Source: a virus. Taken from it: a stretch of DNA of 64,000 bases. Under the pieces are notes generated by a model. That model ran no database searches. It saw only the letters and a program-made list of their open reading frames with translations, and had not been told where the DNA came from. Positions 1 through 64,000 of the stretch are shown here, in pieces. The translations under genes and the position numbers were made by a program. The number at the start of each line of letters is the position of its first letter. The first letter of the stretch is position 1. The stretch is from positions 1 to 64,000 of the IMG/VR virus record IMGVR_UViG_3300035698_018280; one strand, given 5' to 3'.

Positions 1-311
1 ACAGAATTGCTATTGACAGAATTATTATTGACAGAATTGTATGATTCTCCCGAAAGAAGCGAGTCTTGTAAAACCCAGGATCTCGGCGAAAACAATCCAT
101 TTATTTGCAACCGCTTATATGCTGTTTCAAGTAAATATGGCGGAACCTCAACAGTCCTAGCCAGATCTGAAAGTCTTGAGTTAGAACCTCGAAGATAAGC
201 CAGTATCATGGCAACTCCAAGTCCTCCATCCCTATCATCTGGAGACGATGCTGGTCCGCACCAATCAAGACCGCAGACTGTATTGACTATCCGTTCGTAG
301 GTTTGATTCAT
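1..311 (-). CDS. Partial hypothetical protein, N-terminal part
   Basis: An open frame runs from an ATG at 309-311 to the window edge, so the C-terminus is missing. A good Shine-Dalgarno (GAGGAAG) precedes the ATG. The protein starts MNQTYERIV and has a compact region (about residues 25-75, LSDLARTVEVPPYLLETAY) that could fold as a helix-turn-helix. It ends in a short Asn/Ser/Val repeat (NSVN, NNNSVNSNS) made by a repeated DNA unit at the edge. The family is not recognised. The plus-strand ORF over the same bases is a shadow of this gene. Confidence 0.6.
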   Translation of the reverse strand, partial: MNQTYERIVNTVCGLDWCGPASSPDDRDGGLGVAMILAYLRGSNSRLSDLARTVEVPPYLLETAYKRLQINGLFSPRSWVLQDSLLSGESYNSVNNNSVNSNS

Positions 312-366
312 TTTTATCTTCCTCATTCTATGCCTATCGAACTATTAGGCGTTTAGGCTTATACCT

Positions 367-1017
367 TCACGCAACTATTTCCATATACCCGATGTCTAAC
401 ATACATGCGTTGGCATACAGCTTGTTTGATTCTTTTACATGTTGCCCCATACTCTTGCCAGGAAAACTAAAGAAGTGCATTTGTAAATCACTTAGCGATT
501 CAACTAACTCTCTGAGCATCGAATTACCAACTGAACTTCCGTCATTTTCTTCATCTAATATTCCGTAGGGAGGTAGTCTTGTAATTAGAATATTTGTTTC
601 CTTGGGAACCATATCTAATGAACCTTGATATGCTTTTTCACTCAATGATATAAATGATTTTTGATTTTGAACAATGTTCTTATTCGACATTGTAATCCAA
701 GGAGTAGCATGCACAATCATTCCGTCTATAGTTGTTGTTTCGTCTCTCAAATAGATACCATTGAAATGATGTCCTATAGAAGGTTCTAACATAGAAACGG
801 CAATATCAGATTGACCAGGCGATATTACTTTTTGCTTTGCAGGAATGGTTTTCAACCATGGATTAAATGAATGTTCCATCCATTGTTGCTGATTGATTAA
901 TCCCGGCATTCCATCATTAGTAGGCGGGCAAAAATTACCGCAATGAATAAATAAGTCAAACTCATCTGTTATGAGAGGTAAGTGGCCATATGTATCGCTA
1001 GTTAGCGCAACTCGCAT
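367..1017 (-). CDS. Calcineurin-like metallophosphoesterase-fold protein, probably catalytically dead
   Basis: The 216-residue chain follows the layout of the small MPPED/Rv0805-type metallophosphoesterases: a start strand, SDTYGH, HCGN, PGQSD, TRLPPYGILD and a C-terminal YANACMLD. In active members these positions read DxH, GD, GNHD, THxPP and GHxH. Here His10 is Tyr, Asp28 is Asn, the GNH Asn/His pair is Gln/Ser, the TH histidine is Arg and the GHxH block reads PGKSMG. Only Asp8 of the first motif is plainly kept. The fold assignment is from motif order. Loss of phosphoesterase activity is inferred. It may act as a binding protein. Confidence 0.6.
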   Translation of the reverse strand: MRVALTSDTYGHLPLITDEFDLFIHCGNFCPPTNDGMPGLINQQQWMEHSFNPWLKTIPAKQKVISPGQSDIAVSMLEPSIGHHFNGIYLRDETTTIDGMIVHATPWITMSNKNIVQNQKSFISLSEKAYQGSLDMVPKETNILITRLPPYGILDEENDGSSVGNSMLRELVESLSDLQMHFFSFPGKSMGQHVKESNKLYANACMLDIGYMEIVA

Positions 1018-1056
1018 TTGGTTTCTCTGTTGCAGACGCTAACACTAACGCTATCG

Positions 1057-1494
1057 TTAATCTGGTGTTACAAGCTTCATATTGTTGATAGCGGAAGATT
1101 CCGCAGCATTAGGAACAACTAATTCCTGCTGCTGTTGTTTCTTTTGCATCTCTTCCATAGCCGCCTGCTGCTGACGTTGTATTTCAGCATCAAGAGCCTT
1201 GACGCCTTCTTCGTAGTTTGCCAATGCCTCGCCAGGAGTATTTGCATCAATGGAGAATCTAGCATCAGATGGAATGCCTGACATCCCCATTGGACCAGGA
1301 ACAGCGTTGACAACTGATACAACGCCAACATAACGAACTCTCGGCTCGCCGGTAGCTTTAGCTTCCAATTCTGTCATCTGTGCTCCATCGTCGTTGCACA
1401 AGGTCATTTCTTCGATTCGTTCCCCTCGGGTTCCCGCAAAATTTCGAAGGCTGCGGAGATAACTAACTGCTGTTTCAGGTGCTTGAACGGACAT
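1057..1494 (-). CDS. Hypothetical protein with Gln-rich coiled-coil tail
   Basis: A 145-residue protein with a strong ribosome site (GAGAGGAAAC) before its ATG. The N-terminal 90 residues look folded and have no motif I recognise. Residues about 88-125 are charged and Gln-rich (EIQRQQQAAMEEMQKKQQQQ) and should form a helix or coiled coil. A second frame of 70 codons inside it is a shadow. No function can be assigned. Confidence 0.7.
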   Translation of the reverse strand: MSVQAPETAVSYLRSLRNFAGTRGERIEEMTLCNDDGAQMTELEAKATGEPRVRYVGVVSVVNAVPGPMGMSGIPSDARFSIDANTPGEALANYEEGVKALDAEIQRQQQAAMEEMQKKQQQQELVVPNAAESSAINNMKLVTPD

Positions 1495-1570
1495 GTGTTT
1501 CCTCTCTATATGTCTATATTGGTTCGTCTTGAGTATCGGCTAAAAATTATTATCTTCTATTGTATTCACG

Positions 1571-1888
1571 CTAAAAGCATTGACCTTCTTCTAATATTTC
1601 ATCATCGTAGTCTTCATCAATAGAAAATACCTCCTCTGGCACTTGTGCAACCGGAGAAGGCATTAGATGATACTGAATTCCTTTAGGTTTCTTTTTGCTG
1701 TCATATAAGATCTGGCAATCATTAAACAAATGTTCCATCGTGATTGAATCATTTGCATCAACAATAAAGCTACATTCTTTACGAGACATTTGGACGTAGT
1801 TTATTACCGCATGTATATCTTCAAACTTAACGATATCTGTTGCTTCATGCGGGAAATTTTCTTGAATCTTTGTCCTTCGTCTAGGCAT
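1571..1888 (-). CDS. Hypothetical acidic-tailed small protein
   Basis: A 105-residue protein with start MPRRRTK preceded by a strong GAGGAG site. It has a basic N-terminus, a mixed alpha/beta middle and an acidic C-terminus (EDYDDEILEEGQ). It lies first in the small group of genes below 1.9 kb, after a gap that may hold a promoter. No family is recognised. Confidence 0.7.
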   Translation of the reverse strand: MPRRRTKIQENFPHEATDIVKFEDIHAVINYVQMSRKECSFIVDANDSITMEHLFNDCQILYDSKKKPKGIQYHLMPSPVAQVPEEVFSIDEDYDDEILEEGQCF

Positions 1889-1922
1889 AACATATTCTCC
1901 TCATTCTTACCAGGGCCTATAT

Positions 1923-1928
1923 ATTATA
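1923..1928 (-). promoter_or_regulatory. Possible -10 promoter element
   Basis: The gap 1889-1969 reads TATAAT on the minus strand here, upstream of the gene at 1571-1888. No convincing -35 hexamer lies 16-18 bases upstream, so the call rests on the -10 match alone. Confidence 0.3.
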
Positions 1929-1969
1929 CATCGGAAATGTGAGAAGCCATCACTGAACGATACACGCAT

Positions 1970-2653
1970 TTAGACAAATTTTGCGAGGAAGAAAACTTCT
2001 TTTAAACCAGATTTTGCGCCTTCAGCCTCTTTTCTAGCTGAATGAAACCTATATCCACCCATTATTATCTCAAAATCTCCTAATGAAGAAAAATCATCCC
2101 AAATCTCAGGATACTTAGAAGCATCTTTGAAATAGTTAGTATTCTGAGCAAACTCTGGATGCATAATATTGAAAACGCTGGGATGATTGGCGTTTAGTTT
2201 ACCCTGCCTAGGTAAAGAGATAAAAACACCCCTCTTACAAGTTTTTCTAATCTGAGATAAAACCGATTCAGCATCCCACATATGTTCTAATGAATGAGAC
2301 GAGTAAGCAACGTCAAAGCATTCGTGCCCGAATTTATCTCCAAGATCATGAGCGTCAATTGGAAGAACGAGCTTATTATTATTGTCTGAAATATCAATAC
2401 CTATTGCATCATGGCCTCGGTTAATGAAGGACATAACTTCAGAATCATCGCGAGCGCCAATACAGACAATATTTAATACCAGGCCAAACGCATCTGAAAT
2501 ATTAAAAATATCTTCAATTCTCTTAGGTTCAAGAGATTTTGTTATACGAGATTTATTACCAGAATGCTCGCTCTTTTGCGCAGCAAGATAATCTTCATAC
2601 GGTACTTCAAGTCTCTTCATTTTGCTTACGCCTAATTTCTCCAATACGATCAT
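1970..2653 (-). CDS. Class I SAM-dependent methyltransferase (Methyltransf_11 type)
   Basis: A Rossmann methyltransferase. Motif I is altered (NIVCIGARDDSE), followed by GIDIS at the end of strand 2 and DVAYSSHSLEHMWDAES, the usual post-motif of small-molecule methyltransferases. The start is uncertain. The ATG at 2651-2653 gives 227 residues, and an internal ATG at 2618-2620 (MKRLEVPYED) gives 216. Both overlap the end of the split dehydrogenase gene. It is the last gene of the sugar operon. The substrate is probably a sugar or glycan intermediate, inferred from context. Confidence 0.75.
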   Translation of the reverse strand: MIVLEKLGVSKMKRLEVPYEDYLAAQKSEHSGNKSRITKSLEPKRIEDIFNISDAFGLVLNIVCIGARDDSEVMSFINRGHDAIGIDISDNNNKLVLPIDAHDLGDKFGHECFDVAYSSHSLEHMWDAESVLSQIRKTCKRGVFISLPRQGKLNANHPSVFNIMHPEFAQNTNYFKDASKYPEIWDDFSSLGDFEIIMGGYRFHSARKEAEGAKSGLKEVFFLAKFV

Positions 2654-2885
2654 TGGAGTTCAGAACCTCTCGCAGCAAGGCTGGCTCGTACCCTAGATGG
2701 CTGGCGGCCTCTACTAGGGCAGAAACATCTTTTGGAAAGCAGTTATGACTTACAATTCCTGTTCCCTGTTCAATCCAAAACAAATCATCATTCATTGGAT
2801 TATCATCTTTACTTTCAAGATGAAGATTATACACTTTGTCGTTGAATCGTTCTTTTGATATGTTTGTTATTTTCACGGTATTCAT
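2607..2885 (-). CDS. C-terminal split intein fused to C-terminal part of nucleotide-sugar dehydrogenase
   Basis: A 92-residue protein in two parts. Residues 1-48 are the C-terminal half of an intein: VYNLHLES matches block F and GTGIVSHN is block G with penultimate His and final Asn. Residues 49-92 (CFPKDVSALVEAAS...) are the end of a UDP-sugar dehydrogenase. Joined to the N-part at 3603-4754 they rebuild FGGK+CFPKD, the active-site motif of this enzyme family. The intact relative at 13143-13958 reads FGGVCLPKD at this place. The start ATG overlaps the endonuclease stop (ATGA) and has a TAGGAG site. Confidence 0.9.
   Translation of the reverse strand: MNTVKITNISKERFNDKVYNLHLESKDDNPMNDDLFWIEQGTGIVSHNCFPKDVSALVEAASHLGYEPALLREVLNSNDRIGEIRRKQNEET
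2742..2885 (-). other. Split intein, C-terminal fragment (IntC, 48 aa)
   Basis: The segment ends in SHN, with Cys as the first extein residue. It contains a basic N-terminus (MNTVKITNISKERF), which would complement the acidic tail of the N fragment. It is somewhat longer than the roughly 36-residue IntC of DnaE-type split inteins. No endonuclease residues are attached. This fits a naturally split, trans-splicing intein. Confidence 0.88.
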
Positions 2886-3646
2886 ATGCTTACTCCTAAC
2901 TTGATAAGATCTTTTTTGAATAATACTCGAATTTCAATATTCGGATTATGTTGTTTTATAGCAGAGAATTTTGTTTCATCATAAAAATATTCAGCTTTTA
3001 CATCTGCGTAACATTTCCATTTATCTATCCAGAAATCAGGATAGTAGTTTTTGTTTATTCCATTTTTGATATAAGGTATCCGCCCTTTGTGGCATTTGAA
3101 ACTCAGGTTATTTGTGTCTAACCAATTTATAAATGCTAATTCCCATGTTCCTTGTACCTTGTATGTCTCTCCATTTGAATGCTTGTAATCATACCATTTA
3201 CACTGACCTACTCTAACTCCGTCGAACTTTCCATTTGCCCAAGCATCTGCCGTATTCTTGGCTATCCTTTTTCTAAGTTCAGGGTCGTTGCGCATTCTTT
3301 CTTTTCTGGTGTTAGACATTTTCTTTCTAACATCAAGACGTTTCATACCGTTCTTGTTGCCAGCATTTATCTTTCTTTGTTTCGAAGTCTTAGATATTTG
3401 CTTTGCTAACTCAGGGTTTTTCTGCCTCATGATCTTGAGAGATTCAGACATTTTATTTCTATATTCTGGTTGCTTGTTTCTTAAAGATTGCCAGCATCGT
3501 TTGCAGTAATCTTTATCGCAAAGAGGATTCTCTTTCATCTTTTCATGACTGCGCCTGAGTCTGGAGTAGATTACACCACAATCATCACAAGAAAATTCTA
3601 TTTTAGAGTAAGGTTTTATCTTCTCCATCATCGGAGACAGTTGCAT
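2882..3646 (-). CDS. Free-standing homing endonuclease, zinc finger + NUMOD3-like repeats + PD-(D/E)XK/Vsr-like nuclease
   Basis: A 254-residue protein inserted exactly between the two halves of the split intein. The start ATG (3644-3646) has a strong AGAAGGAG site that lies inside the N-intein coding sequence. The N-terminus has a Cys finger (CDDCG, then CDKDYCKRCW). The middle repeats basic motifs (KMSESLK, KQISKTSKQRK, KKMSNTRKERM) like NUMOD3 DNA-binding modules of homing endonucleases. The C-terminus has GTWELAF, YYPDFWI and YADVKAEY, the E...PD...DxK layout of PD-(D/E)XK and Vsr-like nucleases. It probably spreads the intein insertion. The overlap with both flanking genes shows a well-settled arrangement. 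Confidence 0.82.
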   Translation of the reverse strand: MQLSPMMEKIKPYSKIEFSCDDCGVIYSRLRRSHEKMKENPLCDKDYCKRCWQSLRNKQPEYRNKMSESLKIMRQKNPELAKQISKTSKQRKINAGNKNGMKRLDVRKKMSNTRKERMRNDPELRKRIAKNTADAWANGKFDGVRVGQCKWYDYKHSNGETYKVQGTWELAFINWLDTNNLSFKCHKGRIPYIKNGINKNYYPDFWIDKWKCYADVKAEYFYDETKFSAIKQHNPNIEIRVLFKKDLIKLGVSI

Positions 3647-4754
3647 GGTTTTCTCCTTCTGCCGCAAAGTGCTTACCCTTTTTAGTACAGAAAAATTCAT
3701 CTGACTCCTTTATCTCTTTAGCTTGAATTACCTGTATTTCTCCATTTCGCAAAACTGGTATAAAATGTTCAGGAGTACATTTGAACTCTCCAGCGTCAGT
3801 TTTAAACACATAAAGTTCACCGTTGTAGTCTCTACAGGTCACTTCTAATATTTTTTTATCATCTAAATTCATTTCGGAATTTACTGATTCAATTACAGGC
3901 GAAAAGTATATATTTTGAGATTTCAAATTTTCTTGTATTTCATACAGCTTATCAATACGATAATTCCCATAAGATGCGGGAATATCGCCTACCACGTTTA
4001 CTAGAGCATCCCCAGTAACACACTTGCCCCCAAACGGCTTTTCGCTCTCAGAAAAGACAGCCGTATGCATAGGATTAATGCGGGGATCAAGAAGCCACGC
4101 CTCTCTCAGCTTGTAATAATCAACACCTAGCTTCTTGCAAATCTGGTCAATTTCATAACAGAACGTAACCTTCATTGCATAAAAAGTGTTTTCTACATAC
4201 TTTGAAAGCTCAGCAGTCAAAGTATCGGTTTGATGGTATACCTTTGTCGGTCCAACTACCTTGATAAAGAATTCGACACATGCCTCGGTGTCAATGCCGT
4301 CTCCGCCGAATGCGAACCAAGGCGTTTCCTTGACATCGGTATGAAATTTGTATTCAGTCCAATACTTTGATTCGCCGCAATACTCAGGAGAAAATACAAT
4401 TCGTTTGCCAGTCTCCTCCTTGAGCTTATTAGTAGTCCCAGGCTCGACTGTGGACTTGATAAGGAATAATGGCGCATCAATGGATCGCAAAGCCTCTTCA
4501 ACCAATGACGTATCGCAGAAGCCCTTCTCGTCCTTCGGTGTTGGAAGAGATATAACAACTAGATCGCATCCGTTTGCTTCAGCATAATTGTTAGTTTGAA
4601 TTCTTGATAAACCTTCTGCATTAGTAATTTTGCTATCTGCTGATGAGCCAGAAAATTTAGTATCTACAATGACCAAATTATAATGATCTCCGAAGAACTC
4701 ATCCATTGCCTTCCCAACGTAACCGTGACCGATAATAGCTATTTTCTTACTCAT
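3603..4754 (-). CDS. N-terminal part of nucleotide-sugar dehydrogenase fused to N-terminal split intein
   Basis: Residues 1-244 are a UDP-glucose/UDP-ManNAc dehydrogenase-type enzyme: IAIIGHGYVGKAM (NAD-binding), VVISLPTP, IKSTVEPGTT, FSPEYCGE and AELSKYVENTFYAMKVTF. The frame then runs from FGGK straight into CVTGDALVNVVG, an intein block A with Cys1, and later GEFKCTPEHF, block B with TxxH. It ends in an acidic tail. The catalytic cysteine and C-terminus are encoded separately at 2607-2885. With both exteins joined the enzyme is 288 residues, close to the 271-residue relative at 13143. Neither half can be active alone, which is inferred from the missing catalytic Cys. Confidence 0.92.
   Translation of the reverse strand: MSKKIAIIGHGYVGKAMDEFFGDHYNLVIVDTKFSGSSADSKITNAEGLSRIQTNNYAEANGCDLVVISLPTPKDEKGFCDTSLVEEALRSIDAPLFLIKSTVEPGTTNKLKEETGKRIVFSPEYCGESKYWTEYKFHTDVKETPWFAFGGDGIDTEACVEFFIKVVGPTKVYHQTDTLTAELSKYVENTFYAMKVTFCYEIDQICKKLGVDYYKLREAWLLDPRINPMHTAVFSESEKPFGGKCVTGDALVNVVGDIPASYGNYRIDKLYEIQENLKSQNIYFSPVIESVNSEMNLDDKKILEVTCRDYNGELYVFKTDAGEFKCTPEHFIPVLRNGEIQVIQAKEIKESDEFFCTKKGKHFAAEGENHATVSDDGEDKTLL
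3606..4022 (-). other. Split intein, N-terminal fragment (IntN, 139 aa)
   Basis: The fragment begins at Cys245 of the fused protein (codon 4020-4022). Block A is CVTGDALVNV, and block B has the TPEH form of TxxH. It ends in EGENHATVSDDGEDKTLL and a stop, with no block F or G, so it can only splice in trans with the fragment at 2742-2885. Confidence 0.9.
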
Positions 4755-4763
4755 TGTATTTTC

Positions 4764-5294
4764 CTAAATAAGTTCCATTATACCAAACTTGTATTTTTTC
4801 CTATTAGAAACATTTATTATTTTACCTGAGAACCATTTATTTTCTACGGCTTCATTGAACGCTTTCATGCATCCTTCGTAATGTAAATCATCTACTAAAA
4901 TTACGCCATTGCTAGACAGTATTCCCCTGTCTCTAATAAGCCTATATTCTTCTAATCTAAATTTGTAACTTTTCGATCCATCTTGAAATATCAATCCATA
5001 TGAATCTTTACACTCTTTTAGAAAATCTATTGTTGAAGCTGTTATGCATTGGTTATTTTCAGTCGGTTCAGCCTTGAGAAATTTATCAGATATATCTACA
5101 TGGGTGCTGCGTACCTGCATATTTTTACAGATTTCGCAAAACAAGCCTTTTCTATATCCTAGTTCTAAAAATGAATTTGTATCCACAAGGTAGCTATAGA
5201 CCAATCGGACATAACTGTTCTTCTCAAGTAGCGGATCTGCCTTAGTCGGAAAATCTCGTATTAGTTGTTCTATATTTTCAGGTATATTAACCAT
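4764..5294 (-). CDS. Class I SAM methyltransferase-like (Methyltransf_24 type)
   Basis: A 176-residue protein with FLELGYRKGLF (motif I), THVDIS, LIFQDGSKSY and GVILVDDLHYEG, the pattern of Methyltransf_24/CmcI-type enzymes. It is rather short and the substrate is unknown. The ATG overlaps the end of the gene at 5287-5895 and has GAGG nine bases upstream, so the two are translated as a coupled pair. Confidence 0.65.
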   Translation of the reverse strand: MVNIPENIEQLIRDFPTKADPLLEKNSYVRLVYSYLVDTNSFLELGYRKGLFCEICKNMQVRSTHVDISDKFLKAEPTENNQCITASTIDFLKECKDSYGLIFQDGSKSYKFRLEEYRLIRDRGILSSNGVILVDDLHYEGCMKAFNEAVENKWFSGKIINVSNRKKYKFGIMELI

Positions 5295-5895
5295 TCTTAG
5301 TAGCCTCTACATAAAGGGAGCATTCTTTATATCTATCAAAATCGCAGTTTCTAAATTCTTTAGAACACTTATTGTATGACATGATAGAGATCTTACTAAA
5401 TCCTGCTTTGCGAAGATAATGGGTCATTACTTCTTCGTTGAAAGCAACGACATGACCGCCTTCTAATCGTCTAGTTTTTGTTTCGTCATTTACGTTATAA
5501 CTAAAAAACCAAGATGATAAATAACTCAAAGGTATATTGGGTAGGAAAGACATTTTTGTAGGATTTCGTTTCGACTTGAGATACTTGAAATCTTTATTGA
5601 CATAAGCTTTTATAGCTATATCTATATCAGGAACAACTAGACGGACTCTCTTGCCAGGAGCAAGCGCTCTGTGAATCTCTTTGAAAACAAAAGGGATTGT
5701 CTCTGGAAAGATATGTTCCATAGTATGAGAAGAGTATATTGCATCAACAGAATTATCTTCAAAAGGTAAGGGCTCCTTCATAATGTTCATAACTATATCG
5801 CAACCTCCCCTAACATCAATTATGGTCCAATCATCAAAGTTCTTACCGTGATTTTTTCTTCCTTTTTGACCGCCAATGTTTATCTTTACTGCCAT
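5287..5895 (-). CDS. Predicted SAM-dependent methyltransferase (COG4627-like)
   Basis: A 202-residue protein of the COG4627 style: KINIGGQKGRKNH at the N-terminus, then an Asp-rich strand, DNSVDAIYSSHTMEH, and FKEIHRALAPGKRVRLVVPD. The motif GGHVVAFNEE near residue 150 matches the usual lid region of these enzymes. It overlaps both neighbours by a few bases. It probably modifies a sugar in the surrounding glycan pathway, by context only. Confidence 0.75.
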   Translation of the reverse strand: MAVKINIGGQKGRKNHGKNFDDWTIIDVRGGCDIVMNIMKEPLPFEDNSVDAIYSSHTMEHIFPETIPFVFKEIHRALAPGKRVRLVVPDIDIAIKAYVNKDFKYLKSKRNPTKMSFLPNIPLSYLSSWFFSYNVNDETKTRRLEGGHVVAFNEEVMTHYLRKAGFSKISIMSYNKCSKEFRNCDFDRYKECSLYVEATKNG

Positions 5896-6857
5896 TTTAT
5901 CATTCCTCTAATATTGTCCGCAGCAACCCTGAGAGACAAATTTTTCCTATAGTAGGAAAAAGGTTCAAACATGCTGCTATTATCGACCATCCGTCTTATT
6001 TTATTTACAAACTGATCAGCAGACGAAAATTCGCCTGTTTCTTGAGTTATATATTTTTCTTTCCAAAATGTAGTCTGATCGGATATCAGCAATGGGCAAT
6101 TGCACGCTATTGATTCAGGTATTACTCTTGGGCATGAATCAAATTTACCTTTACACCATACAATAGAAAACCTAGCCTGCGAATAATAATTGGGTAGCTT
6201 ATGCCTGGGCTTCCATCCTTTGAATTTTATATGCGGATATTTTACTCGCATCTTCTTATCTGATATTCCCACTTGAAGAAGCTTGAGGTCTTTAGGGAAA
6301 TTAGACAGAACAAAATCATGTCCTTTTATACCTTTTGCATGAGTATTTGCGCAAAAGATAGCATCATACGATCTCTCTCTATCTACAGGCTTGAAGATAT
6401 TATCTGCTGCTGGCTTAACAAATAACTCTACTCTATATTTTGGGTTACTTGCAGATACCACCTTATGCTGTTCAGGAGAATCTACTAATACAAGATCGTA
6501 ATCTTTGAATGAAGACTGAGGATTGAATCGTCTACCAGCACCATAATAAACTTTATACGCATTAGGAAACCGTTTTAAGACATGATCATATTGAGCAAAG
6601 CCGCCGCGACATATTATTACATCTGGCGTAAAATTGCTTTTGTATCTGGTGAAATCTGGAATCCATAACTCAGTAAAATTCGGTCTGTATTGAACTTTTC
6701 TTTTATCTCCCCAATACCAAATTTGACATTCGCCATCTCTTGCTATCTCCCCCGCCAACTGAGTCCATACGTCATCGCATGACTTTAGATCATTGAACAT
6801 AATCTGTTGCTTGGGGCGATCAGTCGGTACTTGTCCTCGAAGGAAAAGAAGCTTCAT
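5886..6857 (-). CDS. GT-B glycosyltransferase (GT4-like)
   Basis: A 323-residue protein with a GT-B layout. An N-terminal acceptor-side domain ends near KVYYGAGRRFNP. The C-terminal donor domain has NIFKPVDRERSYDAIFCA, GWKPRHKLPNYYSQARFSIV and the donor-binding stretch CPRVIPESIACNCPLLIS (E in the EX7E-like position). No signal peptide or membrane segment is seen, so it should act in the cytoplasm on a nucleotide-sugar donor. Donor and acceptor are unknown. Confidence 0.75.
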   Translation of the reverse strand: MKLLFLRGQVPTDRPKQQIMFNDLKSCDDVWTQLAGEIARDGECQIWYWGDKRKVQYRPNFTELWIPDFTRYKSNFTPDVIICRGGFAQYDHVLKRFPNAYKVYYGAGRRFNPQSSFKDYDLVLVDSPEQHKVVSASNPKYRVELFVKPAADNIFKPVDRERSYDAIFCANTHAKGIKGHDFVLSNFPKDLKLLQVGISDKKMRVKYPHIKFKGWKPRHKLPNYYSQARFSIVWCKGKFDSCPRVIPESIACNCPLLISDQTTFWKEKYITQETGEFSSADQFVNKIRRMVDNSSMFEPFSYYRKNLSLRVAADNIRGMIKWQ

Positions 6858-6859
6858 TA

Positions 6860-7558
6860 TTAATCCTGTTTTTTATGATAATTAGCGTGTACTGAGCACC
6901 TTATATCATCCCATTGCCCGTAATTAGGATCTCTCCACTCTTGTAGCGCAAGCTGTCGGTTTCTTGTCCACGTTATCTCTTTGTCCTTACCAACAGCTTG
7001 TGTTCTTTCTTCATCAGAATGATCTATGCAATCATAGATATCACTAGATATATTTTTATACACTAAGCCCTTGCTCTCTAGTCTCTTTTTATAATCAATG
7101 TCTTCATACCCCCAACCCTTCATGTTCTCATTAAAACCGAAAATACTATGATGGTCCCTAGCGGGTACAACCATTAGTCCGCCATTGATAATTTCCTTAC
7201 GAATACTGGAATCTTCGGCAGCTAAATAATAACCATCTTCAATATTTTCAGTAATATATTCAATAGCATTTGGTTTCAAGCATGTGTCAATATCTAGAAA
7301 AAAGTAATGAGATCCTGGCGTCTGTCGGCTACCTATGTTTCTTGCGTGACTTAGATAGAAATTCTCGCAGCTTCTACAATTGATATGTTTCAAAAATACC
7401 TTATGATCATATTGAGTAAAAAGACCAGATGGATCATCATCGCTGTTATAGTTGACAATAACTATTTCATAGTTATCAGATGTTTGATCTACCCAGGTAG
7501 GCAACGTCTGTTCTATATGCGATCTTCTATTTTTATAAGTTGATATTATAGTAATCAT
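6860..7558 (-). CDS. GT2-type (GT-A) glycosyltransferase
   Basis: A 232-residue GT-A enzyme. It starts ITIISTYKNRRSHIEQTLP and has YEIVIVNYNSDDD, the metal-binding FFLDIDT (DxD), INGGLMVVP and FGFNENMKGWGYEDIDYKKRL. The last stretch is the GWGxEDxD motif of galactosyl/N-acetylgalactosaminyl-type transferases (Glyco_transf_7C). The substrate is inferred only loosely. No clear ribosome site precedes the ATG, so it may depend on translation of the upstream gene. Confidence 0.8.
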   Translation of the reverse strand: MITIISTYKNRRSHIEQTLPTWVDQTSDNYEIVIVNYNSDDDPSGLFTQYDHKVFLKHINCRSCENFYLSHARNIGSRQTPGSHYFFLDIDTCLKPNAIEYITENIEDGYYLAAEDSSIRKEIINGGLMVVPARDHHSIFGFNENMKGWGYEDIDYKKRLESKGLVYKNISSDIYDCIDHSDEERTQAVGKDKEITWTRNRQLALQEWRDPNYGQWDDIRCSVHANYHKKQD

Positions 7559-7561
7559 ATT

Positions 7562-8293
7562 TTAATTAGTCATTAACTTTTTTACTTTTTCTAAATCGCT
7601 AGCCGTATCTACGCTTATACTATCATATTGAGCATATCTCATATGAATATCAATATCGTTTTCTAAAAATCTTAGAAGACCAATCCCTTCAATAGACTCT
7701 AAGTACGACTCTCCTAATGCTTTATATTGTCTTAGCGCTGCGCCAGAAAATGCATAGACTCCTATTTGTTTATCAATATTCAAATCGTCATTTGATCTTC
7801 TTGTATTTTGCCCAGAATAAGGAATACTGTATCTGGAAAAATAAACAGCCTTCAGGCTCTTAGAAACAACCACCTTTACAACGTTGGCATCGAATAGCTC
7901 TTCCTCAATAACTGTCTTTGTATAGAAGTTGACTATCGATGGAGAATAATCAGCATCTAGTATATTGTGGTCAAACATAGGTTCGTCGCCTTGAATAACG
8001 ATATACCTATCGCCTCCTTCCCCCTGGCTCTCTAGCTTCTCAGCAACCTCTGCAGCACGGTCCAAACAATCGCTATGATCTTCTCTCGTCATGATACATG
8101 GGATACTATACTTTTTGCATACGTCTTCAATCCTGGTATCATCTGTAGCGACATATAAAGATGACCATTTATCCCATTTTATAGCTGATTGATAAACATG
8201 CCATATCATGGGTTTACCCAATAAATCTGCTATTGGCTTTCCAGGAAATCTAGAAGATTTGTATCTTGCTGGTATTATTCCTATATGCTTCAT
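7562..8293 (-). CDS. kdsB: CMP-Kdo synthetase-like cytidylyltransferase
   Basis: A KdsB-type nucleotidyltransferase. HIGIIPARYKSSRFPGKP is the nucleotide-binding signature. It is followed by LYVATDD, CIMTREDHSDCLDRAAEVA (family HxSGTDR, here changed to SDCLDR) and VIQGDEPM. The start chosen is ATG 8291-8293 (MKHIGIIPAR) with a GGGGA site. An upstream ATG adds five residues and lacks a site. The usual product is CMP-Kdo from CTP and Kdo. The changed acceptor-side motif suggests a related 3-deoxy acid. No KdsA or KdsD is seen in the window. Confidence 0.8.
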   Translation of the reverse strand: MKHIGIIPARYKSSRFPGKPIADLLGKPMIWHVYQSAIKWDKWSSLYVATDDTRIEDVCKKYSIPCIMTREDHSDCLDRAAEVAEKLESQGEGGDRYIVIQGDEPMFDHNILDADYSPSIVNFYTKTVIEEELFDANVVKVVVSKSLKAVYFSRYSIPYSGQNTRRSNDDLNIDKQIGVYAFSGAALRQYKALGESYLESIEGIGLLRFLENDIDIHMRYAQYDSISVDTASDLEKVKKLMTN

Positions 8294-8311
8294 TTCCAAA
8301 TTCCCCATAAT

Positions 8312-9220
8312 CTACTTACTATTGTCCAATACTATTTTTGTTCCTAACTTAGAAGCTGCTATTGCCTCTTCAAAATTGCTGAGATCGAATATCTTATAGA
8401 AATCTGGTTCCCATACACCAAGTATTGCAATCGCTTCCTCAAAGTCCTCTTCATCGCTACCTAAAGACGTAATGATATTGATCTCATTGGAAACACATTT
8501 ATTGATATCGACAAAATCGTACTCTAAACCATACGCCAGTATGTTGCACCCTCTATTACCCAATACATTAGAAAGAGCCTTTGGATTTCCTGAACATTCC
8601 GCTACAACATTATATGAATTCCATTCGAATTGATCTGCATCATGAATCTTCGGATCATAAACATCATATTCAAAATTCATAGAGTTTAAAACTGCACAAA
8701 ACATTCTCCCTATGGAGCCATAACCTAAAACCAATACTTTATCATTCGAGCATGGGTCAAGGCGGCGACAGCCTCTTACCGCTATAGCCAATGGCTCAAC
8801 CAAAGCGTACTTAGGAGAAGCTTCAGGAACAGGTATGAGAGCATTTTCTGGCATAATGATCTTAGTAGCATGCCCTCCGTTCCTATTGACAATTCCTGTC
8901 TCTATCCTATTCTCGCAATATATATGACTTCGCTTGCAGCCATTGCATTTACCGCAGCCAATAACACATAGTCCCACCACTGCATCTCCATTACTCATAC
9001 CGACCCATTCATGCCCAGTTATTATTGGGTAAGATGCCAAACCATTCTTATAGTAGAGCAAAGATCCATCTATGATACTATAATCTGTACGGCAAATAGC
9101 AGAGTAAACAACATCAACAACAACTTCTCCAGCAGAAGCATCGCCTATATCTACATCTCTGTATCCATATTTGCCTGGTTCATCAACGACTATTGCTGTG
9201 GTAATCAATTTTGTCTCCAT
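8312..9220 (-). CDS. Zinc-dependent medium-chain dehydrogenase (MDR family)
   Basis: A 302-residue alcohol dehydrogenase-like enzyme. It has ICRTDYSI (catalytic Zn Cys), ITGHEWVG (GHE) and a structural-zinc cluster CGKCNGCKRSHIYC. The cofactor domain has VLGYGSIGRM (GxGxxG). It is shorter than the usual 340-350 residues, mostly in the C-terminal half. It lies just before the KdsB-like gene, which suggests oxidation of a sugar alcohol or keto-sugar in the same pathway. That role is inferred. Confidence 0.8.
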   Translation of the reverse strand: METKLITTAIVVDEPGKYGYRDVDIGDASAGEVVVDVVYSAICRTDYSIIDGSLLYYKNGLASYPIITGHEWVGMSNGDAVVGLCVIGCGKCNGCKRSHIYCENRIETGIVNRNGGHATKIIMPENALIPVPEASPKYALVEPLAIAVRGCRRLDPCSNDKVLVLGYGSIGRMFCAVLNSMNFEYDVYDPKIHDADQFEWNSYNVVAECSGNPKALSNVLGNRGCNILAYGLEYDFVDINKCVSNEINIITSLGSDEEDFEEAIAILGVWEPDFYKIFDLSNFEEAIAASKLGTKIVLDNSK

Positions 9221-9227
9221 TGACTAT

Positions 9228-9824
9228 TTAGTCATAAAGTTTTCTCAAAATGGTAAGTCCATGACAAACAGGTATAGTAGAGTATTCCCATTTATCAAGA
9301 TCAAGCTCCTTTATAGCCCTATATGGGCCTCCATTGCCGAACTGATGACTAGCTGGCCTCATCTTCGTATCGTAATCAGGATGGCTATTCAGCATAAGGT
9401 CATGAAGCAGTATGATGCTAGACTTGTTTACATGAGGCTCTAAAAGCTCGATCTCTCTGACAACATGCTCATAAGAGTGCCAATCATCAACTAAGACAAC
9501 ATCGAATATAACATCTCCTAGATTATCAAGATACTTATGAGCATCGCTCTTGCAAAATGTCCAATGCTTTTTCAGATGATTCTCTGGAACAAAATCGGTC
9601 TGTTCAAGATCTACTGAAGTTAAATGTCCGTCAGTATGAACCATGGCGCTTAGAAACGCCTGAGTAGAGCATCCGTCTCTGACTCCAAGCTCCAATACGT
9701 TTTTAGCGTTCAGAGCCACTGACAGTGCAAACGTAGTGATCATATGAGAATTGAAATCTGTATGACCATTGGTTTTTCTGTCTGGCTGCAAAGCTCTCTT
9801 TACAAATAATTTCAAATCATCCAT
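9228..9824 (-). CDS. Class I SAM methyltransferase (Methyltransf_24/CmcI-like)
   Basis: About 198 residues from ATG 9822-9824 (MDDLKLFVKR), which has GAGG nine bases upstream and overlaps the previous gene's stop. A longer TTG-started frame exists but has no site. Motifs are NVLELGVRDGCSTQAFL, LTSVDLEQTD, FDVVLVDDWHSYEHV and IILLHDL, as in Methyltransf_24 enzymes. Its neighbours are two further methyltransferases, so successive modification of one substrate is possible. Confidence 0.75.
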   Translation of the reverse strand: MDDLKLFVKRALQPDRKTNGHTDFNSHMITTFALSVALNAKNVLELGVRDGCSTQAFLSAMVHTDGHLTSVDLEQTDFVPENHLKKHWTFCKSDAHKYLDNLGDVIFDVVLVDDWHSYEHVVREIELLEPHVNKSSIILLHDLMLNSHPDYDTKMRPASHQFGNGGPYRAIKELDLDKWEYSTIPVCHGLTILRKLYD

Positions 9825-10674
9825 TAATAAACCTCGGGTTTGTCCAACTCTGTATTCCATCTTGGAATTCCATTCTTCCAAAAGGAAGATCGTAAGAAGT
9901 ATTATGTCTGAAACAGAAGTTGCTTATCCAGCCCATTTTTGAAAATGTCTTGCGCAATGAATCATCTATTTCATTAGAGTGAGTCCCTATGTGGACTCTT
10001 TTGACTTTCTTATTCAATCGTTTTCTAGCGGCATGAAAAACATCTATCTCTGCGCCCTGTATATCGCAATCTATAAGATCAACTGTTTCAAACTTGTTGA
10101 TCAAATCAGAAAGAGAATAAGATTGTCTGCATTTTTTTCTTTCGCTTTTCTTCTTTGGTTTTTCTGCTGTTTTTGTTTTCCGACTAGCCCAGCCATAAAC
10201 TATCTCATGATCTATATCAAAATCAAATTTATTAACTTCATTGTCATCGAAATTTTGTTTTATGTATGGAAGTCTGTGGCGGGATGATTCTACGCTAACC
10301 AATTTACAAGGCAACTTATTAAGATGGTTATTGGCTATAGCAGAGAATATTTCCCATCGACCAGAATGAGCGCCAAGTTTAATCATGTTATATGAATCTG
10401 TAGCATCTCTAACAGATGAAAGAATATCAATCCATTCATAATAATCTTCTGATAAACAGTAATGAGGGTTCATACTGGTCATCAGAGTAGCGTTCCAATG
10501 ATAATTTTTCTCTATTTCTCCAGATCCTAATTTGGAAAAATACTCCTTGCGAAATTTGCCGCCAAGGAAGTTGTAGAAGAACACATCGTCTTCCTCTATC
10601 CATTTGTCCTTTGGAAACAAATCGAATACAGGATCTATGCTGGTGAATAACTTGTTATTATTAAACATACGCAT
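9817..10674 (-). CDS. FkbM-like methyltransferase
   Basis: A 285-residue protein. The core has MIKLGAHSGRWEIFSAI (motif I region), KLVSVESSRHR and VDLIDCDIQGAEIDVF, which matches the FkbM signature (IKiDxxGxE) with Cys-Asp-Ile-Gln-Gly. A lysine-rich insertion (about residues 160-180, KPKKKSERKK) interrupts the domain. FkbM enzymes O-methylate sugars and small molecules. The target here is not known. Confidence 0.7.
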   Translation of the reverse strand: MRMFNNNKLFTSIDPVFDLFPKDKWIEEDDVFFYNFLGGKFRKEYFSKLGSGEIEKNYHWNATLMTSMNPHYCLSEDYYEWIDILSSVRDATDSYNMIKLGAHSGRWEIFSAIANNHLNKLPCKLVSVESSRHRLPYIKQNFDDNEVNKFDFDIDHEIVYGWASRKTKTAEKPKKKSERKKCRQSYSLSDLINKFETVDLIDCDIQGAEIDVFHAARKRLNKKVKRVHIGTHSNEIDDSLRKTFSKMGWISNFCFRHNTSYDLPFGRMEFQDGIQSWTNPRFING

Positions 10675-10679
10675 AGCAT

Positions 10680-11339
10680 CTATCTCTTAGCTATAACAAC
10701 CAGTTTATCATCGCAAAACAGTTCGCAGGATTTTATATTGTCAGAAAACCATTTGTTCTCTTCTTCGCTGAAAATTCTGGAATGGAAATTACCTGAATCT
10801 ATAAATCTCTTTATGACTCCAAGCGTTTTCTTCATTACTATCTTATGCTTTCTTGTATTTTTCTTTTTCCTTCTATCATAGTCAAGATCTTCTATAAAAT
10901 ACAAACCAGAAGGTTTGAGATAAGGGAATAAAACAGACAAAGATATTTGTTGATCTTCTGCAGAATGAGAGCCATCATCGATAATGACATCAAAGCTATG
11001 ATCGGCAGCAACGACAGCTTTCATGATATCTTCTTTTTCAGATTGATCGCCCCGTATAACGCAACAATCAAGTTCTCTAAGTTGAGAGATTACATTTCTG
11101 GCATCCCGTTTACTGTTGTAACCATGCCCCTTGAAGATATCCATACATATTATTTTGCTGTTGTTGTCGAAGTATTCTTTCCACATGGATATAGATGAAC
11201 CTTCTGCTACCCCTATCTCAAAGAAAGTAATAGGCTCATTCTCAAAACGCTTCAGGTATCTCTCGTAAGTTGGAAGATAGCCATGATCTTGATCGCTTTT
11301 ATCTGTACCATGTTTTCTGGCAAGATCATTCAACGTCAT
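10680..11339 (-). CDS. MycE/macrocin-type SAM O-methyltransferase-like
   Basis: About 219 residues from ATG 11337-11339 (MTLNDLARKHGTDK), with GGAG eight bases upstream. A TTG-started extension has no better support. The pattern GTDKSDQDHGYLPTYERYL, FFEIGVAEGSSISMW, IICMDIF, VIRGDQS, DVIIDDGSHSAEDQ and GLYFIEDL is that of the MycE-type macrolide-sugar O-methyltransferases. This suggests O-methylation of a sugar hydroxyl. It overlaps the epimerase gene upstream. Confidence 0.78.
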   Translation of the reverse strand: MTLNDLARKHGTDKSDQDHGYLPTYERYLKRFENEPITFFEIGVAEGSSISMWKEYFDNNSKIICMDIFKGHGYNSKRDARNVISQLRELDCCVIRGDQSEKEDIMKAVVAADHSFDVIIDDGSHSAEDQQISLSVLFPYLKPSGLYFIEDLDYDRRKKKNTRKHKIVMKKTLGVIKRFIDSGNFHSRIFSEEENKWFSDNIKSCELFCDDKLVVIAKR

Positions 11340-12351
11340 ATTTCTTCTCCATCCATGCGACAAGCTCGCTAATAGTTGTCTCTAAATCTACTTCGCATTC
11401 AAATCCAAGGATTTCTTTTGCCTTGCTGACATCAGGAGAACGAATCTGTACATCATGTTTGAACGGCTCAAGGTTCTCGAACTCTAAAACGGCGTCTCCA
11501 TGAATCTCTTTCCATACTAACTCTGCAAGTTTTTCTACAGTAAGCGATCTGTCTGATGATATATTAAAATCATTGTCAATAGCATCATCTGACTCCATAG
11601 CAAGTATTATCCCTCTTGAAATATCCTTACCGTCAGTATAGTGTCTAACCTGTTCTCCGCTTCCGTATATTGGTAGCTTCTTATTAGGTCCAAGCACGAT
11701 CGCCTTGTAGATGAGGTCAGGCAGAACATGACTCAATAACATGTTGGCAGTACCATCCTTCGTGTCCATGTCAATAAGCTCGTCATCCTCTCCTAGTCCC
11801 ACACAGTTGAATGGGCGTATAATGGTATACGGCAATCCGTACTGCTCTTTGGCTCCATAGCAAAAGTATTCGCAAGCAAGCTTTTGGAACCCATATGTAC
11901 TCAAAGGAGAAGGACATATACGAACCTCTTCTTCAGGAGTTGGGTATGTTGATGTGGATTCATAGACCATGCTACTTGAGATAACAACGATTCTCTTTAG
12001 ATTATGGTTCTGGAACTCTTTTATGCCATAATCAAACGTAGACGCCATAATCCTCTCATTAGTAGCAAGCAGGTCGTAAGCATATTTGTGAAAATATGAT
12101 ATTCCTCCAATCATCGCAGCAAATGCAATAATGAGATCAGGATGCCATTCTTTGAGATGACTCATAGAGTCCATATCTAAAACATCTCCTTCAATAAAAT
12201 GGAAATCAGGATGGTCATCATGTCCTCTTTCCACTTTGCCGTATTTAGAATAGTTATCGATTCCAACAACGGCATAGCCTCTAGCTAACAGATCAGCGCA
12301 AACGTAAGATCCTATAAATCCCTGGCTACCTGTAACGAGTACGTTAATCAT
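11326..12351 (-). CDS. NAD-dependent epimerase/dehydratase (extended SDR)
   Basis: A 341-residue extended SDR. VLVTGSQGFIGSYV is the NAD-binding GxxGxxG. DLIIAFAAMIGG, IVVISSSMVYES and YGFQKLACEYFC (YxxxK) complete the Ser/Tyr/Lys set. IIRPFNCVG and LPIYGSGEQVRHYTDGKDI are typical of nucleotide-sugar 4-epimerases and dehydratases. It is the first minus-strand gene after the divergent gap and probably leads the 2-12 kb transcript. The exact sugar is not determinable. Confidence 0.85.
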   Translation of the reverse strand: MINVLVTGSQGFIGSYVCADLLARGYAVVGIDNYSKYGKVERGHDDHPDFHFIEGDVLDMDSMSHLKEWHPDLIIAFAAMIGGISYFHKYAYDLLATNERIMASTFDYGIKEFQNHNLKRIVVISSSMVYESTSTYPTPEEEVRICPSPLSTYGFQKLACEYFCYGAKEQYGLPYTIIRPFNCVGLGEDDELIDMDTKDGTANMLLSHVLPDLIYKAIVLGPNKKLPIYGSGEQVRHYTDGKDISRGIILAMESDDAIDNDFNISSDRSLTVEKLAELVWKEIHGDAVLEFENLEPFKHDVQIRSPDVSKAKEILGFECEVDLETTISELVAWMEKKYDVE

Positions 12352-12453
12352 ATCTATAAATTCCTATAATAGGCTATATGCCAGTAAGTGTTCTATCGTC
12401 AAAACTCTACAAAAACTGAAGGATAAAGCCTTTATCATCGTATATATTAATAC
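12352..12453. promoter_or_regulatory. Divergent promoter region with palindrome
   Basis: This 102-base gap separates the minus-strand epimerase and the plus-strand FkbM gene. On the minus strand TTGACG (12397-12402) and TATAGC (12373-12378) are 18 bases apart, a reasonable sigma70-like pair. Toward the plus strand TATATATTA (12441-12449) sits only a few bases before the ATG. A 15-base palindrome GATAAAGCCTTTATC (12422-12436) could be an operator or small hairpin. Confidence 0.45.
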
Positions 12454-13146
12454 ATGTTGAAAATAAAAATAAACTACGATGACCAAATAATACCAATGAA
12501 TGTTCTATCTAAAAAACAATCTAAATCCGACAAATCTAGCAAAAGACTGGCGGATCAGCTATCTAACTGGCATAATAAGAAGAAAGCATTTTATGAGCGA
12601 AGCGAACTTGAGTATTCTAAACAATATTTAAGCAAAGGAGATACTGTCATAGATTGCGGATCAAATTTGGGTAATCACTCTTTATTTTGGTCCGTTATAT
12701 GCCAGTGTAATATACATGCTATTGAACCTGAGAAAACAATATTTGATATCATGCATAGCAACTTAGAAATGAATGAATGTCAGTTCAAATCATATAACGA
12801 AGCAGCAGGAGACGGTCTGGGTACATTCGATATGCTTATCAATAAGAGATCCTATGGGCAAACAAGGATCGTTCCTTCAGATGACGGGGCTATAAAGACA
12901 GTAAGATTAGACGACATCATATCAAACAATGTAAAACTAATCAAGATTGACACCGAAGGACATGAAGAGCAGGTCATAAAAGGTAGTTTGAATCTCATAA
13001 AACAGAACAAGCCATTTCTGTGGATAGAAATGCATGAAGGATGCGGTTATGGAGTTGATTATCTTATTAATTACATAAAGAGTCTTGGATATAAAGACCC
13101 TCACGAATTGGCTGAAAATAAGTTCTGGTTTTCCTCAAAGAGTTAA
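12454..13146 (+). CDS. FkbM family methyltransferase (only plus-strand gene)
   Basis: A 230-residue canonical FkbM methyltransferase: VIDCGSNLGNHSLFW (motif I), IHAIEPE, VRLDDII and LIKIDTEGHEEQVIKG, the family signature. It is the only gene on the plus strand and faces the minus-strand genes on its right, meeting the stop of 13143-13958 with a four-base overlap. No Shine-Dalgarno is seen before the ATG, and a TATATATTA box lies 5-13 bases upstream. Leaderless or weak translation is possible, or a later start at Met15. Confidence 0.85.
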   Translation: MLKIKINYDDQIIPMNVLSKKQSKSDKSSKRLADQLSNWHNKKKAFYERSELEYSKQYLSKGDTVIDCGSNLGNHSLFWSVICQCNIHAIEPEKTIFDIMHSNLEMNECQFKSYNEAAGDGLGTFDMLINKRSYGQTRIVPSDDGAIKTVRLDDIISNNVKLIKIDTEGHEEQVIKGSLNLIKQNKPFLWIEMHEGCGYGVDYLINYIKSLGYKDPHELAENKFWFSSKS

Positions 13147-13958
13147 TCAGATCTTGAGTCTCCCTTGAGCCTCATTCCTTCAAAGACAGTAGTTTTGTAC
13201 TTCCCATTCTCTGTCAATATATTGTCAAAAAACTCAACGCCAGTATTTAGTTTCCTAGACAAGTAGGCCATAGCTTTTGTGTCCTTGGGCAAGCATACTC
13301 CTCCAAACCCTCTAATATCTGGACCGCAATCTAAATAGAAGTCATTGATATTGTCTCTTTTTACAAGCGCATTTTTAATCTTGCTATAATCTGCGCCCAA
13401 TGATTCCGCTACTTCATAGAAGCTGTTCGCAAGAATGACCAAAGATGCATTGTGTATATTGTTGAAATACTTGCATAGTTCGGCCTCGGTTGGCGAGACC
13501 CTTTCGAACTGTCTTGGTATTGATCCGTGAGATTCTTCAACTGCATTGTACGCATTTTCTGACAGAGCGCCTATAACACAGACATCATGATTGTTGATGA
13601 AATCCTCGTAAGCGCATCGTTCTCTAAGGAACTCAGGAACAAAGCATAGTCTGTCTGAAGAATGTTTATTAGCAAGTCTCTCTGTAGTTCCTGGAGATAC
13701 TGTTGACTTGACAGAGATGATTCCATCATACGACAAATCAAATAGCTCTTGCACAACTTTTTCTACTATGGATACATCGCATTCTCCATCTTCATTAGGC
13801 GGAGTAGGTACGCATATGTAGCAAATATCTGTTTGAAGAATGTCATTGATGTCCGTATTGAATCTAGGATCATGGATATAGACTTTATGACCAATCTCTT
13901 CAAAAGCCTGCCTGACGGCGCTGCCGACTACGCCAATTCCCATAATTCCTATTTTCAT
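13143..13958 (-). CDS. Nucleotide-sugar dehydrogenase (UDP-glucose dehydrogenase family), uninterrupted
   Basis: A 271-residue enzyme with IGIMGIGVVGSAV (NAD fold), ICVPTPP, SVKSTVSPGTTERL, FVPEFLRE, AELCKYFNNIHNAS and the active-site FGGVCLPKDTKAM with catalytic Cys. It lacks the C-terminal UDP-binding domain of full-length (about 400-residue) members. It is a relative of the split-intein-interrupted gene at 3603-4754/2607-2885, but has no intein at the same cysteine. The ATG has a GAGGA site. Confidence 0.85.
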   Translation of the reverse strand: MKIGIMGIGVVGSAVRQAFEEIGHKVYIHDPRFNTDINDILQTDICYICVPTPPNEDGECDVSIVEKVVQELFDLSYDGIISVKSTVSPGTTERLANKHSSDRLCFVPEFLRERCAYEDFINNHDVCVIGALSENAYNAVEESHGSIPRQFERVSPTEAELCKYFNNIHNASLVILANSFYEVAESLGADYSKIKNALVKRDNINDFYLDCGPDIRGFGGVCLPKDTKAMAYLSRKLNTGVEFFDNILTENGKYKTTVFEGMRLKGDSRSD

Positions 13959-13960
13959 AA

Positions 13961-14869
13961 TTAGTCCTCTGGCAAAATCTGCCCGCTTAGACCCCAGCTA
14001 TCATCGTTGGGATTCATGTTATCTCTGTCTTTTTCCATTGTTTTCAAAACGTCCTTGTACCACTCATGAGATTTCTTGTTACTCATAATCGTATTAGTGG
14101 ACTTGTCGTAATACCCGTTCCATCTCTTGCGATGCGGTTGGTGGTATATGCGAATAGGGTCTTGGAATAGATGCTGCTCGCATATGCATGATGCGGAATA
14201 TACGCCAAATGAATCCAGCAACAATCCATCGCATCTAATCTCTGGATAGCCATTTATTTTCTCGAACTCTTTTTTACCCATTAGCAGGAAATCGCCAGAA
14301 GCTTTAGTATGAACATGGTCATTTTCTGCTTTTAGACTCTTATGATTCAGGCTGCAGTTGCTATTGCAAAAGTCTAGCTTCTGTTCCATCTTGCTCTTCT
14401 TGAATGGTTTCTTGATTTCCCATCTATGAGCCCTATAGAAGTTTTCATGCTTTAGCTTTTTCTTACTAATGAAACGCATAAAGTCTTTATTGAAGATGAT
14501 ATCTGGATTTGAGCAAACAACGAACTCTCCATGGGCTCTTCTTATGCCAACATTTTTGCCTATGTACTCAAATAACTGTATGTCCTTATTATCTAATGCG
14601 TCATAAGAAGTAGAAGGTATAGAGTCGTGTATCTCCTTGCTGACCTCGATAAACCTCAGAGGAGTCTTCCTTGGCTTCCTGATGATCTCGCTCATCCTCT
14701 TTTGATCAGAGGGAGGGTTCCATTCTACGAATACAATCTCTGACTCGATGCCGTACTGATCCGATAAATAGTCAATAGCATCAAAACAGTTTTGACACCT
14801 ATCAATAAAGCCCTTGCCATAATTGTCGTTTCTTCCAACAAAAACAAAGCTTATATAGGTCAATTCCAT
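13961..14869 (-). CDS. GT-A-like glycosyltransferase
   Basis: A 302-residue protein. It opens YISFVFVGRNDNYG and has EIVFVEWNPPSD, GKNVGIRRAHGEFVVCSNPD, IIFNKDF and a late GDFLLMGKKEFEKINGYPEI. These are GT2-type features, with SNPD in the DxD position. The C-terminal 60 residues are basic with several His. No membrane helix is seen. Donor and acceptor are unknown. Confidence 0.65.
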   Translation of the reverse strand: MELTYISFVFVGRNDNYGKGFIDRCQNCFDAIDYLSDQYGIESEIVFVEWNPPSDQKRMSEIIRKPRKTPLRFIEVSKEIHDSIPSTSYDALDNKDIQLFEYIGKNVGIRRAHGEFVVCSNPDIIFNKDFMRFISKKKLKHENFYRAHRWEIKKPFKKSKMEQKLDFCNSNCSLNHKSLKAENDHVHTKASGDFLLMGKKEFEKINGYPEIRCDGLLLDSFGVYSASCICEQHLFQDPIRIYHQPHRKRWNGYYDKSTNTIMSNKKSHEWYKDVLKTMEKDRDNMNPNDDSWGLSGQILPED

Positions 14870-15510
14870 ATTCCCTGCAAAATGAGAGAGTCGCCAGTTC
14901 TGTGCTTGTCTTCTGTGAATGTTTCTCTGTAATTATCAAACGGTACGATTGTTCCGCCATCCCTAGAGCAAATAGACGCTGATTCTATATTGCCAAAATA
15001 ATTCATCAAAAGCATAACTCCATCTATGTTGAAAGCAGTAGAAAAATACTCTCTCTTTTCATTGTAACTACTGGAAATAGGCCCGCTGTCCATGTGCCAC
15101 TTGAACATAGAAATATAGAAATGATTTGAGACCCTGCTCATTTCTTTAAATGTAGAAAATAGATCAGGACTATGTTCAATAATGTCTCTACAATAAAGTA
15201 AATCATATGATTTATCTGGGACTGGAATATCATTCATAAGACCCTTGATGGCAGATATATTGTCTATCTTCTCTGCATGCCTCAAGAATATCTTTGAACA
15301 ATCACAAACAGAATAAGGACAAGATAGAGATTTAATAATATCTTGCGCTTCGATACATTCTCCAGCGCCAATCTCCAAAATAGAACTAGGTCTTACGCTT
15401 GTCGCATAGTCAACAAATGCTTTTCTGTTTCCATGATCAAGCGTTTTTTTGATGAACCCAATTTTACCTATTTCGTATTTTTCCCATTTTTTCTCGTATT
15501 CTCTAGTCAT
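14860..15510 (-). CDS. Class I SAM methyltransferase
   Basis: A 216-residue protein with SILEIGAGECIEAQDI (motif I), YSVCDCSKIFL, DKSYDLLYCRDIIEHSPD (motif IV region) and FKEMSRVSNHFYISMFK. This is the Methyltransf_11/25 pattern. It overlaps both neighbours by a few bases and so belongs to the same coupled operon. The substrate is unknown. Confidence 0.75.
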   Translation of the reverse strand: MTREYEKKWEKYEIGKIGFIKKTLDHGNRKAFVDYATSVRPSSILEIGAGECIEAQDIIKSLSCPYSVCDCSKIFLRHAEKIDNISAIKGLMNDIPVPDKSYDLLYCRDIIEHSPDLFSTFKEMSRVSNHFYISMFKWHMDSGPISSSYNEKREYFSTAFNIDGVMLLMNYFGNIESASICSRDGGTIVPFDNYRETFTEDKHRTGDSLILQGIWN

Positions 15511-16133
15511 AGAATTTTCTCATAATAAGAATTGAATTTTGTGGGAGTTATCAAGCTGAAATTAACTCCATAATCTTTTAGCCTCCCAAGAGCCGCATCT
15601 ACTATATCGTCTTTATGAAGACATTCATTCCAGTTTTTGTCATCTGTAAAGCCTTTCCCATAGGCATGTTGTCCGGTCTTTTTGTTACGGAGATCCTTTT
15701 CCGATCTGAAGGTATACCCATCCATTCCAACGACATGTATGGTCTCAGCCCCCATAGACCACGCAAGAGCAATAGAGAGGACACCAGCGGTCCTGAAGTA
15801 CCCTTCTATGCGTTCTCTCTCGATGATCGTGTCATGCTCTGGCTTGTCCTTGTAGTAGAGCCTGCGATACTTGTCTTTGTGGTGCTTTTTGACCAACTTG
15901 TCAGGAATAGATTCCCCTATGATCAGACGAGAGGCATCGGCGTTATGACATAAGCCAAGATGAGTCCACTGTTTCTTGTTAGTCCACACATGAAAGTCTG
16001 GAGTCAATAAAGATGTCATCTTGTTTATACCAATAGTGACTGGTTTATTTATTTTTACATATTCTAATATGTCTTCTTTGTAGTCTAGTATAGATCTACC
16101 TGAACCGATTATGAGATAGTTATTTCCACTCAT
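15507..16133 (-). CDS. DUF115/GT42-like Rossmann protein
   Basis: Starts at ATG 16131-16133 (MSGNNYLIIGSGRS). A TTG two codons upstream is also possible. YLIIGSGRSILDYKEDI is like the GxGxSL opening of DUF115 and GT42 (sialyltransferase) proteins. The middle has FRTAGVLSIALAWSMGAETIHVVGMDGYTF, matching the A...G...I.l.G.D block of the same families. It is the most distant of five such proteins in the window. A glycosyltransferase role is possible but unproven. Confidence 0.5.
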   Translation of the reverse strand: MSGNNYLIIGSGRSILDYKEDILEYVKINKPVTIGINKMTSLLTPDFHVWTNKKQWTHLGLCHNADASRLIIGESIPDKLVKKHHKDKYRRLYYKDKPEHDTIIERERIEGYFRTAGVLSIALAWSMGAETIHVVGMDGYTFRSEKDLRNKKTGQHAYGKGFTDDKNWNECLHKDDIVDAALGRLKDYGVNFSLITPTKFNSYYEKIL

Positions 16134-16836
16134 GAACAATCTGCTCTTTTAATAGTAGAGATTTTGGGTTATAGCAATACAGCTTTGAATCTGATTTTGT
16201 TACTAGCTTTCTATTCTCATCAAACCAGGAGAATATCTTCTTGTGTATAGGGTGCTTCTTGTCTATCCCTCTCTTAGCCCAATTAGGATTTTCATTCGGT
16301 TCCCCTGGGCTTCTAGTAGTATTATGATCTAGCCAGAAAAATCTATAGTCATATAAATCTACGCCAGCCAAGATGATCTTTTTGTATCCCAAAGTCATTG
16401 CAAGATCTATGCCTGCAAACAATCTACTTTTATTCTTATACATTTTATCAATATTAGATATATCAAAATCTAAAGATCCTTCAACAACATGGTGCCCGAA
16501 CTCTTTGAATCCATATGGTAAATAATCGATTTGATCATCAAATGCAACGAATAAAGAATCTCTATATCTTTCATCCTGCATATACTCGACATACTTTCGA
16601 TAAGTATCTGACATGGTTTTGCCAGAAAATCTAAGCTTCTTCTCTGGTCGAATGTCTCCAACAATCATGTAGCTTGGATTTATCCATTTCTGAAGAATGA
16701 ACCAATTGAAGCCTATAGAGTCATAGCCTCTCAACTCGTCCCATTGATCATTGGTTTGTAATGCCAAGCTTCTGCCAGAACCATAAACAACAACAGTATC
16801 ATTATTTTTGTTTTCTAATAGCGAATCTCTATCCAT
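16120..16836 (-). CDS. DUF115/GT42-like protein, RFFW subgroup
   Basis: A 238-residue protein: VVVYGSGRSLALQ, YDSIGFNWFILQ, GIDLAMTLGYKKIILAGVDL and YDYRFFWLDHN, ending SKLYCYNPKSLLLKE. The same blocks occur in the gene at 23042-23755 (YGSGASI, SIGFNWF, VGVDLYDSRYFWL, MFTFSSKSLL). The order matches GT42/Cst-II-like and DUF115 proteins. The ATG has an AAGGGA site. A glycosyltransferase role is inferred from motif order and neighbours. Confidence 0.55.
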   Translation of the reverse strand: MDRDSLLENKNNDTVVVYGSGRSLALQTNDQWDELRGYDSIGFNWFILQKWINPSYMIVGDIRPEKKLRFSGKTMSDTYRKYVEYMQDERYRDSLFVAFDDQIDYLPYGFKEFGHHVVEGSLDFDISNIDKMYKNKSRLFAGIDLAMTLGYKKIILAGVDLYDYRFFWLDHNTTRSPGEPNENPNWAKRGIDKKHPIHKKIFSWFDENRKLVTKSDSKLYCYNPKSLLLKEQIVHEWK

Positions 16837-16841
16837 ATTAT

Positions 16842-17768
16842 TTATCCCTTAGATCGCATAGTTATAAATTTGATCCAATCGGCAGCCCTATATTCCCAGG
16901 ACCACTTATTCTCAATGTCTGATCTTATGTTTTTACTAATCGACCTATATAGATCTATATCGTTTTTTAGCTCTATGATCTTATCCGCAATATCACCAAC
17001 ATCTCTATTGACTACAAACCCATTTCTTCCGTCGTCTATTAGCTCCGACATACCTCCGACAGCAGTCGTAATAATAGGTATGCCGCATGATGCAGCCTCT
17101 AGAACGCTCAGGGAGAACCCTTCTGAAGAAGAGGCGCAAACATAACAATCGATAGACTGATAAAATCCTGGCATCTTGTCCAAAGGTATGTGGTCTGACG
17201 TACTTAGCATCGCCAACCTGGTTGCTACCTTGGCTTTAGTCGCAGACGGAATGATGAATTTGGAGACGCCTTTTCTCCAATCATGATTTTTAGATCCAGA
17301 ATATCCTATAGAGAACTTGTCGCTAGGTTCGTTAGATTTGCATTTAAAGACCTTATGATCTACGCCATTAGGCGTATAGCAGAGGTTCTCTAGTCCGTTG
17401 CTCGAAAACAGATCGTACAATCTATTAGATACAGCGTTGACCCCTGCAAACCCGGACAGATTATCCAACAACTCTTTTGAAGGCGTTACATCTTTTTCTG
17501 GAGATGTCTTTCTGTCGTCCCAGCTATGATGGGAATGGATACCAGTTAGACAATGCTTCTTGGGTATAAACTTTACAGACGGATAGTTCTGCCATCCCAT
17601 AACAAGTACCTTGTCGTACTTCTTCCACTTCTTCTTAATCGTGGTCTTCTCTGTTTTTATATGCAATGTATCTATAGATACATCATCATCTGTATTGTAT
17701 TTGATTAGAGACTTAGCGATAGAATGATAAGCCCAATTTTGTTTGTCTGTAAGCAATAAAATCTTCAT
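16842..17768 (-). CDS. GT4 family glycosyltransferase
   Basis: A 308-residue GT-B enzyme. The donor domain has FSIGYSGSKNHDWRKGV, IDCYVCASSSEGFSLSVLE (EX7E-type) and ASCGIPIITTAVGGMSELID, the classic GT4 signature. The N-terminal acceptor domain contains AVSNRLYDLF and YTPNGVDHKVF. It resembles the gene at 22185-23045 over YTPNGVD and VASSTEGTPNPALEA. Cytoplasmic, no membrane segment. Confidence 0.88.
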   Translation of the reverse strand: MKILLLTDKQNWAYHSIAKSLIKYNTDDDVSIDTLHIKTEKTTIKKKWKKYDKVLVMGWQNYPSVKFIPKKHCLTGIHSHHSWDDRKTSPEKDVTPSKELLDNLSGFAGVNAVSNRLYDLFSSNGLENLCYTPNGVDHKVFKCKSNEPSDKFSIGYSGSKNHDWRKGVSKFIIPSATKAKVATRLAMLSTSDHIPLDKMPGFYQSIDCYVCASSSEGFSLSVLEAASCGIPIITTAVGGMSELIDDGRNGFVVNRDVGDIADKIIELKNDIDLYRSISKNIRSDIENKWSWEYRAADWIKFITMRSKG

Positions 17769-18340
17769 GTTATTCTACAAAGGTTGTGGACTTTTCCTGC
17801 TGAGAGTTTTGATCCAGGGTTCATATCTTTAGCTACTAATACTTGAGCCTTACGGGCTTCTTCTGAGGACATAGCGATAATGCATCCAGCCCTATGATGA
17901 CCTGACCATATCTCGGGTCCAGAATGAGGTACTTCTCTTTCGTACCGAGATACAGCAAATGGCATTTCAAGAATAACGATTACGTCTTCATGATGCCCCT
18001 TTGATAGGTAGCCTCTTTTCATCGATTTCGCAAGAGTCACTATCTTCTCAGGAAACTTCTTGCCCTTATCCATTTTCCTAAGCATCTTGTAATATCTAGT
18101 TTCTTTATAGTTCTTTCTAAGCCATTTTTCGCCATGTTCAAAGAGCAAAGAAAAAATCTCAACATGAGGGGAGTTGATCATTTTATAATTCAGGAATATA
18201 TCGCTCATAACTCTATTGGGAGTGTACACGGCATAGCAGCTTGACAGGTCGATACAAGACGAGCTTTCAAGTCCCAATCCATAACGTTTGAGTTTTTGCT
18301 GTTCAGTCGCCATTTTTTTGACAGTAAAAGTATATAACAT
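17765..18340 (-). CDS. ParB-like/sulfiredoxin-fold protein
   Basis: 191 residues. The middle reads KIVTLAKSMKRGYLSKG, then VIVILEMP, then IWSGHHRAGCIIAM. This is the order of ParB-type N-terminal domains (I..L..SI..G, PI.V, dGxHR). It is embedded among glycosyltransferases, not near a partition gene. The start is uncertain: ATG 18338-18340 has a close GAGGA, and a later ATG at 18311-18313 has none. The biochemical role is unknown. Members of this fold include nucleases, kinases and CTPases. Confidence 0.5.
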   Translation of the reverse strand: MLYTFTVKKMATEQQKLKRYGLGLESSSCIDLSSCYAVYTPNRVMSDIFLNYKMINSPHVEIFSLLFEHGEKWLRKNYKETRYYKMLRKMDKGKKFPEKIVTLAKSMKRGYLSKGHHEDVIVILEMPFAVSRYEREVPHSGPEIWSGHHRAGCIIAMSSEEARKAQVLVAKDMNPGSKLSAGKVHNLCRIT

Positions 18341-19097
18341 TTCCTCTGAATGGGGGGCTTGTCTTTTTCTTATCCCATAGTCTTAGAATGTTCCGCATCG
18401 TAAAATACTTAGTTCTAAAGAACGGTTTATTGACTTTCTTTACTACGAATCCCTCCTGCTCCAAGAACTTACGAAGGGTTGATTCTCCGTACATATTTAT
18501 GTGGGTTTCGTCATGCAGTAGCCTGAAATTTTTACCGAATCTACGGCTTGCCCAGCCTTCTATATTCGGAGTGATTACAAAAAACCATCCATCGTCCTTT
18601 AGGATTCTTCGTATCTGCTTAGTGTCATAAGATGGATCGAACATGTGTTCTATTACATGATGGCTGTATATTACATCCGCCGATTTGTCTGGCAAATCTT
18701 CTATGTTGCTTTCAACTTGTATGTCAGGATATTGTTTTTGCATAAACTTCTTGCAATACTCTGATATCTCTGTGCCAGTCTTTTTCCATTTCTTATCAAA
18801 TGCGCCAAGAAAGTGACCAAGACCAGATCCTATATCTACTATAGATCCTCCGTCCTTGTAGAGCTTGTTGATATATTTGATTTCGTCAATGTTGCAAGAG
18901 ATCTTATGGTCTCGTTCTTCTCCCTTGTCTCTTGACTTACCATCTGGATCAAGAACGCCATCTCCCCAGTAGTCCTGTTCAAACTTGTTTTCTTCACCTA
19001 TGTTTCTATAGACCATGCTACATTTATCGCATTTCAGAAAATCCATATGCCACGGTGCTGTCGAATTGTCATTACAAAGAGGACATTTATTTCTCAT
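18303..19097 (-). CDS. Class I SAM methyltransferase with N-terminal zinc ribbon
   Basis: A 264-residue protein. Residues 5-26 hold a zinc ribbon (CPLC...CDKC). The methyltransferase core follows with SIVDIGSGLGHFLGAF, GTEIS, ADVIYSHHVIEHMFDP and DDGWFFVITPNIEGW. This zinc ribbon plus Methyltransf_23 layout is common in polysaccharide and sugar-modification clusters. It has an AGGATA site. It overlaps the ParB-like gene. Confidence 0.82.
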   Translation of the reverse strand: MRNKCPLCNDNSTAPWHMDFLKCDKCSMVYRNIGEENKFEQDYWGDGVLDPDGKSRDKGEERDHKISCNIDEIKYINKLYKDGGSIVDIGSGLGHFLGAFDKKWKKTGTEISEYCKKFMQKQYPDIQVESNIEDLPDKSADVIYSHHVIEHMFDPSYDTKQIRRILKDDGWFFVITPNIEGWASRRFGKNFRLLHDETHINMYGESTLRKFLEQEGFVVKKVNKPFFRTKYFTMRNILRLWDKKKTSPPFRGNVIYFYCQKNGD

Positions 19098-20103
19098 TTT
19101 TATATCCTATTCTATCGCAGAAATTTCTAGTCATAAAATCTTGATCTACTTTTACGTTACAATAAGATCTGTCTGGAACAAATTTATTAGTATATACGTC
19201 TATTGATTCTTTGTTCCATATAGTTTTGGCTATAGACAAGAGCCTATCTGGGAACTTTATTTTTCCATCAAATGCATATGTCGGAACCCCTGCTCTGATC
19301 ATCTCCATATGCGTAAATGATACTGGGGGCATATTTATATGGCATTCAACAAAGACAGAAAACTCGCACATAGGAGAATAAAAGTTCGTATGACTTTTTG
19401 GATCTGGTCCATCAATTATAGTAAAGGACAAGTCTCTTTTTTTCAACGAGTTTCTTACGATCTTAGCAAAGTTTTTTTGCTTATACTTTAGCTTCCAAAT
19501 GATATGGAACTCGTCGCCGAGGTCTTTCAGGAATTTGCACGCAGCATCAACTACATCATATTTAGAATGAGATGTTACCAATATGTATTTTTTACCTTTT
19601 GGTATATTGTGCTTGCTAAGTATCTCGTCTTTATTGCCATGATTCTTGACATGGGCATACATATCAAGTTCTGGCTGACTAAAAGGAAAACTGCGAAACG
19701 GCTGGTCCGTAGATGCTGCAATAGCTATTGCGTGAAAATCTTTTCTAAACCCATTTTTCTCTTTAGCCCTAAGTTTTCTCGCAGCGTCCCATGCGTAATC
19801 TATATAGATCAACTTCCCAGAAGACCTATTAATAAACTTGACTATTCTTTTATCATACTCTTTGAACAGCATGGATGTTGATGTTGCTATAATGAAATCA
19901 GAATCTACATATTCTTCTAGTTCATCCAGATCAATCTTGTGACTCATGATTTCTGGACAATACTTTTTTATAAAGTTCAACTCTTCCTTATTTTCATCAA
20001 GATAGTTTTTTCGGCCAGAATGAGGGAAGAATTTGTAGTCATCTCCTATATACCTTGAAAGCATAAAAGCTCGTCTTGCATTAGCGAAATCTAATATTTT
20101 CAT
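19087..20103 (-). CDS. Probable GT-B fold glycosyltransferase or glycerophosphotransferase-like protein
   Basis: A 338-residue protein. The second half reads KKYILVTSHSKYDVVDAAC, FHIIWKLKY, FTIIDGPDP and HMEMIRAGVPTYAFDG, resembling the donor domain of GT-B or CDP-glycerol-type transferases (an alarm-free G-hh-P pattern near the end). The N-terminal domain includes DSDFIIATSTSML and KLIYIDYAWDAARK. The family is not certain. Position within a run of overlapping glycan genes supports a transferase. Confidence 0.45.
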   Translation of the reverse strand: MKILDFANARRAFMLSRYIGDDYKFFPHSGRKNYLDENKEELNFIKKYCPEIMSHKIDLDELEEYVDSDFIIATSTSMLFKEYDKRIVKFINRSSGKLIYIDYAWDAARKLRAKEKNGFRKDFHAIAIAASTDQPFRSFPFSQPELDMYAHVKNHGNKDEILSKHNIPKGKKYILVTSHSKYDVVDAACKFLKDLGDEFHIIWKLKYKQKNFAKIVRNSLKKRDLSFTIIDGPDPKSHTNFYSPMCEFSVFVECHINMPPVSFTHMEMIRAGVPTYAFDGKIKFPDRLLSIAKTIWNKESIDVYTNKFVPDRSYCNVKVDQDFMTRNFCDRIGYKNEK

Positions 20104-21041
20104 GATATGTTATCTATCTCTTCCATCAACTGACCAAATCTAGCCTTTGATGTATGGTATTTCAAGAAGTTTTCTTTAGACTTCTCTGTCATATCGTCTA
20201 TTTGATTAGCAGATAATAATTTTATCTTTGCGCTAAGATCTTCAACAGAGTCAAATTTTATACAACTCTCCATATCCTTATAATCGTGTCTGACTTTCCA
20301 TGGATATTTCGGACATGCTATCAGAGATCCAACTGAAGCGATTTCTTGATATCTAAAACAGCAGTATCCTGCTCCCTGGAAGGTAAGACAGATTTTAGAA
20401 TCCGCCATACTCGACATAAATTGATCAAAAGGAACTTTCTTACCGGATTTCTCGCCTCCCTTGTACATCAATATGTCTTTTTTGATCCCTTTCATAGAAG
20501 ATATGGACTTCATAACGAGATTTCTTTCTTTAGACGAGTCATCCCCTCGAAAGAATAGGTCTATATTCTTTTCAGATGCAGGCTTGGATAAATGCGTATA
20601 ATCTTGGCATGGTATCGAGAAAGGCGAAACTCTTTTATCATACTTCTTGTTCGTCAGATACTCTCTTAGTAAAAAAGATTGACAGTTCATGTTCTTGAAG
20701 TAAAACTTACGAAGAGCATCGCCATGAGCTTTCTCGTCGCCCAAGTTGAGATCGTCAATAAATATAAACGGTCTCTTAGGCCCAATTGATTCTAGAAGAT
20801 ACGAGTTGATCTTGTTCTGGATTTTCTTGTTGTCATATCTCTTTTTGCGAAAACGACGAGCCCACTTTTTCTGACCAAGAACTATAACAAAGTCATGATT
20901 TATTTTTGCTGGCTTATTCTTATCTACATCTGTCCAATCAGGCCATATGATGTCTAACGATTTCTCTTTCTTGATGAGATCCAGAAATCCAAGCCTTTCA
21001 TCGTTGAAATATGCTCCGCCAATTAATACTGCGCCGTTCAT
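20100..21041 (-). CDS. GT-B glycosyltransferase-like (Glyco_trans_1_2/exostosin-like)
   Basis: A 313-residue protein. It contains DLFFRGDDSSKERNLVMKSI, then SKICLTFQGAGYCCFRYQEI and ASVGSLIACPKYPW. The last two match the stretch where Glyco_trans_1_2 and exostosin-type enzymes bind the nucleotide sugar (L.p.G.....R..E....G.ip). The N-terminus starts AVLIGGAYFND. Overlaps both neighbours. Donor unknown. Confidence 0.6.
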   Translation of the reverse strand: MNGAVLIGGAYFNDERLGFLDLIKKEKSLDIIWPDWTDVDKNKPAKINHDFVIVLGQKKWARRFRKKRYDNKKIQNKINSYLLESIGPKRPFIFIDDLNLGDEKAHGDALRKFYFKNMNCQSFLLREYLTNKKYDKRVSPFSIPCQDYTHLSKPASEKNIDLFFRGDDSSKERNLVMKSISSMKGIKKDILMYKGGEKSGKKVPFDQFMSSMADSKICLTFQGAGYCCFRYQEIASVGSLIACPKYPWKVRHDYKDMESCIKFDSVEDLSAKIKLLSANQIDDMTEKSKENFLKYHTSKARFGQLMEEIDNIS

Positions 21042-21517
21042 AGATTATATACTCTTTTTCTATATTCTAGAACCTGTTTTCTGATCTTAGCAGACTTATC
21101 ATTATTGAAAAGTTGCTCATACCTAACCATATTTACACGTGTTCTTGCTGTGCCTATATGGATGATAATAGAAGATCTATGAGATCCATCTAGCCGACAA
21201 CCATCATCTGTTATAATAGGAGGGACATTGCATCCGCCATTTTTTATGGAATCATATAAATTGCGAAACTTGCCGATTCGTTTTAGTATGCTTTTTTCTT
21301 TGCGATTATTATTAATAGCAAACTTGTAGTATTCTGTATTCTTGTAGTCTGTGTTGACAGAATCGAACATGCGAAGAATTTCAAAATGTCTGCTACATTC
21401 ATGACATAATAACTTGGGGCTCATCTTGATAATATGCGGATGTTTTTGGGCATAGCGAAGAAGCTCTTGCTTCCATTTCCAGCTAGGTATCCCAATTACA
21501 GGTTTCGATTCTCGCAT
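21038..21517 (-). CDS. ParB-like domain protein (second copy in island)
   Basis: A 159-residue protein. FRNLYDSIKNGGCNVPPIIT and CRLDGSHRSSIIIHIG give the ParB-type I..L..SI..G and DGxHR order, with IGTARTRVNMV following. It differs widely from the protein at 17765-18340, and both sit singly between glycosyltransferases. A role in sensing or modifying a sugar or nucleotide is only a guess. Confidence 0.5.
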   Translation of the reverse strand: MRESKPVIGIPSWKWKQELLRYAQKHPHIIKMSPKLLCHECSRHFEILRMFDSVNTDYKNTEYYKFAINNNRKEKSILKRIGKFRNLYDSIKNGGCNVPPIITDDGCRLDGSHRSSIIIHIGTARTRVNMVRYEQLFNNDKSAKIRKQVLEYRKRVYNL

Positions 21518-22188
21518 ATAAAATTTCCAAACTTATACTTATTCCTACGATTATTCTTCGACAAAAACTTACCCAACAGTCCATACTGGTCTTCTATAGA
21601 ACCCTTATACCTTGAGATGTTTTTCTTGATTAGCTTCTCTTTGACAGCAAAGTTGCTGCCCTTATTCTCGCCTCTCATGATTGCGTATCTCATATGCTCT
21701 GCAGATGTAGAACATGAGTGTATGCCGACCAGGCTCCTGTCTCCCTTGTTCATATATCCATTCTTGATAGTATCTTTTCTAAAATTGTTATCAATCTTAC
21801 CCAGCTTGTTTAGACGAAATCCTACGCTCTTAGTAATCTTGTGATCATATGCTTTTACGCCTGTAACTGCTCTGCCATTTGCTCTGCCATAGGGTTCCCA
21901 AAGCTTGCAGTAAAAAAACGCCATATTCTCTGGAGCTATTTGAGTCCTATGAAAAAAGTAGGAAAGCGACAGAGGGTGCATCAGCATGTCATCATCTACT
22001 CTTAGAAAATATTTAGCCTTGCATTTGTCAAGACAGTAGTTATTCGCATCTATCCATTTCATATCTTTGACAACTGTTATTTTGGTGTTAACCTCTATCT
22101 GGTTTTCTAAAGATTTCATAGCGTATGGAAAAGTCGATCTCCCATTGGTTATGATAAATACTTCGAGATGTTTTGATATATCTTTCAT
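21496..22188 (-). CDS. GT-A glycosyltransferase, NGRSTF group
   Basis: 230 residues from ATG 22186-22188 (MKDISKHLEVFIITNGRSTF), the ATGA overlapping the previous stop. This start lines up with the relative at 25469-26140 (MAINKTQLEAYIITNGRSTF). A longer frame is open upstream. YFLRVDDDMLMHP gives the DxD motif. The fold is GT2-like with a family-specific C-terminus (HACSS/HSCST). The two copies are paralogues. Confidence 0.7.
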   Translation of the reverse strand: MKDISKHLEVFIITNGRSTFPYAMKSLENQIEVNTKITVVKDMKWIDANNYCLDKCKAKYFLRVDDDMLMHPLSLSYFFHRTQIAPENMAFFYCKLWEPYGRANGRAVTGVKAYDHKITKSVGFRLNKLGKIDNNFRKDTIKNGYMNKGDRSLVGIHSCSTSAEHMRYAIMRGENKGSNFAVKEKLIKKNISRYKGSIEDQYGLLGKFLSKNNRRNKYKFGNFICENRNL

Positions 22189-23045
22189 TTTGTCAAAAAG
22201 TCCACCCATGAAGAAGACCGAATGCCCCAGTCCCATTCGCTTGCAATAATATGCCTAGTGTATTTTCTCATTTTTGCATACTCATCCCTCTCTATGTTTG
22301 CTTTTCTTATCCCTTTTATGGCAGATTTTAGAGAAGGCTTTATGTACCATCCGTTCTTTCCTTCTTCGACTATCTCAACAACGTTCCCAACTCTAGTAGA
22401 TAAAACTGGGACGCCGCAAGACATAGCCTCAAGAGCAGGGTTAGGAGTACCCTCTGTGGAGCTAGCAACTAGCAACACATCAATAGAGTGATAGAAATCT
22501 TTCATTTGCTGATTTGTTTTCAACTGGCTCTGCTTGTCTTTTTTCGATGGAGCAACAAAACGAAACTTTACCTCTCTATCGTAATGATCAGCTAAAGGCC
22601 TCACAATGGATTCGAAGTTCTTTGTCTCTCTATCCCTGTTCCCAACCCAGCCAACGACTAGGGACGATCCAGGGGCCTTGTGGGACTCGCTAAAGAACTC
22701 TGTGTCTACCCCGTTGGGCGTATATGTCGCTCCGTCGAACTCTTGCAACAGAAACGAGTTGTTTACAGAGAATCGATCAAACTTCTTAAGCTTTTTCAAC
22801 GTAGCCTTCTTATTAGTCAAACATTTGTGGCTTGTTATAGATGACAAAATCTGCATGCCTTTAGGAGGCTTGATTCTATCAGCTATAGAAAAACTGGTGT
22901 AATACACCGTATCATATGGGCTGAAATCTATATTCTTAGCGCCAAGAGTTATTATATCCATATCGCATGGAAGATACTTTTTCAAAAGCATCATCCTAGA
23001 ATGCTGGATTCGACCAACTTTATCAGCTATAGCCAGAATCTTCAT
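22185..23045 (-). CDS. GT4 family glycosyltransferase
   Basis: A 286-residue GT-B enzyme. YTPNGVDTEFF, LVVGWVGNRDRETKNF, IDVLLVASSTEGTPNPALEA and MSCGVPVLSTRVGNVVEIVE are the donor-domain signature with EX7E. It is similar in layout to 16842-17768. The ATG overlaps the previous gene. Acceptor unknown. Confidence 0.88.
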   Translation of the reverse strand: MKILAIADKVGRIQHSRMMLLKKYLPCDMDIITLGAKNIDFSPYDTVYYTSFSIADRIKPPKGMQILSSITSHKCLTNKKATLKKLKKFDRFSVNNSFLLQEFDGATYTPNGVDTEFFSESHKAPGSSLVVGWVGNRDRETKNFESIVRPLADHYDREVKFRFVAPSKKDKQSQLKTNQQMKDFYHSIDVLLVASSTEGTPNPALEAMSCGVPVLSTRVGNVVEIVEEGKNGWYIKPSLKSAIKGIRKANIERDEYAKMRKYTRHIIASEWDWGIRSSSWVDFLTK

Positions 23046-23755
23046 TCATCATTCCAAACAGGCATCAATTTAGATAGTAAAGATTTTGATGAAAATGTAA
23101 ACATATCGAACTTACATTGTTTCTTGGCTTCTTTGATAAGATCTAGAGTATCAGATGAAATTGAATGCCTATCGCTAGCTTTTCGCTTTTTCTGCTTGAC
23201 GCTAGCTCTTGTATCATTTCCTAGCCAAAAATATCTTGAATCGTACAGATCAACGCCTACAAATATCAATTTTTCATACTTCAAATACGACGCAACATGA
23301 ATGACATTACACATTGTACATCGTCCATGCAATACTCCGTTATCGAATATGTTGCTCTTCAGTTTGCCTGGCTTCTTTACGTCCTTGACAACGATTCCTT
23401 GTTGGTCAAAATCACCCATACTATCAACATACGAAAAAGCATGAGGAGAATGATGTTCTAGATCATGGACTATCAGGCAGGAGTCTTTGTACTCCTTGCT
23501 TTTCATTTGACTGAAAAACTCTTTTGTTGTTTCGCCTTTTGATATTCTCTTCTTTATATTGGCTTGTTCTCTAACAAGGTAAAAGGTTGTAGCTATTCCT
23601 GACTTACAGAACCAGTTGAACCCTATACTATCAAACGAAGAAAGCTTCTTCCTATCCTCTTTAGACAAGTCGTTGATAGATGCGCCTGATCCATATATAA
23701 CCAAAGTATCAGAACTCTTCTTGGATAGAAACTCTTTCTCGTTCAGAATAATCAT
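23042..23755 (-). CDS. DUF115/GT42-like protein, RYFW subgroup
   Basis: A 237-residue relative of 16120-16836: LVIYGSGASINDL, FDSIGFNWFC, KYEKLIFVGVDLYDSRYFWL and FTFSSKSLL. The extended middle (residues 60-130) has no motif. The shared RYFW in the paralogues at 34106 and 34870 ties the group together. A sialyltransferase-like fold is plausible. Confidence 0.55.
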   Translation of the reverse strand: MIILNEKEFLSKKSSDTLVIYGSGASINDLSKEDRKKLSSFDSIGFNWFCKSGIATTFYLVREQANIKKRISKGETTKEFFSQMKSKEYKDSCLIVHDLEHHSPHAFSYVDSMGDFDQQGIVVKDVKKPGKLKSNIFDNGVLHGRCTMCNVIHVASYLKYEKLIFVGVDLYDSRYFWLGNDTRASVKQKKRKASDRHSISSDTLDLIKEAKKQCKFDMFTFSSKSLLSKLMPVWNDE

Positions 23756-24708
23756 TACTTGAGAACCTCTCTAAAGAAGTCCAAATATTGATCAGCAATA
23801 TTTTTTATGTCAACATGCGACGGGTCTACTTTGATATCTTCTTCAATACACTTGCGGTACGATTGAGCTATGATCTCTCTATCAACTTTTGGCGGAGTAT
23901 ATAGATCAACAGGCTTCAAGTTGTACGGCTTGTCTATGGGGGCTATGACGCCTCCGCATGGTCTAACTATCTCAGGAGTCCCGCCTTCATTAGTTGATAT
24001 AACAGGAGTTCTAGCGCATACTGCTTCTATGACAGAATTAGGGCAGCAATCTGTCCAGCAAATATGTATGACGCCCTTGCAGGCCTTTGTATATCTCGCA
24101 AGTTCTGTCTGGTCAAGCCGGCCGTGAAGCACTATATTTTCCATTCTTCTGTATCTTCTTGAATCAGCCTTACTAAGTCCTGAATCTTTCAGATCTCCCA
24201 TGATATGTAGGGTAGATTCTGAAATATTCGCAAGCAAAAAAGACTCTACAATATCCTTGATTCTTTTATGGGGACGCCATCTTGATGATGCCATAAAATT
24301 GTTACCCTTGAGATTCTTTGGGGCAATAGCATCATACCATGCAGGATCAGCGCCATTCAATATAATTCTGGATGGCTTATTGAATTTTCCCAGATACCTT
24401 TCGCACATCTTTCTACCAAACTCAGATTGATAAACGACGGCATGACACTGGTCTCTTTCTTTTCTGATACTATTATTCATTGATTTGCAGTTTACAGCAG
24501 TGTTGTGATAGACTCCGTTGAGCCTCATAACTCTTTTGCCTTTGAACTTCTGTCGAACCTTAGTTATATGCAAAGATATATCGCAGTTAGGAGAAGGCTC
24601 TGAAGATATAGCCACTCCTTTGTCTCTCATAGCGTTTGCTAATCGCATAGCAAAGAATCCCTTGCCTGTTTTAGGGTTCTCAATATTGGTGTCAAAAAAC
24701 ACTCTCAT
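23755..24708 (-). CDS. GT4 family glycosyltransferase
   Basis: A 317-residue GT-B enzyme. The N-domain contains AVVYQSEFGRKMCERYL and IILNGADPAWYD. The donor side has NFMASSRWRPHKRIKDIVES, NIVLHGRLDQTELARYTK and CCPNSVIEAVCARTPVIST followed by NEGGTPEIV. The E-containing P/N-S-V-IEA motif replaces the usual EGFG form. Family confident, substrate unknown. Confidence 0.87.
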   Translation of the reverse strand: MRVFFDTNIENPKTGKGFFAMRLANAMRDKGVAISSEPSPNCDISLHITKVRQKFKGKRVMRLNGVYHNTAVNCKSMNNSIRKERDQCHAVVYQSEFGRKMCERYLGKFNKPSRIILNGADPAWYDAIAPKNLKGNNFMASSRWRPHKRIKDIVESFLLANISESTLHIMGDLKDSGLSKADSRRYRRMENIVLHGRLDQTELARYTKACKGVIHICWTDCCPNSVIEAVCARTPVISTNEGGTPEIVRPCGGVIAPIDKPYNLKPVDLYTPPKVDREIIAQSYRKCIEEDIKVDPSHVDIKNIADQYLDFFREVLK

Positions 24709-25472
24709 GCATCCAGGAACCTTGTGTTAGAAGCAATGATGCCTTCTCTTTGTCTCGTTTTATATGCGTTATTCAAAAGCTTGGTCATCTTCCCATTGTA
24801 TTTCAGATTCTTCTTTCTCATCTGCATCATTGATTGCGGATGCAGCCTGTAATATGCAACATCTTGAGAAACGAAATGCTTATTTACCTTGAATGGCTCA
24901 TTGTCTTTTTTGCCAAACAACCTCCACCACATTTCCTTATCTGCTCTTGACCTAAGAGTCTCGTCATACAGACCGTACTTATTATGTATCCATTTCTGAA
25001 GCATAACCGTCTGTGCATGTATCCTAACCCTTGTGCGATGAGCTTTCCTTGCGTCTATTTTGTACGCTTTATCAAGAGTCATACCCTTGCCTACGTCTAT
25101 AGCGTAAGCATGAACAAATGGGACACTGAACTTTTCCATCGCATCATATCTGGAAGACAATGAGTTCTTAGTGAACATGTCGTCAGCATCAAGCGTAGTG
25201 ACTATCTCCCCGCTGCATTCAGTTATGCCAAGATTTTTTGCTACCGAATAACCAGAGTTTTCATCTGTCTTTAGAATCTTTGTACTGATAGCAGTATTGT
25301 TTTTCGCAATCTTCTTAGCAGTTTTATATGATCTATCAGAAGAACAATCATCTATAACGATCAGTTCATAGTTATCATAATCCTGGTTATAGATAGATGT
25401 CATACAATCAGTTATATACTGTTCATAATTGTATAGGGGAACTATTACGCTAATCAATGGTTTGTTTTTCAT
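24705..25472 (-). CDS. GT2 family glycosyltransferase
   Basis: A 255-residue GT-A enzyme: PLISVIVPLYNYEQYITDCM, YELIVIDDCSSDRSY, NSGYSVAKNLG and VTTLDADDMF (DxD). This is a textbook GT2 donor-binding half. The C-terminal part (about residues 160-240) is basic. No membrane helix is seen. The next gene overlaps by ATGA-type coupling. Confidence 0.9.
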   Translation of the reverse strand: MKNKPLISVIVPLYNYEQYITDCMTSIYNQDYDNYELIVIDDCSSDRSYKTAKKIAKNNTAISTKILKTDENSGYSVAKNLGITECSGEIVTTLDADDMFTKNSLSSRYDAMEKFSVPFVHAYAIDVGKGMTLDKAYKIDARKAHRTRVRIHAQTVMLQKWIHNKYGLYDETLRSRADKEMWWRLFGKKDNEPFKVNKHFVSQDVAYYRLHPQSMMQMRKKNLKYNGKMTKLLNNAYKTRQREGIIASNTRFLDA

Positions 25473-26140
25473 TTATTCCTGCTATTTATAACATATTTTG
25501 CAAACTTCGATTTCTTTGCATTCCTAACAAGTAGTCTATCTATATTCTCATATTGATGTTGTATACTGTGGGGATATAACTTCATCTTCTCTCTTGTAGC
25601 CTTATGATGTTTATTGGCTTTTGAATTTTTAGCCCATATCTTTTCATATTCTTCTTGCTCGGCCCAGGAAGAGCAAGCATGCAGAGCAACCATGCTGGAA
25701 TCATTCCATATTCCATATCCTTGCTTCTTGATATCATTCATAAATGGAAGATCAACTCGACCTGAACTGAACGCCCTAAAGCCTCCAACTTTCCTACATT
25801 TCTTAGTATCATAAATCTTTATAGACTGTATTCTGCTACTAGTCCATGTTTCGTAAAGGTGCCAAAACCAAAAACCGCTCCTAGGATCAGGATGATTGAT
25901 TTGCTTCGCCATAAACTCTACTGATTGCGGATGTAAAAGAAAATCATCATCTACTTTTAGAAAGTATCTGGTATTAGATGTTTTTATGATATGGTTCATA
26001 GCATCTACCATCGGCATATCTCTAACTACATTGATTTTGATCTTCATCGTCTGTTCTTCTAAGCATTTTTTTGCATACTCAAAAGTAGATCTTCCATTAG
26101 TTATTATATACGCTTCAAGTTGTGTTTTGTTTATTGCCAT
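25469..26140 (-). CDS. GT-A glycosyltransferase, NGRSTF group
   Basis: A 223-residue paralogue of 21496-22188 (NGRSTF, FLKVDDDFLLHP as DxD, HACSSWAEQEEYE). Both have a conserved tail with Lys-rich segments. It starts MAINKTQLEAYIITNG. The matching region begins at the same distance from the ATG in both copies, which supports the starts. Confidence 0.72.
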   Translation of the reverse strand: MAINKTQLEAYIITNGRSTFEYAKKCLEEQTMKIKINVVRDMPMVDAMNHIIKTSNTRYFLKVDDDFLLHPQSVEFMAKQINHPDPRSGFWFWHLYETWTSSRIQSIKIYDTKKCRKVGGFRAFSSGRVDLPFMNDIKKQGYGIWNDSSMVALHACSSWAEQEEYEKIWAKNSKANKHHKATREKMKLYPHSIQHQYENIDRLLVRNAKKSKFAKYVINSRNK

Positions 26141-27048
26141 AGTATATCCATTAGTTTATTCATGTTTTTTTCTCTGCTTCCTATCTTGTTATTAAGAAGC
26201 TTAATCATGTTTGCGTTGAGGTTTTTTCTCAAACCATCATTAGCCATAAGCTCTTTTATGTAAGAAGATGCCTGATTGATATCTCCATCTTTATATACTA
26301 ATGCTGTCTCATTATGAATTGCAAAATCAGACATACCATTTCTAGGATGATCGCTACAAATAACTGCGCATCCGCATAATGAGGCTTCCATAGGAGGGTT
26401 GTGTAGTCCTTCTAATTGAGTCGGAGCCATCCATACTTTCATTGAATTATACCATCTTCTTTGTTTCTTTGGACTTGGATTGATGATATCTTTATTCATC
26501 ATTTCGCAATCAAAACCAGATATCCTACTAGCCTCAATAACATCCTTGTGTCTTTTGGTTTTATGCTTTTTATGATATAGACCGCCAACTATATCTCTCT
26601 GAAATGCATCCTCGCTAGTTTTGTACCATTCAAAATCTAATCCTGGATAAACTATGTCTGATACGATATTCTTATCCTTGAGTAATTTATAAATCCATTC
26701 GCTATTTACTATACATCTTAGTTTTTTGTATGAAGATAACAACTGTTTGTCAGTTGCCTTCCATGACTCATATCCTCGAATATAATATGCCTTTACTTTT
26801 GCTTTTGAATTTACCGTATTGTATACGCTTTCAATGCCTGTTGCTATAGCTATGTCGCAAGATGGAGAACTTAGACTTGTTTGAAAAAATATTCCTTTAG
26901 GACTGTGCCATGTATATTGGCTTTTAATGTTACTGTACATAATAACCTTGTGCCCCATAGACGCAAGTGTTTCGCCGCAACGGATAAGAGTTCTACTTCC
27001 CCCATTGTTTCCAAGGCCGACGTTATGTAAATTGAAGATAATCTTCAT
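26131..27048 (-). CDS. GT4 family glycosyltransferase
   Basis: A 305-residue GT-B protein. FNLHNVGLGNNGGSRTLIRC is the N-terminal GG loop. SDIVYPGLDFEWYK, VGGLYHKKHKTKRHKDVIEA and APTQLEGLHNPPMEASLCGC with AVICSDHPRNGMSD form the donor domain. The EGLHNPPMEA motif replaces EGFGLP.LEA. Confident fold, unknown substrate. Confidence 0.87.
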   Translation of the reverse strand: MKIIFNLHNVGLGNNGGSRTLIRCGETLASMGHKVIMYSNIKSQYTWHSPKGIFFQTSLSSPSCDIAIATGIESVYNTVNSKAKVKAYYIRGYESWKATDKQLLSSYKKLRCIVNSEWIYKLLKDKNIVSDIVYPGLDFEWYKTSEDAFQRDIVGGLYHKKHKTKRHKDVIEASRISGFDCEMMNKDIINPSPKKQRRWYNSMKVWMAPTQLEGLHNPPMEASLCGCAVICSDHPRNGMSDFAIHNETALVYKDGDINQASSYIKELMANDGLRKNLNANMIKLLNNKIGSREKNMNKLMDILWQ

Positions 27049-27773
27049 GATAATCCACTGAGGTTATTTAATAATTTATTATTTAGTTCTTTGAGATTGA
27101 CACCATTAGTCCATGACATATCCCATTTACCTTCTCTTCTTGTCATAGCGCTGGCTATGGCTCCCATATCAATAAGATTGCTATCGCAAAGAGAAATAAT
27201 ATCAGCCAGTATTACTTTGCCAACAGGACCGCAAGCAAAAACAATATTATCATAATCGTTCTTAGCTAATTCAGAGACTTCTTTAAAATATCGCTTATAA
27301 TGCTCGCCTGTTTTCTTGAGTTCAGTTTGATAGATATCGAATGGCCCTCTGTGGTCGGTCAATATCTCTAGCATCTTATCCGCATGACCGCTAACAATAA
27401 GAAGCTTGCCAGAGAACATCTGTGGAAGAATATCGCACTGATTCTGAAAATCATAGATATTCCAGTTCGCAGCGCCATACTCCTTGAGGCCTCCAGCATT
27501 CGCCAAATACTTCTGAACGCTTACCCATCTATCATTGGCCTTGATGTTTTTGGGTTTTAGTTCGTTGATACACACCAACTGTCCTGGTAATTTGATAGAC
27601 TTCTTTAATAACTCTCCAATTTTCCCATGTGGATCAGACTTGTGTCTTCCTTTCTTAGTCATCAAATTGAATTCGCCATCCGAATATCTGGATATAACAA
27701 CCCTCTTGTTCTCTTTTAGCATAGAACGTATATTGATGCAAGTGTTTTCTCTGTCAATAACAGCGTATGTCAT
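27045..27773 (-). CDS. GT-D type glycosyltransferase (DUF1792-like)
   Basis: A 242-residue protein with RVVISRYSDGEFNLM near residue 25. The motif R[YF].DGE is diagnostic of the GT-D fold (DUF1792), where the Asp-Gly-Glu binds metal. The C-terminal half has IVFACGPVGKVILADII and LIDMGAIASAM, also typical. The fold was first described for a streptococcal enzyme acting on a protein-linked glycan. The acceptor here is unknown. Confidence 0.75.
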   Translation of the reverse strand: MTYAVIDRENTCINIRSMLKENKRVVISRYSDGEFNLMTKKGRHKSDPHGKIGELLKKSIKLPGQLVCINELKPKNIKANDRWVSVQKYLANAGGLKEYGAANWNIYDFQNQCDILPQMFSGKLLIVSGHADKMLEILTDHRGPFDIYQTELKKTGEHYKRYFKEVSELAKNDYDNIVFACGPVGKVILADIISLCDSNLIDMGAIASAMTRREGKWDMSWTNGVNLKELNNKLLNNLSGLS

Positions 27774-27778
27774 TTTGT

Positions 27779-28540
27779 TTAGCTCTTTAAGAATAATCTT
27801 ATTTGTTTTGAATAACTCATAAAGTCTGCATCTTTACTTTTAAAATGGATTATCTTATTAGATGGGCTTTTGTTTTTTACCATATCAGTTGCCTTCCACA
27901 ATACAAGACCCTTCATTCCTAAAGCAGATGCTACATGATAAAGTCCTGTGTCATTTGATATAAAACAATCGCATTGCCTTAATATGCTAACACTGTCATG
28001 CAATTCTAATTTGCCAAGATAATCTAGGCACTGTCTCCTGTCTATCTTGGACCAGTATTTAACAACATCTCTTTTATCGCCAAGTAATACTGGTATATTT
28101 CCTTGTGCAATAATTCTATCTATAATAAATCGTCTAGTGTCTCTTCCTAAGTCCTTTTTTTCAACAAAGTATTTTCCTAAACACCCATGAAATACGGCTA
28201 TATACTTTTTGCCTTTTTTCTTCTTTAGTTTTACTGTATTAAGAACATCTACATAAGGAACTGGCATTTTTGTTGAGTTTTCATAAACTCTAAGATATGC
28301 TTCATAGTCAGATTCTCCCTTTAGTCTTTTTAGACATTTTGTAGAACCAAAAGGTTTATTTTTTGGTCTTGTTTCTAATATATGAATGAATGGGCATCCT
28401 CTATATAAATTGGCAATAGAATCATTATCAAAGAAAACTTTTACTGGTTGACTTTCTCTATTACTTCTAACTCGGAGCATAGGAGTACACATGACAAAAT
28501 TGCCAAGACCATACAATTTTTCCTGCCAAAAATAATTCAT
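27779..28540 (-). CDS. GT9-like heptosyltransferase-type protein
   Basis: A 253-residue protein. YGLGNFVMCTPMLRV corresponds to the GLGDxxxxTP opening of GT9 enzymes, here with GN in place of GD. KKYIAVFHGCLGKY, RDTRRFIIDRIIAQGNIPVLLG, LHDSVSILRQCDCFISNDTG and LYHVASALGMKGLVLW match the C-terminal donor domain. It is smaller than the usual 320-350 residues. Heptose is the usual GT9 donor sugar, but this is not shown here. Confidence 0.75.
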   Translation of the reverse strand: MNYFWQEKLYGLGNFVMCTPMLRVRSNRESQPVKVFFDNDSIANLYRGCPFIHILETRPKNKPFGSTKCLKRLKGESDYEAYLRVYENSTKMPVPYVDVLNTVKLKKKKGKKYIAVFHGCLGKYFVEKKDLGRDTRRFIIDRIIAQGNIPVLLGDKRDVVKYWSKIDRRQCLDYLGKLELHDSVSILRQCDCFISNDTGLYHVASALGMKGLVLWKATDMVKNKSPSNKIIHFKSKDADFMSYSKQIRLFLKS

Positions 28541-29508
28541 AAATGCTCCAACATGTTTTCCGCTATATCAGTCCATTTGAATCCATTGGTAACAAATTCT
28601 CTGGGCTTGCTTGGGTCAAAATCTTTTTTGATCTTCTCAATAGTATCCAAAACACACGGTATCTTTCTACATACATAAGAAGTATCCTTATTTAGAAGAT
28701 CGCTATGCAATCTATTTAAATAAGATATAACATAGCTTCCGCATGCCTGCGACTCCATTACAGGCATTTCATACAATCCCGAAATAGCAGAAACGTAAAC
28801 ATGAGAAGATCTATGTTTCTTAACTATATCCCATATTGGTACTTTTGGAAGAGCTTTACCTTTGGGACTAAATCCTAAAGTATGAACATTTATGCCTCTT
28901 TCTTTTAATGCCTTTGTTATTGCAACTGAAACTCTTGTAGTCTGAGCCTCAGCAGGCCCGCGAGATCCATCAATTAATACAGTAAAATTTCTACCCTGAT
29001 CAGGATAGAATAGATTTGTATCTACTCCTCTTCCTAAGTAATGAGCCCTTCTAGTTTCTTGTTTCCTTTTCTTACTATATTGACCATTCTTATATATTGG
29101 TGTATTCGTATCAAGAAATGCTGCTCTGGATAAAAAATACGCGTCAAAACCGTCGCATGAAGGGATTAGATTCGTGTAATAGAATTTTTTCTTACAATTT
29201 TTCACAAATGATCTAGTAACATTATGAATTTCTTGGAGCATAATATCTGTATCATAATAACACATTATGCCCAGGTCATATTTTTCTCTTATAGGCTTTG
29301 ACCCTTTTCTTCCTATAAAATGATAATCTACTTCAGCGCCGCATAGCTCAAATATCTTTCCCAAGTTGTAACCAATAACAGCGTACACGCTGTTGACTGC
29401 TCTTTCAGGAAGATGTCTACTACCTATAATTATTCGTTTACCGCTAACCTTGGCACGAATTCTCTCATCGCCATGAGCGAGCAACATTTTTTGTAACGTT
29501 TTTGACAA
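28537..29508 (-). CDS. GT4-like glycosyltransferase
   Basis: A 323-residue GT-B type protein. YLGRGVDTNLFYPD, FTVLIDGSRGPAEAQTT, HRSSHVYVSAISGLYEMPVM and ESQACGSYVISY form the donor domain. The frame opens with TTG (29506-29508), which has a GAGGG a few bases upstream. The first ATG (29485-29487) has no site. The TTG start is therefore preferred but not certain. Confidence 0.72.
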   Translation of the reverse strand: MSKTLQKMLLAHGDERIRAKVSGKRIIIGSRHLPERAVNSVYAVIGYNLGKIFELCGAEVDYHFIGRKGSKPIREKYDLGIMCYYDTDIMLQEIHNVTRSFVKNCKKKFYYTNLIPSCDGFDAYFLSRAAFLDTNTPIYKNGQYSKKRKQETRRAHYLGRGVDTNLFYPDQGRNFTVLIDGSRGPAEAQTTRVSVAITKALKERGINVHTLGFSPKGKALPKVPIWDIVKKHRSSHVYVSAISGLYEMPVMESQACGSYVISYLNRLHSDLLNKDTSYVCRKIPCVLDTIEKIKKDFDPSKPREFVTNGFKWTDIAENMLEHL

Positions 29509-29517
29509 AATACCCTC

Positions 29518-30570
29518 TTAGACTTTTCTGATGACTTCTTTAGCCAAAGACACATATCTTTCTGCAGTTATTCTTGCATCAAAATTAGCATCAAAATGTG
29601 CTTTCGTAGTTATTTTCATTTCCGCAAGTTGTACAGGATTTCTCATTAACTTATTTACGCATTCCTGCATTGATTTTCTATCTCCGCAACAGAAACCATT
29701 AACTCTCTTTGAAATTACTTCGCTATTACCAGGTCTATTGTTTATAATAGCAGGTTTTCCGCATGCAAGAGCCTCAAGCAGGGCCATGCTTGTGCCTTCG
29801 TTTGAATTGATTTCGTACAGAAATACGTCCCATCTATTTATGTATTTTACCTTATCTTCAAATTTGTTTATTCTACCAGTAAGATTGACTATATTGTCTG
29901 TTGATCTTTTTTGAGGTCTTCTGGCTTGCATTTTGGCCATTTTGTAATGAGCGCCTGCGCCGATATAGTCATGCCAATGAGGTTTTTCAAAATCAGTATT
30001 CCTAATCCAGTTTATCCAATCATTAGGATGCTTAGTCGCATTGAAATTATTCAATCTTCCTGATACGAAGAAATCTTTATTAGAATTTATCTTATGAGGA
30101 TCTATATCTTCATATCTACAAGCATTTACTCCATTTCTTATATATCCAACATTATAATTTCTATTATGATTCATAATGCATTTTTTCATAAATTTAGATA
30201 CAGCTACAACGCTGTTAGATTTAGACAAACCCATAAATTTACCAGTTTGAGTATGATTGACTATGATAAATGGAATTTTGCCATATAATCTTTTAGAAAC
30301 AGGCTCGCAATCAGTAGACGCAAGCTTATGCATAATAACCACAGGATTTGTGGTTTTTTTCTCTATTGCTCTTTTCAAATTAGCAAGCGGAACTATTTTA
30401 TACGGCAGTTCAAACATACCTTTATGATCGCTATCTTTGAAACAAAATATACGTTGTTTTACTGTCTCGGCATGATATTTGCCAATAGCAAAATGAAGTT
30501 CGGAAAGAGAGCTATAGGCACCATACGGAAAAGGATGCGGAAGTAGATGTATGATATCAATGACTGCCAT
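29518..30570 (-). CDS. GT4 family glycosyltransferase
   Basis: A 350-residue GT-B enzyme with a very good GAGGAGACC site. Residues include SVVAVSKFMKKCI, GYIRNGVNACRYED, FFVSGRLNNFNATKHPNDWI, YEINSNEGTSMALLEALACG and KPAIINNRPGNSEVI, the complete GT4 donor domain. It begins the long glycan run that follows a short gap (30571-30615) after the radical SAM gene. Confidence 0.88.
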   Translation of the reverse strand: MAVIDIIHLLPHPFPYGAYSSLSELHFAIGKYHAETVKQRIFCFKDSDHKGMFELPYKIVPLANLKRAIEKKTTNPVVIMHKLASTDCEPVSKRLYGKIPFIIVNHTQTGKFMGLSKSNSVVAVSKFMKKCIMNHNRNYNVGYIRNGVNACRYEDIDPHKINSNKDFFVSGRLNNFNATKHPNDWINWIRNTDFEKPHWHDYIGAGAHYKMAKMQARRPQKRSTDNIVNLTGRINKFEDKVKYINRWDVFLYEINSNEGTSMALLEALACGKPAIINNRPGNSEVISKRVNGFCCGDRKSMQECVNKLMRNPVQLAEMKITTKAHFDANFDARITAERYVSLAKEVIRKV

Positions 30571-30615
30571 ATGGTCTCCTCGCTAATACTTAGGTTAACA
30601 TCGGCAAAAATGACC

Positions 30616-31611
30616 CTAAATCTTGATAGTTCCGCAGTTACAAAGTTGAGTTGTTATTTCTAGATAATTACGAGTCGCTATTGTTTTTCCGCAAATATGA
30701 CAAACTGTATCTCGCCAACCTTTGTTAATCTCTGACCCATACAATCCGTGGATGTAGACATACTTCAATCTTTCATGCATCATCTCATGGACTTGAGTAA
30801 TAAGTTTTTCTGTAGTAATTTGTACCATATTCTTATATGCAGGTACGATTCTAAGCAAATGAACAGGAATTGCGGGATCAAGCTTCTCTAGCCATTTCGG
30901 AAAATCTCGATATTCAGCAAGCGTTGCATCGCTATAAATTGGAACGCTGATCTCAACATGGGCAGGAGACGCCACAGCCTCTTCTATACGACGAAGAGTT
31001 GTGACCCCATCTGTCTTTGCGACGGCCCTATAGCGAGCATCAGTGCCCTTCCAGTCGATATTCATGGCGCTAACAGAATGACAAACGTTGCTCCAAGGTT
31101 CAGGCTCGCAATATCCATTAGTTTTTATAGTAAATGGTATTTCCAGATTACTACATTCACCTGCTAACTCCATCAACGTCTCGTAGTAGATAAGCGGCTC
31201 ATTGTAGGTGAAGCACATTGACTGACAATCTTTTGAATGGTACACTGGCAACAGATCGTCAATAAGGAGACGATACTTACTAGGCTCCGGATCGCTCTGA
31301 CTTACTTTCCAATTTTGGCAAAAATCACAATCCATATTGCAGCCATAGCTTCCAAACGAAAGCGTCTTTGAACCTGGCATATAATGAAAAAGAGGTTTCT
31401 TCTCGATAGGTTCAGTTGCGACTACGCATGCTTCTTGTAATTTAGTAAGATCAACGCCATGTTTGGTACCAATGCGAGCCTTGCATCGGCCAGACTGTCC
31501 TTCGCTGAGACGACATCGTATGGGGCAAAGCAGGCACTCAAAACGATTGGCATCATATGGCTTGGATAGCTTAGTAGTCGTTGACTTTGAGACGTATGCG
31601 AACTGTCCCAT
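30616..31611 (-). CDS. AmmeMemoRadiSam-type radical SAM protein (AmrS-like)
   Basis: 331 residues from ATG 31609-31611 (MGQFAYVSK), with GAGG nine bases upstream. A longer frame is open but unsupported. CLLCPIRC, GQSGRCKAR and SYGCNMDCDFCQNW (CxxxCxxC for the 4Fe-4S cluster and SAM) are followed by CFTYNEPLIYYE and FTIKTNGYCEPEPW. The C-terminus has a zinc-like CHICG...CNCG. The partner proteins AMMECR1 and Memo are not seen in the window. The reaction of the family is not known to me. Confidence 0.82.
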   Translation of the reverse strand: MGQFAYVSKSTTTKLSKPYDANRFECLLCPIRCRLSEGQSGRCKARIGTKHGVDLTKLQEACVVATEPIEKKPLFHYMPGSKTLSFGSYGCNMDCDFCQNWKVSQSDPEPSKYRLLIDDLLPVYHSKDCQSMCFTYNEPLIYYETLMELAGECSNLEIPFTIKTNGYCEPEPWSNVCHSVSAMNIDWKGTDARYRAVAKTDGVTTLRRIEEAVASPAHVEISVPIYSDATLAEYRDFPKWLEKLDPAIPVHLLRIVPAYKNMVQITTEKLITQVHEMMHERLKYVYIHGLYGSEINKGWRDTVCHICGKTIATRNYLEITTQLCNCGTIKI

Positions 31612-31981
31612 CAGCTTCAACCTCTTGTTCAACCATCGAATAATCGCTAGTCTTAGTAAACGATTCCACAGTATGAACACCATACTGCTGTATCAGCTTA
31701 GGCATTTTTTCGTTCCATCGACTTTGATCAAACTCAGAAACATGAAGCTGATACTTCCCATTTTGCAATCGTTCAAACCCAATGTCATTACTCGCTGAAC
31801 CAACTTGATCGCGAGGAAGAATAATATGGGCTACTTGATCTCTACGATCGCCTCGATAACCGTAAAGGTTAGCAGCCTCTTCATGGACCTTTGGATTAAA
31901 TCCAAGATCTTTGAGAGCTTGCAATAACTCGGCCTCATTGCTTTGTAGTATCTCGGTTTCTACGGTGTGGAATTCTGACAT
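31571..31981 (-). CDS. DUF1257 (Ycf35-like) protein
   Basis: A 136-residue protein. Blocks LLQALKDLGF, VHEEAANLYGYRGD, AHIILPRDQVGSASNDIGF and YGVHTVESFTKTSDYSMVEQ match DUF1257, a family conserved in cyanobacteria and plastids (Ycf35) and found in some large phages. The function is unknown. Its end overlaps the radical SAM start by about 40 bases, so the two are co-translated. Confidence 0.82.
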   Translation of the reverse strand: MSEFHTVETEILQSNEAELLQALKDLGFNPKVHEEAANLYGYRGDRRDQVAHIILPRDQVGSASNDIGFERLQNGKYQLHVSEFDQSRWNEKMPKLIQQYGVHTVESFTKTSDYSMVEQEVEADGTVRIRLKVNDY

Positions 31982-32009
31982 ATTGTATCCAGTATAACAG
32001 TCGTTCTAT

Positions 32010-32492
32010 TCACCAGTCAATGCTGCAATAATCGCAAAACTTACGAAGAGCATCATAAACCGCTCCATGTCCGCCATTATTAACAGACTGGTAATTCGAG
32101 CAATCTACGACTTCAGGTATTGCATCTAATGGACAAGCAGTCCATTCTGCTCTTGACATAACTTCAACATCATTCTCTGCATCGCCAATATAGCCAAGCG
32201 AAGACCATTCAAGACCCCTGGACTCCAATACTTGCTTCATCTCTTCAAATTTATTACGAATGCCTATATAGATCGTAAAGTCAAAGTCTAAGCATTTTTC
32301 CACAATTATAGAGTCATCTGCAGAAGTCATAATCAGGATTTCGTAACCAAGCTGCCTCATGCGATTGAGCGCATAAAAATCTCGTGTATGAAATTTTTTA
32401 GAGATAACACCTGCTTCATTCACCTGATAACAACCATCAGTAAGCGTGCCATCGACATCAACAGCAATCACCTGTACTTTGTCAAGATCCAT
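32010..32492 (-). CDS. HAD phosphatase, KdsC/NeuAc-9-P phosphatase-like
   Basis: A 160-residue HAD protein. VIAVDVDGTLTDGCY is the catalytic DxD motif, followed by VISKKFHTRDFYAL, EILIMTSADD (motif II Ser/Thr) and GYIGDAENDVEVM (motif IV). This is the KdsC layout, which removes phosphate from Kdo-8-P or Neu5Ac-9-P type sugars. It is next to NeuB in the same operon. A GGAGAAGG site lies before the ATG inside the NeuB end. Confidence 0.85.
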   Translation of the reverse strand: MDLDKVQVIAVDVDGTLTDGCYQVNEAGVISKKFHTRDFYALNRMRQLGYEILIMTSADDSIIVEKCLDFDFTIYIGIRNKFEEMKQVLESRGLEWSSLGYIGDAENDVEVMSRAEWTACPLDAIPEVVDCSNYQSVNNGGHGAVYDALRKFCDYCSIDW

Positions 32493-33348
32493 AGCCTTCT
32501 CCGCTAAACTTCAACTTATTACGTTGAGATAGTTCTTCGTCGTCCATCGACTTGGGTTTGTTTTGCAATGCACGATGAACGGCCTTGAGATCCCTACAAA
32601 GCTTCTGGAGGCCGCTGGGTTCGAGACTGGCGGCAGCATCAGTATGATTGAGTAATCGATCATCAACGAAGTGCCTCTCAATCCATTCCGCACCGATCAT
32701 ATGCGCTGCTACGTCTATGGCGATGCCTTTACCGTGATTGCTGAATCCAATTTCAATTCCGTATTTTTTGAGCGGCTGCATTTTCTCAATTTCAAGTAGA
32801 TACAAATCATCAAAATTACAAGGATATTTACTGGTGCAATGATAGTAAACGATACGATTGCCAATAGGTTTCATCCATTCAACAAGCTCAACAGTTTCTT
32901 CAATAGTCGTCATCCCTGATGATATATGGATCTTGCCTGCGTACTCATCTCTCAGAATATTCATCATCTCCCAATGCTGATTGCAAGCGCTTGGTACTTT
33001 GATAAAATCAGGATCCAAAGAAATTATTTCTCTAGCAGAAGTAATATCCCAAACTGAAGTTGAATATGCAATGCCAATACTCTCGCAATACTCTTTTAGT
33101 TCAATATGCTCTTCTATACTTAATTCAAGATTCTGGCGATGTTGAAGATAGGTTTCTCCGTAAGAAAACATCTTATTCGGATGCGGTTTGTCCCTCATAT
33201 GTAGAGGAGTGCTTTCTGATGGGTTTCGCTTTTGCGTCTTGATATAATCTGCGCCGCACAATTTAGATAGATTTACAAGTTCTTTCGCTCTATCAATATC
33301 GCCAAGATGGACGCACCCAATCTCAGCTATTACTTTTGCTTGCTTCAT
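32482..33348 (-). CDS. neuB: NeuB-like nonulosonic (sialic-type) acid synthase
   Basis: A 288-residue protein: VIAEIGCVHLGDIDRAKELV, ADYIKTQKR, DPDFIKVPSACN, HISSGMTTIEE, YYHCTSKYPCNFDDLYL, EIGFSNHGKG, AEWIERHFVDDRLLNHTD. These are NeuB barrel motifs, including the phosphoenolpyruvate-binding parts. The C-terminal antifreeze-like (SAF) domain of most NeuB enzymes (about 345 residues) is absent. It condenses phosphoenolpyruvate with ManNAc-type sugars. The missing domain suggests a changed substrate or regulation. Confidence 0.85.
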   Translation of the reverse strand: MKQAKVIAEIGCVHLGDIDRAKELVNLSKLCGADYIKTQKRNPSESTPLHMRDKPHPNKMFSYGETYLQHRQNLELSIEEHIELKEYCESIGIAYSTSVWDITSAREIISLDPDFIKVPSACNQHWEMMNILRDEYAGKIHISSGMTTIEETVELVEWMKPIGNRIVYYHCTSKYPCNFDDLYLLEIEKMQPLKKYGIEIGFSNHGKGIAIDVAAHMIGAEWIERHFVDDRLLNHTDAAASLEPSGLQKLCRDLKAVHRALQNKPKSMDDEELSQRNKLKFSGEGYGS

Positions 33349-34112
33349 GTTAGAAATCCCCCTTGAACTTCCGCCATCTTTTCCATGATTAGAAAGTCCT
33401 GTTCAGTATCAATTTGCATAGACTGAAATTGATCAGTCTCATATATCACTGGATTTCGTCCATATCGACCATGAGACTTGAATAAGTCAGCATCTACTGC
33501 GTAAACATTTCCGTTATCATGAAAGTAAAAGTCTTTTTCAGGTATATCTTGTCGCATAGGCCGCTCAAGATTGGAGTAATTAGCATAAGGCTTCCCATCT
33601 TTATCAAGCTGCCAGAAAAATGGAGTATGACGAGAAACAGTCAGGACGCTATCGGCCTCTTTATCTATCATCTTTTCCAGACACCGATCAATCAGCATAT
33701 TATTACGACATGGAGACGTAGGTTGAAGAAGAACAATATACCCAAAATCCATCTTATAAAGATCGCTAAGAACTTCAAGAGCATGAGTCATAGCATCTTC
33801 AGTTTTTGCTGTTGAGTTTGACAATTCATCTGGTCTAAGAATAGGATAAAGACAGAATTTTAGTTCAAGAGGTGTTGTTGTTTCGTCCAAAATATGCCAT
33901 TTTGCATGTGACTTATGAATCATTGCCGCTGAAATACATTTATCGCAGTTCGATGAAACAGCAGCTACGTCTATGTATTTGCTCATGGCAGCAGCTTCCA
34001 TGCTCCACCAAATAAGAGAACGTTTATAGATTTCTCGATAGTTCTTACCAGGGACACCTTGGCTATTAGCGCGCGCCGGTATTATTGCAACTACCTTTTT
34101 ACCATTTAACAC
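33345..34112 (-). CDS. neuA: NeuA-like CMP-sialic (nonulosonic) acid synthetase
   Basis: A 255-residue protein starting with GTG at 34110-34112 (GGAG ten bases upstream). VVAIIPARANSQGVPGKNYR is the CTP-binding signature. DFGYIVLLQPTSPCRN (LQPTSPxR) and DFYFHDNGNVYAVDADLF complete the active-site pattern. It makes CMP-nonulosonate from CTP. The three genes for phosphatase, synthase and cytidylyltransferase overlap in order. Confidence 0.86.
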   Translation of the reverse strand: MLNGKKVVAIIPARANSQGVPGKNYREIYKRSLIWWSMEAAAMSKYIDVAAVSSNCDKCISAAMIHKSHAKWHILDETTTPLELKFCLYPILRPDELSNSTAKTEDAMTHALEVLSDLYKMDFGYIVLLQPTSPCRNNMLIDRCLEKMIDKEADSVLTVSRHTPFFWQLDKDGKPYANYSNLERPMRQDIPEKDFYFHDNGNVYAVDADLFKSHGRYGRNPVIYETDQFQSMQIDTEQDFLIMEKMAEVQGGFLT

Positions 34113-34873
34113 TTTTTACGATCTCCGTATTTTTTAATGACATCTTGTAGATCCCAATTCTTACCAAAACACTTCAAGATACCGCCAGGCGATGCATAAA
34201 TTATATTTGCTTTATCTTTATTAGTTTCAGCAAATTTTTCCCAATACTCAATAAAGTCTACACAATGACTATCGACAGGAGAGCCATGCACCCTCCCTCG
34301 ATTGGGGCTAGAAAAAACTTCTCGGCCCTGATATTGATATCCTTTCTGTTCATTAGGGAATTGCCAGAAATATCGTTTGTTACCATGATAACAACAATCG
34401 CAGCCCAGCAATACGATCGGGTCACAGCCCATGATGTATGAAAAATGAATAGCTGTAGCAAGAGAAGTGCGAGCGCCAACAATCGGAGCCTCAGCATCTT
34501 TTGTTATCGTGCCTCCGCCTTTTCGCCATGCATTCTTGCTCGGCTCATACCAAGACTTGTGATTAAACAGAACAACTTCGTCAGGTCGGAAATGGTTTGT
34601 TGCGTTCTCTAGTTTTGTTTTAAAGAGCAACTTCGTAGAACGACTATTGCGAGCCGTTTCTCTGTAGTAATTCCAATATTGAACGCCATGATCATCAGTT
34701 ACAAAATAATCACAATCAGGTAATCTTTTTGGAACAACCAACATACCAGAATTTACAGCAAGAGTAACATAGTCTTTCAAAGGAGAGATATCTTGAAAAT
34801 GCAGCGAAGGCCCTGCTCCGATCACAAACCCCATCTTTCCTTTATGCTTATCTTGAAGGTCTGTCAGTTTCAT
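34106..34873 (-). CDS. DUF115/GT42-like protein, GAGPSL subgroup (copy 1)
   Basis: A 255-residue protein. GFVIGAGPSLHFQDISPL, YVTLAVNSGMLVV, CDYFVTDD, GARTSLATAIHFSYIMGC and IVLLGCDCCYHGNKRYFWQF. It is a tandem paralogue of the next gene. Both show the G.GPSL...N.g...D.. D..GCDc pattern of DUF115/GT42 proteins. Immediate neighbour of NeuA, so it may use CMP-sialic acid-like sugar, by inference. Confidence 0.6.
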   Translation of the reverse strand: MKLTDLQDKHKGKMGFVIGAGPSLHFQDISPLKDYVTLAVNSGMLVVPKRLPDCDYFVTDDHGVQYWNYYRETARNSRSTKLLFKTKLENATNHFRPDEVVLFNHKSWYEPSKNAWRKGGGTITKDAEAPIVGARTSLATAIHFSYIMGCDPIVLLGCDCCYHGNKRYFWQFPNEQKGYQYQGREVFSSPNRGRVHGSPVDSHCVDFIEYWEKFAETNKDKANIIYASPGGILKCFGKNWDLQDVIKKYGDRKKC

Positions 34874-35649
34874 TTTTTACGATCTTCGTATTTTTCTAGA
34901 ACTTCTTGCAATGTCATCGACGGAAATGAATCGATCAATCCTCCCTCAGATGCATAAATAATGTTTGCATCAGTGTTTGATTGTCGCAAACGGTTCCAAT
35001 ATTCATTGAAGTCGCAACAATGCTGGTCTACAGCCTTGCCTTTTATATGCCCTCGATCTGCTCTGCAATATGCTGGCTTAGAGCTTGTCAGCCTTACGGC
35101 TCTCTGTTCTCCTGGGAACTGCCAGAAGTATCGTTTGCCATGACGATAACAGGCGTCGCATCCAAGAAGTACAATAGGATCGCAGCCCATCAGATAGGCC
35201 AGATGAACGGCTGAGCCAGAAGAAGTACGAGCCCCTATGATTGGGACGGACGCATCTCGGCTCATTTCATAGCCTTCTAGGTTGTTTGCTTGAAAATCTG
35301 GATTGTGTCCTGATACATGATCGTACCACACAACTTCGTCCTTGCAAAAATGGTCAATCTCATTTACAAGCTTTTCCTTGAAGAGCAGCTTTATACATTT
35401 GCTCTTTTTGGCTGTAAGTTTGTAGTAGTTCCATTGATTTGCAGCGGTATCATCAGTTACAAAATAATCGCAATCAGGCATCTTGAGAATACCAGAATTG
35501 ACTCCAAATGTAACGTAATCGCCAAGAGCGGAAGTATCTTGAAAGTGTAGAGATGGTCCAGCGCCGAGAATGAAAGCCATCTTGTTGAGATGAAAACCTT
35601 CAAATTCCTTAAGGTTTTTAGTCAAATTCGATGAATTCGCCTCGCGCAT
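34870..35649 (-). CDS. DUF115/GT42-like protein, GAGPSL subgroup (copy 2)
   Basis: A 259-residue copy of the same family: AFILGAGPSLHFQDTSAL, YVTFGVNSGIL, CDYFVTDD, ARTSSGSAVHLAYLMGCDPI and LLGCDACYRHGKRYFWQF. The ATG overlaps the next gene's end. The duplicated gene pair differs mainly between residues 60 and 130. Inferred to be a glycosyltransferase-like enzyme acting after NeuA. Confidence 0.6.
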   Translation of the reverse strand: MREANSSNLTKNLKEFEGFHLNKMAFILGAGPSLHFQDTSALGDYVTFGVNSGILKMPDCDYFVTDDTAANQWNYYKLTAKKSKCIKLLFKEKLVNEIDHFCKDEVVWYDHVSGHNPDFQANNLEGYEMSRDASVPIIGARTSSGSAVHLAYLMGCDPIVLLGCDACYRHGKRYFWQFPGEQRAVRLTSSKPAYCRADRGHIKGKAVDQHCCDFNEYWNRLRQSNTDANIIYASEGGLIDSFPSMTLQEVLEKYEDRKK

Positions 35650-36031
35650 TGATCTCGATCTCTATAGCAATATTATCTTCTTCGGCTGATTTTGCTTTCT
35701 CTATATCGCTATCAGGTATAGAATCAAAATAAACAACAAATTGTAGCAGGTATAAATGTTTAGTAGCATGATAAGAGGCTCGACGAACAAAGCATTCCTG
35801 CTCATTATTACCGACCCTCAAAATAGCTGTTGCGCTAATATCGAAAGGTTCTGTAGCTATCGCTCCTTTCAAAGGAGGCCCTAGCTTGTCTTGCTCATTT
35901 ACGTCTATCCACGCCTCATAAATAACCTGTTTGCTATCCCAGTCTACTTTGAGGTTTCTCATTTTGCTGAGCGCTATTTCTCTTTCTCGCAAAATAATAT
36001 AATCGTTCGCTTTCGGTATGAATATTTTCAT
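35618..36031 (-). CDS. Hypothetical protein
   Basis: A 137-residue, mostly beta-strand protein (IFIPKANDYIIL, VIYEAWIDVNEQ, LYLLQFVVYFD) with an acidic end. The start has a GAGATG site. Its end overlaps the GAGPSL gene's start by 32 bases. No homology recognised. Confidence 0.65.
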   Translation of the reverse strand: MKIFIPKANDYIILREREIALSKMRNLKVDWDSKQVIYEAWIDVNEQDKLGPPLKGAIATEPFDISATAILRVGNNEQECFVRRASYHATKHLYLLQFVVYFDSIPDSDIEKAKSAEEDNIAIEIEINARGEFIEFD

Positions 36032-36040
36032 TACTACATC

Positions 36041-36241
36041 TCATTCTAGATCAAGAAACTCCCCGCGAGAAGTTTCATTAGATAGTTTATCTATCTCTTT
36101 TTGTAATCTTTTAGCTTTATCTTCTAATACTTTCTCTTTCTTTTCTTTATAAGAAAGCAGTCCTCGGTCTTTATCATGTTGATCCATTTCAACGATCTGA
36201 TGTCCAACAACTTTCATTTTTTTAATATTGCCATATGACAT
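36041..36241 (-). CDS. Small charged coiled-coil protein
   Basis: A 66-residue protein with a highly charged middle (YKEKKEKVLEDKAKRLQKEI) likely to be helical. It overlaps the DNA methyltransferase stop by one base. The short ORF is supported mainly by its position and coding style. Confidence 0.55.
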   Translation of the reverse strand: MSYGNIKKMKVVGHQIVEMDQHDKDRGLLSYKEKKEKVLEDKAKRLQKEIDKLSNETSRGEFLDLE

Positions 36242-37257
36242 TATTCTTTTTCCGCGAAAAGATCTTGTTCTTTAAACATGTTCTCAGGAGATGTTTTCAT
36301 TAACCTACCATTACATTCCTTTAAGAACTTACTGTTAACTTCAATTCCCTTGAAGTGCCTACCATGCCTTAAGCACGCAACCCCTGTTGTAGCTAATCCC
36401 ATAAACGGGTCTAAAATAATTGGCTTTTCATAGCTATCAGTCGGAGTAGGACATTCCCAACCAATATGGGTTATTTCTGTAAGGTGCCTACCTATGTCTC
36501 TCAAAGCTTTGCCGGTAATCTCTTTCTTAGACTTCGTGCCAGAGCGAGTAGCGTATCGCTTCCTATCAACAATTCGTATCGCTGGTTGTCCTGTAGTAGG
36601 GTGTACGCCTTTATCGCTTGTTCCTGCCCTCGTCATGATCTCAGCTAAAAGCGGAGGAAAAGTAGAGCAATGCGAAGACCAGTTTTTTCGAGTAGGAACG
36701 TCTAATACCCAATAATCTTCTTCTGGCTCTAAAACAATAGAATCACCATTGCGAAACAAACGGGTTGTAAGGCCAGCTTGCTCTTTGGCTGAAAACTGAT
36801 CATAGTAATAATCGTTTTTGTTCTTTGCAAACATCATAACGACTTCTAAATTATCATTTGGTCTCTTAGCTCCGCCTCTAGGTATTCCGTTGCGCTTCAA
36901 CCATGGAAACCATTGTTTCTGAAACCAACCATGCTTCTTCATGCTTTCCGCAAATAAAAACGGAATATTCATAACATTACCATCAAAAACACGGTCTCCC
37001 ATGTTGACCCATAGCGTTCCATCATCACGAAGGACATTACTAACTTCATCAAAAGCTTCGCAAACATTAAAGATATAGCCATCTAAGGTATCTTCATTAC
37101 CTAGCTGTTCAACATCCCCGTAATCTCGTTGTTTCCAGTAGGGAGGACTGGTTATACAAGAATGAACGCTTTGTTTCTCAAACTCTTTTGGCAAAACATT
37201 TCGAAGATCACCTTCGTAAAGATCAAATTTACCCTGCTCACTATAACTTGTCGCCAT
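36241..37257 (-). CDS. DNA methyltransferase, beta-class N4-C/N6-A
   Basis: About 338 residues from ATG 37255-37257 (MATSYSEQGKF), with a GGGGA site. An earlier ATG is poorly placed. CITSPPYWKQRDYGD (motif IV, TSPPY) precedes DPFMGLATTGVACLR (motif I, with Leu-Ala replacing the usual Gly-Ser). The order catalytic motif first, SAM motif last is the beta class. The target recognition part lies between. No restriction partner is nearby. Confidence 0.85.
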   Translation of the reverse strand: MATSYSEQGKFDLYEGDLRNVLPKEFEKQSVHSCITSPPYWKQRDYGDVEQLGNEDTLDGYIFNVCEAFDEVSNVLRDDGTLWVNMGDRVFDGNVMNIPFLFAESMKKHGWFQKQWFPWLKRNGIPRGGAKRPNDNLEVVMMFAKNKNDYYYDQFSAKEQAGLTTRLFRNGDSIVLEPEEDYWVLDVPTRKNWSSHCSTFPPLLAEIMTRAGTSDKGVHPTTGQPAIRIVDRKRYATRSGTKSKKEITGKALRDIGRHLTEITHIGWECPTPTDSYEKPIILDPFMGLATTGVACLRHGRHFKGIEVNSKFLKECNGRLMKTSPENMFKEQDLFAEKE

Positions 37258-37558
37258 AAGGTATCCCCATATCATCTCTCCCGAACAGCGTCGGCAACCT
37301 ATTGAAGTTAATCAGGTTATCATTTTCCGACATCGATTCTATCGCTTTCAAATACAACGATACAAGAATCGAATCATCTACATCTTTGTCTTCTACCTGC
37401 ATAAGTAATTCATTGGCCTCGGCAACCATGCTGATAGAATACTCGCCTTTTCCTTCGATTCGAAAACCAAACTCAAAATAGAGTTTCAAGAAGTTTCTCA
37501 TTAGTTCTCTAGATACTTTTCTTAGATGGTCATCATAAAAAGGATTGATTTTATCCAT
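37241..37558 (-). CDS. Hypothetical protein
   Basis: A 105-residue helical protein (ELMRNFLKLYFEFGFRIEG, AEANELLMQVEDKDVDDS). Its end overlaps the methyltransferase start. No recognised domain. Confidence 0.6.
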   Translation of the reverse strand: MDKINPFYDDHLRKVSRELMRNFLKLYFEFGFRIEGKGEYSISMVAEANELLMQVEDKDVDDSILVSLYLKAIESMSENDNLINFNRLPTLFGRDDMGIPYGDKL

Positions 37559-37562
37559 AGCT

Positions 37563-37862
37563 TCAGTGTATCCTGCTACCTAGCGCCTGAACTGGAACAC
37601 TAATGATGTCAAGTCCATCTTTCTTACATCTGTCAACAATCTCGATATAGAGTTCCCAAAGCTCATCCCATTCACATTCGCTATCCAACGAAGCATCTAA
37701 TGCCATTACAAGTCTGGTAATATCAGAATCAAATTGATATTTAGTCAAATGGAAAAATTTCATAACAGCCATAAGGTGTTGCAGTCCTGCAAACATAACA
37801 TGAGCCTGAATTTTATTTTCCTCTCCAAGTTCTTCAAGTAAATGTTTCAAAGTTTTTGACAT
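37563..37862 (-). CDS. Hypothetical protein
   Basis: A 99-residue acidic helical protein with a good GAGAATAAC site. It reads HLLEELGEENKIQ, then LMAVMKFFHLTKY, and CEWDELWELYIEIVDRCKKD. Location between the helicase and methyltransferase genes gives no function. Confidence 0.6.
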   Translation of the reverse strand: MSKTLKHLLEELGEENKIQAHVMFAGLQHLMAVMKFFHLTKYQFDSDITRLVMALDASLDSECEWDELWELYIEIVDRCKKDGLDIISVPVQALGSRIH

Positions 37863-37871
37863 AGTTATTCT

Positions 37872-39809
37872 CTAAGCTCTTATTCGCTTTACTTTATCAA
37901 GCACATTTGCTTCCTTAAGAAAACGACTTGGCTTAACAGGGACGTTGTATACGCCCTTATTGCGATTTCTCTTAGTCCTTGTAGTCGGAAAAGTTAATAT
38001 CAAACGTTCTTTTGCTCTTGTCATTCCGACATATGCCAAACGTCTTTCTTCATCTGGTTGCCCATCATTTTCTTGGAGAGACATAGCATGAGGCAAGGTT
38101 CCTTCGTCCATACATGGCATAAAAACAACAGGAAATTCTAGTCCCTTTGATGAATGTATTGTCATGAGAGAGACAGCATCTTCAACAGCGTCTTTATCCA
38201 AACTTGATTGCAAAGAAATTTTATTGATGTATCCGGCTAAATCTCCGCCATTGCTACTAAAGTTAGATGCTGATACGAAAAGTTCTTGCAAATTCTCTGA
38301 TCTATTTTTCATAGAATCTTCGTCATTATCTTCCAGATATTTAACATATTCAAGAGATGTAATGAATTCCTCCATAATATCACCTATCTGAAATCCGCTA
38401 AAGTCTTTAGAGAACAAGTCGGCCATCATCTTGAGGCTTTTGTGTATCAAAAGGCTGTTGGCACCCTTGATATATTCGTCGCCTCTTTTCATAGCCTCAA
38501 GCATATTTAGTTTATTTTGAGAAGCAAACTTTTCAATCTTACCAAGCGTTCCCTGTCCGATTTTACGACTAGGCTTGTTGATGAATCTAGCAAGTGCAAT
38601 GCCGTCCTTTGGATTGTTATAGAATCTAAGCATTGCCAAGCAATCCTTAATTTCCATACGATCAAAGAAACTAAAGGCCCCAAAAACCTGATAGTTAACT
38701 CCGCTAGCCATAAGACCGGCCTCGATAGCGCGAGACATAGCATTCGTTCGATACAAGATAGCGCAATCATGCAGCTTGTAGCCTTCTTTCATCGCCATCC
38801 GCTTTACTGCCTTGCCAAGCCATCGACCTTCTTCGTCAGGAGAATCGAAGCAGAAGCTATCAATAGCCTTGCCCTCATCATTGACTGTATCAAAGTCAAC
38901 ATTCTCTCTATTGCTATTAAAACCTATCAATCGACCGGCAGTCTTTACAATTGTTTTTGTTGAGCGATAATTAATAGGCAAACGAATAACCTCTGCTTCA
39001 AAATTAGTAATGAAGTCCTGAATGTTTTCAAAACGAGCGCCTCGCCAGCCATAGATCGATTGATCTGGATCTCCGACCATAAAGACATTACCAGATTCGC
39101 CAAGTTTTTCGACAAGTCTAAACTGAGCCAAGTTTGTATCTTGAGCTTCATCTACCTGGAGAATATCAAAACGCTCCTGCAGTTTGCATAGAATTTCTCT
39201 ATCTTTCTCAAACAATTTTATGGTTTCAGAAAGAAGACCGCTAAAATCAACACGATTTGTTCTTTGCAGGCATGAAATATATTCGCGAGCGATGGCTGTA
39301 TGAGATGGAATATCAAAGTAATCTTCAAATTCGCTTGACTCTGGATCTGCAAGCTTTTCTCTTGCATCGCTAGTTGCCCATAGAATTTTGCGAACCTCAT
39401 ACGCTCCAAGTTCATGTTCAAGCTGTCGAGCGCATTGAGCCATAAGAGACTCCTGGTCGTCAGAAGCAAGAATAGTCATATTCTTGTCGTACCCAAGATA
39501 TGCACCGAATTTGCGTAGAATTTTCGCGCACAACGTATGGAAAGTGCTGATATGAACTTTTTTCGCATCCTCTCCAATTAACGAAACAAGACGGTTCTGC
39601 ATTTCATTAGCAGCCTTGTTGGTGAAAGTTATACAAAGAATGTTCTTGGGTTCAAAGTTTTGTTCTATTAATCGAGCGCATCGCTCGACAATAACTCTGG
39701 TTTTACCTGATCCAGGGCACGCAGAAACAAAACACGCTCCCCAAACATGATTGACAGCTTTGCGTTGTTCGTCATTAAGATTTACTTTTGTTCTTGTCAT
39801 TGCAGCCAT
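37872..39809 (-). CDS. UvrD/Rep/PcrA-type superfamily 1 helicase
   Basis: A 645-residue enzyme with all SF1A motifs: CPGSGKTRV (Walker A), ITFTNKAANEM (Ia), LQVDEAQDTN (II), GDPDQSIYGWRGA (III), PINYRSTKTIV (IV), MTIHSSKGLEFPVVF (V) and AYVGMTRAKERL (VI). It should be a 3'-5' DNA helicase in replication or repair. ATG 39807-39809 has an AAGGG site. The start overlaps the thioredoxin-like gene. It is about 60 residues shorter than bacterial PcrA. Confidence 0.95.
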   Translation of the reverse strand: MAAMTRTKVNLNDEQRKAVNHVWGACFVSACPGSGKTRVIVERCARLIEQNFEPKNILCITFTNKAANEMQNRLVSLIGEDAKKVHISTFHTLCAKILRKFGAYLGYDKNMTILASDDQESLMAQCARQLEHELGAYEVRKILWATSDAREKLADPESSEFEDYFDIPSHTAIAREYISCLQRTNRVDFSGLLSETIKLFEKDREILCKLQERFDILQVDEAQDTNLAQFRLVEKLGESGNVFMVGDPDQSIYGWRGARFENIQDFITNFEAEVIRLPINYRSTKTIVKTAGRLIGFNSNRENVDFDTVNDEGKAIDSFCFDSPDEEGRWLGKAVKRMAMKEGYKLHDCAILYRTNAMSRAIEAGLMASGVNYQVFGAFSFFDRMEIKDCLAMLRFYNNPKDGIALARFINKPSRKIGQGTLGKIEKFASQNKLNMLEAMKRGDEYIKGANSLLIHKSLKMMADLFSKDFSGFQIGDIMEEFITSLEYVKYLEDNDEDSMKNRSENLQELFVSASNFSSNGGDLAGYINKISLQSSLDKDAVEDAVSLMTIHSSKGLEFPVVFMPCMDEGTLPHAMSLQENDGQPDEERRLAYVGMTRAKERLILTFPTTRTKRNRNKGVYNVPVKPSRFLKEANVLDKVKRIRA

Positions 39810-40209
39810 TACATCCCTTATTAGCTTTCTTCGGCAATTTTGGTCCCATTGGACGCCTTCTTACACCTTGCATCATCTTGTGAGGAGGATCATTTAACGC
39901 TTCCTTAGCTTCTATGATTTCCTGCATAATTACTAACGGAGAAGTGAAACCTATTCTATTATAAAACACTTTGTCTTCTTCCTCATAAGCCTGTATGTGA
40001 GGAAGCTCATCAACGCCATGCTTATCGCAAAGTTTTTGCGTTTCATCAGCCATTGCATCAATCCATTTATAACTAATCGAATGCATATCGAAAGCTCTTT
40101 TGAGCTTATCGCATTTTTCGCAATCATCCGATCCGAATAATCTAATTATAATTATATTATTCTTCAATGCTCTGTATTTCTTTGGCCGCACTGAGTACAT
40201 CACTTGCAA
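39775..40209 (-). CDS. Thioredoxin/glutaredoxin-like protein
   Basis: The core has IIIIRLFGSDDCEKCDKLKRA, a CxxC active site, then ISYKWIDAMAD and GVDELPHIQAY with the cis-Pro. The frame opens at a TTG at 40207-40209, but the most credible start may be a TTG at 40166-40168 (LKNNIIIIRL). No ATG is well placed. The basic C-tail ends GCNGCNDKNKSKS with another CxxC. It could serve as a redox carrier, e.g. for ribonucleotide reductase, which is not seen. Confidence 0.6.
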   Translation of the reverse strand: MQVMYSVRPKKYRALKNNIIIIRLFGSDDCEKCDKLKRAFDMHSISYKWIDAMADETQKLCDKHGVDELPHIQAYEEEDKVFYNRIGFTSPLVIMQEIIEAKEALNDPPHKMMQGVRRRPMGPKLPKKANKGCNGCNDKNKSKS

Positions 40210-40519
40210 AGAGATCAGCCTGCTTTTTGCAATCTTCGATTTCTGCTTCTACTTCTTTTTTCTTTTCAAGATCAATCTCTGGCTCAACCTTGGTAACTTC
40301 GCCTTCAACCTTGAACATAATTTCTTTACCGACCATCGCGGTGCAGTGTTCATGAAGATGAATAGGATCGACTTTATTCGGATCGATACCTACGCTATTG
40401 AGGTAGTCAACGCTTGGCCAACAGTAGGACTGTTCTTTTTCTGTATCTAGATCAAAAATAACGAAGACAATAAGGTCATTCTTTTCCTGATACTTCGCTC
40501 CCAATATCTTTGCTCTCAT
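40157..40519 (-). CDS. Hypothetical protein
   Basis: About 120 residues from ATG 40517-40519 (MRAKILGAKYQEK), with AGGGTG nine bases upstream. A GTG nine bases earlier is less likely. The first 80 residues hold beta strands. Residues 82 on form a charged helix (DLEKKKEVEAEIEDCKKQ). No family recognised. Overlaps both neighbours. Confidence 0.6.
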   Translation of the reverse strand: MRAKILGAKYQEKNDLIVFVIFDLDTEKEQSYCWPSVDYLNSVGIDPNKVDPIHLHEHCTAMVGKEIMFKVEGEVTKVEPEIDLEKKKEVEAEIEDCKKQADLFASDVLSAAKEIQSIEE

Positions 40520-41240
40520 TTGGTTCACCCTGAAACTTTCTCAAGCCTTCTATAGACTGTTTAATGATAGATTGCTTTTGTTTTTTATTACCATGCTCTC
40601 GCATTTCGCTTATAGCTTCCATGCCCTCGTCTCCTATGAGATGAATAAGAACATGCTCGTAATAATGTCTGTAAGAACCGCCAAAACCGTCATGAATATC
40701 TTCATCTTTAATTCCTAGACTCTTCTCGGAATTTCGAATAAGACTCCATACGCTATCTAGATTCTTCTTAGTAAATTTTTTGTCGCCAACTGTCGAAACT
40801 AAACCGCATTGATCTTTTGTATTTGGATAGATAACTTTTAGTCTTTCATAGCGAGGCTTCCATTCCTCTTCCGGAGTTATACCATAGATACGACAATTGA
40901 ATGGACGAGTTTCATGTTGTCCGCAAAGTTTGGTTTCAGAATCCCAAAAAACACATCCCTGTCGATGTTCTTCAAAAAGATATGCATTAAAACATGCTTC
41001 TACTAATTCAACAACATCCTCATCAGACCAGTTATTTTTGATGAAATCCCATGTATTGCGAAATTCAACATAAAGAACTTGGGGATTCTGAGACTGGCAA
41101 CACCAGGCACCGCACCCGCCTTCCGAAGGAGCTAGTTTTAAGTTTTTTATACAACCTTCAGTTTCAGGTATTTTAGAATAAATATACTCTAAAACCTTAC
41201 GAGAATCTTCAAGTCGAGTTGGCTTTTTGATTTTAGACAT
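40476..41240 (-). CDS. YkgJ-like cysteine cluster protein
   Basis: A 254-residue protein with the YkgJ (UPF0153) cysteine layout: GGCGAWCCQ, then CVFWDSETKLCGQHETRPFNCRIYG. These Cys probably bind zinc or an iron-sulphur cluster. The C-terminal 60 residues are basic and helical. The exact biochemical role of the family is unknown. It overlaps the neighbouring small gene. Confidence 0.72.
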   Translation of the reverse strand: MSKIKKPTRLEDSRKVLEYIYSKIPETEGCIKNLKLAPSEGGCGAWCCQSQNPQVLYVEFRNTWDFIKNNWSDEDVVELVEACFNAYLFEEHRQGCVFWDSETKLCGQHETRPFNCRIYGITPEEEWKPRYERLKVIYPNTKDQCGLVSTVGDKKFTKKNLDSVWSLIRNSEKSLGIKDEDIHDGFGGSYRHYYEHVLIHLIGDEGMEAISEMREHGNKKQKQSIIKQSIEGLRKFQGEPNESKDIGSEVSGKE

Positions 41241-41249
41241 AAATATTGA

Positions 41250-41900
41250 TCAAACTTCTATAGCGTCATACGAATTTGAATCAACTCCCGCCTGGGGCTG
41301 AGGTTGGGACTGAGATGCCTTCTGCCATCTCTCCTGATCCCTCTTCGCTTCGGCTTCCTTCGAGCGGCCAGAGGCATTGTCATGGAACGAGACAACAAGA
41401 GAAGTACTATCTTTGTCTTTTTTTGCAACATCTTCAGAAATATTGTTATTATCTTCAAGTTCACCAAGAAGCTTAGTTAGTTTTCTCTTATCATACTTCC
41501 AGGATTTTTCAGCCACATCATTGATAACATTCAAAGATTCAAGATGCTCATCAAGCATTTCTTGATCAACAATTTCCCAAGCGCCCTTTTTATTGCGCTG
41601 AGACAATTTTGCTACTTCTGGAAAATCAAGCTTAGTAGTCTTGTTACTCTCCATGCAACCAAGAATAGCCTTCTTGAGAATATCAACATGCTCATTTGCT
41701 TGCTTCATACGACGATCAAGAGGTTCAACACGCCGTTTCTTGAGTCGTTTAAAGAATTCTACCTCTCGCTCAAGTCTATTGACTTCAAGAAGGGCATCTT
41801 CAATTTCTATTTCATCAGTAATTTCTGCTTCGCCTCGCAAAACTTTGCTAATCTTGTCAGGTTCAGCGAATAAAATTTCATCCATCATATCGTTGTTCAT
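41250..41900 (-). CDS. Gp157-like phage protein
   Basis: A 216-residue protein with a long N-terminal coiled coil (VNRLEREVEFFKRLKKRRVE, RRMKQANEHVDILKKA), then LDFPEVAKLSQRNKKGAWEIVD. This is the Gp157/Gam-like layout in phages, a coiled coil followed by a small beta domain. A role in DNA recombination or host-nuclease inhibition is a guess. The C-tail is Gln/Ser-rich. The GGAGATTTAG site supports the start. Confidence 0.5.
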   Translation of the reverse strand: MNNDMMDEILFAEPDKISKVLRGEAEITDEIEIEDALLEVNRLEREVEFFKRLKKRRVEPLDRRMKQANEHVDILKKAILGCMESNKTTKLDFPEVAKLSQRNKKGAWEIVDQEMLDEHLESLNVINDVAEKSWKYDKRKLTKLLGELEDNNNISEDVAKKDKDSTSLVVSFHDNASGRSKEAEAKRDQERWQKASQSQPQPQAGVDSNSYDAIEV

Positions 41901-41913
41901 CTAAATCTCCATT

Positions 41914-42252
41914 TCAGTTTCGGTTTCGATCTTCAATTTTCAGCATTATTGCCGTCTTGATAGCTCCATCGAAATTTGCGCTATCAAAACTCATCTCTGC
42001 CACTAAGTCCAATCCCTTTTTAACGCCTTCGCCTCTTGCAACGATAGATGATTTCACAGCGTTACTAAGAGAAGATGCACCGACCGTTCTAAGTTTGGCG
42101 TGCCCGTGTTTTCCAATGACCGTCAAAATAGCAGAAGAAACACGTTTAATATAATCTTTTCGCTGGCGATCTCGTTCTTCATCATTCTCTGCATCGAAGG
42201 AACCTTCGCCCTTAATTTTTAGAATTGTGGGGTCATCTTCATGATTGGACAT
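41914..42252 (-). CDS. SpoVS-like (Alba-type) protein
   Basis: A 112-residue protein. Residues about 35-108 read RVSSAILTVIGKHGHAKLR, VGASSLSNAVKSSIVARGEG, LVAEMSFDSANFDGAIKTAI. This matches Stage V sporulation protein S, a small Alba-like nucleic-acid-binding fold. The N-terminal 30 residues are acidic and extra. It lies directly beside the nuclease and replication genes, suggesting a nucleic-acid role. An AGGAGAAG site precedes the ATG. Confidence 0.78.
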   Translation of the reverse strand: MSNHEDDPTILKIKGEGSFDAENDEERDRQRKDYIKRVSSAILTVIGKHGHAKLRTVGASSLSNAVKSSIVARGEGVKKGLDLVAEMSFDSANFDGAIKTAIMLKIEDRNRN

Positions 42253-42278
42253 CTTCTTCTCCTTGGATCAACTTGGTC

Positions 42279-43292
42279 CTAGGAGAATTCTCCATAGAAC
42301 TGCTGACGTTTATCATCTAGTGACGGGTCTTTCCATATTCCCGCTGAGTGACATATCGACTGAAACTCACAATATCTGCACTCGTAGTTATCCTTGGTCT
42401 TTGGTCTTGGCGGCGGTAAAAGATTATCATCGCACATTTGTCCCATAGTTATAGCTTGCTCCCTAATCTTGTCCCACAATTTATCATCTCGATAAACAGG
42501 AAGAAGTTTAGTAGAACTATCATCCTTATTTTCAAAATACAAAATACCATATTCAAGATCAAGTAAATGAATATAGATTGTAACCTGTACCTTGTATCCG
42601 AATGGAGGGCCATTCTCTAACTTGCTTTTATAACCAAACGAATTGATACTTTTCATATCAACCAGAATAGGTTTCTTCGGTAGATCCTCATCTTTGAAAA
42701 GGACTCTTACGCCATTGCCTTCTCTGTACTGATCGCCGCCATTGAATCCGGAGAAATCAAGAATCTGGTCAACATGTCCCCGAAAGTTCATCTCTTTATC
42801 TTGAACAGTAATTTCATGGTAAACAAATTCTTTATGGCCGCAGTTACATTTATCTGGCTTGAAGCAACCAAGCTTATTTTCGTAGCCATAACGACGAGGT
42901 TTAGTCGGATGATCTTTAGGGGGACTGCCTCCCTGAGGAATGCTAAAGATACTGGTGCCGTCATCAAGAGTGTTATGACAGCGGACATTGCCGCATTCCC
43001 AGATACCTCGGAGTACGCCAATGTCTTCCCAATATTTTGCCCATCGATCATGCATCGAATGACCAGTATCAAAAATACGAATAGTCTTACCTTCAAACTT
43101 CTGAGGTATCGCTTTGATTTTTCCGTTATCAACATATCTTTGATATTGCATTCGTCGCAAGCAATTACCAAAAGCTGACGGGTGATAAACCTCATAACCT
43201 CTCGGGGGACCGTTGATACCTTTCCATCTAAGATAGGTATTCAACAAATTTGAGATAGACTTTATTTCAGGCGGTTGTTTGTGGAATTGCAT
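42279..43292 (-). CDS. PD-(D/E)XK nuclease with Fe-S cysteines (Cas4/RecB-like)
   Basis: A 337-residue protein. FRGHVDQILDF (GxxD), ILVDMKSINS (DxK) and GYKVQVTIYIHLL (QxxxY) are the RecB/Cas4 catalytic motifs. FGNCLRRM near residue 48 and CRYCEFQSIC near the end supply the four Cys of an iron-sulphur cluster. A zinc-ribbon-like insertion (CGNVRCHN...CFKPDKCNCG) lies between. It is a likely exonuclease in recombination next to RecA and primase genes. Confidence 0.82.
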   Translation of the reverse strand: MQFHKQPPEIKSISNLLNTYLRWKGINGPPRGYEVYHPSAFGNCLRRMQYQRYVDNGKIKAIPQKFEGKTIRIFDTGHSMHDRWAKYWEDIGVLRGIWECGNVRCHNTLDDGTSIFSIPQGGSPPKDHPTKPRRYGYENKLGCFKPDKCNCGHKEFVYHEITVQDKEMNFRGHVDQILDFSGFNGGDQYREGNGVRVLFKDEDLPKKPILVDMKSINSFGYKSKLENGPPFGYKVQVTIYIHLLDLEYGILYFENKDDSSTKLLPVYRDDKLWDKIREQAITMGQMCDDNLLPPPRPKTKDNYECRYCEFQSICHSAGIWKDPSLDDKRQQFYGEFS

Positions 43293-44049
43293 ATTCTAAT
43301 AACCTTCTGTCAATGTCCTCATAGGAGAACTGGTTTCTTTCTAGTTTGGCTTGCCGAAGTACGTTTCGCATTCCTTTTGCGCCGTGCTTCGATAAGAATC
43401 CGTCTGGATCTTCTTTCTTCTGATCGTTTCTGGGGAGTATAACAGGTATAACCGTCATACCAAATGTCTCCGCCATTTCCTGATTTTTGACCATAGTCAT
43501 ACTACGCGATAAAGTTTTAAGTCCAGATTCATCATAATCGAACAACAAAAATATTTCGCTGCAATATCGTCTTAGTATGCATGCGTGTTCTAGCGTAAAT
43601 GCGCTGCCCAAAACTCCTACGGTCATATCGAAACCGAAATCATGCATGCGAGCAGTATCAATTTGTCCTTCAACAATAATTGCCTTGCCGCTTTTACGAA
43701 TGGCTTCTTTAGCTATATTCAATCCATACATGTAGAATCGCTTATTGAATTCTTCATGCAAATGAGGAAATTGTTTTTGATCTGTTGTTCTAAATTTTCT
43801 ACTGGTAAGAACAACCAAATCATCATAAGGGTCAAACAAGGGCATGATGATCCTTTCAGACCACGCATGCCGAACTCTACTGGGAACATACCCAAAACGG
43901 AACTGCTTGAGTATCTTTTCCGATAAATGTCTCTTCTCGCGCAAGTATGACAGCGCTTCTACTACGTCTGCAGAATCATCTTTCCAGAGAGTTTTCTGGC
44001 CGCGATCACAAAAGTATTCGCGCTCATGTTCAGGAAGCTTTACGCTCAT
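43267..44049 (-). CDS. dnaG: Primase-type TOPRIM protein, without zinc-binding domain
   Basis: A 260-residue protein matching the core of DnaG. FGYVPSRV and IIMPLFDPYDDLVVLTSRKF lie in the RNA polymerase-like subdomain. AIIVEGQIDTARMHDFG (EGxxD) and IFLLFDYDESGLKTL (DxD) form the TOPRIM catalytic set. The usual CHC2 zinc finger is missing but is encoded separately at 55667-56293. The C-terminal helicase-binding domain is also short. Confidence 0.83.
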   Translation of the reverse strand: MSVKLPEHEREYFCDRGQKTLWKDDSADVVEALSYLREKRHLSEKILKQFRFGYVPSRVRHAWSERIIMPLFDPYDDLVVLTSRKFRTTDQKQFPHLHEEFNKRFYMYGLNIAKEAIRKSGKAIIVEGQIDTARMHDFGFDMTVGVLGSAFTLEHACILRRYCSEIFLLFDYDESGLKTLSRSMTMVKNQEMAETFGMTVIPVILPRNDQKKEDPDGFLSKHGAKGMRNVLRQAKLERNQFSYEDIDRRLLEYAIPQTTA

Positions 44050-45284
44050 ATTTCATTACTATCAACTGTTATTGCTGCAGGAGAATTCTTACGACTCAAT
44101 TTAGGCTTTGATTTTTCCTTATCAGATTCAGAAAATTCTTTACCCTTCTGAACATCATTAGATTTTTTGAACTTCATATGTTTTTCAAAGTTACTAACTT
44201 CTGGTGGGATAGGTATGCCTGCTTCTTTGGCAGCTTCAGAAATAGCTACAACAAGCTGAGATAAATTCTCTTGTTTTTCAACTTGCTTCATAAACTCTTT
44301 CTTGCCCTCGACCTTGATTCCGTTCCAGGAATAAATTCCTTTGCGAACAGTAATAGTTTTGGCTTTACGACCAGAGTCAAAAATGACTTCGCTAGCATCT
44401 GGGAAGTAATATTTGTAGTAGATAGGAATACGGACTCCCTGCTTATGAGGGCTAGAAAATCTGTTTTTCTCAATCCAAACATTAGATGTACCTGCAATAA
44501 GATTTTCATTTCCTTGTTCATCTTCAACATAATGAAGCGCATCTTTTGAAGACAGTTTGTTCATCTTCAAAATTACTGAACAAGCGTGTTTGATAGCATG
44601 TCCGCCAGTTGTTCCTTCTGGATTTCCAAACATCTGCCCAGGATTGACTCGAAGTTGATTGATAAAAATAACAAGAGTATTATTTGCCGCCGCATAGCCA
44701 GCAATTTTATGAAGTGTCTTACCTAATACACGAGCAAGAATTGCTACAGTATCTTTTTCGGCAGGATTCTCCATAACATATTTTGGTATAAGGTGAGCAA
44801 CAGAGTCAACAACAACGACTCCTGCGCCAGCCTGACAAGCCTTCATAATAGTATCAAGGATTCTCTCTGCATCAAATATCTTCTCTGGATCTTTTGCATC
44901 GAATAAGTTCTGCAGAGCAATGTTCTCTGGATCCATTCCATTGATCTTTGCAAGCTGAGGACTAAATGAGTTTTCGCAATCGATCCAAAAAACAGGACGA
45001 TCAATTTGTTGCGCATTACCGCAAACTCGATATGCAAGAGATGATTTTCCGCATCCTTCGCCCCCATAAAACATTACTAGCTTACCAGGAGGAAGGCCAT
45101 AAATTATTTCTTCATCATATTCAATTACTTCTCCGTGTTCATCTTCATACATTCCGCGAGAAATGTAAAAATCTAACTCGGCATGACCAGTAGGATTCAT
45201 AACAATCTTACTGTTGTCTATTTCCGTATCGTGACCAGCAAGCATTCGCAATGCTCCAAGTTTGCTGGGTAGTTTCTTCGCCAT
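44046..45284 (-). CDS. recA: RecA/UvsX-type recombinase
   Basis: A 412-residue protein. FYGGEGCGKSSLAYR is Walker A (residues 74-82). GVVVVDSVAHLIPK is Walker B, then TLVIFINQLRVNPGQMFGNP and TTGGHAIKHACSVILKM, the RecA L1/L2 region. The C-terminal 70 residues are basic and disordered (FKKSNDVQKGKEFSESDK). It catalyses strand exchange. The GGAGTAATT site fits the ATG. A hairpin lies upstream between it and the SSB gene. Confidence 0.93.
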   Translation of the reverse strand: MAKKLPSKLGALRMLAGHDTEIDNSKIVMNPTGHAELDFYISRGMYEDEHGEVIEYDEEIIYGLPPGKLVMFYGGEGCGKSSLAYRVCGNAQQIDRPVFWIDCENSFSPQLAKINGMDPENIALQNLFDAKDPEKIFDAERILDTIMKACQAGAGVVVVDSVAHLIPKYVMENPAEKDTVAILARVLGKTLHKIAGYAAANNTLVIFINQLRVNPGQMFGNPEGTTGGHAIKHACSVILKMNKLSSKDALHYVEDEQGNENLIAGTSNVWIEKNRFSSPHKQGVRIPIYYKYYFPDASEVIFDSGRKAKTITVRKGIYSWNGIKVEGKKEFMKQVEKQENLSQLVVAISEAAKEAGIPIPPEVSNFEKHMKFKKSNDVQKGKEFSESDKEKSKPKLSRKNSPAAITVDSNEI

Positions 45285-45321
45285 TAATTACTCCAATTCA
45301 TTATTTGTTCAGATAGAAACA

Positions 45322-45343
45322 CCGCAGCCGCGAACGGCTGCGG
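45322..45343 (-). terminator. Hairpin with UUCG loop between ssb-like and recA genes
   Basis: On the minus strand the sequence forms a perfect nine-base-pair stem (CCGCAGCCG / CGGCTGCGG) with a TTCG loop, followed by TGTTTCT. It lies in the 90-base gap just after the ssb-like stop. The stem is GC-rich in an AT-rich window. The following T-run is short, so it could be a weak terminator, an attenuator or a 3'-end stabiliser for the ssb transcript. Confidence 0.7.
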
Positions 45344-45374
45344 CGGTCCAAGTGCCTTTATTTTACTTCAACTA

Positions 45375-46058
45375 TTAGAAGTTGAGATCGTCGTCATCGT
45401 CGTTAGACGAGCTTGATGCGCCCGCCGCAACAGTGGCCGACTGATCTCCGCTAGAGCCTCTGGAAAGGCCCAGCTTCTCTTCAATCTCATTCTGAGCAGT
45501 TGGTTCGAATAGTTTATTCAGATCGAATGCGCCATGCTCCTTGAGATACGCCTTCTCTGTATCAGAGAAAGGAGTCTGAAGCATAGGAATAACTTCGTAA
45601 CGAGTATTTCTCTTATCAGTTCCCTTGCAAGTAACATTGATGGTAAAATCAGCGCCCTTGCCCGAACCAGGATTGACATCGTTTGCCTTACCCCAGTCTC
45701 GAATAAATCGAGCTATGGTAGGAGCGACCTCAACGATCTTGAGGCGAGCCATTCCATTGTCATCAACATCGTTGCGATCGAGTACGTTGAAAGCGTAACG
45801 AATACGCTGATCATACTCTGGATCGCCATCTGCATTCTTGTGATTACGAAGAACGACGCAATCTCCGCCAGCATCGGTAATAGCAACTTGATACTTGCCA
45901 TCATCGCCCTGAACAAAATAACGTCTAACCTCTGCAGGTCGTCCTACTGGACGAAGCTTATAACTTTGATTTGCTTCAATTTTGAGGAATTTGCCGCCGC
46001 CGCCGCTTGATTCGCCTGCTGGACGTGGATCTACCTCGCCCCATTCTACTGTACCCAT
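45375..46058 (-). CDS. Single-stranded DNA-binding protein-like (gp32-type)
   Basis: A 227-residue protein with a beta-rich core (LKIEANQSYKLRPVGRPA, KYQVAITDAGGDCVVLR) and a Ser/Ala linker ending in the acidic DDDDDLNF tail. This tail is the usual interaction arm of phage and bacterial SSBs. Gene position next to recA, DnaE and nuclease fits. The AAAGGAGAC site is strong. Identification rests on the tail, size and context, not on a sure OB-fold signature. Confidence 0.68.
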   Translation of the reverse strand: MGTVEWGEVDPRPAGESSGGGGKFLKIEANQSYKLRPVGRPAEVRRYFVQGDDGKYQVAITDAGGDCVVLRNHKNADGDPEYDQRIRYAFNVLDRNDVDDNGMARLKIVEVAPTIARFIRDWGKANDVNPGSGKGADFTINVTCKGTDKRNTRYEVIPMLQTPFSDTEKAYLKEHGAFDLNKLFEPTAQNEIEEKLGLSRGSSGDQSATVAAGASSSSNDDDDDLNF

Positions 46059-46173
46059 AATGTGTCTCCTTTTGTTCTTATTTGACTAATTGGGTGTGGT
46101 TTTCTAACTTAGATTACATTTTCCCTGTGGTCTTATATGTGCTTTCTGTTCTCTAACACCTCCTGGTTACTGA
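46059..46173 (-). promoter_or_regulatory. Leader upstream of ssb-like gene with a perfect orphan Shine-Dalgarno
   Basis: A 115-base gap. Nine bases after the stop of the 420-residue gene the minus strand reads AGGAGGTG, a perfect anti-16S match, but no usable start codon follows. Further on, AGGGAAAATGTAA is a start followed directly by a stop. No clear -10/-35 pair was found. It may be a vestigial gene, translational control, or nothing. Confidence 0.35.
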
Positions 46174-47436
46174 TCAATCAACATCGTCCCATGAAAAGGA
46201 CTCTTTTGACTTCGTTTCAGCTACTACATTCTTCGGCGTTTCGAGGATTATTTCCTTCCCTTCCACGCCATTTTCTAGACGATCAAACCCGCTTAAATTA
46301 GATTTGGTTTTTGCTGGTTTTTCGATAGGTTTTTCCTCATTCCAAGGAGGACTTTTATCATTATTGTTATGGGAATTTTCTTCAGATTGAAAACTACTAA
46401 TAAGAGATTTAGTAGGCATAGACATAGTAACAAGACGACTAATATTCTCGTACTTAGTATCTAGATTTTTTAGTATATCTTGAGTAACATCATTCAATCC
46501 CTCAAGGTCTCCCATGTAGAGTTCAAGGTCATACATATGCTCGAACTTTACGCCTGCCTGTCTAGCTGCTGGCTTATCATAAAAACAACGAGCTAGTTGG
46601 CCTTCAAGCATCGGAACAAATCGCTTAAAGTGATGATATTGAAAGAGAAAAGTTGACCTGATTTCAGTTACACGATCTCGCCATTGGCGAATTTCAGACA
46701 GACCTCGGCTGATACGCTCATAATCGTGCATATCAATATCTCTACAGTCAATTTTGATCTGTATAAGTTCTCGCTTATATGCTCGAACAGGAACCTTGCC
46801 TCCGTCTAAAAGTTTCGGAAGGATCTCTGATTTCGCCTTGTAGAATGAAGCAAACTTATCTGAAGGACAATTAAGGAACCAACCATCTGGTTCTTCAATT
46901 ACAGGTTCTATTTCTTCTTGTTTTTGTTGCGAAGGTACTGTAGAGTCGCTATGCTCGGGCCGTAACTCGCTGCTATCCACGCTGCCTTCTCCCGACTCGG
47001 AATCGTCACTGATGACTGTTTCCTGAGGTGGCTGTCTGTCCACTTCATTTTCTTTCGATTTTCTACTGGTCGTAGTTGGAATCGACTCCGAGAGGATTGT
47101 TTCAGGGTCGCCTTTGGCTGATTCATCTTTACCTCCACTATCTGGTTCAGGACTATCAGTATTTTCGGGCTCAGATGAAGAAGATTCCTTCGTATCAATA
47201 ATTTCGGCTTTTGGGACGCCCCCAAATTCAACGTTAGCGCCTTCACCTTCATCAATTTGATTGCTAATCTTACCTGCCTTATCATCAAAAGATGACGCTA
47301 TGTTGTCAGAAGAAGCATCTGAATAAGCCTCTTCTTGAGATTCATCATCTGATTCTTTCGTCTCAATATTCCCGCCATCACGGGTAACACTAAAAATATC
47401 ATCCATTGTATCAACTATATCAAATTCATCAGCCAT
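46174..47436 (-). CDS. Large acidic disordered-plus-helical protein of unknown role
   Basis: About 420 residues from ATG 47434-47436 (MADEFDIVDT). A GTG four codons earlier overlaps the AAGGAG site and is less likely. Residues 1-190 are acidic and low-complexity (Ser/Glu/Asp). About 190-350 form an ordered helical domain (GWFLNCPSDKFASFYKAKSE, LSEIRQWRDRVTEIRSTFLF), and the tail is again disordered. It lies between polymerase and SSB, so a replisome scaffold is plausible. Not recognised. Confidence 0.65.
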   Translation of the reverse strand: MADEFDIVDTMDDIFSVTRDGGNIETKESDDESQEEAYSDASSDNIASSFDDKAGKISNQIDEGEGANVEFGGVPKAEIIDTKESSSSEPENTDSPEPDSGGKDESAKGDPETILSESIPTTTSRKSKENEVDRQPPQETVISDDSESGEGSVDSSELRPEHSDSTVPSQQKQEEIEPVIEEPDGWFLNCPSDKFASFYKAKSEILPKLLDGGKVPVRAYKRELIQIKIDCRDIDMHDYERISRGLSEIRQWRDRVTEIRSTFLFQYHHFKRFVPMLEGQLARCFYDKPAARQAGVKFEHMYDLELYMGDLEGLNDVTQDILKNLDTKYENISRLVTMSMPTKSLISSFQSEENSHNNNDKSPPWNEEKPIEKPAKTKSNLSGFDRLENGVEGKEIILETPKNVVAETKSKESFSWDDVD

Positions 47437-47456
47437 CTTGCTGCCCACTCCTTATT

Positions 47457-47741
47457 CTATAGAGAGTCGAAATCATCCTTCTTGAATTTGGTAGTTGGGC
47501 CATCATTGCGAACCGCATTTTGACTGTCCAAATTCAACTCTTGTAAAGTTTTCAATTCAAATCTCTGGTAGTCTTCTAATACCAATTTACCAACATTTTC
47601 CGATTTCTTCATAAGCTCCTCAACAGAGCCCCATTCTACTTCTTGAGAGATCTCTGCAAAAATATCGCAGGTCTCATATTTTGCAGTATTCAGCTTGCGT
47701 GTTACGCCCTTCTTGATCATCGATTTTCTAATATCGCCCAT
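47457..47741 (-). CDS. Hypothetical protein
   Basis: A 94-residue protein with a good GAAGGAG site. It is helical and charged in the middle (SVEELMKKSENVGKLVLEDY). It follows directly after the polymerase C-part. Unknown. Confidence 0.65.
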   Translation of the reverse strand: MGDIRKSMIKKGVTRKLNTAKYETCDIFAEISQEVEWGSVEELMKKSENVGKLVLEDYQRFELKTLQELNLDSQNAVRNDGPTTKFKKDDFDSL

Positions 47742-47756
47742 CGTTTACTCCTTCTT

Positions 47757-49799
47757 TTATTCATCGCCAAACATATCGTCTGACTCCAATCCTTTTCGAC
47801 GAGATTTCCTTCTGTCTTCCCGTAGTTCACCAAACTCTTTTACAACATCTTCAGACTTACGTTTTTTCGTTCTACCAGTCTTCATATCTTTCTCTCTAAA
47901 GAAGCCAGCAATCGCCAGGCATTCTGCACTTTTTGCATCAACAAACTTTGGATCAGTATTGAAAGCAAAATCTCTCATATCCGAATACGGCTGCTTGGCC
48001 TCAATCTCTGTAGCCGCTCGGTGGCTCATACCCTTACAACGAAGCGAAGGTCTGATCTGAGACTTATGAACACCGTTTGACGGATCTTTGCGGACAACAA
48101 TTTCGTAGTCATAACTACACTTGTTGATACTACGAGGAAGAACGTCCATATTCATCTTGCCGCAATCTTTTTCAAACTGCACAATCTTTTCATACTTATC
48201 AGCTTTTTTACTTCTCAATAAAACATTCATGTATGATGTCATAAACTCTTCAGGATAATGAGTTTTCAGATAAGCAGTTGTATACGATAAATAAGCATAA
48301 CAAGCGCTATGAGATTTATTAAATCCATAATCAGCAAAGGGAGTAATAAACTTATCCCAATACTGTTGCGCAACTTCTTCAGGAACATTGTTGACTTTAC
48401 AGCCGTCAATAAACTGAATTTGATACTTATTCATGAGTTCCGGTATTTTCTTACCGACTGCTTTGATCATAGCATAACCATCAGTAATAGAAAAACCAGC
48501 AAGAGAATTACAGACTTGCATCAACTGTTCTTGATAACAAAGAACTCCGTATGTAGGTTCTAGATATTTTCTAACATAAGGCTCAATAGACTCATGAAAA
48601 TATCCAACAGGTTCTTCGCCTTTCTTACGAGAAGAATATAATGGAATTGATTTCATAGGCCCTGGACGATACAAAGCTACTCCTACAATGACATCTTCAA
48701 AACGATTGACTCTAAGTTGTCGCATCGTTTGTTGCATACCTGGATTTTCGCATTGGAAAACGCCATTGAGTTTGCCGCTTCGATATAGATTTAGTGTATC
48801 CTTATCGTCAAGAGGCATATTCTCTACATCAATTGTAATTCCATAATTTTCTTTAATAAGTTCTACTGTCCGACGAATAACTGCCAATGTTGATATGGCA
48901 AGAATATCAAATTTGATAAGACCCATAAACTCAAGGTCTTCATATGCATATTGCGTAGCAAGTTCATAATGAGTACCCTTACCTTCTTCGTCTGCAACTT
49001 TCTTTCGGCTTAGCCTCAGAGGAGCAATAGACTGAAGAGGTACGCTAGAAATAACAATTCCGGCAGCATGAACGCTAAAGTTAGATAGTAATCCCTGAAT
49101 ATTGGGCGAATGCTCAAGAAGCTCAGGATATTTATCCACATATCTTTTAAAGTCATCGCAATATTTTGCCCCATCTGCAACAGTCCTGATAACGACATCA
49201 TTACCCTCCTCATCGGTGGCCCTGATGTTTGCCCCGACCTGTTTTGGAAGAGATTTTGCTATCTCGTCCCCTCTATCCTGCGTTTCCTTGCGCCAACGTT
49301 CCCTGTTCTCATTCCTAACAGTCTTGCTCTCGTGAAGAGCCATAGTAGGTGAAAATACTTTATCAGGATCCAGGGCTCTAAACCCTTGGCGAATATAAGA
49401 CTTAAGCTTCAACGACTGATAAGTACCGATATTACCAACATGGTCTCTACCATACTTGTCAATAATGTAAGTATAAATTTCATCGCGAAACTCATCATCA
49501 AAATCAGAATCAATATCAGGAAAGCCCTTACGAGCAAAACAACGACGAATAGGAAGAAATTCTTCGTCCTCTGGTCTTTTCTCAGTTATACCCAATAGAT
49601 AAGCTGTATGAGAATTGATCTTATTAGTCTTACCGATAAGACTCTTCTCTTTAGCGCTCTTCCACATATTATAAAACTTAAGGAGAATAGGCTCTCCATC
49701 AAGATTATCGGTTTGAGCCATAAAGTCCAATTCTTCTCGAACTTTATCAGTGGCTTTACTTCCAATAGTTTCAAGAATCTCTTGTTTGATCTTGTTCAT
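47757..49799 (-). CDS. dnaE: DNA polymerase III alpha, C-terminal part (catalytic palm, fingers, HhH)
   Basis: A 680-residue protein. GFPDIDSDFDDEFRDEI (residues 93-108) carries the two catalytic Asp, and LIKFDILAIS (Asp298) the third. LYRPGPMKSIPLY, LEPTYGVLCYQEQLM and FNKSHSACYAYLSYTTAYL are finger-domain signatures. KGMSHRAATEI is a helix-hairpin-helix. The chain stops there, lacking the OB and tau-binding domains. Residues about 56-92 (NSHTAYLLGITEKR) resemble the GRGSxxGS palm segment but with the GS part lost. That segment is kept in the partner gene. Confidence 0.92.
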   Translation of the reverse strand: MNKIKQEILETIGSKATDKVREELDFMAQTDNLDGEPILLKFYNMWKSAKEKSLIGKTNKINSHTAYLLGITEKRPEDEEFLPIRRCFARKGFPDIDSDFDDEFRDEIYTYIIDKYGRDHVGNIGTYQSLKLKSYIRQGFRALDPDKVFSPTMALHESKTVRNENRERWRKETQDRGDEIAKSLPKQVGANIRATDEEGNDVVIRTVADGAKYCDDFKRYVDKYPELLEHSPNIQGLLSNFSVHAAGIVISSVPLQSIAPLRLSRKKVADEEGKGTHYELATQYAYEDLEFMGLIKFDILAISTLAVIRRTVELIKENYGITIDVENMPLDDKDTLNLYRSGKLNGVFQCENPGMQQTMRQLRVNRFEDVIVGVALYRPGPMKSIPLYSSRKKGEEPVGYFHESIEPYVRKYLEPTYGVLCYQEQLMQVCNSLAGFSITDGYAMIKAVGKKIPELMNKYQIQFIDGCKVNNVPEEVAQQYWDKFITPFADYGFNKSHSACYAYLSYTTAYLKTHYPEEFMTSYMNVLLRSKKADKYEKIVQFEKDCGKMNMDVLPRSINKCSYDYEIVVRKDPSNGVHKSQIRPSLRCKGMSHRAATEIEAKQPYSDMRDFAFNTDPKFVDAKSAECLAIAGFFREKDMKTGRTKKRKSEDVVKEFGELREDRRKSRRKGLESDDMFGDE

Positions 49800-50137
49800 T
49801 ATATACCTGCGCTAAAATGGGCTGTTACGCCCAGGCTAGAATATTTCTTCACTATTTTTAGGTTCAGCCTATTTTGCAATAGCTCTCCTTGTCGTTCTAT
49901 CTCTTTCATTTCGGCCCAATACCCTTCGCTATTATCATCATCCACCAACATCGTTCCAGGTTTAGCCTGCCAATAGCAATATACACTAATTTCTGTATGA
50001 TATGTCCTACTTGAAAAATGCAAGCCCCACGAGTTGATATCTATTTCAAAACGAGGTTCATCAACTTCCTGGCTAACTTCATCCGATGTTTGACGAACCA
50101 TTTTTAAGATATTTTGAATTACGCTAGAAGACAACAT
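49799..50137 (-). CDS. Hypothetical protein inserted between polymerase halves
   Basis: A 112-residue protein with TAGG as a site. Strand-rich middle: RFEIDINSWGLHFSS, TEISVYCYWQAKPG. It sits between the two polymerase-alpha genes with overlapping ends. Not recognised as an intein or endonuclease. Confidence 0.65.
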   Translation of the reverse strand: MLSSSVIQNILKMVRQTSDEVSQEVDEPRFEIDINSWGLHFSSRTYHTEISVYCYWQAKPGTMLVDDDNSEGYWAEMKEIERQGELLQNRLNLKIVKKYSSLGVTAHFSAGI

Positions 50138-50140
50138 GAG

Positions 50141-51535
50141 TTAATACCTATCTACTCCGCCCATATCGTCTTCAAACTCTCGATCCAGAGCGGCGGTTTC
50201 AATAAACAACTCTTCTGCAGATTTGGCTTCATCTAAACCAAAATCGCTCTCTTGCAGGAATCTCTTGTCATCGAAGCCCAAGAATCTTTCCCAAAGAAGT
50301 CCATACTCCAATGGATCTGGCCCATATGCAATACCAAGGCAACGTAAAAGCACGCTGCCGTATCCTGAACCCCGGCCGCATCCGGTCAAGATGTTTCGCC
50401 TTCGAGCTTCCATCATGTAGTCTCGAACAATAAGTAGATACGTTGCAAAGTCATATTTATTATTATCCCATGCAACTTTGATATCATCCATTTCGAGTTT
50501 CAATCGAGCTATATGTTCAGGACTCTGCGCCCATCCTAATTTCTGAAGACCGTCGTTTGCCAACTGCCCCATGTAATCATGAGGAGATTTAAAACTTTTA
50601 GGTATATCGAATCTAGGCAGTCTCATACCGCTTGTCATATTTGTAAGTATATCGGTAGTGTCAACCTTGTCGGCAACAAGCATGGTATTCGTCAGAAGCT
50701 CAGGATGCGTTCCAAATGTCTTAGACATTTCAGCAGCCGACTTTAGATAGAACTCACTGTAAGGAAACTTGATGCGGCTAGGATCGCTGAAGCAACGAGA
50801 AGTTGACATTGCCATTAGAAGCTCATGAGATTTGCCCTGGCATTTTTCGCAATAGTGACAATCATTAGTAGCATGAACGCATACATCCATGTCTTTACCA
50901 AGCTTGAGAATATCCGGGATAATCATGCCTTCAGCATCTATACCATGATACATAGCCTCAAGATGAAAATCTTTATCGAATATGTCTTTAAAAAGGGCAA
51001 CGGCCTTCTTGGCCTGATCGTAACGGTCATGCAACAAGTTAGCATTGATAACGCTACTTAGACAAGCAGAAGTGCAAATAAGCCCTTCGCTATATTTACC
51101 AAGAAGATCAAAATCTATACGAGGATCAAAGAAATAACCTTCGGTCCAGCTATGCTCAGAAAGACGACAAAGGTTCTGGTATCCTGTCCAGTTTTTAGCA
51201 ATCAAAACAATATGTCTATTGCCCTTTCGCTTGTCTGGTTGTTCTTGTACTGAATGAGCGTGCCTGTCTTTGGACAAATAAAACTCGCAGCCTACGATGG
51301 GCTTGCATGTTGGAATCTCGTTTCCATGCTCATCTTTAGCAGGCTTTAGGCATTCCTGCATAAACTTGATAGCACCAGCCATGTTTCCATGATCAGTCAT
51401 GGCAAGGGCCTTGAATCCTTTTTTGCGAGCAGCAAGAGGAAACTGTCCTATCTTATTTAGCCCATCAAAAGATGAGTATTCAGTATGGTTATGAAGGTGA
51501 CAAAAATCGGCGTTAGTGATACGAAGTTTTCCCAT
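50141..51535 (-). CDS. dnaE: DNA polymerase III alpha, N-terminal part (PHP domain and first palm segment)
   Basis: A 464-residue protein. CHLHNHTEYSSFDG (His13, His15), MTDHGN, IVGCEFYL (Glu84) and ATNDCHYCEKC give the PHP metal set, apparently intact. The palm begins TGCGRGSGYGSVLLRCLGI (GRGS 387-390), then YGLLWERFL. Where the catalytic PDxDxDF should follow it reads LQESDFGLDE (residues 428-436), so the catalytic Asp pair is lost here. Those Asp residues are in the C-part at 47757-49799. GGGAG precedes the ATG. Confidence 0.92.
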   Translation of the reverse strand: MGKLRITNADFCHLHNHTEYSSFDGLNKIGQFPLAARKKGFKALAMTDHGNMAGAIKFMQECLKPAKDEHGNEIPTCKPIVGCEFYLSKDRHAHSVQEQPDKRKGNRHIVLIAKNWTGYQNLCRLSEHSWTEGYFFDPRIDFDLLGKYSEGLICTSACLSSVINANLLHDRYDQAKKAVALFKDIFDKDFHLEAMYHGIDAEGMIIPDILKLGKDMDVCVHATNDCHYCEKCQGKSHELLMAMSTSRCFSDPSRIKFPYSEFYLKSAAEMSKTFGTHPELLTNTMLVADKVDTTDILTNMTSGMRLPRFDIPKSFKSPHDYMGQLANDGLQKLGWAQSPEHIARLKLEMDDIKVAWDNNKYDFATYLLIVRDYMMEARRRNILTGCGRGSGYGSVLLRCLGIAYGPDPLEYGLLWERFLGFDDKRFLQESDFGLDEAKSAEELFIETAALDREFEDDMGGVDRY

Positions 51536-51581
51536 AACTCCCTATCGTCTGCAAATAATCATGTGTAGATATGTTCCACCG

Positions 51582-51941
51582 TTAAGTCGAACGTTTCTTG
51601 CCATGAGGCTTGATTTTATTAGCATTCTTATTTAAAGAAGAACGTTTTTCCATATATTCCGAATAATGCTTAGTAAATCCAGGAGGCGCATCGCATGTTA
51701 GTCTTTGTTCAAAGGCTTCAGCAAGCGAAATTATTTTATCGTCATCTAAATTATCTGGTATATTTGCCATACCTGAAAAAGGTCCAGACTTAGCTGCTTC
51801 TCTCATTCGCAACAGTTCGGCTTCCAATCTAGTTTTACGATCTTCTTCAGACTCAACTACAGGATTATTCTTTGCATCTTGTAGTTTTTTCTCAAACTCT
51901 TCTTGTAATTTACGAATTTCTTCTGAACCTGGGCGGTGCAT
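51582..51941 (-). CDS. Hypothetical charged protein
   Basis: A 119-residue protein with a very good AAAAGGAGGCG site. N-terminal coiled coil (EIRKLQEEFEKKLQDAKNN, DRKTRLEAELLRMREAAK), then an acidic helix and a basic tail. Starts right after the next gene's stop. Unknown. Confidence 0.65.
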   Translation of the reverse strand: MHRPGSEEIRKLQEEFEKKLQDAKNNPVVESEEDRKTRLEAELLRMREAAKSGPFSGMANIPDNLDDDKIISLAEAFEQRLTCDAPPGFTKHYSEYMEKRSSLNKNANKIKPHGKKRST

Positions 51942-52216
51942 TATACGCCTCCTTTTGGAAATCTTTTGCGTATACCAGTTTTGTCGTCTCTAATATACTT
52001 TGGTTTCATATGATTAATATAACTAGCTGTTGACTGACACCAGTCCCACGCAGGACCGCTATGAGTTACGCTGCAACCTGTAATCGCTCTTCTGCATGGG
52101 CGATCAGTCTCAGGTTCCTTAGTAAGTGACTCGTCAGCCATTCGTTGTACAATTTCGAACCGTTCTCCTGTAGGCTCATCATTTTTATCTAAGATGTCAT
52201 AAACGTAGGTCGGCAA
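51941..52216 (-). CDS. FmdB-like protein lacking the zinc-ribbon cysteines (TTG start)
   Basis: 91 residues from a TTG at 52214-52216 (AGGA seven bases upstream). It begins MPTYVYDILDKN and continues GERFEIVQRMADESLTKE and PCRRAIT. FmdB-type proteins begin MPTYEY.C..CG..FE and have a second CPxCG. Here the first CxxCG is replaced by ILDKNDE and only one Cys remains of the second. The zinc ribbon is therefore gone. Assignment by motif order. Confidence 0.6.
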   Translation of the reverse strand: MPTYVYDILDKNDEPTGERFEIVQRMADESLTKEPETDRPCRRAITGCSVTHSGPAWDWCQSTASYINHMKPKYIRDDKTGIRKRFPKGGV

Positions 52217-52219
52217 ATT

Positions 52220-52456
52220 CTATTCCTTGGGTTTTTTCTGATATGCGTCGCAATCAACAACGGCTTGATATGTATCATGGCTGCTATAAAGCCGCCAATG
52301 TTTAGTAACTCCAAGAATACTAATTTCAACTGGTTCTATTGGATTTCCACAATTATGATGAATGCAAGTTTGACAAAGAGGTTCAGGAATCCCCATCGGA
52401 CCAACATTAAGCCTTGTAACAGGCATTTTTCTGCAATTAGGTCGAAAGCTATGCAT
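52220..52456 (-). CDS. Small cysteine-containing protein
   Basis: A 78-residue protein. CRKMPVTRLNVGP, LCQTCIHHNCGNPIEP and VVDCDAYQ contain Cys clusters (CxxCx4C) likely to bind a metal. The layout is common in small phage proteins. Function unknown. Confidence 0.6.
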   Translation of the reverse strand: MHSFRPNCRKMPVTRLNVGPMGIPEPLCQTCIHHNCGNPIEPVEISILGVTKHWRLYSSHDTYQAVVDCDAYQKKPKE

Positions 52457-53097
52457 TAGTCAACTTCTGTACGGCGCTTGATGCCTCTTGGCGCAGCTTT
52501 CTGAGTAGCCGCAGATCGCTCTTTCAAAATTTCATCCCGGTTTGGTACGTTATCAGATGAAACATTCTGTTTCTTAGGACGGTTTGCAACTGTAAAAGTT
52601 TCAAATGCAGTTGAATCTGGATCTATATCCAAATCTGTAACATCCTCTACAGAATGACCTTCTGGCAAAAATACGCCTTCCCCTTCTTCTGCCGCAGCAT
52701 CCATTTCAACCTGTGAAGCTTGAAAAACCCTTCCATCCGCCTGTGTCGGTGTCAAATTATTCTGAAGGGCTAACTGGGCTGGCTGAGGAGCCGCTGGACG
52801 CTTTTGCCTGCCGATACTGGGCAATGCTAACCCCGGGACAGTAGTCGGCACAGAGACGGACTGAGGGCCTTTACGAAGCGGACTTGGTAGATACTGTTGA
52901 ATATGACCCTGAACCTCAGTAAGAAAACTTGCAGGAAGACTAAACGAAGATTCTCCTTGCTCGTCAAGGAATGTTAACGTCCATCCGAACTCATCTGTCT
53001 CATGGAGACGTAATGAAAATCCTAATTCTTCCTGTCCTGGTCCATTACTGAATCTCCAGGCAAAATCAATGTTTCGTAATGTTTCTTCGATCGGCAT
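52456..53097 (-). CDS. Hypothetical protein with Pro/Ala-rich disordered tail
   Basis: A 213-residue protein. Residues 1-75 look folded (RNIDFAWRFSNGPG, GWTLTFLDEQGESSFSLP). From about 78 on it is Pro/Ser/Ala-rich and acidic. The start overlaps the zinc-ribbon gene. Not recognised. Confidence 0.6.
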   Translation of the reverse strand: MPIEETLRNIDFAWRFSNGPGQEELGFSLRLHETDEFGWTLTFLDEQGESSFSLPASFLTEVQGHIQQYLPSPLRKGPQSVSVPTTVPGLALPSIGRQKRPAAPQPAQLALQNNLTPTQADGRVFQASQVEMDAAAEEGEGVFLPEGHSVEDVTDLDIDPDSTAFETFTVANRPKKQNVSSDNVPNRDEILKERSAATQKAAPRGIKRRTEVD

Positions 53098-53290
53098 GCT
53101 TGCTACTCCACTTTTCTTTCAAATAATCCTGCGCCATCGTTTGCTGCTTCTTTTGTCTATCGTCCAAATGCCTTTTTAGACCAGATTTTTTAATCGGTGC
53201 AATATAAGATTTACAAGACACACAAAACGTACCGTATGCCCCGATTCGATCATCGTCAGTCTTTCCGCAAGATGGACAGGTATATCCCAT
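53066..53290 (-). CDS. Zinc-ribbon protein
   Basis: 74 residues. MGYTCPSCGKTDD and TFCVSCKSYIAPI give two CxxC pairs of a zinc ribbon. The rest is basic and helical (LKRHLDDRQKKQQ). Overlaps both neighbours. May bind nucleic acid. Confidence 0.65.
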   Translation of the reverse strand: MGYTCPSCGKTDDDRIGAYGTFCVSCKSYIAPIKKSGLKRHLDDRQKKQQTMAQDYLKEKWSSKHADRRNITKH

Positions 53291-53826
53291 TATCGGTATT
53301 TATCTAAATTACCATCGTCATTATCAACAATGATTCTATCTATTGCCTCGTCGTCGTCAGCATCTTCGTGTAATTCGCTAGCAAACATATCAACACCTCT
53401 TTCGCCTTTTTTGCTCGTGAGGTAATCAGAATCTACTACATGTGTTTCCCATTGTATAACCCAAAAGTCCTTCTGCGCATCAACAATATGAGGAAGAGGT
53501 TCAGGCCTTTTCCAGCCATATGCTTGCGCCCAAGCAGATAAACATCGAATATCAATACAGTACAAGTCTTTTGCAGAAGGCTGATAACCTACTATGACAA
53601 CTTTTTTATCATGATAAAAATCGCATGTTATCGTACTAAAACCAAGAGCATGAAGTATTGTTACATTTGATTTTACACACCATTTATCAGACTGGACAGG
53701 AGATTTTATGCCTCCAATAATTTCTTGGTCTTCCATCATAAGAGTATGAACTTCATCGAATTCGCCGTTTGCCTCAAGCATAGTAAGATCTGTGAAATTT
53801 ACTTCGAATTCCATGTTCTCCATCAT
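53290..53826 (-). CDS. Hypothetical protein
   Basis: A 178-residue protein. Strand-rich middle (NVTILHALGFSTITCDFYHD, KKVVIVGYQPS), acidic tail (EDADDDEAIDRIIVDNDD). The ATG overlaps the methyltransferase gene's end. Not recognised. Confidence 0.6.
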   Translation of the reverse strand: MMENMEFEVNFTDLTMLEANGEFDEVHTLMMEDQEIIGGIKSPVQSDKWCVKSNVTILHALGFSTITCDFYHDKKVVIVGYQPSAKDLYCIDIRCLSAWAQAYGWKRPEPLPHIVDAQKDFWVIQWETHVVDSDYLTSKKGERGVDMFASELHEDADDDEAIDRIIVDNDDGNLDKYR

Positions 53827-54644
53827 ATCATTGCCTCTTCCATGCCCGCAAAAATATCGGCAGAATCATCTATACGATCTCTCGCATATCTAACTGTTTC
53901 TTTATCGTTATCGATTCCAAGATAACTTCGGTTCAAGACATGGGCAGCAACAGCGGTTGTACCAGATCCCACAAACGGGTCAAGAACAATGTCTCCAGGA
54001 TACGAGAACAATTTGATAACTGGTCTAGCTAACCGTACAGGAAATGGAACTTCATGACCGCCTCTATTCTGAGTCTCAGGAGTTATATGCCAAAAACTCA
54101 TTGTCCATTTCTGGAACTCTTCATCCGTTAGATCGCTTTTCGTATCCTTGGTTGGCGGCTCAAGCCTCCATGGTCCCTTGTTCCAAACAAGAATATACTC
54201 ATGGTTTCGACGGACGATAGGGTTGGAGCATGACTTGTAACTACCCCAGGCAGTAGCCCTGCCAACAACCTGATGCTTATACCAACAAATGTCGCATCTA
54301 TAATTGTAACCGATGTCTTCATTCATATTACATAGATCAGCAACTATGGGGCGGAAGTATTCTCGTCCTGTATCATCAGCGGTCTTGGCAACACGATCTT
54401 CTTCGTGATTTACCATAGAATCAATATTGATAGCCAGCCGACCGCCTGGACGTAGAACTCTATAACATTCTATCCAAACCTTTTTTAGCCATTCAAGGTA
54501 AAGCTTATAAGGCATACCGTCCTTATGATTACGATAAGGAATATTTACGTTGTATGGAGGCGATGTAAAAATTAGAGATACTGAGTTATCAGGTATTTTC
54601 TTTAATCCGTCTAATACATCAGCATGAATTATTTTGTCTTTCAT
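53823..54644 (-). CDS. DNA methyltransferase, beta class (TSPPYN)
   Basis: A 273-residue protein. SVSLIFTSPPYNVNIPY is motif IV (TSPPYN). RPGGRLAINID follows, and DIVLDPFVGSGTTAVAA is motif I near the end. Middle CDICWYKHQVVGRATAWGS and SNPIVRRNHEYILVWNK hold specificity elements. N6-adenine or N4-cytosine modification cannot be decided. No cognate nuclease is seen. Confidence 0.88.
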   Translation of the reverse strand: MKDKIIHADVLDGLKKIPDNSVSLIFTSPPYNVNIPYRNHKDGMPYKLYLEWLKKVWIECYRVLRPGGRLAINIDSMVNHEEDRVAKTADDTGREYFRPIVADLCNMNEDIGYNYRCDICWYKHQVVGRATAWGSYKSCSNPIVRRNHEYILVWNKGPWRLEPPTKDTKSDLTDEEFQKWTMSFWHITPETQNRGGHEVPFPVRLARPVIKLFSYPGDIVLDPFVGSGTTAVAAHVLNRSYLGIDNDKETVRYARDRIDDSADIFAGMEEAMI

Positions 54645-54910
54645 CCAGTTCTCGCTTTGTACGCTGCAAAATCTGCGGCCAAACGCAGAACTTCATGCAT
54701 AGCTATATCTGCTAATTCTTCGCCATTTCGATTTGCCATGTTCTTTTCAATAACCCATTCTTTAAATTCGTTCGAAGCAAACATATAAAAACGCTGAGGA
54801 CATCTCGAAGAAAAACCATCAATACGAATAAGATCAGAATTCACAAAATCTCTAAAAGAATTGCTTTCTCTATCTATGTAGAACTTGTATTCAGCTTCAA
54901 TCATTGTCAT
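54641..54910 (-). CDS. Hypothetical protein between methyltransferases
   Basis: An 89-residue protein. YKFYIDRESNSFRDFV, PQRFYMFASNEFKEWVIEK and MHEVLRLAADFAAYKARTG. It overlaps both methyltransferase genes and could be a helper. Unknown. Confidence 0.6.
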   Translation of the reverse strand: MTMIEAEYKFYIDRESNSFRDFVNSDLIRIDGFSSRCPQRFYMFASNEFKEWVIEKNMANRNGEELADIAMHEVLRLAADFAAYKARTG

Positions 54911-55667
54911 CGAATAAATCCTCTTCTATGTTGCTCATTCTGTTCTCTACAATATCACAAGCATGTCCGCTTATGTCGCACCCCGCAGCATGCCTACGAG
55001 CAAGGATAGATGCTTCTAATGTAGTACCGCTACCCATAAACGGATCAAAAACCCATTGTTCTTCATTACTAAACATCTTGACAACTCTGCTTAGCAGCGC
55101 AAGAGGTTTTTGGGTAGCATAACCAGTCTTCTCTTTTTCATTGCGACACAACGATGGAATATCTGTCCACCAATCTTCAAGAAGCTTACCTTTTTCCTGG
55201 TAATACTCCCATGGAATTTTCTCTTTAGACCAAGCAGTTTTACCGCCTACGTTCATCTTGGCGCTATGATGTATCCGCTGAGGATTATAAGGATAATCTC
55301 CAAAACCATACCATAAAAGGGTGTCATGCTTGCGGGGTAAGTGAGAAACAACAGTAGCAGGACTAGAGTAACACCAAATGATTTCATTCTTGAAGTTTTT
55401 TCTTCCAAAGATACTATCCATCATTACTTTGATATTATGAACAGCCTTATAGTCAACATGCACTATTATATTACTATCAGCTAGAAGAAGAGTTTTGAGA
55501 TTAGTAAAAACTTCAAACATATATGCCATATATTCATGAAAACTATCTCCTACGCCATAATATTTGTCCTCGTCTTTAGAGCTATACGGAGGATCTAGAT
55601 AAATGAGAGAGAATTTTTCTTCTCTTGTGTAATCAATACAACTTATTTTATTTATTTCATGCTGCAT
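54897..55667 (-). CDS. DNA methyltransferase, beta class (DPPYSS)
   Basis: About 256 residues from ATG 55665-55667 (MQHEINKISC), overlapping the primase stop as TAATG. A TTG start four codons earlier is less likely. SLIYLDPPYSSKDEDKYY is motif IV. FDPFMGSGTTLEASIL is motif I. HLPRKHDTLLWYG and TGYATQKPLALLSR are typical of DPPY-type N6-adenine methyltransferases. Target unknown. Confidence 0.87.
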   Translation of the reverse strand: MQHEINKISCIDYTREEKFSLIYLDPPYSSKDEDKYYGVGDSFHEYMAYMFEVFTNLKTLLLADSNIIVHVDYKAVHNIKVMMDSIFGRKNFKNEIIWCYSSPATVVSHLPRKHDTLLWYGFGDYPYNPQRIHHSAKMNVGGKTAWSKEKIPWEYYQEKGKLLEDWWTDIPSLCRNEKEKTGYATQKPLALLSRVVKMFSNEEQWVFDPFMGSGTTLEASILARRHAAGCDISGHACDIVENRMSNIEEDLFDDND

Positions 55668-56293
55668 TAAATATCCCAAGAGCGAAATGAATCTAACTCT
55701 TTTTTTTCTTTGGCATCCATATACGAATGAAATCTAGGGCCTAGTTTGAAAGGCAAATCCTCAGCCGCCTGTTGTAGCTGGATAACATCTCTGTTCATCA
55801 TTAATCGATCGACCACTTTGAAGAATGAATCACAAACTTCCACCTCTTTAGGATCAAAATCACATTTGCTCATATGATCATGACACAGTTTACTTATATA
55901 AGTTGAGCACATAAGAGAATCGTTGACGATATCTTGACCGCGAGAAATAATAACCTCTCTGGCTCTGGTAACCAGGTGGTCAATTTCGTTATCTACATTG
56001 ATATTCAGCTTCTTACTTAGTCGCTGAATAGTTTCTTTTATTGATATATTCTCATACTCAGAAATGAATTGAATAATGCCTCCGCCTGACTTGCAGCCAA
56101 AACACCAGTAATCCTCATGATCTCCTTTTGAGAATGTGTAGAACGACGGATGGGAATCAGTCCCGTGACCAGGCAGCGGACACAAGTAAACTTTACGATC
56201 CATGGTATTTCGACGCGGACTAACACCTTTCTCAGCAAGATAATCTGAGATGCTATAAGATTTACTAATTAGGTCAATTGCATACGAACTCAT
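55667..56293 (-). CDS. dnaG: Primase zinc-binding (CHC2) domain protein
   Basis: A 208-residue protein. ISDYLAEKGVSPRR, VYLCPLPGHGTDSHPSFYT and DYWCFGCKSGGGIIQFIS are the CPxxx..CHC2 zinc-finger layout of DnaG (Cys-His and CxxC). The rest is helical without TOPRIM motifs. The missing TOPRIM part is at 43267-44049. Adjacent to the DnaB-like helicase, as expected for a primosome. Confidence 0.85.
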   Translation of the reverse strand: MSSYAIDLISKSYSISDYLAEKGVSPRRNTMDRKVYLCPLPGHGTDSHPSFYTFSKGDHEDYWCFGCKSGGGIIQFISEYENISIKETIQRLSKKLNINVDNEIDHLVTRAREVIISRGQDIVNDSLMCSTYISKLCHDHMSKCDFDPKEVEVCDSFFKVVDRLMMNRDVIQLQQAAEDLPFKLGPRFHSYMDAKEKKELDSFRSWDI

Positions 56294-57867
56294 AAATCGT
56301 CAAAATCTTCAAAGACAACTCGGCCTTTACCGCCTGATTTTTCTTTCTTTGGTTTTTCAACCTTGATTGATGAAACTGGTTTAGAATCGCTACTCTCGCA
56401 TACGTCTAAATCAAGATCATATTCGACCGTAGTACCTTCTGCTTTTTTAATAACAGGATCGTCATTATCATCTCCCCAATCAGCATCGCTAGCTCCAGTA
56501 ATACGACAAATGTCAGGAGTAACATCAAGAATAGCTCTTGTAGAACCAGCAAATTCTTTCTTACCATATCTTGCCTTGATGCAAAATACTTGCAACTGGT
56601 TCCGCTGTTGTGTAGGACTAGGAACTAGAGCGTAGATGTTGTCTGCATCTGCAGAGAAATCATGCGAACCTCGAAGGTCTTCTGAACCGACAGTCTGCTT
56701 GCCTTCTTTCTGGGAGCGGAGTCTCTTGATCGCATCTCTACCAAGCTGAGCAGCGGAAAGAATAGCGAACCCGTGCTTACGTCCAAGCTGTCGAAGATCC
56801 TTACACATATGGCCGACCCATTCGTGGGACTTCTGGTTAGCGTATGATCTCTCTGGCGAAAGGATCGAGATATAGTCAATGACGACGAGCCTTGGCTTGA
56901 AGAAACCAGCCTCCCTCTCGATCCTTGCCTTGATTGCAGAAACAGTCAGGCGTTCCTCTGTATCTTCAATACAGAATCTCATAGGACGATCATCAAACTT
57001 AACCCATTCTCCCCGAATACGATCAATCTCCCCATCGGTCAGTAGCTCGGGCCTGTTGATATGATCATTCGTAACACCAGTTTCGCATGAGATGATCTTG
57101 TTCTGAAGCATTCGCTTTGGCATTTCAAGGCTTACAAACAAAACATCTTTCTGAGATCGAAGATAAACATTCAAAGCGATGTTAATCATCATTGTTGTTT
57201 TGAAGCCGCCGACATCTGCGACCATCAAAGTCAGAGATCCAGGAGGCATGCCAACAACCATCGATTCGTCAAGATCACTTATACCTGTAAGAAGACGTTC
57301 TGAAGGATTGTCTTTCTCTTGAAGAAGCTCTCTTAGAAAGTCTCCGCCTTCTTCGTCTAGGAACGACCAAGTAGATGAAGACTTCGAACCATCAACTCTC
57401 AGCTTGTCTAGCCCCTCGGCAAGGCTACTGACAGCGCCCATATAATTCTTCTTAGCATCTTGCTCAAAAGAATCGAACAGACCATTGAAACTTTCTCTGG
57501 CATGCATCTCCTGAATGCGACCCAAGTATACTTCTATGTCATCGCCAGATGCTCGCTGCATCTGAGAGACATTAGCAAACATGCCGTTTTCTTTAAGAAG
57601 CGCCTGCTTTGGTTTGTCTACGGCCTTTCGGCCCGTCCATTTAGCGTACTCGCCGCTTGCTATGGCCTTCTCGATGAAGTCTCCATAGCCAATGCCGGTC
57701 AGCCTGCCGTTCCTCTGATGAACATTGTAAATGGCATGTAATAGCGGTCGAAACTGAACATCAAAAAAGTCAGGATCAATCTTCTCATCTTGCAATCTAC
57801 TAACAAGCGTTGGCTCATTGAGCAGTAGGTATAAAATCTTCTCTTGACATGCGGATTTTTCTCTCAT
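56290..57867 (-). CDS. dnaB: DnaB-type replicative helicase
   Basis: A 525-residue protein. N-domain about 1-130, linker, RecA-type core. Walker A reads ADVGGFKTTM (218-225), replacing the usual SMGKT but keeping Lys-Thr-Thr. LVVIDYISILSPE is Walker B, FAILSAAQLGRD and RGSHDFSADADNIY are motifs H3/H4-like. The acidic/basic C-tail (EKPKKEKSGGKG) is disordered. It follows the loader gene directly (ATG/TAA overlap). Confidence 0.92.
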   Translation of the reverse strand: MREKSACQEKILYLLLNEPTLVSRLQDEKIDPDFFDVQFRPLLHAIYNVHQRNGRLTGIGYGDFIEKAIASGEYAKWTGRKAVDKPKQALLKENGMFANVSQMQRASGDDIEVYLGRIQEMHARESFNGLFDSFEQDAKKNYMGAVSSLAEGLDKLRVDGSKSSSTWSFLDEEGGDFLRELLQEKDNPSERLLTGISDLDESMVVGMPPGSLTLMVADVGGFKTTMMINIALNVYLRSQKDVLFVSLEMPKRMLQNKIISCETGVTNDHINRPELLTDGEIDRIRGEWVKFDDRPMRFCIEDTEERLTVSAIKARIEREAGFFKPRLVVIDYISILSPERSYANQKSHEWVGHMCKDLRQLGRKHGFAILSAAQLGRDAIKRLRSQKEGKQTVGSEDLRGSHDFSADADNIYALVPSPTQQRNQLQVFCIKARYGKKEFAGSTRAILDVTPDICRITGASDADWGDDNDDPVIKKAEGTTVEYDLDLDVCESSDSKPVSSIKVEKPKKEKSGGKGRVVFEDFDDL

Positions 57868-58676
57868 TAAACTTTGATCCTATATGTATTTTCATCATTA
57901 AATAGCTTTTGAAAAGCAAGACCCATTCGCTCTTCAACTGAAATCTTTTCTACGTCAAATTCGCAAACCAGGATCGTTGGTTTACGTTCATTGATTCTCT
58001 CAATCAAAAACGTATCAAAAAGTTCTCTTGTCCACATCTCCGAACGACTGCCTTTTCCTTTGTCTATTTCTGTAACATCATCAATAACCAACCAATCAGA
58101 ATCTTGGATATCATATAATTGATCGCTTCTATCTTTTAGTATTTGTCTGAGATTAATAAATGAAACCCAATCATAGTTCCATACTTTACTTTCAGGATAT
58201 TTCTTGCGATATATAGCATCGATCATGATAGTTGCTGCAAGAAGACTTTTACCAGATTGCTGATGTTTTCTTGTGCGACGACCATTGTTGTTTTCAATAC
58301 GAGTTGATTCGCCATGAATAACAACACAAGCTCCCTGCTTAAACCTATTGTTCAATACAGAAAGTTTATTCAGTTCTAATCGATCCGTTTCAGTAACACG
58401 ATCCAGGCCATATAGGTATTTATTTAAAGTTTCTCTAACTTCTTTTACAGTGCTTGCATCGATCCGGCGTTCGCCGCCTTTGTCAACGCCTGTGAAATCA
58501 TGTATAGTAGCGTTTCTTAATTTTTGTGGAATAAGAGAGTAAATGAGAGCATGGATTTCTCCCATCTTTTTGCAAACGCAACCGTCCTCTCTAGAACACT
58601 CGCCTTCACTAAATACAGAGCAATCAGACTGAAACCTCTGCGTAAATATATTGATCTCGTTACTGAGGTCTCGCAT
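57867..58676 (-). CDS. DnaC/DnaI-like helicase loader ATPase
   Basis: A 269-residue AAA+ protein. The N-terminus has Cys19, Cys27, Cys33, Cys35 (CSREDGCVCKK), a likely zinc finger as in DnaI-type loaders. The P-loop is interrupted: IHGESTR is followed by a polar insertion (NNNGRRTRKHQQ) before SGKSLLA. DWLVIDDVTEID is Walker B. It should load the DnaB-type helicase next door. The AAGGG site is good. Confidence 0.82.
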   Translation of the reverse strand: MRDLSNEINIFTQRFQSDCSVFSEGECSREDGCVCKKMGEIHALIYSLIPQKLRNATIHDFTGVDKGGERRIDASTVKEVRETLNKYLYGLDRVTETDRLELNKLSVLNNRFKQGACVVIHGESTRIENNNGRRTRKHQQSGKSLLAATIMIDAIYRKKYPESKVWNYDWVSFINLRQILKDRSDQLYDIQDSDWLVIDDVTEIDKGKGSRSEMWTRELFDTFLIERINERKPTILVCEFDVEKISVEERMGLAFQKLFNDENTYRIKV

Positions 58677-58719
58677 ATCAACCCTTCGACTTTTGGGGAT
58701 TTAAAAACGGAAGGATACA

Positions 58720-61700
58720 CTAGTCAATATCAATGTGATCTGCTATTGATGAGCCGCTATGAGCATCATTCTTTCCGATAAGCGGAACGTCAGGCTGCCC
58801 ATCGCCGTCTACATCAGTATTAGCAAAAACGCAGTTCTGTTTTGCCCATGCCCTCATCTCAGAAAGTTCTGTTTTACGAATTTCAGATAAGGGTTTCATA
58901 TTGCTTACAGAATCAAGTATATCTTTTGTTCTTAGCTTTCGTTTTTTAGATTTGAAAGCAATAAACATTCCTGCATCTATAGCTTTTTCAATTTCTGCGC
59001 CGCTATAACCGTTAGTCTTCTCAGAAAGTTTTTCAATATCAAACTTTTTAGGATCTAATTTCTGTTTCTTCAATAGAATATCAAAGATTTGCTTGCGTCC
59101 TTCAAGACCAGGTAAATCAATCCAAAACACTTCATCAAATCTTCCTGCTCGCATAAATTCGGGCGGAATATCTAACACGTTATTGGCAGTAGTAACTACA
59201 AAAACAGGTTTTGTTTTTTCTTGCAGCCATGTCAGGAATGTAGAGATTACTCGCTTTGTCGTACCAGAATCCCCCGAGCCTGCGCCAACGCCGCCCGACA
59301 ACCCTTTCTCAATCTCATCGCACCAAAGAACGCAGTTGTGACAAAGAATTTCATTAGCAACAAAGTTATGGTTTCCTTCGCATGCCAGATCGTAAGCCCA
59401 CTTAGTTCCGACCTCTTCAATCTTTGTAACTTTCATACCAACAAGATCGCAACATATAAGATCAACAATAGAATCTTTAGTTACCTGGTTATTTTGAGTT
59501 CCATTTTTGTTACTAAGCGTCTCGGCAATAGCCCATGCTTTTATAAACGGTACTATAGAACCTTTTTCATAGTGAGTCATTGACTGAGAAGCAATAGGGA
59601 AATCATTTTTAGTAAGACCGTAGAAGATTCTCTCTTTCAAGAGAGAATTTCCAAGCTTATACCCAATGCTGCGATTTTCTTTACCAAATTTATTGCTGAC
59701 TATATAGGCAAGATCAGTCGAAAGACTATCTACTTTTAGGTCCATAGCAATAGCCAATGCCTCGATATCGTCGGCATTCTCGATAGATATCTCCATGCCC
59801 CTAGCAGGCTCCTTATAAGATATTACGCCAAAAATATGAATCGCTTTTCTAATCCGCATTCTATATACGGGATCAGTTGATTGTAATTTAAATATAATCT
59901 TCGATTTGTTATCATTCTCAATAATTTCGCCAGAAGTATCAAACATACCGCTCAAAAAATTGCGAACGTACTCGTCTTCTTGCGCAAATAATTCATCTCT
60001 AGCATGATTGAGAATATCAGCTACAATTTTATTACTTACCTTGATATTATAACCGCATGATGTTTTTTCAAGGGCTGGTTCAACCCCGAACATGTCAGCC
60101 ATTGCATTGACAATAAGATACGACTTATCCAGTGTGCCCGCCTTGAAATGAACCTCTCCTTTAGAGATATCAATCCAGCCACATCCGTGAATAGCACCAA
60201 CAAGATAATAGACTAAACAGCGGTTGAATCCGCTCAACAAAGTTACATCATGATATTCGCCTTCGAATTTACCAGCAATTTTATTACAACCGTTTTTATC
60301 TCCTGGTTTAAAAGTGTCATAAGGAATAGAGATAGCTTCTTTCCAGTTTGTCTCTCGCCCTCGACGCATAAAATACTTAGGCGTCATAACTAAATCGCCC
60401 TTTTCAATATCTTTAGCTTCAACCCATTTGAGATCGCCATCTCGATTAACCATAATCTTATGATCTTTAGTAACTTCAATGGAAGTCGTTGCTGTTTTAA
60501 TTCGGATCATCGCTTTTTTCTTGGCGTGTCTAATAACTGTTCGAACCCGAGTCGGTTCCATCTTCTTTTGTTCTTCATTGAATGCATAAATAAATAGCTC
60601 TTCTTTACTAAACAGCCTCTTATCATCTGCAAGATCAGAAATTCTGTGTTGTACGCCATCTATATCATAGATAATTGAATCACCGGATACGCATGGAGCA
60701 ATAGTCTCAGCCAACTTGATAGCAGCACGGGCTGTTTTTTCAGACTCGCCAACCAGCGAATCAAACATACGGCCAAAATCGAGACGAAGCAGAGGCATAC
60801 CGTAATCCTTAGCAATTGCTTTTGCCGTTAGACTCTTTCCTCCGCCAGGCACACCAAGCAGCATGACTCCTTTAGGCATTTTCAAACCGTATTCCTGCGC
60901 CTCATGAGAAAAGGCCAGTTTGCGATCATGGAGCCAACCTATCATATTGTCCAAACCGCCGACATCCGCAAGAGAAACATTTGGATCTACATATTCAAGG
61001 ATGTCTGTCTTGCGAATTATCGATCTTTTTTCCTTCATCAATATTTCTAAATCAAACGGATTATGACCAAGCTGGTTAGCCATAACCATTGATTTGAAAA
61101 ATGCGGCTTGCGCTTCTGTGAGAGTTAGTCCCTTTACCGAATTGACCAGGTCTTCTCGATTTTCTTCTACATATTTTATTACATCAGGACAATGAGGAAA
61201 GGCGTTTTTATTGTCCCCAATAAGCGAAACAGCTTCATCAAGAATTTCATTAACCTCGTATTCATTCGGATATGGAAAATCAAGTGCAGCCATATCTTTG
61301 TCGAGAGACGCTGTGCTTGTGAAAGAAGGCCCTGTTAGTATGACGCTAGCAGCCTTAGACTCAGACGAAAGGTACTTCAAACGCCGCTGGATGGCAGGTG
61401 CAGGCGGTTTCAAATAACGATAGAAATCCAACAGGACATACAAATTGCCGTTGCTCGGTTTAGCATTAGTCGAAGAAGATTCTGCCTTGTTCTTATTTTT
61501 TCTCTTGTTGATTTGAAATTTTTCAATTTGATCTATAACAAAATTGAGTGTAGTTTCAGGATTAGTGAAATCAATTTTATTGTTGCCGTCTACGTTGACA
61601 GGCTGACGACCATCGAGATGCCGTAAACCTTTATAACAATCCCAAACATATCCAACGTAATTGCGAGCTTCACAAAGATTTTCAACGTGAGCCAGGAATC

Positions 61701-61824
61701 TCTTCTCTTCATTTGTAGAAACAAAGATCAGAGGTTGGCGACTTTTGATAAGTGCCAGTAAACCATTATTGAACTCAGGTGTTGCGCATAATGAAAATAA
61801 CTTCTCTGCTTCGATATTTGACAC
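58720..61824 (-). CDS. AAA+ ATPase (Ycf46-like) interrupted by an intein
   Basis: A 1034-residue precursor starting with GTG (GGAG six bases upstream). N-domain: FNNGLLALIKSRQPLIFVST resembles cyanobacterial/plastid Ycf46. ADVGGLDNMIGWL and LLGVPGGGKSLTA (Walker A, 324-331) follow. The intein begins at Cys378 and ends at Asn830. The extein resumes CVLWCDEIEKG (Walker B, DE 836-837), then VVTTANNVLDIPPEFMRAGR (second region of homology). The spliced product would be 581 residues. Function unknown; a protein- or DNA-remodelling ATPase. Confidence 0.9.
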   Translation of the reverse strand: MSNIEAEKLFSLCATPEFNNGLLALIKSRQPLIFVSTNEEKRFLAHVENLCEARNYVGYVWDCYKGLRHLDGRQPVNVDGNNKIDFTNPETTLNFVIDQIEKFQINKRKNKNKAESSSTNAKPSNGNLYVLLDFYRYLKPPAPAIQRRLKYLSSESKAASVILTGPSFTSTASLDKDMAALDFPYPNEYEVNEILDEAVSLIGDNKNAFPHCPDVIKYVEENREDLVNSVKGLTLTEAQAAFFKSMVMANQLGHNPFDLEILMKEKRSIIRKTDILEYVDPNVSLADVGGLDNMIGWLHDRKLAFSHEAQEYGLKMPKGVMLLGVPGGGKSLTAKAIAKDYGMPLLRLDFGRMFDSLVGESEKTARAAIKLAETIAPCVSGDSIIYDIDGVQHRISDLADDKRLFSKEELFIYAFNEEQKKMEPTRVRTVIRHAKKKAMIRIKTATTSIEVTKDHKIMVNRDGDLKWVEAKDIEKGDLVMTPKYFMRRGRETNWKEAISIPYDTFKPGDKNGCNKIAGKFEGEYHDVTLLSGFNRCLVYYLVGAIHGCGWIDISKGEVHFKAGTLDKSYLIVNAMADMFGVEPALEKTSCGYNIKVSNKIVADILNHARDELFAQEDEYVRNFLSGMFDTSGEIIENDNKSKIIFKLQSTDPVYRMRIRKAIHIFGVISYKEPARGMEISIENADDIEALAIAMDLKVDSLSTDLAYIVSNKFGKENRSIGYKLGNSLLKERIFYGLTKNDFPIASQSMTHYEKGSIVPFIKAWAIAETLSNKNGTQNNQVTKDSIVDLICCDLVGMKVTKIEEVGTKWAYDLACEGNHNFVANEILCHNCVLWCDEIEKGLSGGVGAGSGDSGTTKRVISTFLTWLQEKTKPVFVVTTANNVLDIPPEFMRAGRFDEVFWIDLPGLEGRKQIFDILLKKQKLDPKKFDIEKLSEKTNGYSGAEIEKAIDAGMFIAFKSKKRKLRTKDILDSVSNMKPLSEIRKTELSEMRAWAKQNCVFANTDVDGDGQPDVPLIGKNDAHSGSSIADHIDID
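59335..60693 (-). other. Intein (453 aa) with degenerate LAGLIDADG endonuclease
   Basis: It starts CVSGDSIIYD (block A), with IEVTKDHKIMV as block B. It ends WAYDLACEGNHNFVAN (block F) and EILCHN (block G: His-Asn), followed by Cys. The inserted endonuclease has LVGAIHGCG in place of LAGLIDADG and LSGMFDTSG in place of the second motif. The catalytic Asp is Cys in one and Ser in the other. Splicing residues appear intact, so it should splice but not home. Confidence 0.9.
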
Positions 61825-61859
61825 TATCTACTCCGTCCATTGTTACGTCTTGTTCCAAT

Positions 61860-61889
61860 ATTATATCGGATTTAGCAGCACAAATACAA
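61860..61889 (-). promoter_or_regulatory. Possible sigma70-type promoter before the Ycf46-like ATPase gene
   Basis: In the 154-base gap 61825-61978 the minus strand has TATAAT (61860-61865) with TTGTAT (61884-61889) 18 bases upstream. The -10 is perfect, the -35 weak (TTG kept). Two short imperfect hairpins (ACCATA...TATGGT and GTTGCA...TGCAAC) lie further upstream and may end the previous transcript. Confidence 0.5.
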
Positions 61890-61978
61890 ATCAATCTGTT
61901 TTTAGATATTATCGTACTTAGTTGCATGTGTAAAATCATCTATGTGCAACCATAGAACAGTAGTTATGGTATTGCTTA

Positions 61979-62815
61979 TTATTTTAGAAAGCTAAATCTA
62001 TCAGATGCATCAGAGAATCTTGTGTTTATAATGTCAAAGAATTCTCCAGTTTCTACTGAAAGCTCTTTTTTTAAGTCACCAACAGAAAAATTACACCAAA
62101 CAGGATATGGATTATGTTTCTCTGTAGCCTCTACTAGTTTATTATAAAATCCTTTATTGACCAACTCAACTGCTTCAGCAATAACGAATGTTTTGGCTTC
62201 TTTCTCAGACATGCCTTTGTTTCGCATAATCCATATTGGCGATAAAACCAGCCCATACCTCAATACAAATTGCGAAACGCTAGATGCGTATACGGCGCTC
62301 ATTGTTGAATCGCTAAAGATGTTTGAATCTTTCAAAACATTGTTAGCGCCAGTCTCTTTTTCTTTGATCTCTACATTTTTTTCATACTGTTCAAAAAAGT
62401 TTACAATATCCATATTCGACATCATAAACTTCATCTTGAAACAATTATAGGTGCTAACAAGATACTCTGCTTTACCGGAAATGAACCAAGTAACATAATC
62501 TTTAATAATAGAGATACTTGCTCTGTAACCAATGTATTCCGAAACTCTATCCTGCAAAACTTTTAAACGCTCGCAGCCAGCAGCAAGTGCGATAATGAAC
62601 TGATCATTCATGTATTCTTCGTATAATTCCATGAAGTAATAGTAGAGGTCTTTGATGCCCCAAAGCGAAACATCTTTCTGGCTGTGATGTATATTACCTT
62701 TGATAGTTTTTGACCACCCACCATTACGATCGCTGATGTCTCCTTTTGTAAGATTTTTCTTACCTTCATTGGTGACACTAACGGCTGCAGACAGTATGTT
62801 TTCAAAATTATCCAT
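61979..62815 (-). CDS. Hypothetical protein
   Basis: A 278-residue, largely helical protein with a TAGGAAAT site. Residues 50-130 are aromatic-rich (WGIKDLYYYFMELYEEY, ISIIKDYVTWFISGKAEY). One part (MRNKGMSEKEAKTFVIAEAV) is amphipathic. It lies directly between the D12 DNA methyltransferase and the ATPase. Not recognised. Confidence 0.65.
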   Translation of the reverse strand: MDNFENILSAAVSVTNEGKKNLTKGDISDRNGGWSKTIKGNIHHSQKDVSLWGIKDLYYYFMELYEEYMNDQFIIALAAGCERLKVLQDRVSEYIGYRASISIIKDYVTWFISGKAEYLVSTYNCFKMKFMMSNMDIVNFFEQYEKNVEIKEKETGANNVLKDSNIFSDSTMSAVYASSVSQFVLRYGLVLSPIWIMRNKGMSEKEAKTFVIAEAVELVNKGFYNKLVEATEKHNPYPVWCNFSVGDLKKELSVETGEFFDIINTRFSDASDRFSFLK

Positions 62816-62825
62816 TATTTCCTAT

Positions 62826-63980
62826 CTATGGTAAAGCCACTATAAGATACTCTGTACCAGCAGACTTTTCCTTTGCTCGATACAGATACTTATACTCAAT
62901 TTCATGCATAACAACGCTAGGGCCAAAAGATTCAATACATTGTTTTATTTCTTCCGGGCTAGCCCAACTAGAATCATTATAACTAAAGACCCATGGGCAG
63001 TTAGGGAGCTTGCTAAGAAGCTCTTCAAAACTTTCCCTATAAGTTTTAGACTTAGTAAATCTTTTCTTATTTTTCTCAGAATGCTTCTCGTCATATCCCA
63101 GGAAATCTTCAAAAATCTGGTACATATGAGCATAGTCACTCTGATCTCCGCCGTAGGGAGGATCTATGTAAGCAACATCAAAATCTACAGGATTGGTTTT
63201 GAACAGATCAAGTAGCTCTATAGCATCAAGTTTTGTTGAAACAGAAGTTAGACCATTGCCAAAAGGCATGTCATACGAGTTGATTCTATTGAATGTCATA
63301 TTCTGTCGCTGCAGTCTGTGATTTACTTCTGCAACGACCTGTCCGTTGTTCAGCCGCCCGCCGAGATCGCAGTTGCGCATGACATAGTGCAAAATAGCAA
63401 TAGCTTCTTGCGCAAAGTTTTGAGCAACGTCAATATCATCAGTAGTTTCTGATAGTTTTCCAAAGTTGCGAAATGCTAACGTATGATCGCTGAACATATC
63501 TATTAGCTTTGTTAAATTCTTCTCGCCATCGGGAAGACAATCCCCGTATTGCTTTAGTAAGTTATGACGAGCAACATCCAATCGCTCAGCCTCTTCTTCG
63601 GTAAACCTTTTGCCAGCGTACTTGTCCCGCATGAACGTGTCAACATTGCCTGGATCATTCCAAATGATGTCATGAATCTGTTCTTCGCTTGTATAGTTAC
63701 TATCACCTTCAACCAACGCGGCTGATCCAAGATATGAAAAAGCTAATAGATCGTTAGACCATACAGCAGCGCCCTGCCTCTTCATAAAGTAGCTAACAAA
63801 AGAACTACCAGTAAAAAGATCCAGAGCCTTGCCTCCGTCGAGATTAATATCATGTTTCCTAAGAACGCCTGCAAGATCAGAGATCAACTTACGTTTGTTC
63901 CCTCTGTATGGATTAGTGACGCTTCTTAGCTTGTTCTGAGTATCCAAAACATCGCCTAGCCAATCATCTGTACTGAACAT
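62826..63980 (-). CDS. DNA adenine methyltransferase, D12 class (alpha, FokI-like)
   Basis: At least 384 residues from ATG 63978-63980. The frame is open to the window edge, so the true start may be outside. NPYRGNKRKLISDLAGVL is the KRK-type N-term. KALDLFTGSSFVSYFMK is SAM motif I. DVAYIDPPYGGDQSDYAHM is motif IV (DPPYGGDQSDY), a hallmark of D12 class N6-adenine enzymes. No restriction partner is seen in the window. Confidence 0.88.
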   Translation of the reverse strand: MFSTDDWLGDVLDTQNKLRSVTNPYRGNKRKLISDLAGVLRKHDINLDGGKALDLFTGSSFVSYFMKRQGAAVWSNDLLAFSYLGSAALVEGDSNYTSEEQIHDIIWNDPGNVDTFMRDKYAGKRFTEEEAERLDVARHNLLKQYGDCLPDGEKNLTKLIDMFSDHTLAFRNFGKLSETTDDIDVAQNFAQEAIAILHYVMRNCDLGGRLNNGQVVAEVNHRLQRQNMTFNRINSYDMPFGNGLTSVSTKLDAIELLDLFKTNPVDFDVAYIDPPYGGDQSDYAHMYQIFEDFLGYDEKHSEKNKKRFTKSKTYRESFEELLSKLPNCPWVFSYNDSSWASPEEIKQCIESFGPSVVMHEIEYKYLYRAKEKSAGTEYLIVALP

Positions 63981-64000
63981 ATCATTTGATTCTAAGCTTT

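Follow-up and report, generated by a model that had tools for sequence, protein, structure and literature searches.

A putative split intein and its associated endonuclease lineage at the catalytic-cysteine codon of phage nucleotide-sugar dehydrogenase genes

Introduction

The fractured gene is already known as a type. Those listed in Dassa et al. 2009 (Nucleic Acids Res 37:2560) are said to encode enzymes of DNA synthesis and repair, and the original cases were reportedly described with an endonuclease family of the EDxHD/Vsr-like kind. The locus reported here resembles them in its gene order, its phage-like environmental origin, its separate cistrons, and the position of the intein split, which lies at the canonical point after block B and before block F. 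It differs from them in its host gene, which encodes a nucleotide-sugar dehydrogenase, and in its endonuclease, which is a T7-endonuclease-I-like PD-(D/E)xK protein with a zinc finger instead of a Vsr-like one.

Continuous inteins are known in UDP-glucose 6-dehydrogenase, where the allele is named 'udp' (PMC4071816). The enzyme is the same as in the present locus, and the continuous inteins in the genomes scanned in this study are inserted at the identical point, directly ahead of the catalytic Cys of CFPKD. The continuous inteins are single-chain and mostly 350–490 aa long, with some of approximately 180–200 aa, whereas the phage inteins are split and approximately 150–190 aa in total. The phage split inteins carry the residues 'VYNLEL...DDLFW', while the continuous 'udp' inteins have 'VYSLEV...HTFVT'.

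Free-standing phage endonucleases are known to take part in intronless or collaborative homing, for instance, T4 Seg/Mob and those of psbA and T7-like polymerase genes (PMC2988022, PMC10448857). The present locus shares with these systems a free-standing endonuclease beside its target, co-conversion of the flank, and a target at the site where a splicing element is inserted. Unlike the known cases of collaborative homing, which concern group I introns, the splicing element here is a putative split intein, and one endonuclease lineage occurs within it as well as outside. Mobile endonuclease ORFs that capture gene ends have been described in fungal mitochondria, in Allomyces atp6 and Glomus atp6/cox2 (PMC3630166). 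Similarly to these, a foreign C-terminal segment is inserted here together with an endonuclease, and the native C-terminus is left behind as a relic; the difference is that the present hosts are phages, with a split intein as the alternative at the same target.

Gene layout and the two dehydrogenase halves

The window, i.e., the whole stretch of DNA that was analysed (64,000 nucleotides), comprises bases 1–64000 of a 163,887-bp IMG/VR virus record. On its minus strand, a dehydrogenase gene occupies positions 4754–2607 as three overlapping cistrons within a series of genes for methyltransferases and glycosyltransferases. The sequence-only reading had placed N-extein with IntN first, then the endonuclease, then IntC with C-extein, and its coordinates and order hold. 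The features are as follows:

4754–3603, minus strand: N gene (N-extein and IntN), 383 aa
4023–4754, minus strand: N-extein, a short UDP-glucose/GDP-mannose-type dehydrogenase, 244 aa, ending in KPFGGK (PF03721 and PF00984; TIGR03026)
3606–4022, minus strand: IntN, 139 aa, starting with CVTGD, block B CTPEHF (PF14890, TIGR01445); stop codon at 3603–3605
3653–3659, minus strand: Shine-Dalgarno sequence GAAGGAG of the endonuclease gene (from the sequence)
2882–3646, minus strand: free-standing homing endonuclease gene (predicted), 254 aa (invariant columns, match to PDB 1m0d, AF2 model)
2885–2607, minus strand: IntC gene (IntC and C-extein), 92 aa, with its own AGGAG at 2893–2897
2742–2885, minus strand: IntC, 48 aa, ending in GIVSHN (family alignment)
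2610–2741, minus strand: C-extein, 44 aa, starting with CFPKD, whose Cys is the catalytic and +1 residue (PF00984 positions 59–93); stop codon at 2607–2609
13143–13958, minus strand: intact, intein-free dehydrogenase paralogue of the same genome, 271 aa, with GGVCLPKD

The N gene overlaps the endonuclease gene by 44 nt, and the latter overlaps the IntC gene by 4 nt (ATGA). The endonuclease ORF was listed from its first ATG at 3700, and the ATG at 3646, supported by the Shine-Dalgarno sequence, is the likelier start. No RNA element was found in Rfam for positions 2000–5500.

In Pfam, the N half matches PF03721 (E 5e-10) and positions 2–68 of PF00984 (E 4e-15), and the C half matches positions 59–93 of PF00984 (E 9e-6), so that the two halves complement each other within a single family; the N-extein also matches the NDP-sugDHase model TIGR03026 (E 5e-31). 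The predicted spliced enzyme, with the junction GGK|CFPKD, has 288 aa, the length proposed earlier and now confirmed by translation (244 + 44 aa). The GGxCxPKD motif is the seat of the catalytic cysteine in the UDP-glucose dehydrogenase family, and the motif of the window was aligned to solved UDP-glucose dehydrogenases; the +1 residue of the intein is therefore the catalytic residue of the enzyme. The NAD-binding and central domains are present across the two halves together with this motif. The C-terminal UDP-binding domain (PF03720) was not found by Pfam in this gene or in the whole record, and the substrate of this short phage form is uncertain for that reason.

Intein halves and their conservation

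IntN matches PF14890 (E 5e-5) and, from its residue 1, TIGR01445 (E 7e-5). IntC alone is too short for a significant match and gave a weak one to TIGR01443 (E 0.04, below the intein cut-offs). Joined into one string solely for the family search, the two cover positions 27–143 of the 155 of PF14890, both parts included, with E 3e-7 and 30.8 bits against a gathering score of 35.8; this score is passed by the joined halves of a relative, L047.

The strongest evidence for an intein is comparative conservation over 25 loci, i.e., the window and 24 IMG/VR loci with paired intein halves, belonging to two dehydrogenase families. C1 at the start of IntN is kept in all 25 (window included), HN|C in all 25 (SHN|C in the window), and the TxxH of block B in 24, with Q in L054. 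Blocks A and B in IntN and blocks F and G in IntC, with SHN and the +1 Cys, had been read in the window from the outset, and they are present. Purifying selection is seen in the N-extein (dN/dS of 0.05–0.17 where computable) and in the endonuclease (0.15–0.21 in the pairs computed), and the values of IntN and IntC are below 1 in the pairs computed, with 0.71 in one short IntC comparison. The products of 4754–3603 and 2885–2607 are described here as carrying the halves of a putative class-1 split intein that would splice in trans.

Two other readings of these halves were weighed. The intein may be dead and the dehydrogenase inactivated, with the intact paralogue at 13143–13958, which is 29% identical over residues 63–250, doing the work in the same genome; this is improbable, as the window retains every splice residue as well as the catalytic motif of the dehydrogenase, the homologous trios in the 25 loci keep their splice residues, and the dN/dS values of N-extein and endonuclease speak against decay. 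A non-covalent two-subunit enzyme with vestigial intein residues, resembling the genes-in-pieces ribonucleotide reductase, has a precedent in a phage ribonucleotide reductase that was broken by a homing endonuclease and is functional without splicing, as cited in PMC10448857. It is still less probable here; the break interrupts the catalytic motif itself, and the two intein parts are conserved across the 25 loci at C1, TxxH, HN, and the +1 Cys. This conservation extends to loci whose endonuclease is decayed or lost. Both halves of the intein persist in L007 and L014, where the endonuclease is reduced to a remnant of 60–77 aa, and the halves of the split intein in L334 have no endonuclease between them (L334–L337 came from the IntC scan as loci of this kind, and L334 itself was read). 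Such retention suggests that the intein is kept for its own sake, which would be expected where splicing has become necessary for the target gene, and favors the trans-splicing reading.

The endonuclease family

The endonuclease has a 4-Cys zinc finger, a helical middle part, and a C-terminal PD-(D/E)xK nuclease. Invariant in an alignment of 18 sequences are the four Cys near the N-terminus, E169, P203-D204, and D215-x-K217. The family profile matches T7 endonuclease I in the PDB (1m0d, E 1.4e-6), aligned over the catalytic region, and Pfam gives Phage_endo_I and DUF7487 for the family, with PF05367 matched in 8 of the 18 members (best E 2.6e-9). The AlphaFold2 model has a pLDDT of 86.9, and Foldseek found no match to the whole model below E 0.001. 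The protein is a predicted nuclease of the T7 endonuclease I type of PD-(D/E)xK proteins with a zinc finger. Membership in the EDxHD/Vsr-like family (I-Bth0305I) was considered and rejected, as the invariant residues are E, PD, and D-x-K, the PDB profile matches T7 endonuclease I and not I-Bth0305I, and Pfam gave no Vsr family; the endonuclease thus apparently lies outside that family. It is also not known to share a fold with the gene-end-capturing endonucleases of fungal mitochondria. The family is specific in its target: each of the 39 close members in the tree is located within a dehydrogenase gene or next to one.

Recurrence and other occupants of the catalytic-Cys site

Relatives were found through DNA patterns coding for HNC[FL]PKD, after an initial scan of viral sequences, with the N-half protein as the sole query, had given no match. 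The scan of 2.9 million viral contigs for DNA coding HNCFPKD yielded 25 stretches, comprising approximately 16 split trios or fragments, five continuous inteins at the same site (L003, L004, L010, L008, and L027), and four chance matches. L009, L016, L018, L026, L033, and L035 were chance matches to the HNC[FL]PKD DNA patterns and were discarded once translated. The scan with the endonuclease profile provided further loci, including a second dehydrogenase family split at the homologous Cys (GGxC|HPRDN), with split-intein loci L044, L047, L052, L054, L057, and L058, and L055 cut off by the contig end.

The same three-gene order is found in many independent metagenome contigs, which rules out the assembly error that the sequence-only reading had named as a danger, and the pairing of intein halves, seen at the homologous Cys of all 25 loci, likewise argues that the locus is not an assembly accident. 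The 'fractured gene' layout that had been proposed is borne out by the complementary exteins, the endonuclease gene placed between the intein parts, the signs of purifying selection, and the repeated occurrence of the layout in many phages.

Continuous inteins at this site are common in bacteria and archaea (one genome per species); they account for at least 80 of the 120 matches listed, with no recognisable split intein at the site among them. A tblastn search of phage isolates gave no close relatives, and the dehydrogenases matched were all intein-free and less than 35% identical. Distant relatives of the endonuclease occur in a 735-kb phage (two records) with no dehydrogenase alongside. Within the data scanned, the split form looks confined to phages.

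Free-standing endonucleases, altered motifs, and footprints of transfer

The same endonuclease family is also found directly downstream of intact, intein-free dehydrogenase genes. For comparison, control alleles were collected by a scan with the gene part upstream of the site alone, near duplicates were removed, and a motif was counted as altered when the Gly-Gly or the Pro of GGxCFP was changed. Alteration was found in 15 of 16 alleles with the free-standing endonuclease vs. 12 of 51 without it (Fisher p 6e-7, ignoring kinship); the exception, L150, has the endonuclease, yet its GG and Pro are intact. Counted over independent pairs, the association stands at 6.1:0 on a quick tree (p ~0.03) and at 4.2:0 on a careful tree (p ~0.125), so that the kinship-corrected support is modest, and no independent pair contradicts it on either tree. 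Human UGDH carries GGSCFQKD. By this analogy, the alternative motif residues are probably tolerated by the enzyme.

Transfer has left footprints at the site. L078, which carries the endonuclease, and L125, which lacks it, are 96% identical over the 270 nt tested upstream and 100% identical from −240 to −60; the identity breaks approximately 28 nt before the Cys codon and is 55–62% from there to the stop codon. In L078, the endonuclease follows the diverged gene end, after which the 3′ flank is again identical to that of L125. The last codons of this endonuclease, ISKKPKG*, are the old gene end of the L125 type (96% over a stretch of approximately 107 nt that includes the stop). In addition to L078, remnants of the former gene end, lying behind the endonuclease or fused to it, were found in L062 (KNRDWEEMKGRAVI*), L069 (AVSKK), and L073 and L074 (SEKPN*), and the pairs L066/L118 and L073/L167 show a similar break upstream of the motif. 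These breakpoints and relics indicate that a block consisting of a foreign, altered gene 3′ end and the endonuclease replaced the resident 3′ end, and the block starts adjacent to the codon at which the split inteins are inserted. Sharp co-conversion footprints are restricted to a few sister pairs; over 16 carriers compared with non-carriers, the drop in identity past the site is modestly larger in carriers (p 0.03), as would be expected if most transfers are old.

The free-standing endonucleases might instead be ordinary downstream genes unrelated to the intein site, with the altered GGxCFPKD as an effect of lineage. The 12 altered alleles among the 51 without endonuclease and the non-significant sign test on the careful tree point in that direction. 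It is nonetheless unlikely in view of the breakpoints just upstream of the motif in the three pairs, with continuity resuming 3′ of the endonuclease, the relic gene ends behind it, the occurrence of the same family inside a split intein at this very codon, and the lack of any independent pair in the opposite direction.

Proposed homing cycle and evolution of the lineage

A joint explanation, in which the fractured gene, trans-splicing, homing, and the gene-end-capturing free form all involve the same endonuclease lineage, is considered highly probable. The dehydrogenase halves would be made separately from coupled cistrons, and IntN and IntC would associate and trans-splice, leaving GGK|CFPKD. 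The endonuclease would recognise and cut the DNA of the intein-free catalytic motif in a co-infecting phage, and repair would copy the whole IntN–endonuclease–IntC block into the cut allele. Occupied alleles are proposed to be immune, since their recognition site is interrupted. The free-standing form would travel with a foreign, altered gene 3′ end, which restores the reading frame and is apparently uncuttable. One homing-endonuclease lineage thus seems to have two means of sparing its target gene, a split intein or gene-end capture, and the features observed at these loci fit a homing cycle with two devices that would keep the interrupted gene functional.

The endonuclease tree has 17 members from genes split at FPKD, seven from genes split at HPRD, and 15 free ones. 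Free-standing and split-intein members are intermixed in it, and the fewest changes over all groups amount to five. The tree is weakly rooted, and the nesting of L062, a free member, with a split clade makes at least one switch between the free-standing and split states likely.

Discussion

The sequence-only reading had supposed that the host gene may be new. This does not stand for the gene as an intein host, given the known 'udp' allele, but the split, endonuclease-interrupted form is unreported in the literature searched, which excludes most subscription journals and in which no paper combining a split intein with UDP-glucose dehydrogenase was found. Against the same literature, three features appear to be new: the class of enzyme, the family of the nuclease, and the pairing with a free-standing form that captures gene ends.

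The loci offer an endonuclease family of predictable target and approximately 25 natural split inteins that have diverged from one another. The splicing of these would leave a catalytic Cys at the junction, and they could serve as orthogonal tools. The loci also bear on how split inteins originate. At one target site in one set of phages, the gene may be empty, or occupied by a continuous intein, by a split intein with an intact, decayed, or missing endonuclease, or by a flanking endonuclease without an intein. A broader scheme is conceivable, although we hold it tentatively and at slightly less than even likelihood: a single lineage dedicated to the catalytic-Cys codon would switch between the two sparing devices, trans-splicing and gene-end capture, and fractured genes would arise when a pre-adapted free-standing endonuclease enters an intein that has none. 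The site states listed above make the order of events and the idea of a pre-adapted endonuclease testable, and if the scheme is true, the origin of the fractured gene would be 'collaborative homing' for inteins.

Other genes of the window

The genome that encodes the split dehydrogenase also possesses a second short dehydrogenase, and two further genes of the window are interrupted.

13143-13958, minus strand: second short dehydrogenase, intact, 271 aa
47757-51535, minus strand: phrog_405 DNA polymerase in two ORFs (50141-51535 and 47757-49799)
58720-61824, minus strand: AAA+ ATPase gene containing a continuous intein about 450 aa long

The intact dehydrogenase has the catalytic motif GGVCLPKD, and no related endonuclease adjoins it. 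The C-terminal UDP-binding domain (PF03720) was found in neither dehydrogenase nor elsewhere in the whole record of 163,887 bp; therefore, which substrate these short phage enzymes act on, and even which reaction they catalyze, is uncertain.

The AAA+ ATPase intein, which is matched by PF14890 (E 9e-21), lies between Walker A and Walker B with the junctions AETIAP|CVSGDS ... LCHN|CVLWCDEIEK. The two polymerase ORFs are separated by a 112-aa ORF, the break falling directly ahead of the PDIDSDF catalytic stretch, and no intein motifs were seen at this break.

Related loci in other viral contigs

The locus L334 (1804-3537) comprises an HPRDN-type dehydrogenase, the second family split at the homologous cysteine, with a split intein and no endonuclease between the halves; the same IntC match was found in L335-L337. 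Other endonuclease-like ORFs with GKKHSEE/NUMOD3-like repeats are located directly upstream of the fractured dehydrogenase gene in L019 (6913-7680) and L036 (5578-6072); they may represent an additional homing endonuclease of this dehydrogenase gene. Furthermore, the dehydrogenase alleles of L144, L146, L149, L152, L159, L160, and L163 form one clade that has neither intein nor endonuclease and in which the motif is altered to GGSCFVKD or GGSCFCKD. The members of this clade could be former carriers or selected resistant alleles.

Follow-up and report, generated by a model that had tools for sequence, protein, structure and literature searches.

Several described inteins resemble the element analysed here. 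The Pyrococcus horikoshii VMA intein PhoVMA (PDB 7qst) lacks the active-site acids in both LAGLIDADG motifs (blocks C and E) and exemplifies progressive degeneration of the homing endonuclease (HEN) domain (PMC8966425). Many yeast VMA nucleases are dead, and the Candida glabrata intein lacks both Asp residues (PMC1508164), while the mycobacteriophage TerL1-e intein sits at the Walker B motif of its host protein (PMC5050341). The element described below is, like PhoVMA, a LAGLIDADG intein within an ATPase that has lost both acids and kept the fold; unlike PhoVMA, which interrupts an archaeal V-type ATPase and whose second motif is partly deleted, it has full-length, substituted motifs and lies at Walker B in the AAA+ protein of a phage. 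With the inactive yeast VMA inteins it shares a conserved splicing domain and a faster-evolving LAGLIDADG domain minus both Asp residues, although those inteins reside in a nuclear yeast gene and are unrelated in insertion site and sequence. As with TerL1-e, a phage intein lies at an ATPase Walker B motif, and inteins in that gene also favour the P-loop; the TerL1-e host is a terminase, whereas the host here is a Ycf46-like AAA+ protein. Disarmed LAGLIDADG inteins and Walker B inteins are already known, and what is new is a sister intein, in the locus L047, that is disarmed at the same site. Our search of the Ycf46 and the intein plus Walker B literature (open-access titles and abstracts) found no report of inteins in the Ycf46 ATPase family.

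The window, a stretch of 64,000 nucleotides, belongs to an IMG/VR virus record of 163,887 bases. Its ATPase precursor is encoded in one open frame (Table 1) and matched Pfam AAA (6.4e-22) and, above its cut-off, AAA_lid_3, as well as phrog_8638 of PHROGs (E=2.6e-120). Walker A, Walker B, sensor 1 and the AAA lid are all present, and the motifs are invariant in the alignment. Identity between the C-extein and chromosomal AAA proteins, which come from many phyla and whose loci carry no gene names, reaches 54%; the protein is called Ycf46-like here and is presumably a member of that family. Genes for a DnaC-like loader, a DnaB helicase and a primase zinc finger lie next to the ATPase gene, and ORFs of like size follow in the same order downstream of the ATPase of the relative L002, which points to the ATPase gene being part of a replication region.

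Table 1 Features of the ATPase precursor, its intein and the split UDP-glucose dehydrogenase (UGDH) gene in the window.
Feature	Position	Strand	Basis or detail
Ycf46-like AAA+ ATPase precursor gene	58720..61824	-	1034 aa, GTG start; 581 aa after splicing; one open frame
N-extein, residues 1-377, Walker A inside	60694..61824	-	Alignment
Walker A GVPGGGKS	60832..60855	-	Intact, intein-free in the window phage
Intein, 453 aa, precursor residues 378-830	59335..60693	-	Pfam, NCBIfam, intein-free homologues
N-terminal splicing region, residues 1-108	60370..60693	-	Cys1 60691-60693; TKDH 60460-60471
Central homing-endonuclease region, residues 109-405; LAGLIDADG fold ~158-317	59479..60369	-	Model, Foldseek, profiles
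First LAGLIDADG motif LVYYLVGAIHGCG	60178..60216	-	Catalytic position Cys171, 60181-60183, TGT
Second LAGLIDADG motif YVRNFLSGMFDTSG	59929..59970	-	Catalytic position Ser254, 59932-59934, TCT
C-terminal splicing region, residues 406-453, last two His452-Asn453	59335..59478	-	NCBIfam, alignment, model
C-extein: Walker B, sensor 1 (TANN), GRFDE motif, lid	58723..59334	-	Pfam and alignment
+1 Cys (59332-59334) and Walker B CVLWCDE, first part of C-extein	59314..59334	-	Alignment
UGDH N-half with N-intein (N-intein 3606-4022)	3603..4754	-	Pfam, NCBIfam
Free-standing endonuclease-like ORF between UGDH halves	2882..3700	-	Pfam, PHROGs
UGDH C-half: C-intein MNTVKITNISK..GIVSHN, then CFPKD	2610..2885	-	Active-site Cys is +1

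The element interrupting the ATPase matched Pfam Intein_splicing (E=8.6e-21) and exceeded the cut-offs of both the N-terminal (TIGR01445) and C-terminal (TIGR01443) NCBIfam intein models. It starts with Cys1 in block A (CVSGDSIIYD), carries T75-K-D-H78 in block B, in agreement with TxxH, and ends in H452-N453 followed by a +1 Cys, residues by which it is classed as a class-1 intein. When the exteins are joined (ETIAP/CVLWCDEIEKG, the slash marking the junction), they align with ETISPCILWCDEIEKG of the intein-free homologues L002 and L013 with no gap at the junction and 49% identity, which fixes the boundaries. The initial annotation, made from the sequence alone, had proposed exactly these intein coordinates and named the same splicing residues (Cys1, TKDH, His-Asn and +1 Cys), all of which we recovered. 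It was also right in placing the insertion before Walker B, but not in placing it between the strand and DE: the insertion point lies directly ahead of the Walker B strand and leaves all of CVLWC joined to DE on the C-extein side. Of the 121 distinct phage rows, 97 have Cys at the +1 position, for the most part with no intein present, so the residue is native to the ATPase family. Extein-profile scans of viral contigs, with each locus checked, gave 120 distinct homologues besides the window, only five of which have an intein at the Walker B site. With Walker A on one side of the insertion and Walker B, sensor 1 and the arginine-finger region on the other, it is plausible that the unspliced precursor has no ATPase activity.

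The motifs of the central domain end in GCG (motif 1) and TSG (motif 2), so that both catalytic positions are non-acidic, as had been claimed. A single sequencing error accounts for neither substitution, because turning the codon of C171 or of S254 into one for Asp takes two or more base changes. Aligning the intein with eight further LAGLIDADG inteins of phages, the comparison that had been proposed as a check, showed Asp or Glu in the motif-1 column of seven, L251a having Asn, and Asp in the motif-2 column of all eight; the window intein has at neither motif end the acid that active LAGLIDADG enzymes carry there. Together with the rarity of insertions at the Walker B site, these columns mark the finding as more than chance. 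The register of motif 2 is firm, being set by Pfam LAGLIDADG_3 (residues 241-296), hhalign, hmmsearch and the intact inteins found by pattern scan, which read FLSGMFDGDG where the window reads FLSGMFDTSG. That of motif 1 was set by MAFFT, by eye and by position, and the profile search did not recover this motif. The window domain scored 17.1 bits against LAGLIDADG_3, below the cut-off of 22.5, whereas all seven intact comparators, and also L251a, passed the LAGLIDADG_2 or _3 cut-off; the L047 HEN gave no match to the Pfam LAGLIDADG profiles. As hhalign with the whole intein returned the splicing part only, HEN-only profiles were compared instead.

An AlphaFold model made with L047 as sole companion (pLDDT 34) was discarded in favour of a run with 11 inteins, whose overall pLDDT was 64.6; most values lay at 80-94 in the splicing part and at 65-85 over residues 160-310. 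The latter model contains two alpha-beta-beta-alpha-beta-beta-alpha repeats with LAGLIDADG helices, and a Foldseek search of the PDB matched it to TliVMA (4e-16), PI-PfuI (2e-15) and PhoVMA (2e-12), further to PI-SceI and to I-DmoI (TM 0.67 by target length). By its predicted fold the central domain is thus a double LAGLIDADG repeat, a line of evidence that is not fully independent, as the AlphaFold alignment contains recognised LAGLIDADG inteins. The model is too coarse to show whether a nearby acid could rescue metal binding.

A contiguous intein of 435 aa occupies the same site in L047, which comes from a distantly related phage, and is homologous along its whole length (tblastn 1e-60). Its motifs, LAVISGMIDSSG and YLGGHFHASG, have Ser at both catalytic positions, so both acids are gone there too. 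The two inteins are 33% identical overall, with 47-51% in the splicing parts and 25% in the HEN, as expected if splicing had been held and the nuclease had not; the HEN similarity nevertheless scored 170 against 37 +/- 7 in shuffles. Window and L047 exteins are sisters in the tree (support 100/99), and the C-exteins are 62% identical. Four-fold degenerate sites are at or below saturation in both main extein parts and in the HEN, the sole stretch somewhat above saturation being 22 sites between Walker A and the intein. With synonymous sites saturated, either the joint occupancy and the disarmed state are old, or disarming happened twice; two sequences fit one ancestral loss and two separate losses alike. 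A two-row profile search found the L047 intein only, searches with the intein alone turned up nothing closely related in viral contigs, genome contigs or phages, and pattern scans for near relatives of both motifs gave intact inteins that are not close, unrelated matches or nothing.

Very probably, then, this class-1 intein has reached the late phase of the homing cycle, in which splicing alone is left, and is an old resident that entered before the window and L047 lineages split. An ancestral entry is supported by the shared site, the homologous inteins and the sister exteins. An intein with a LAGLIDADG nuclease would have entered ahead of the Walker B codons in the common ancestor of the two phages, at a point where a native Cys could already serve as +1 nucleophile. 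Once the site was occupied or fixed, the nuclease would have lost its metal-binding acids (now C171 and S254 in the window), while the splicing residues would have been retained because only splicing rebuilds the ATPase, as their conservation suggests. The precursor, made as one chain, would splice autocatalytically through a thioester at Cys1, transesterification to the +1 Cys and cyclisation of Asn453, yielding an ATPase of 581 aa with Walker A and Walker B restored. The intein would not cut intein-free alleles and would not home on its own. Both the splicing and the loss of cleavage are predictions from the residues kept and lost.

An alternative explanation is that the nucleases were active in both lineages until shortly before the present and were lost in two recent, independent events. 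The motif 1 residue differs between the two inteins (Cys and Ser), and constraint on the HEN before its inactivation would account for the remaining similarity. We nevertheless consider recent losses unlikely, although possible, as all four catalytic positions are non-acidic with Ser at motif 2 in both inteins, each window codon has moved two or more base changes away from Asp and both HENs fall under a Pfam cut-off that intact ones pass.

It is also conceivable, if doubtful, that the dead domain was kept for another job, either in support of folding or of the splicing rate, or in DNA binding without cutting as in WhiA and LAGLIDADG maturases; selection would then act on the scaffold and put up with the loss of cleavage. 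The domain has stayed open over 280-300 aa in two lineages despite saturated synonymous sites, and the residues that pack the motif helices are kept (G166, I168, G172, L247, G249, F251 and G255) while the acids are gone in both. The fold search that found the homing endonucleases also matched WhiA and the bI3 maturase, which are LAGLIDADG proteins with other roles, and HEN aid to splicing has been proposed for the TliVMA and MvuTFIIB inteins (PMC8966425). Against this, the HEN is much less conserved than the splicing parts, splicing in itself already requires an open frame across it, and it is near neutral (pI 6.6, charge -1), compared with one basic intact comparator (pI 9.2). The hydropathy correlation at differing HEN positions (r=0.35; 0/5000 permutations) was dropped as evidence of constraint, since alignment alone gave 0.25 +/- 0.07 and the signal stands about 2 SD over the aligned null. 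The further proposal that selection keeps the domain for such a non-homing role (splicing aid or timing, or WhiA-like DNA binding), making the intein a domesticated conditional switch at Walker B and not a parasite in decay, appears quite doubtful.

Continued activity through a shifted or unusual catalytic residue is very improbable. Secondary residues do vary among LAGLIDADG enzymes, and D252 lies two residues ahead of S254, but D252 corresponds to the first D of the motif, which in this family is not the metal ligand, and the comparators hold the acids at the C171 and S254 columns as given above. That the intein has lost splicing and left the ATPase a pseudogene can barely be credited, given an open frame, splicing residues kept in both lineages past synonymous saturation and a C-extein that is still close to that of L047.

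Taken alone, the ATPase intein, read as a late-stage resident, is an ordinary one, and its insertion site is more useful. L073, L112 and L132 carry split inteins at the same codon, the two halves flanking a free-standing HNH-type ORF (in L073 the HNH families were assigned by PHROGs), and L107 has a contiguous, nuclease-free mini-intein of 177 aa at the Walker B site. Genes fractured by split inteins around free-standing endonucleases were reportedly described by Dassa et al. in 2009 (cited in PMC10448857); L073, L112 and L132 show this layout at Walker B, as does a split intein in the window's UGDH gene, unlike the window ATPase intein, which is contiguous and has its own dead LAGLIDADG domain. 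Occupied Walker B alleles are scattered among empty ones (five changes on the tree), and the splicing parts found at this site cluster weakly, with the window UGDH split intein included (78/94); together these patterns fit repeated gain and loss. A search of the window's record for an L132-type HNH gene that might act in trans found none; it had no positive control and shows little.

The Walker B site is, on these sequences, an intein hot spot, and the Walker A loop (P-loop) is a second one. Walker A loop inteins occur in L047, L068, L100, L107, L111, L112, L074 and L080, frequently combining a short N-half (about 25 aa) with an endonuclease ORF (L068, L100 and L107) or a remnant of one (L047 and L112), and both sites are occupied in L047, L107 and L112. 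In L047 (6917-7108) the endonuclease ORF between the P-loop split-intein halves is cut down to a C-terminal remnant. The P-loop split intein of L112 (1982-4093) is apparently re-fused into one open frame through an endonuclease-gene remnant (..YSPDFIVDGKVLVEVKPK..), which suggests a conversion from the split to the contiguous form by deletion. A single codon in one phage gene family can thus be seen empty, with a split intein and an HNH gene, with a mini-intein and with two old disarmed LAGLIDADG inteins, alongside the P-loop hot spot. This makes the homing cycle, and persistence of dead nuclease domains by chance or by use, comparable inside one family, and it offers several natural split inteins, including ones with a short N-half, for protein engineering.

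The window UGDH is a fractured gene (2610-4754) split at GGK/CFPKD (Table 1). The initial annotation had announced a split intein in the same phage, which these halves bear out, and two inteins at different evolutionary stages; the latter holds in outline, the UGDH split intein having kept a long free-standing endonuclease ORF. The window's DNA polymerase III alpha is encoded by two ORFs in different frames (47757-49799 and 50141-51535) whose profile matches partly overlap; this split DnaE was rejected as the announced split intein because neither ORF contains intein sequence. A long minus-strand run of glycosyltransferase- and methyltransferase-like genes takes up a large share of the window (5000-30600).

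The far end of the same record (L280, 85-1848) contains the C-terminal part of another LAGLIDADG intein with an intact MMAGDGYV and an apparent end at VQGN/T, cut by the record end; by this match a third intein is present, at least in part, in the window phage record. The phage to which L047 belongs has a terminase-like ORF (L251, 1453-3744) with two back-to-back inteins in its P-loop and zero extein residues between them (GRR/CLSENS..ICHN/CISEDG..IVSN/SGKDF), so that Cys1 of the second doubles as the +1 residue of the first. The pair is 36% identical, with a decayed first LAGLIDADG motif in the first copy and an intact second copy; our keyword search of the literature found no paper on adjacent or nested inteins. 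Judged by intein-like matches, the clade of the window phage and its relatives is unusually intein-rich: among 17 related virus records, every relative checked has at least one such match, and about six places in the L047 phage carry inteins.
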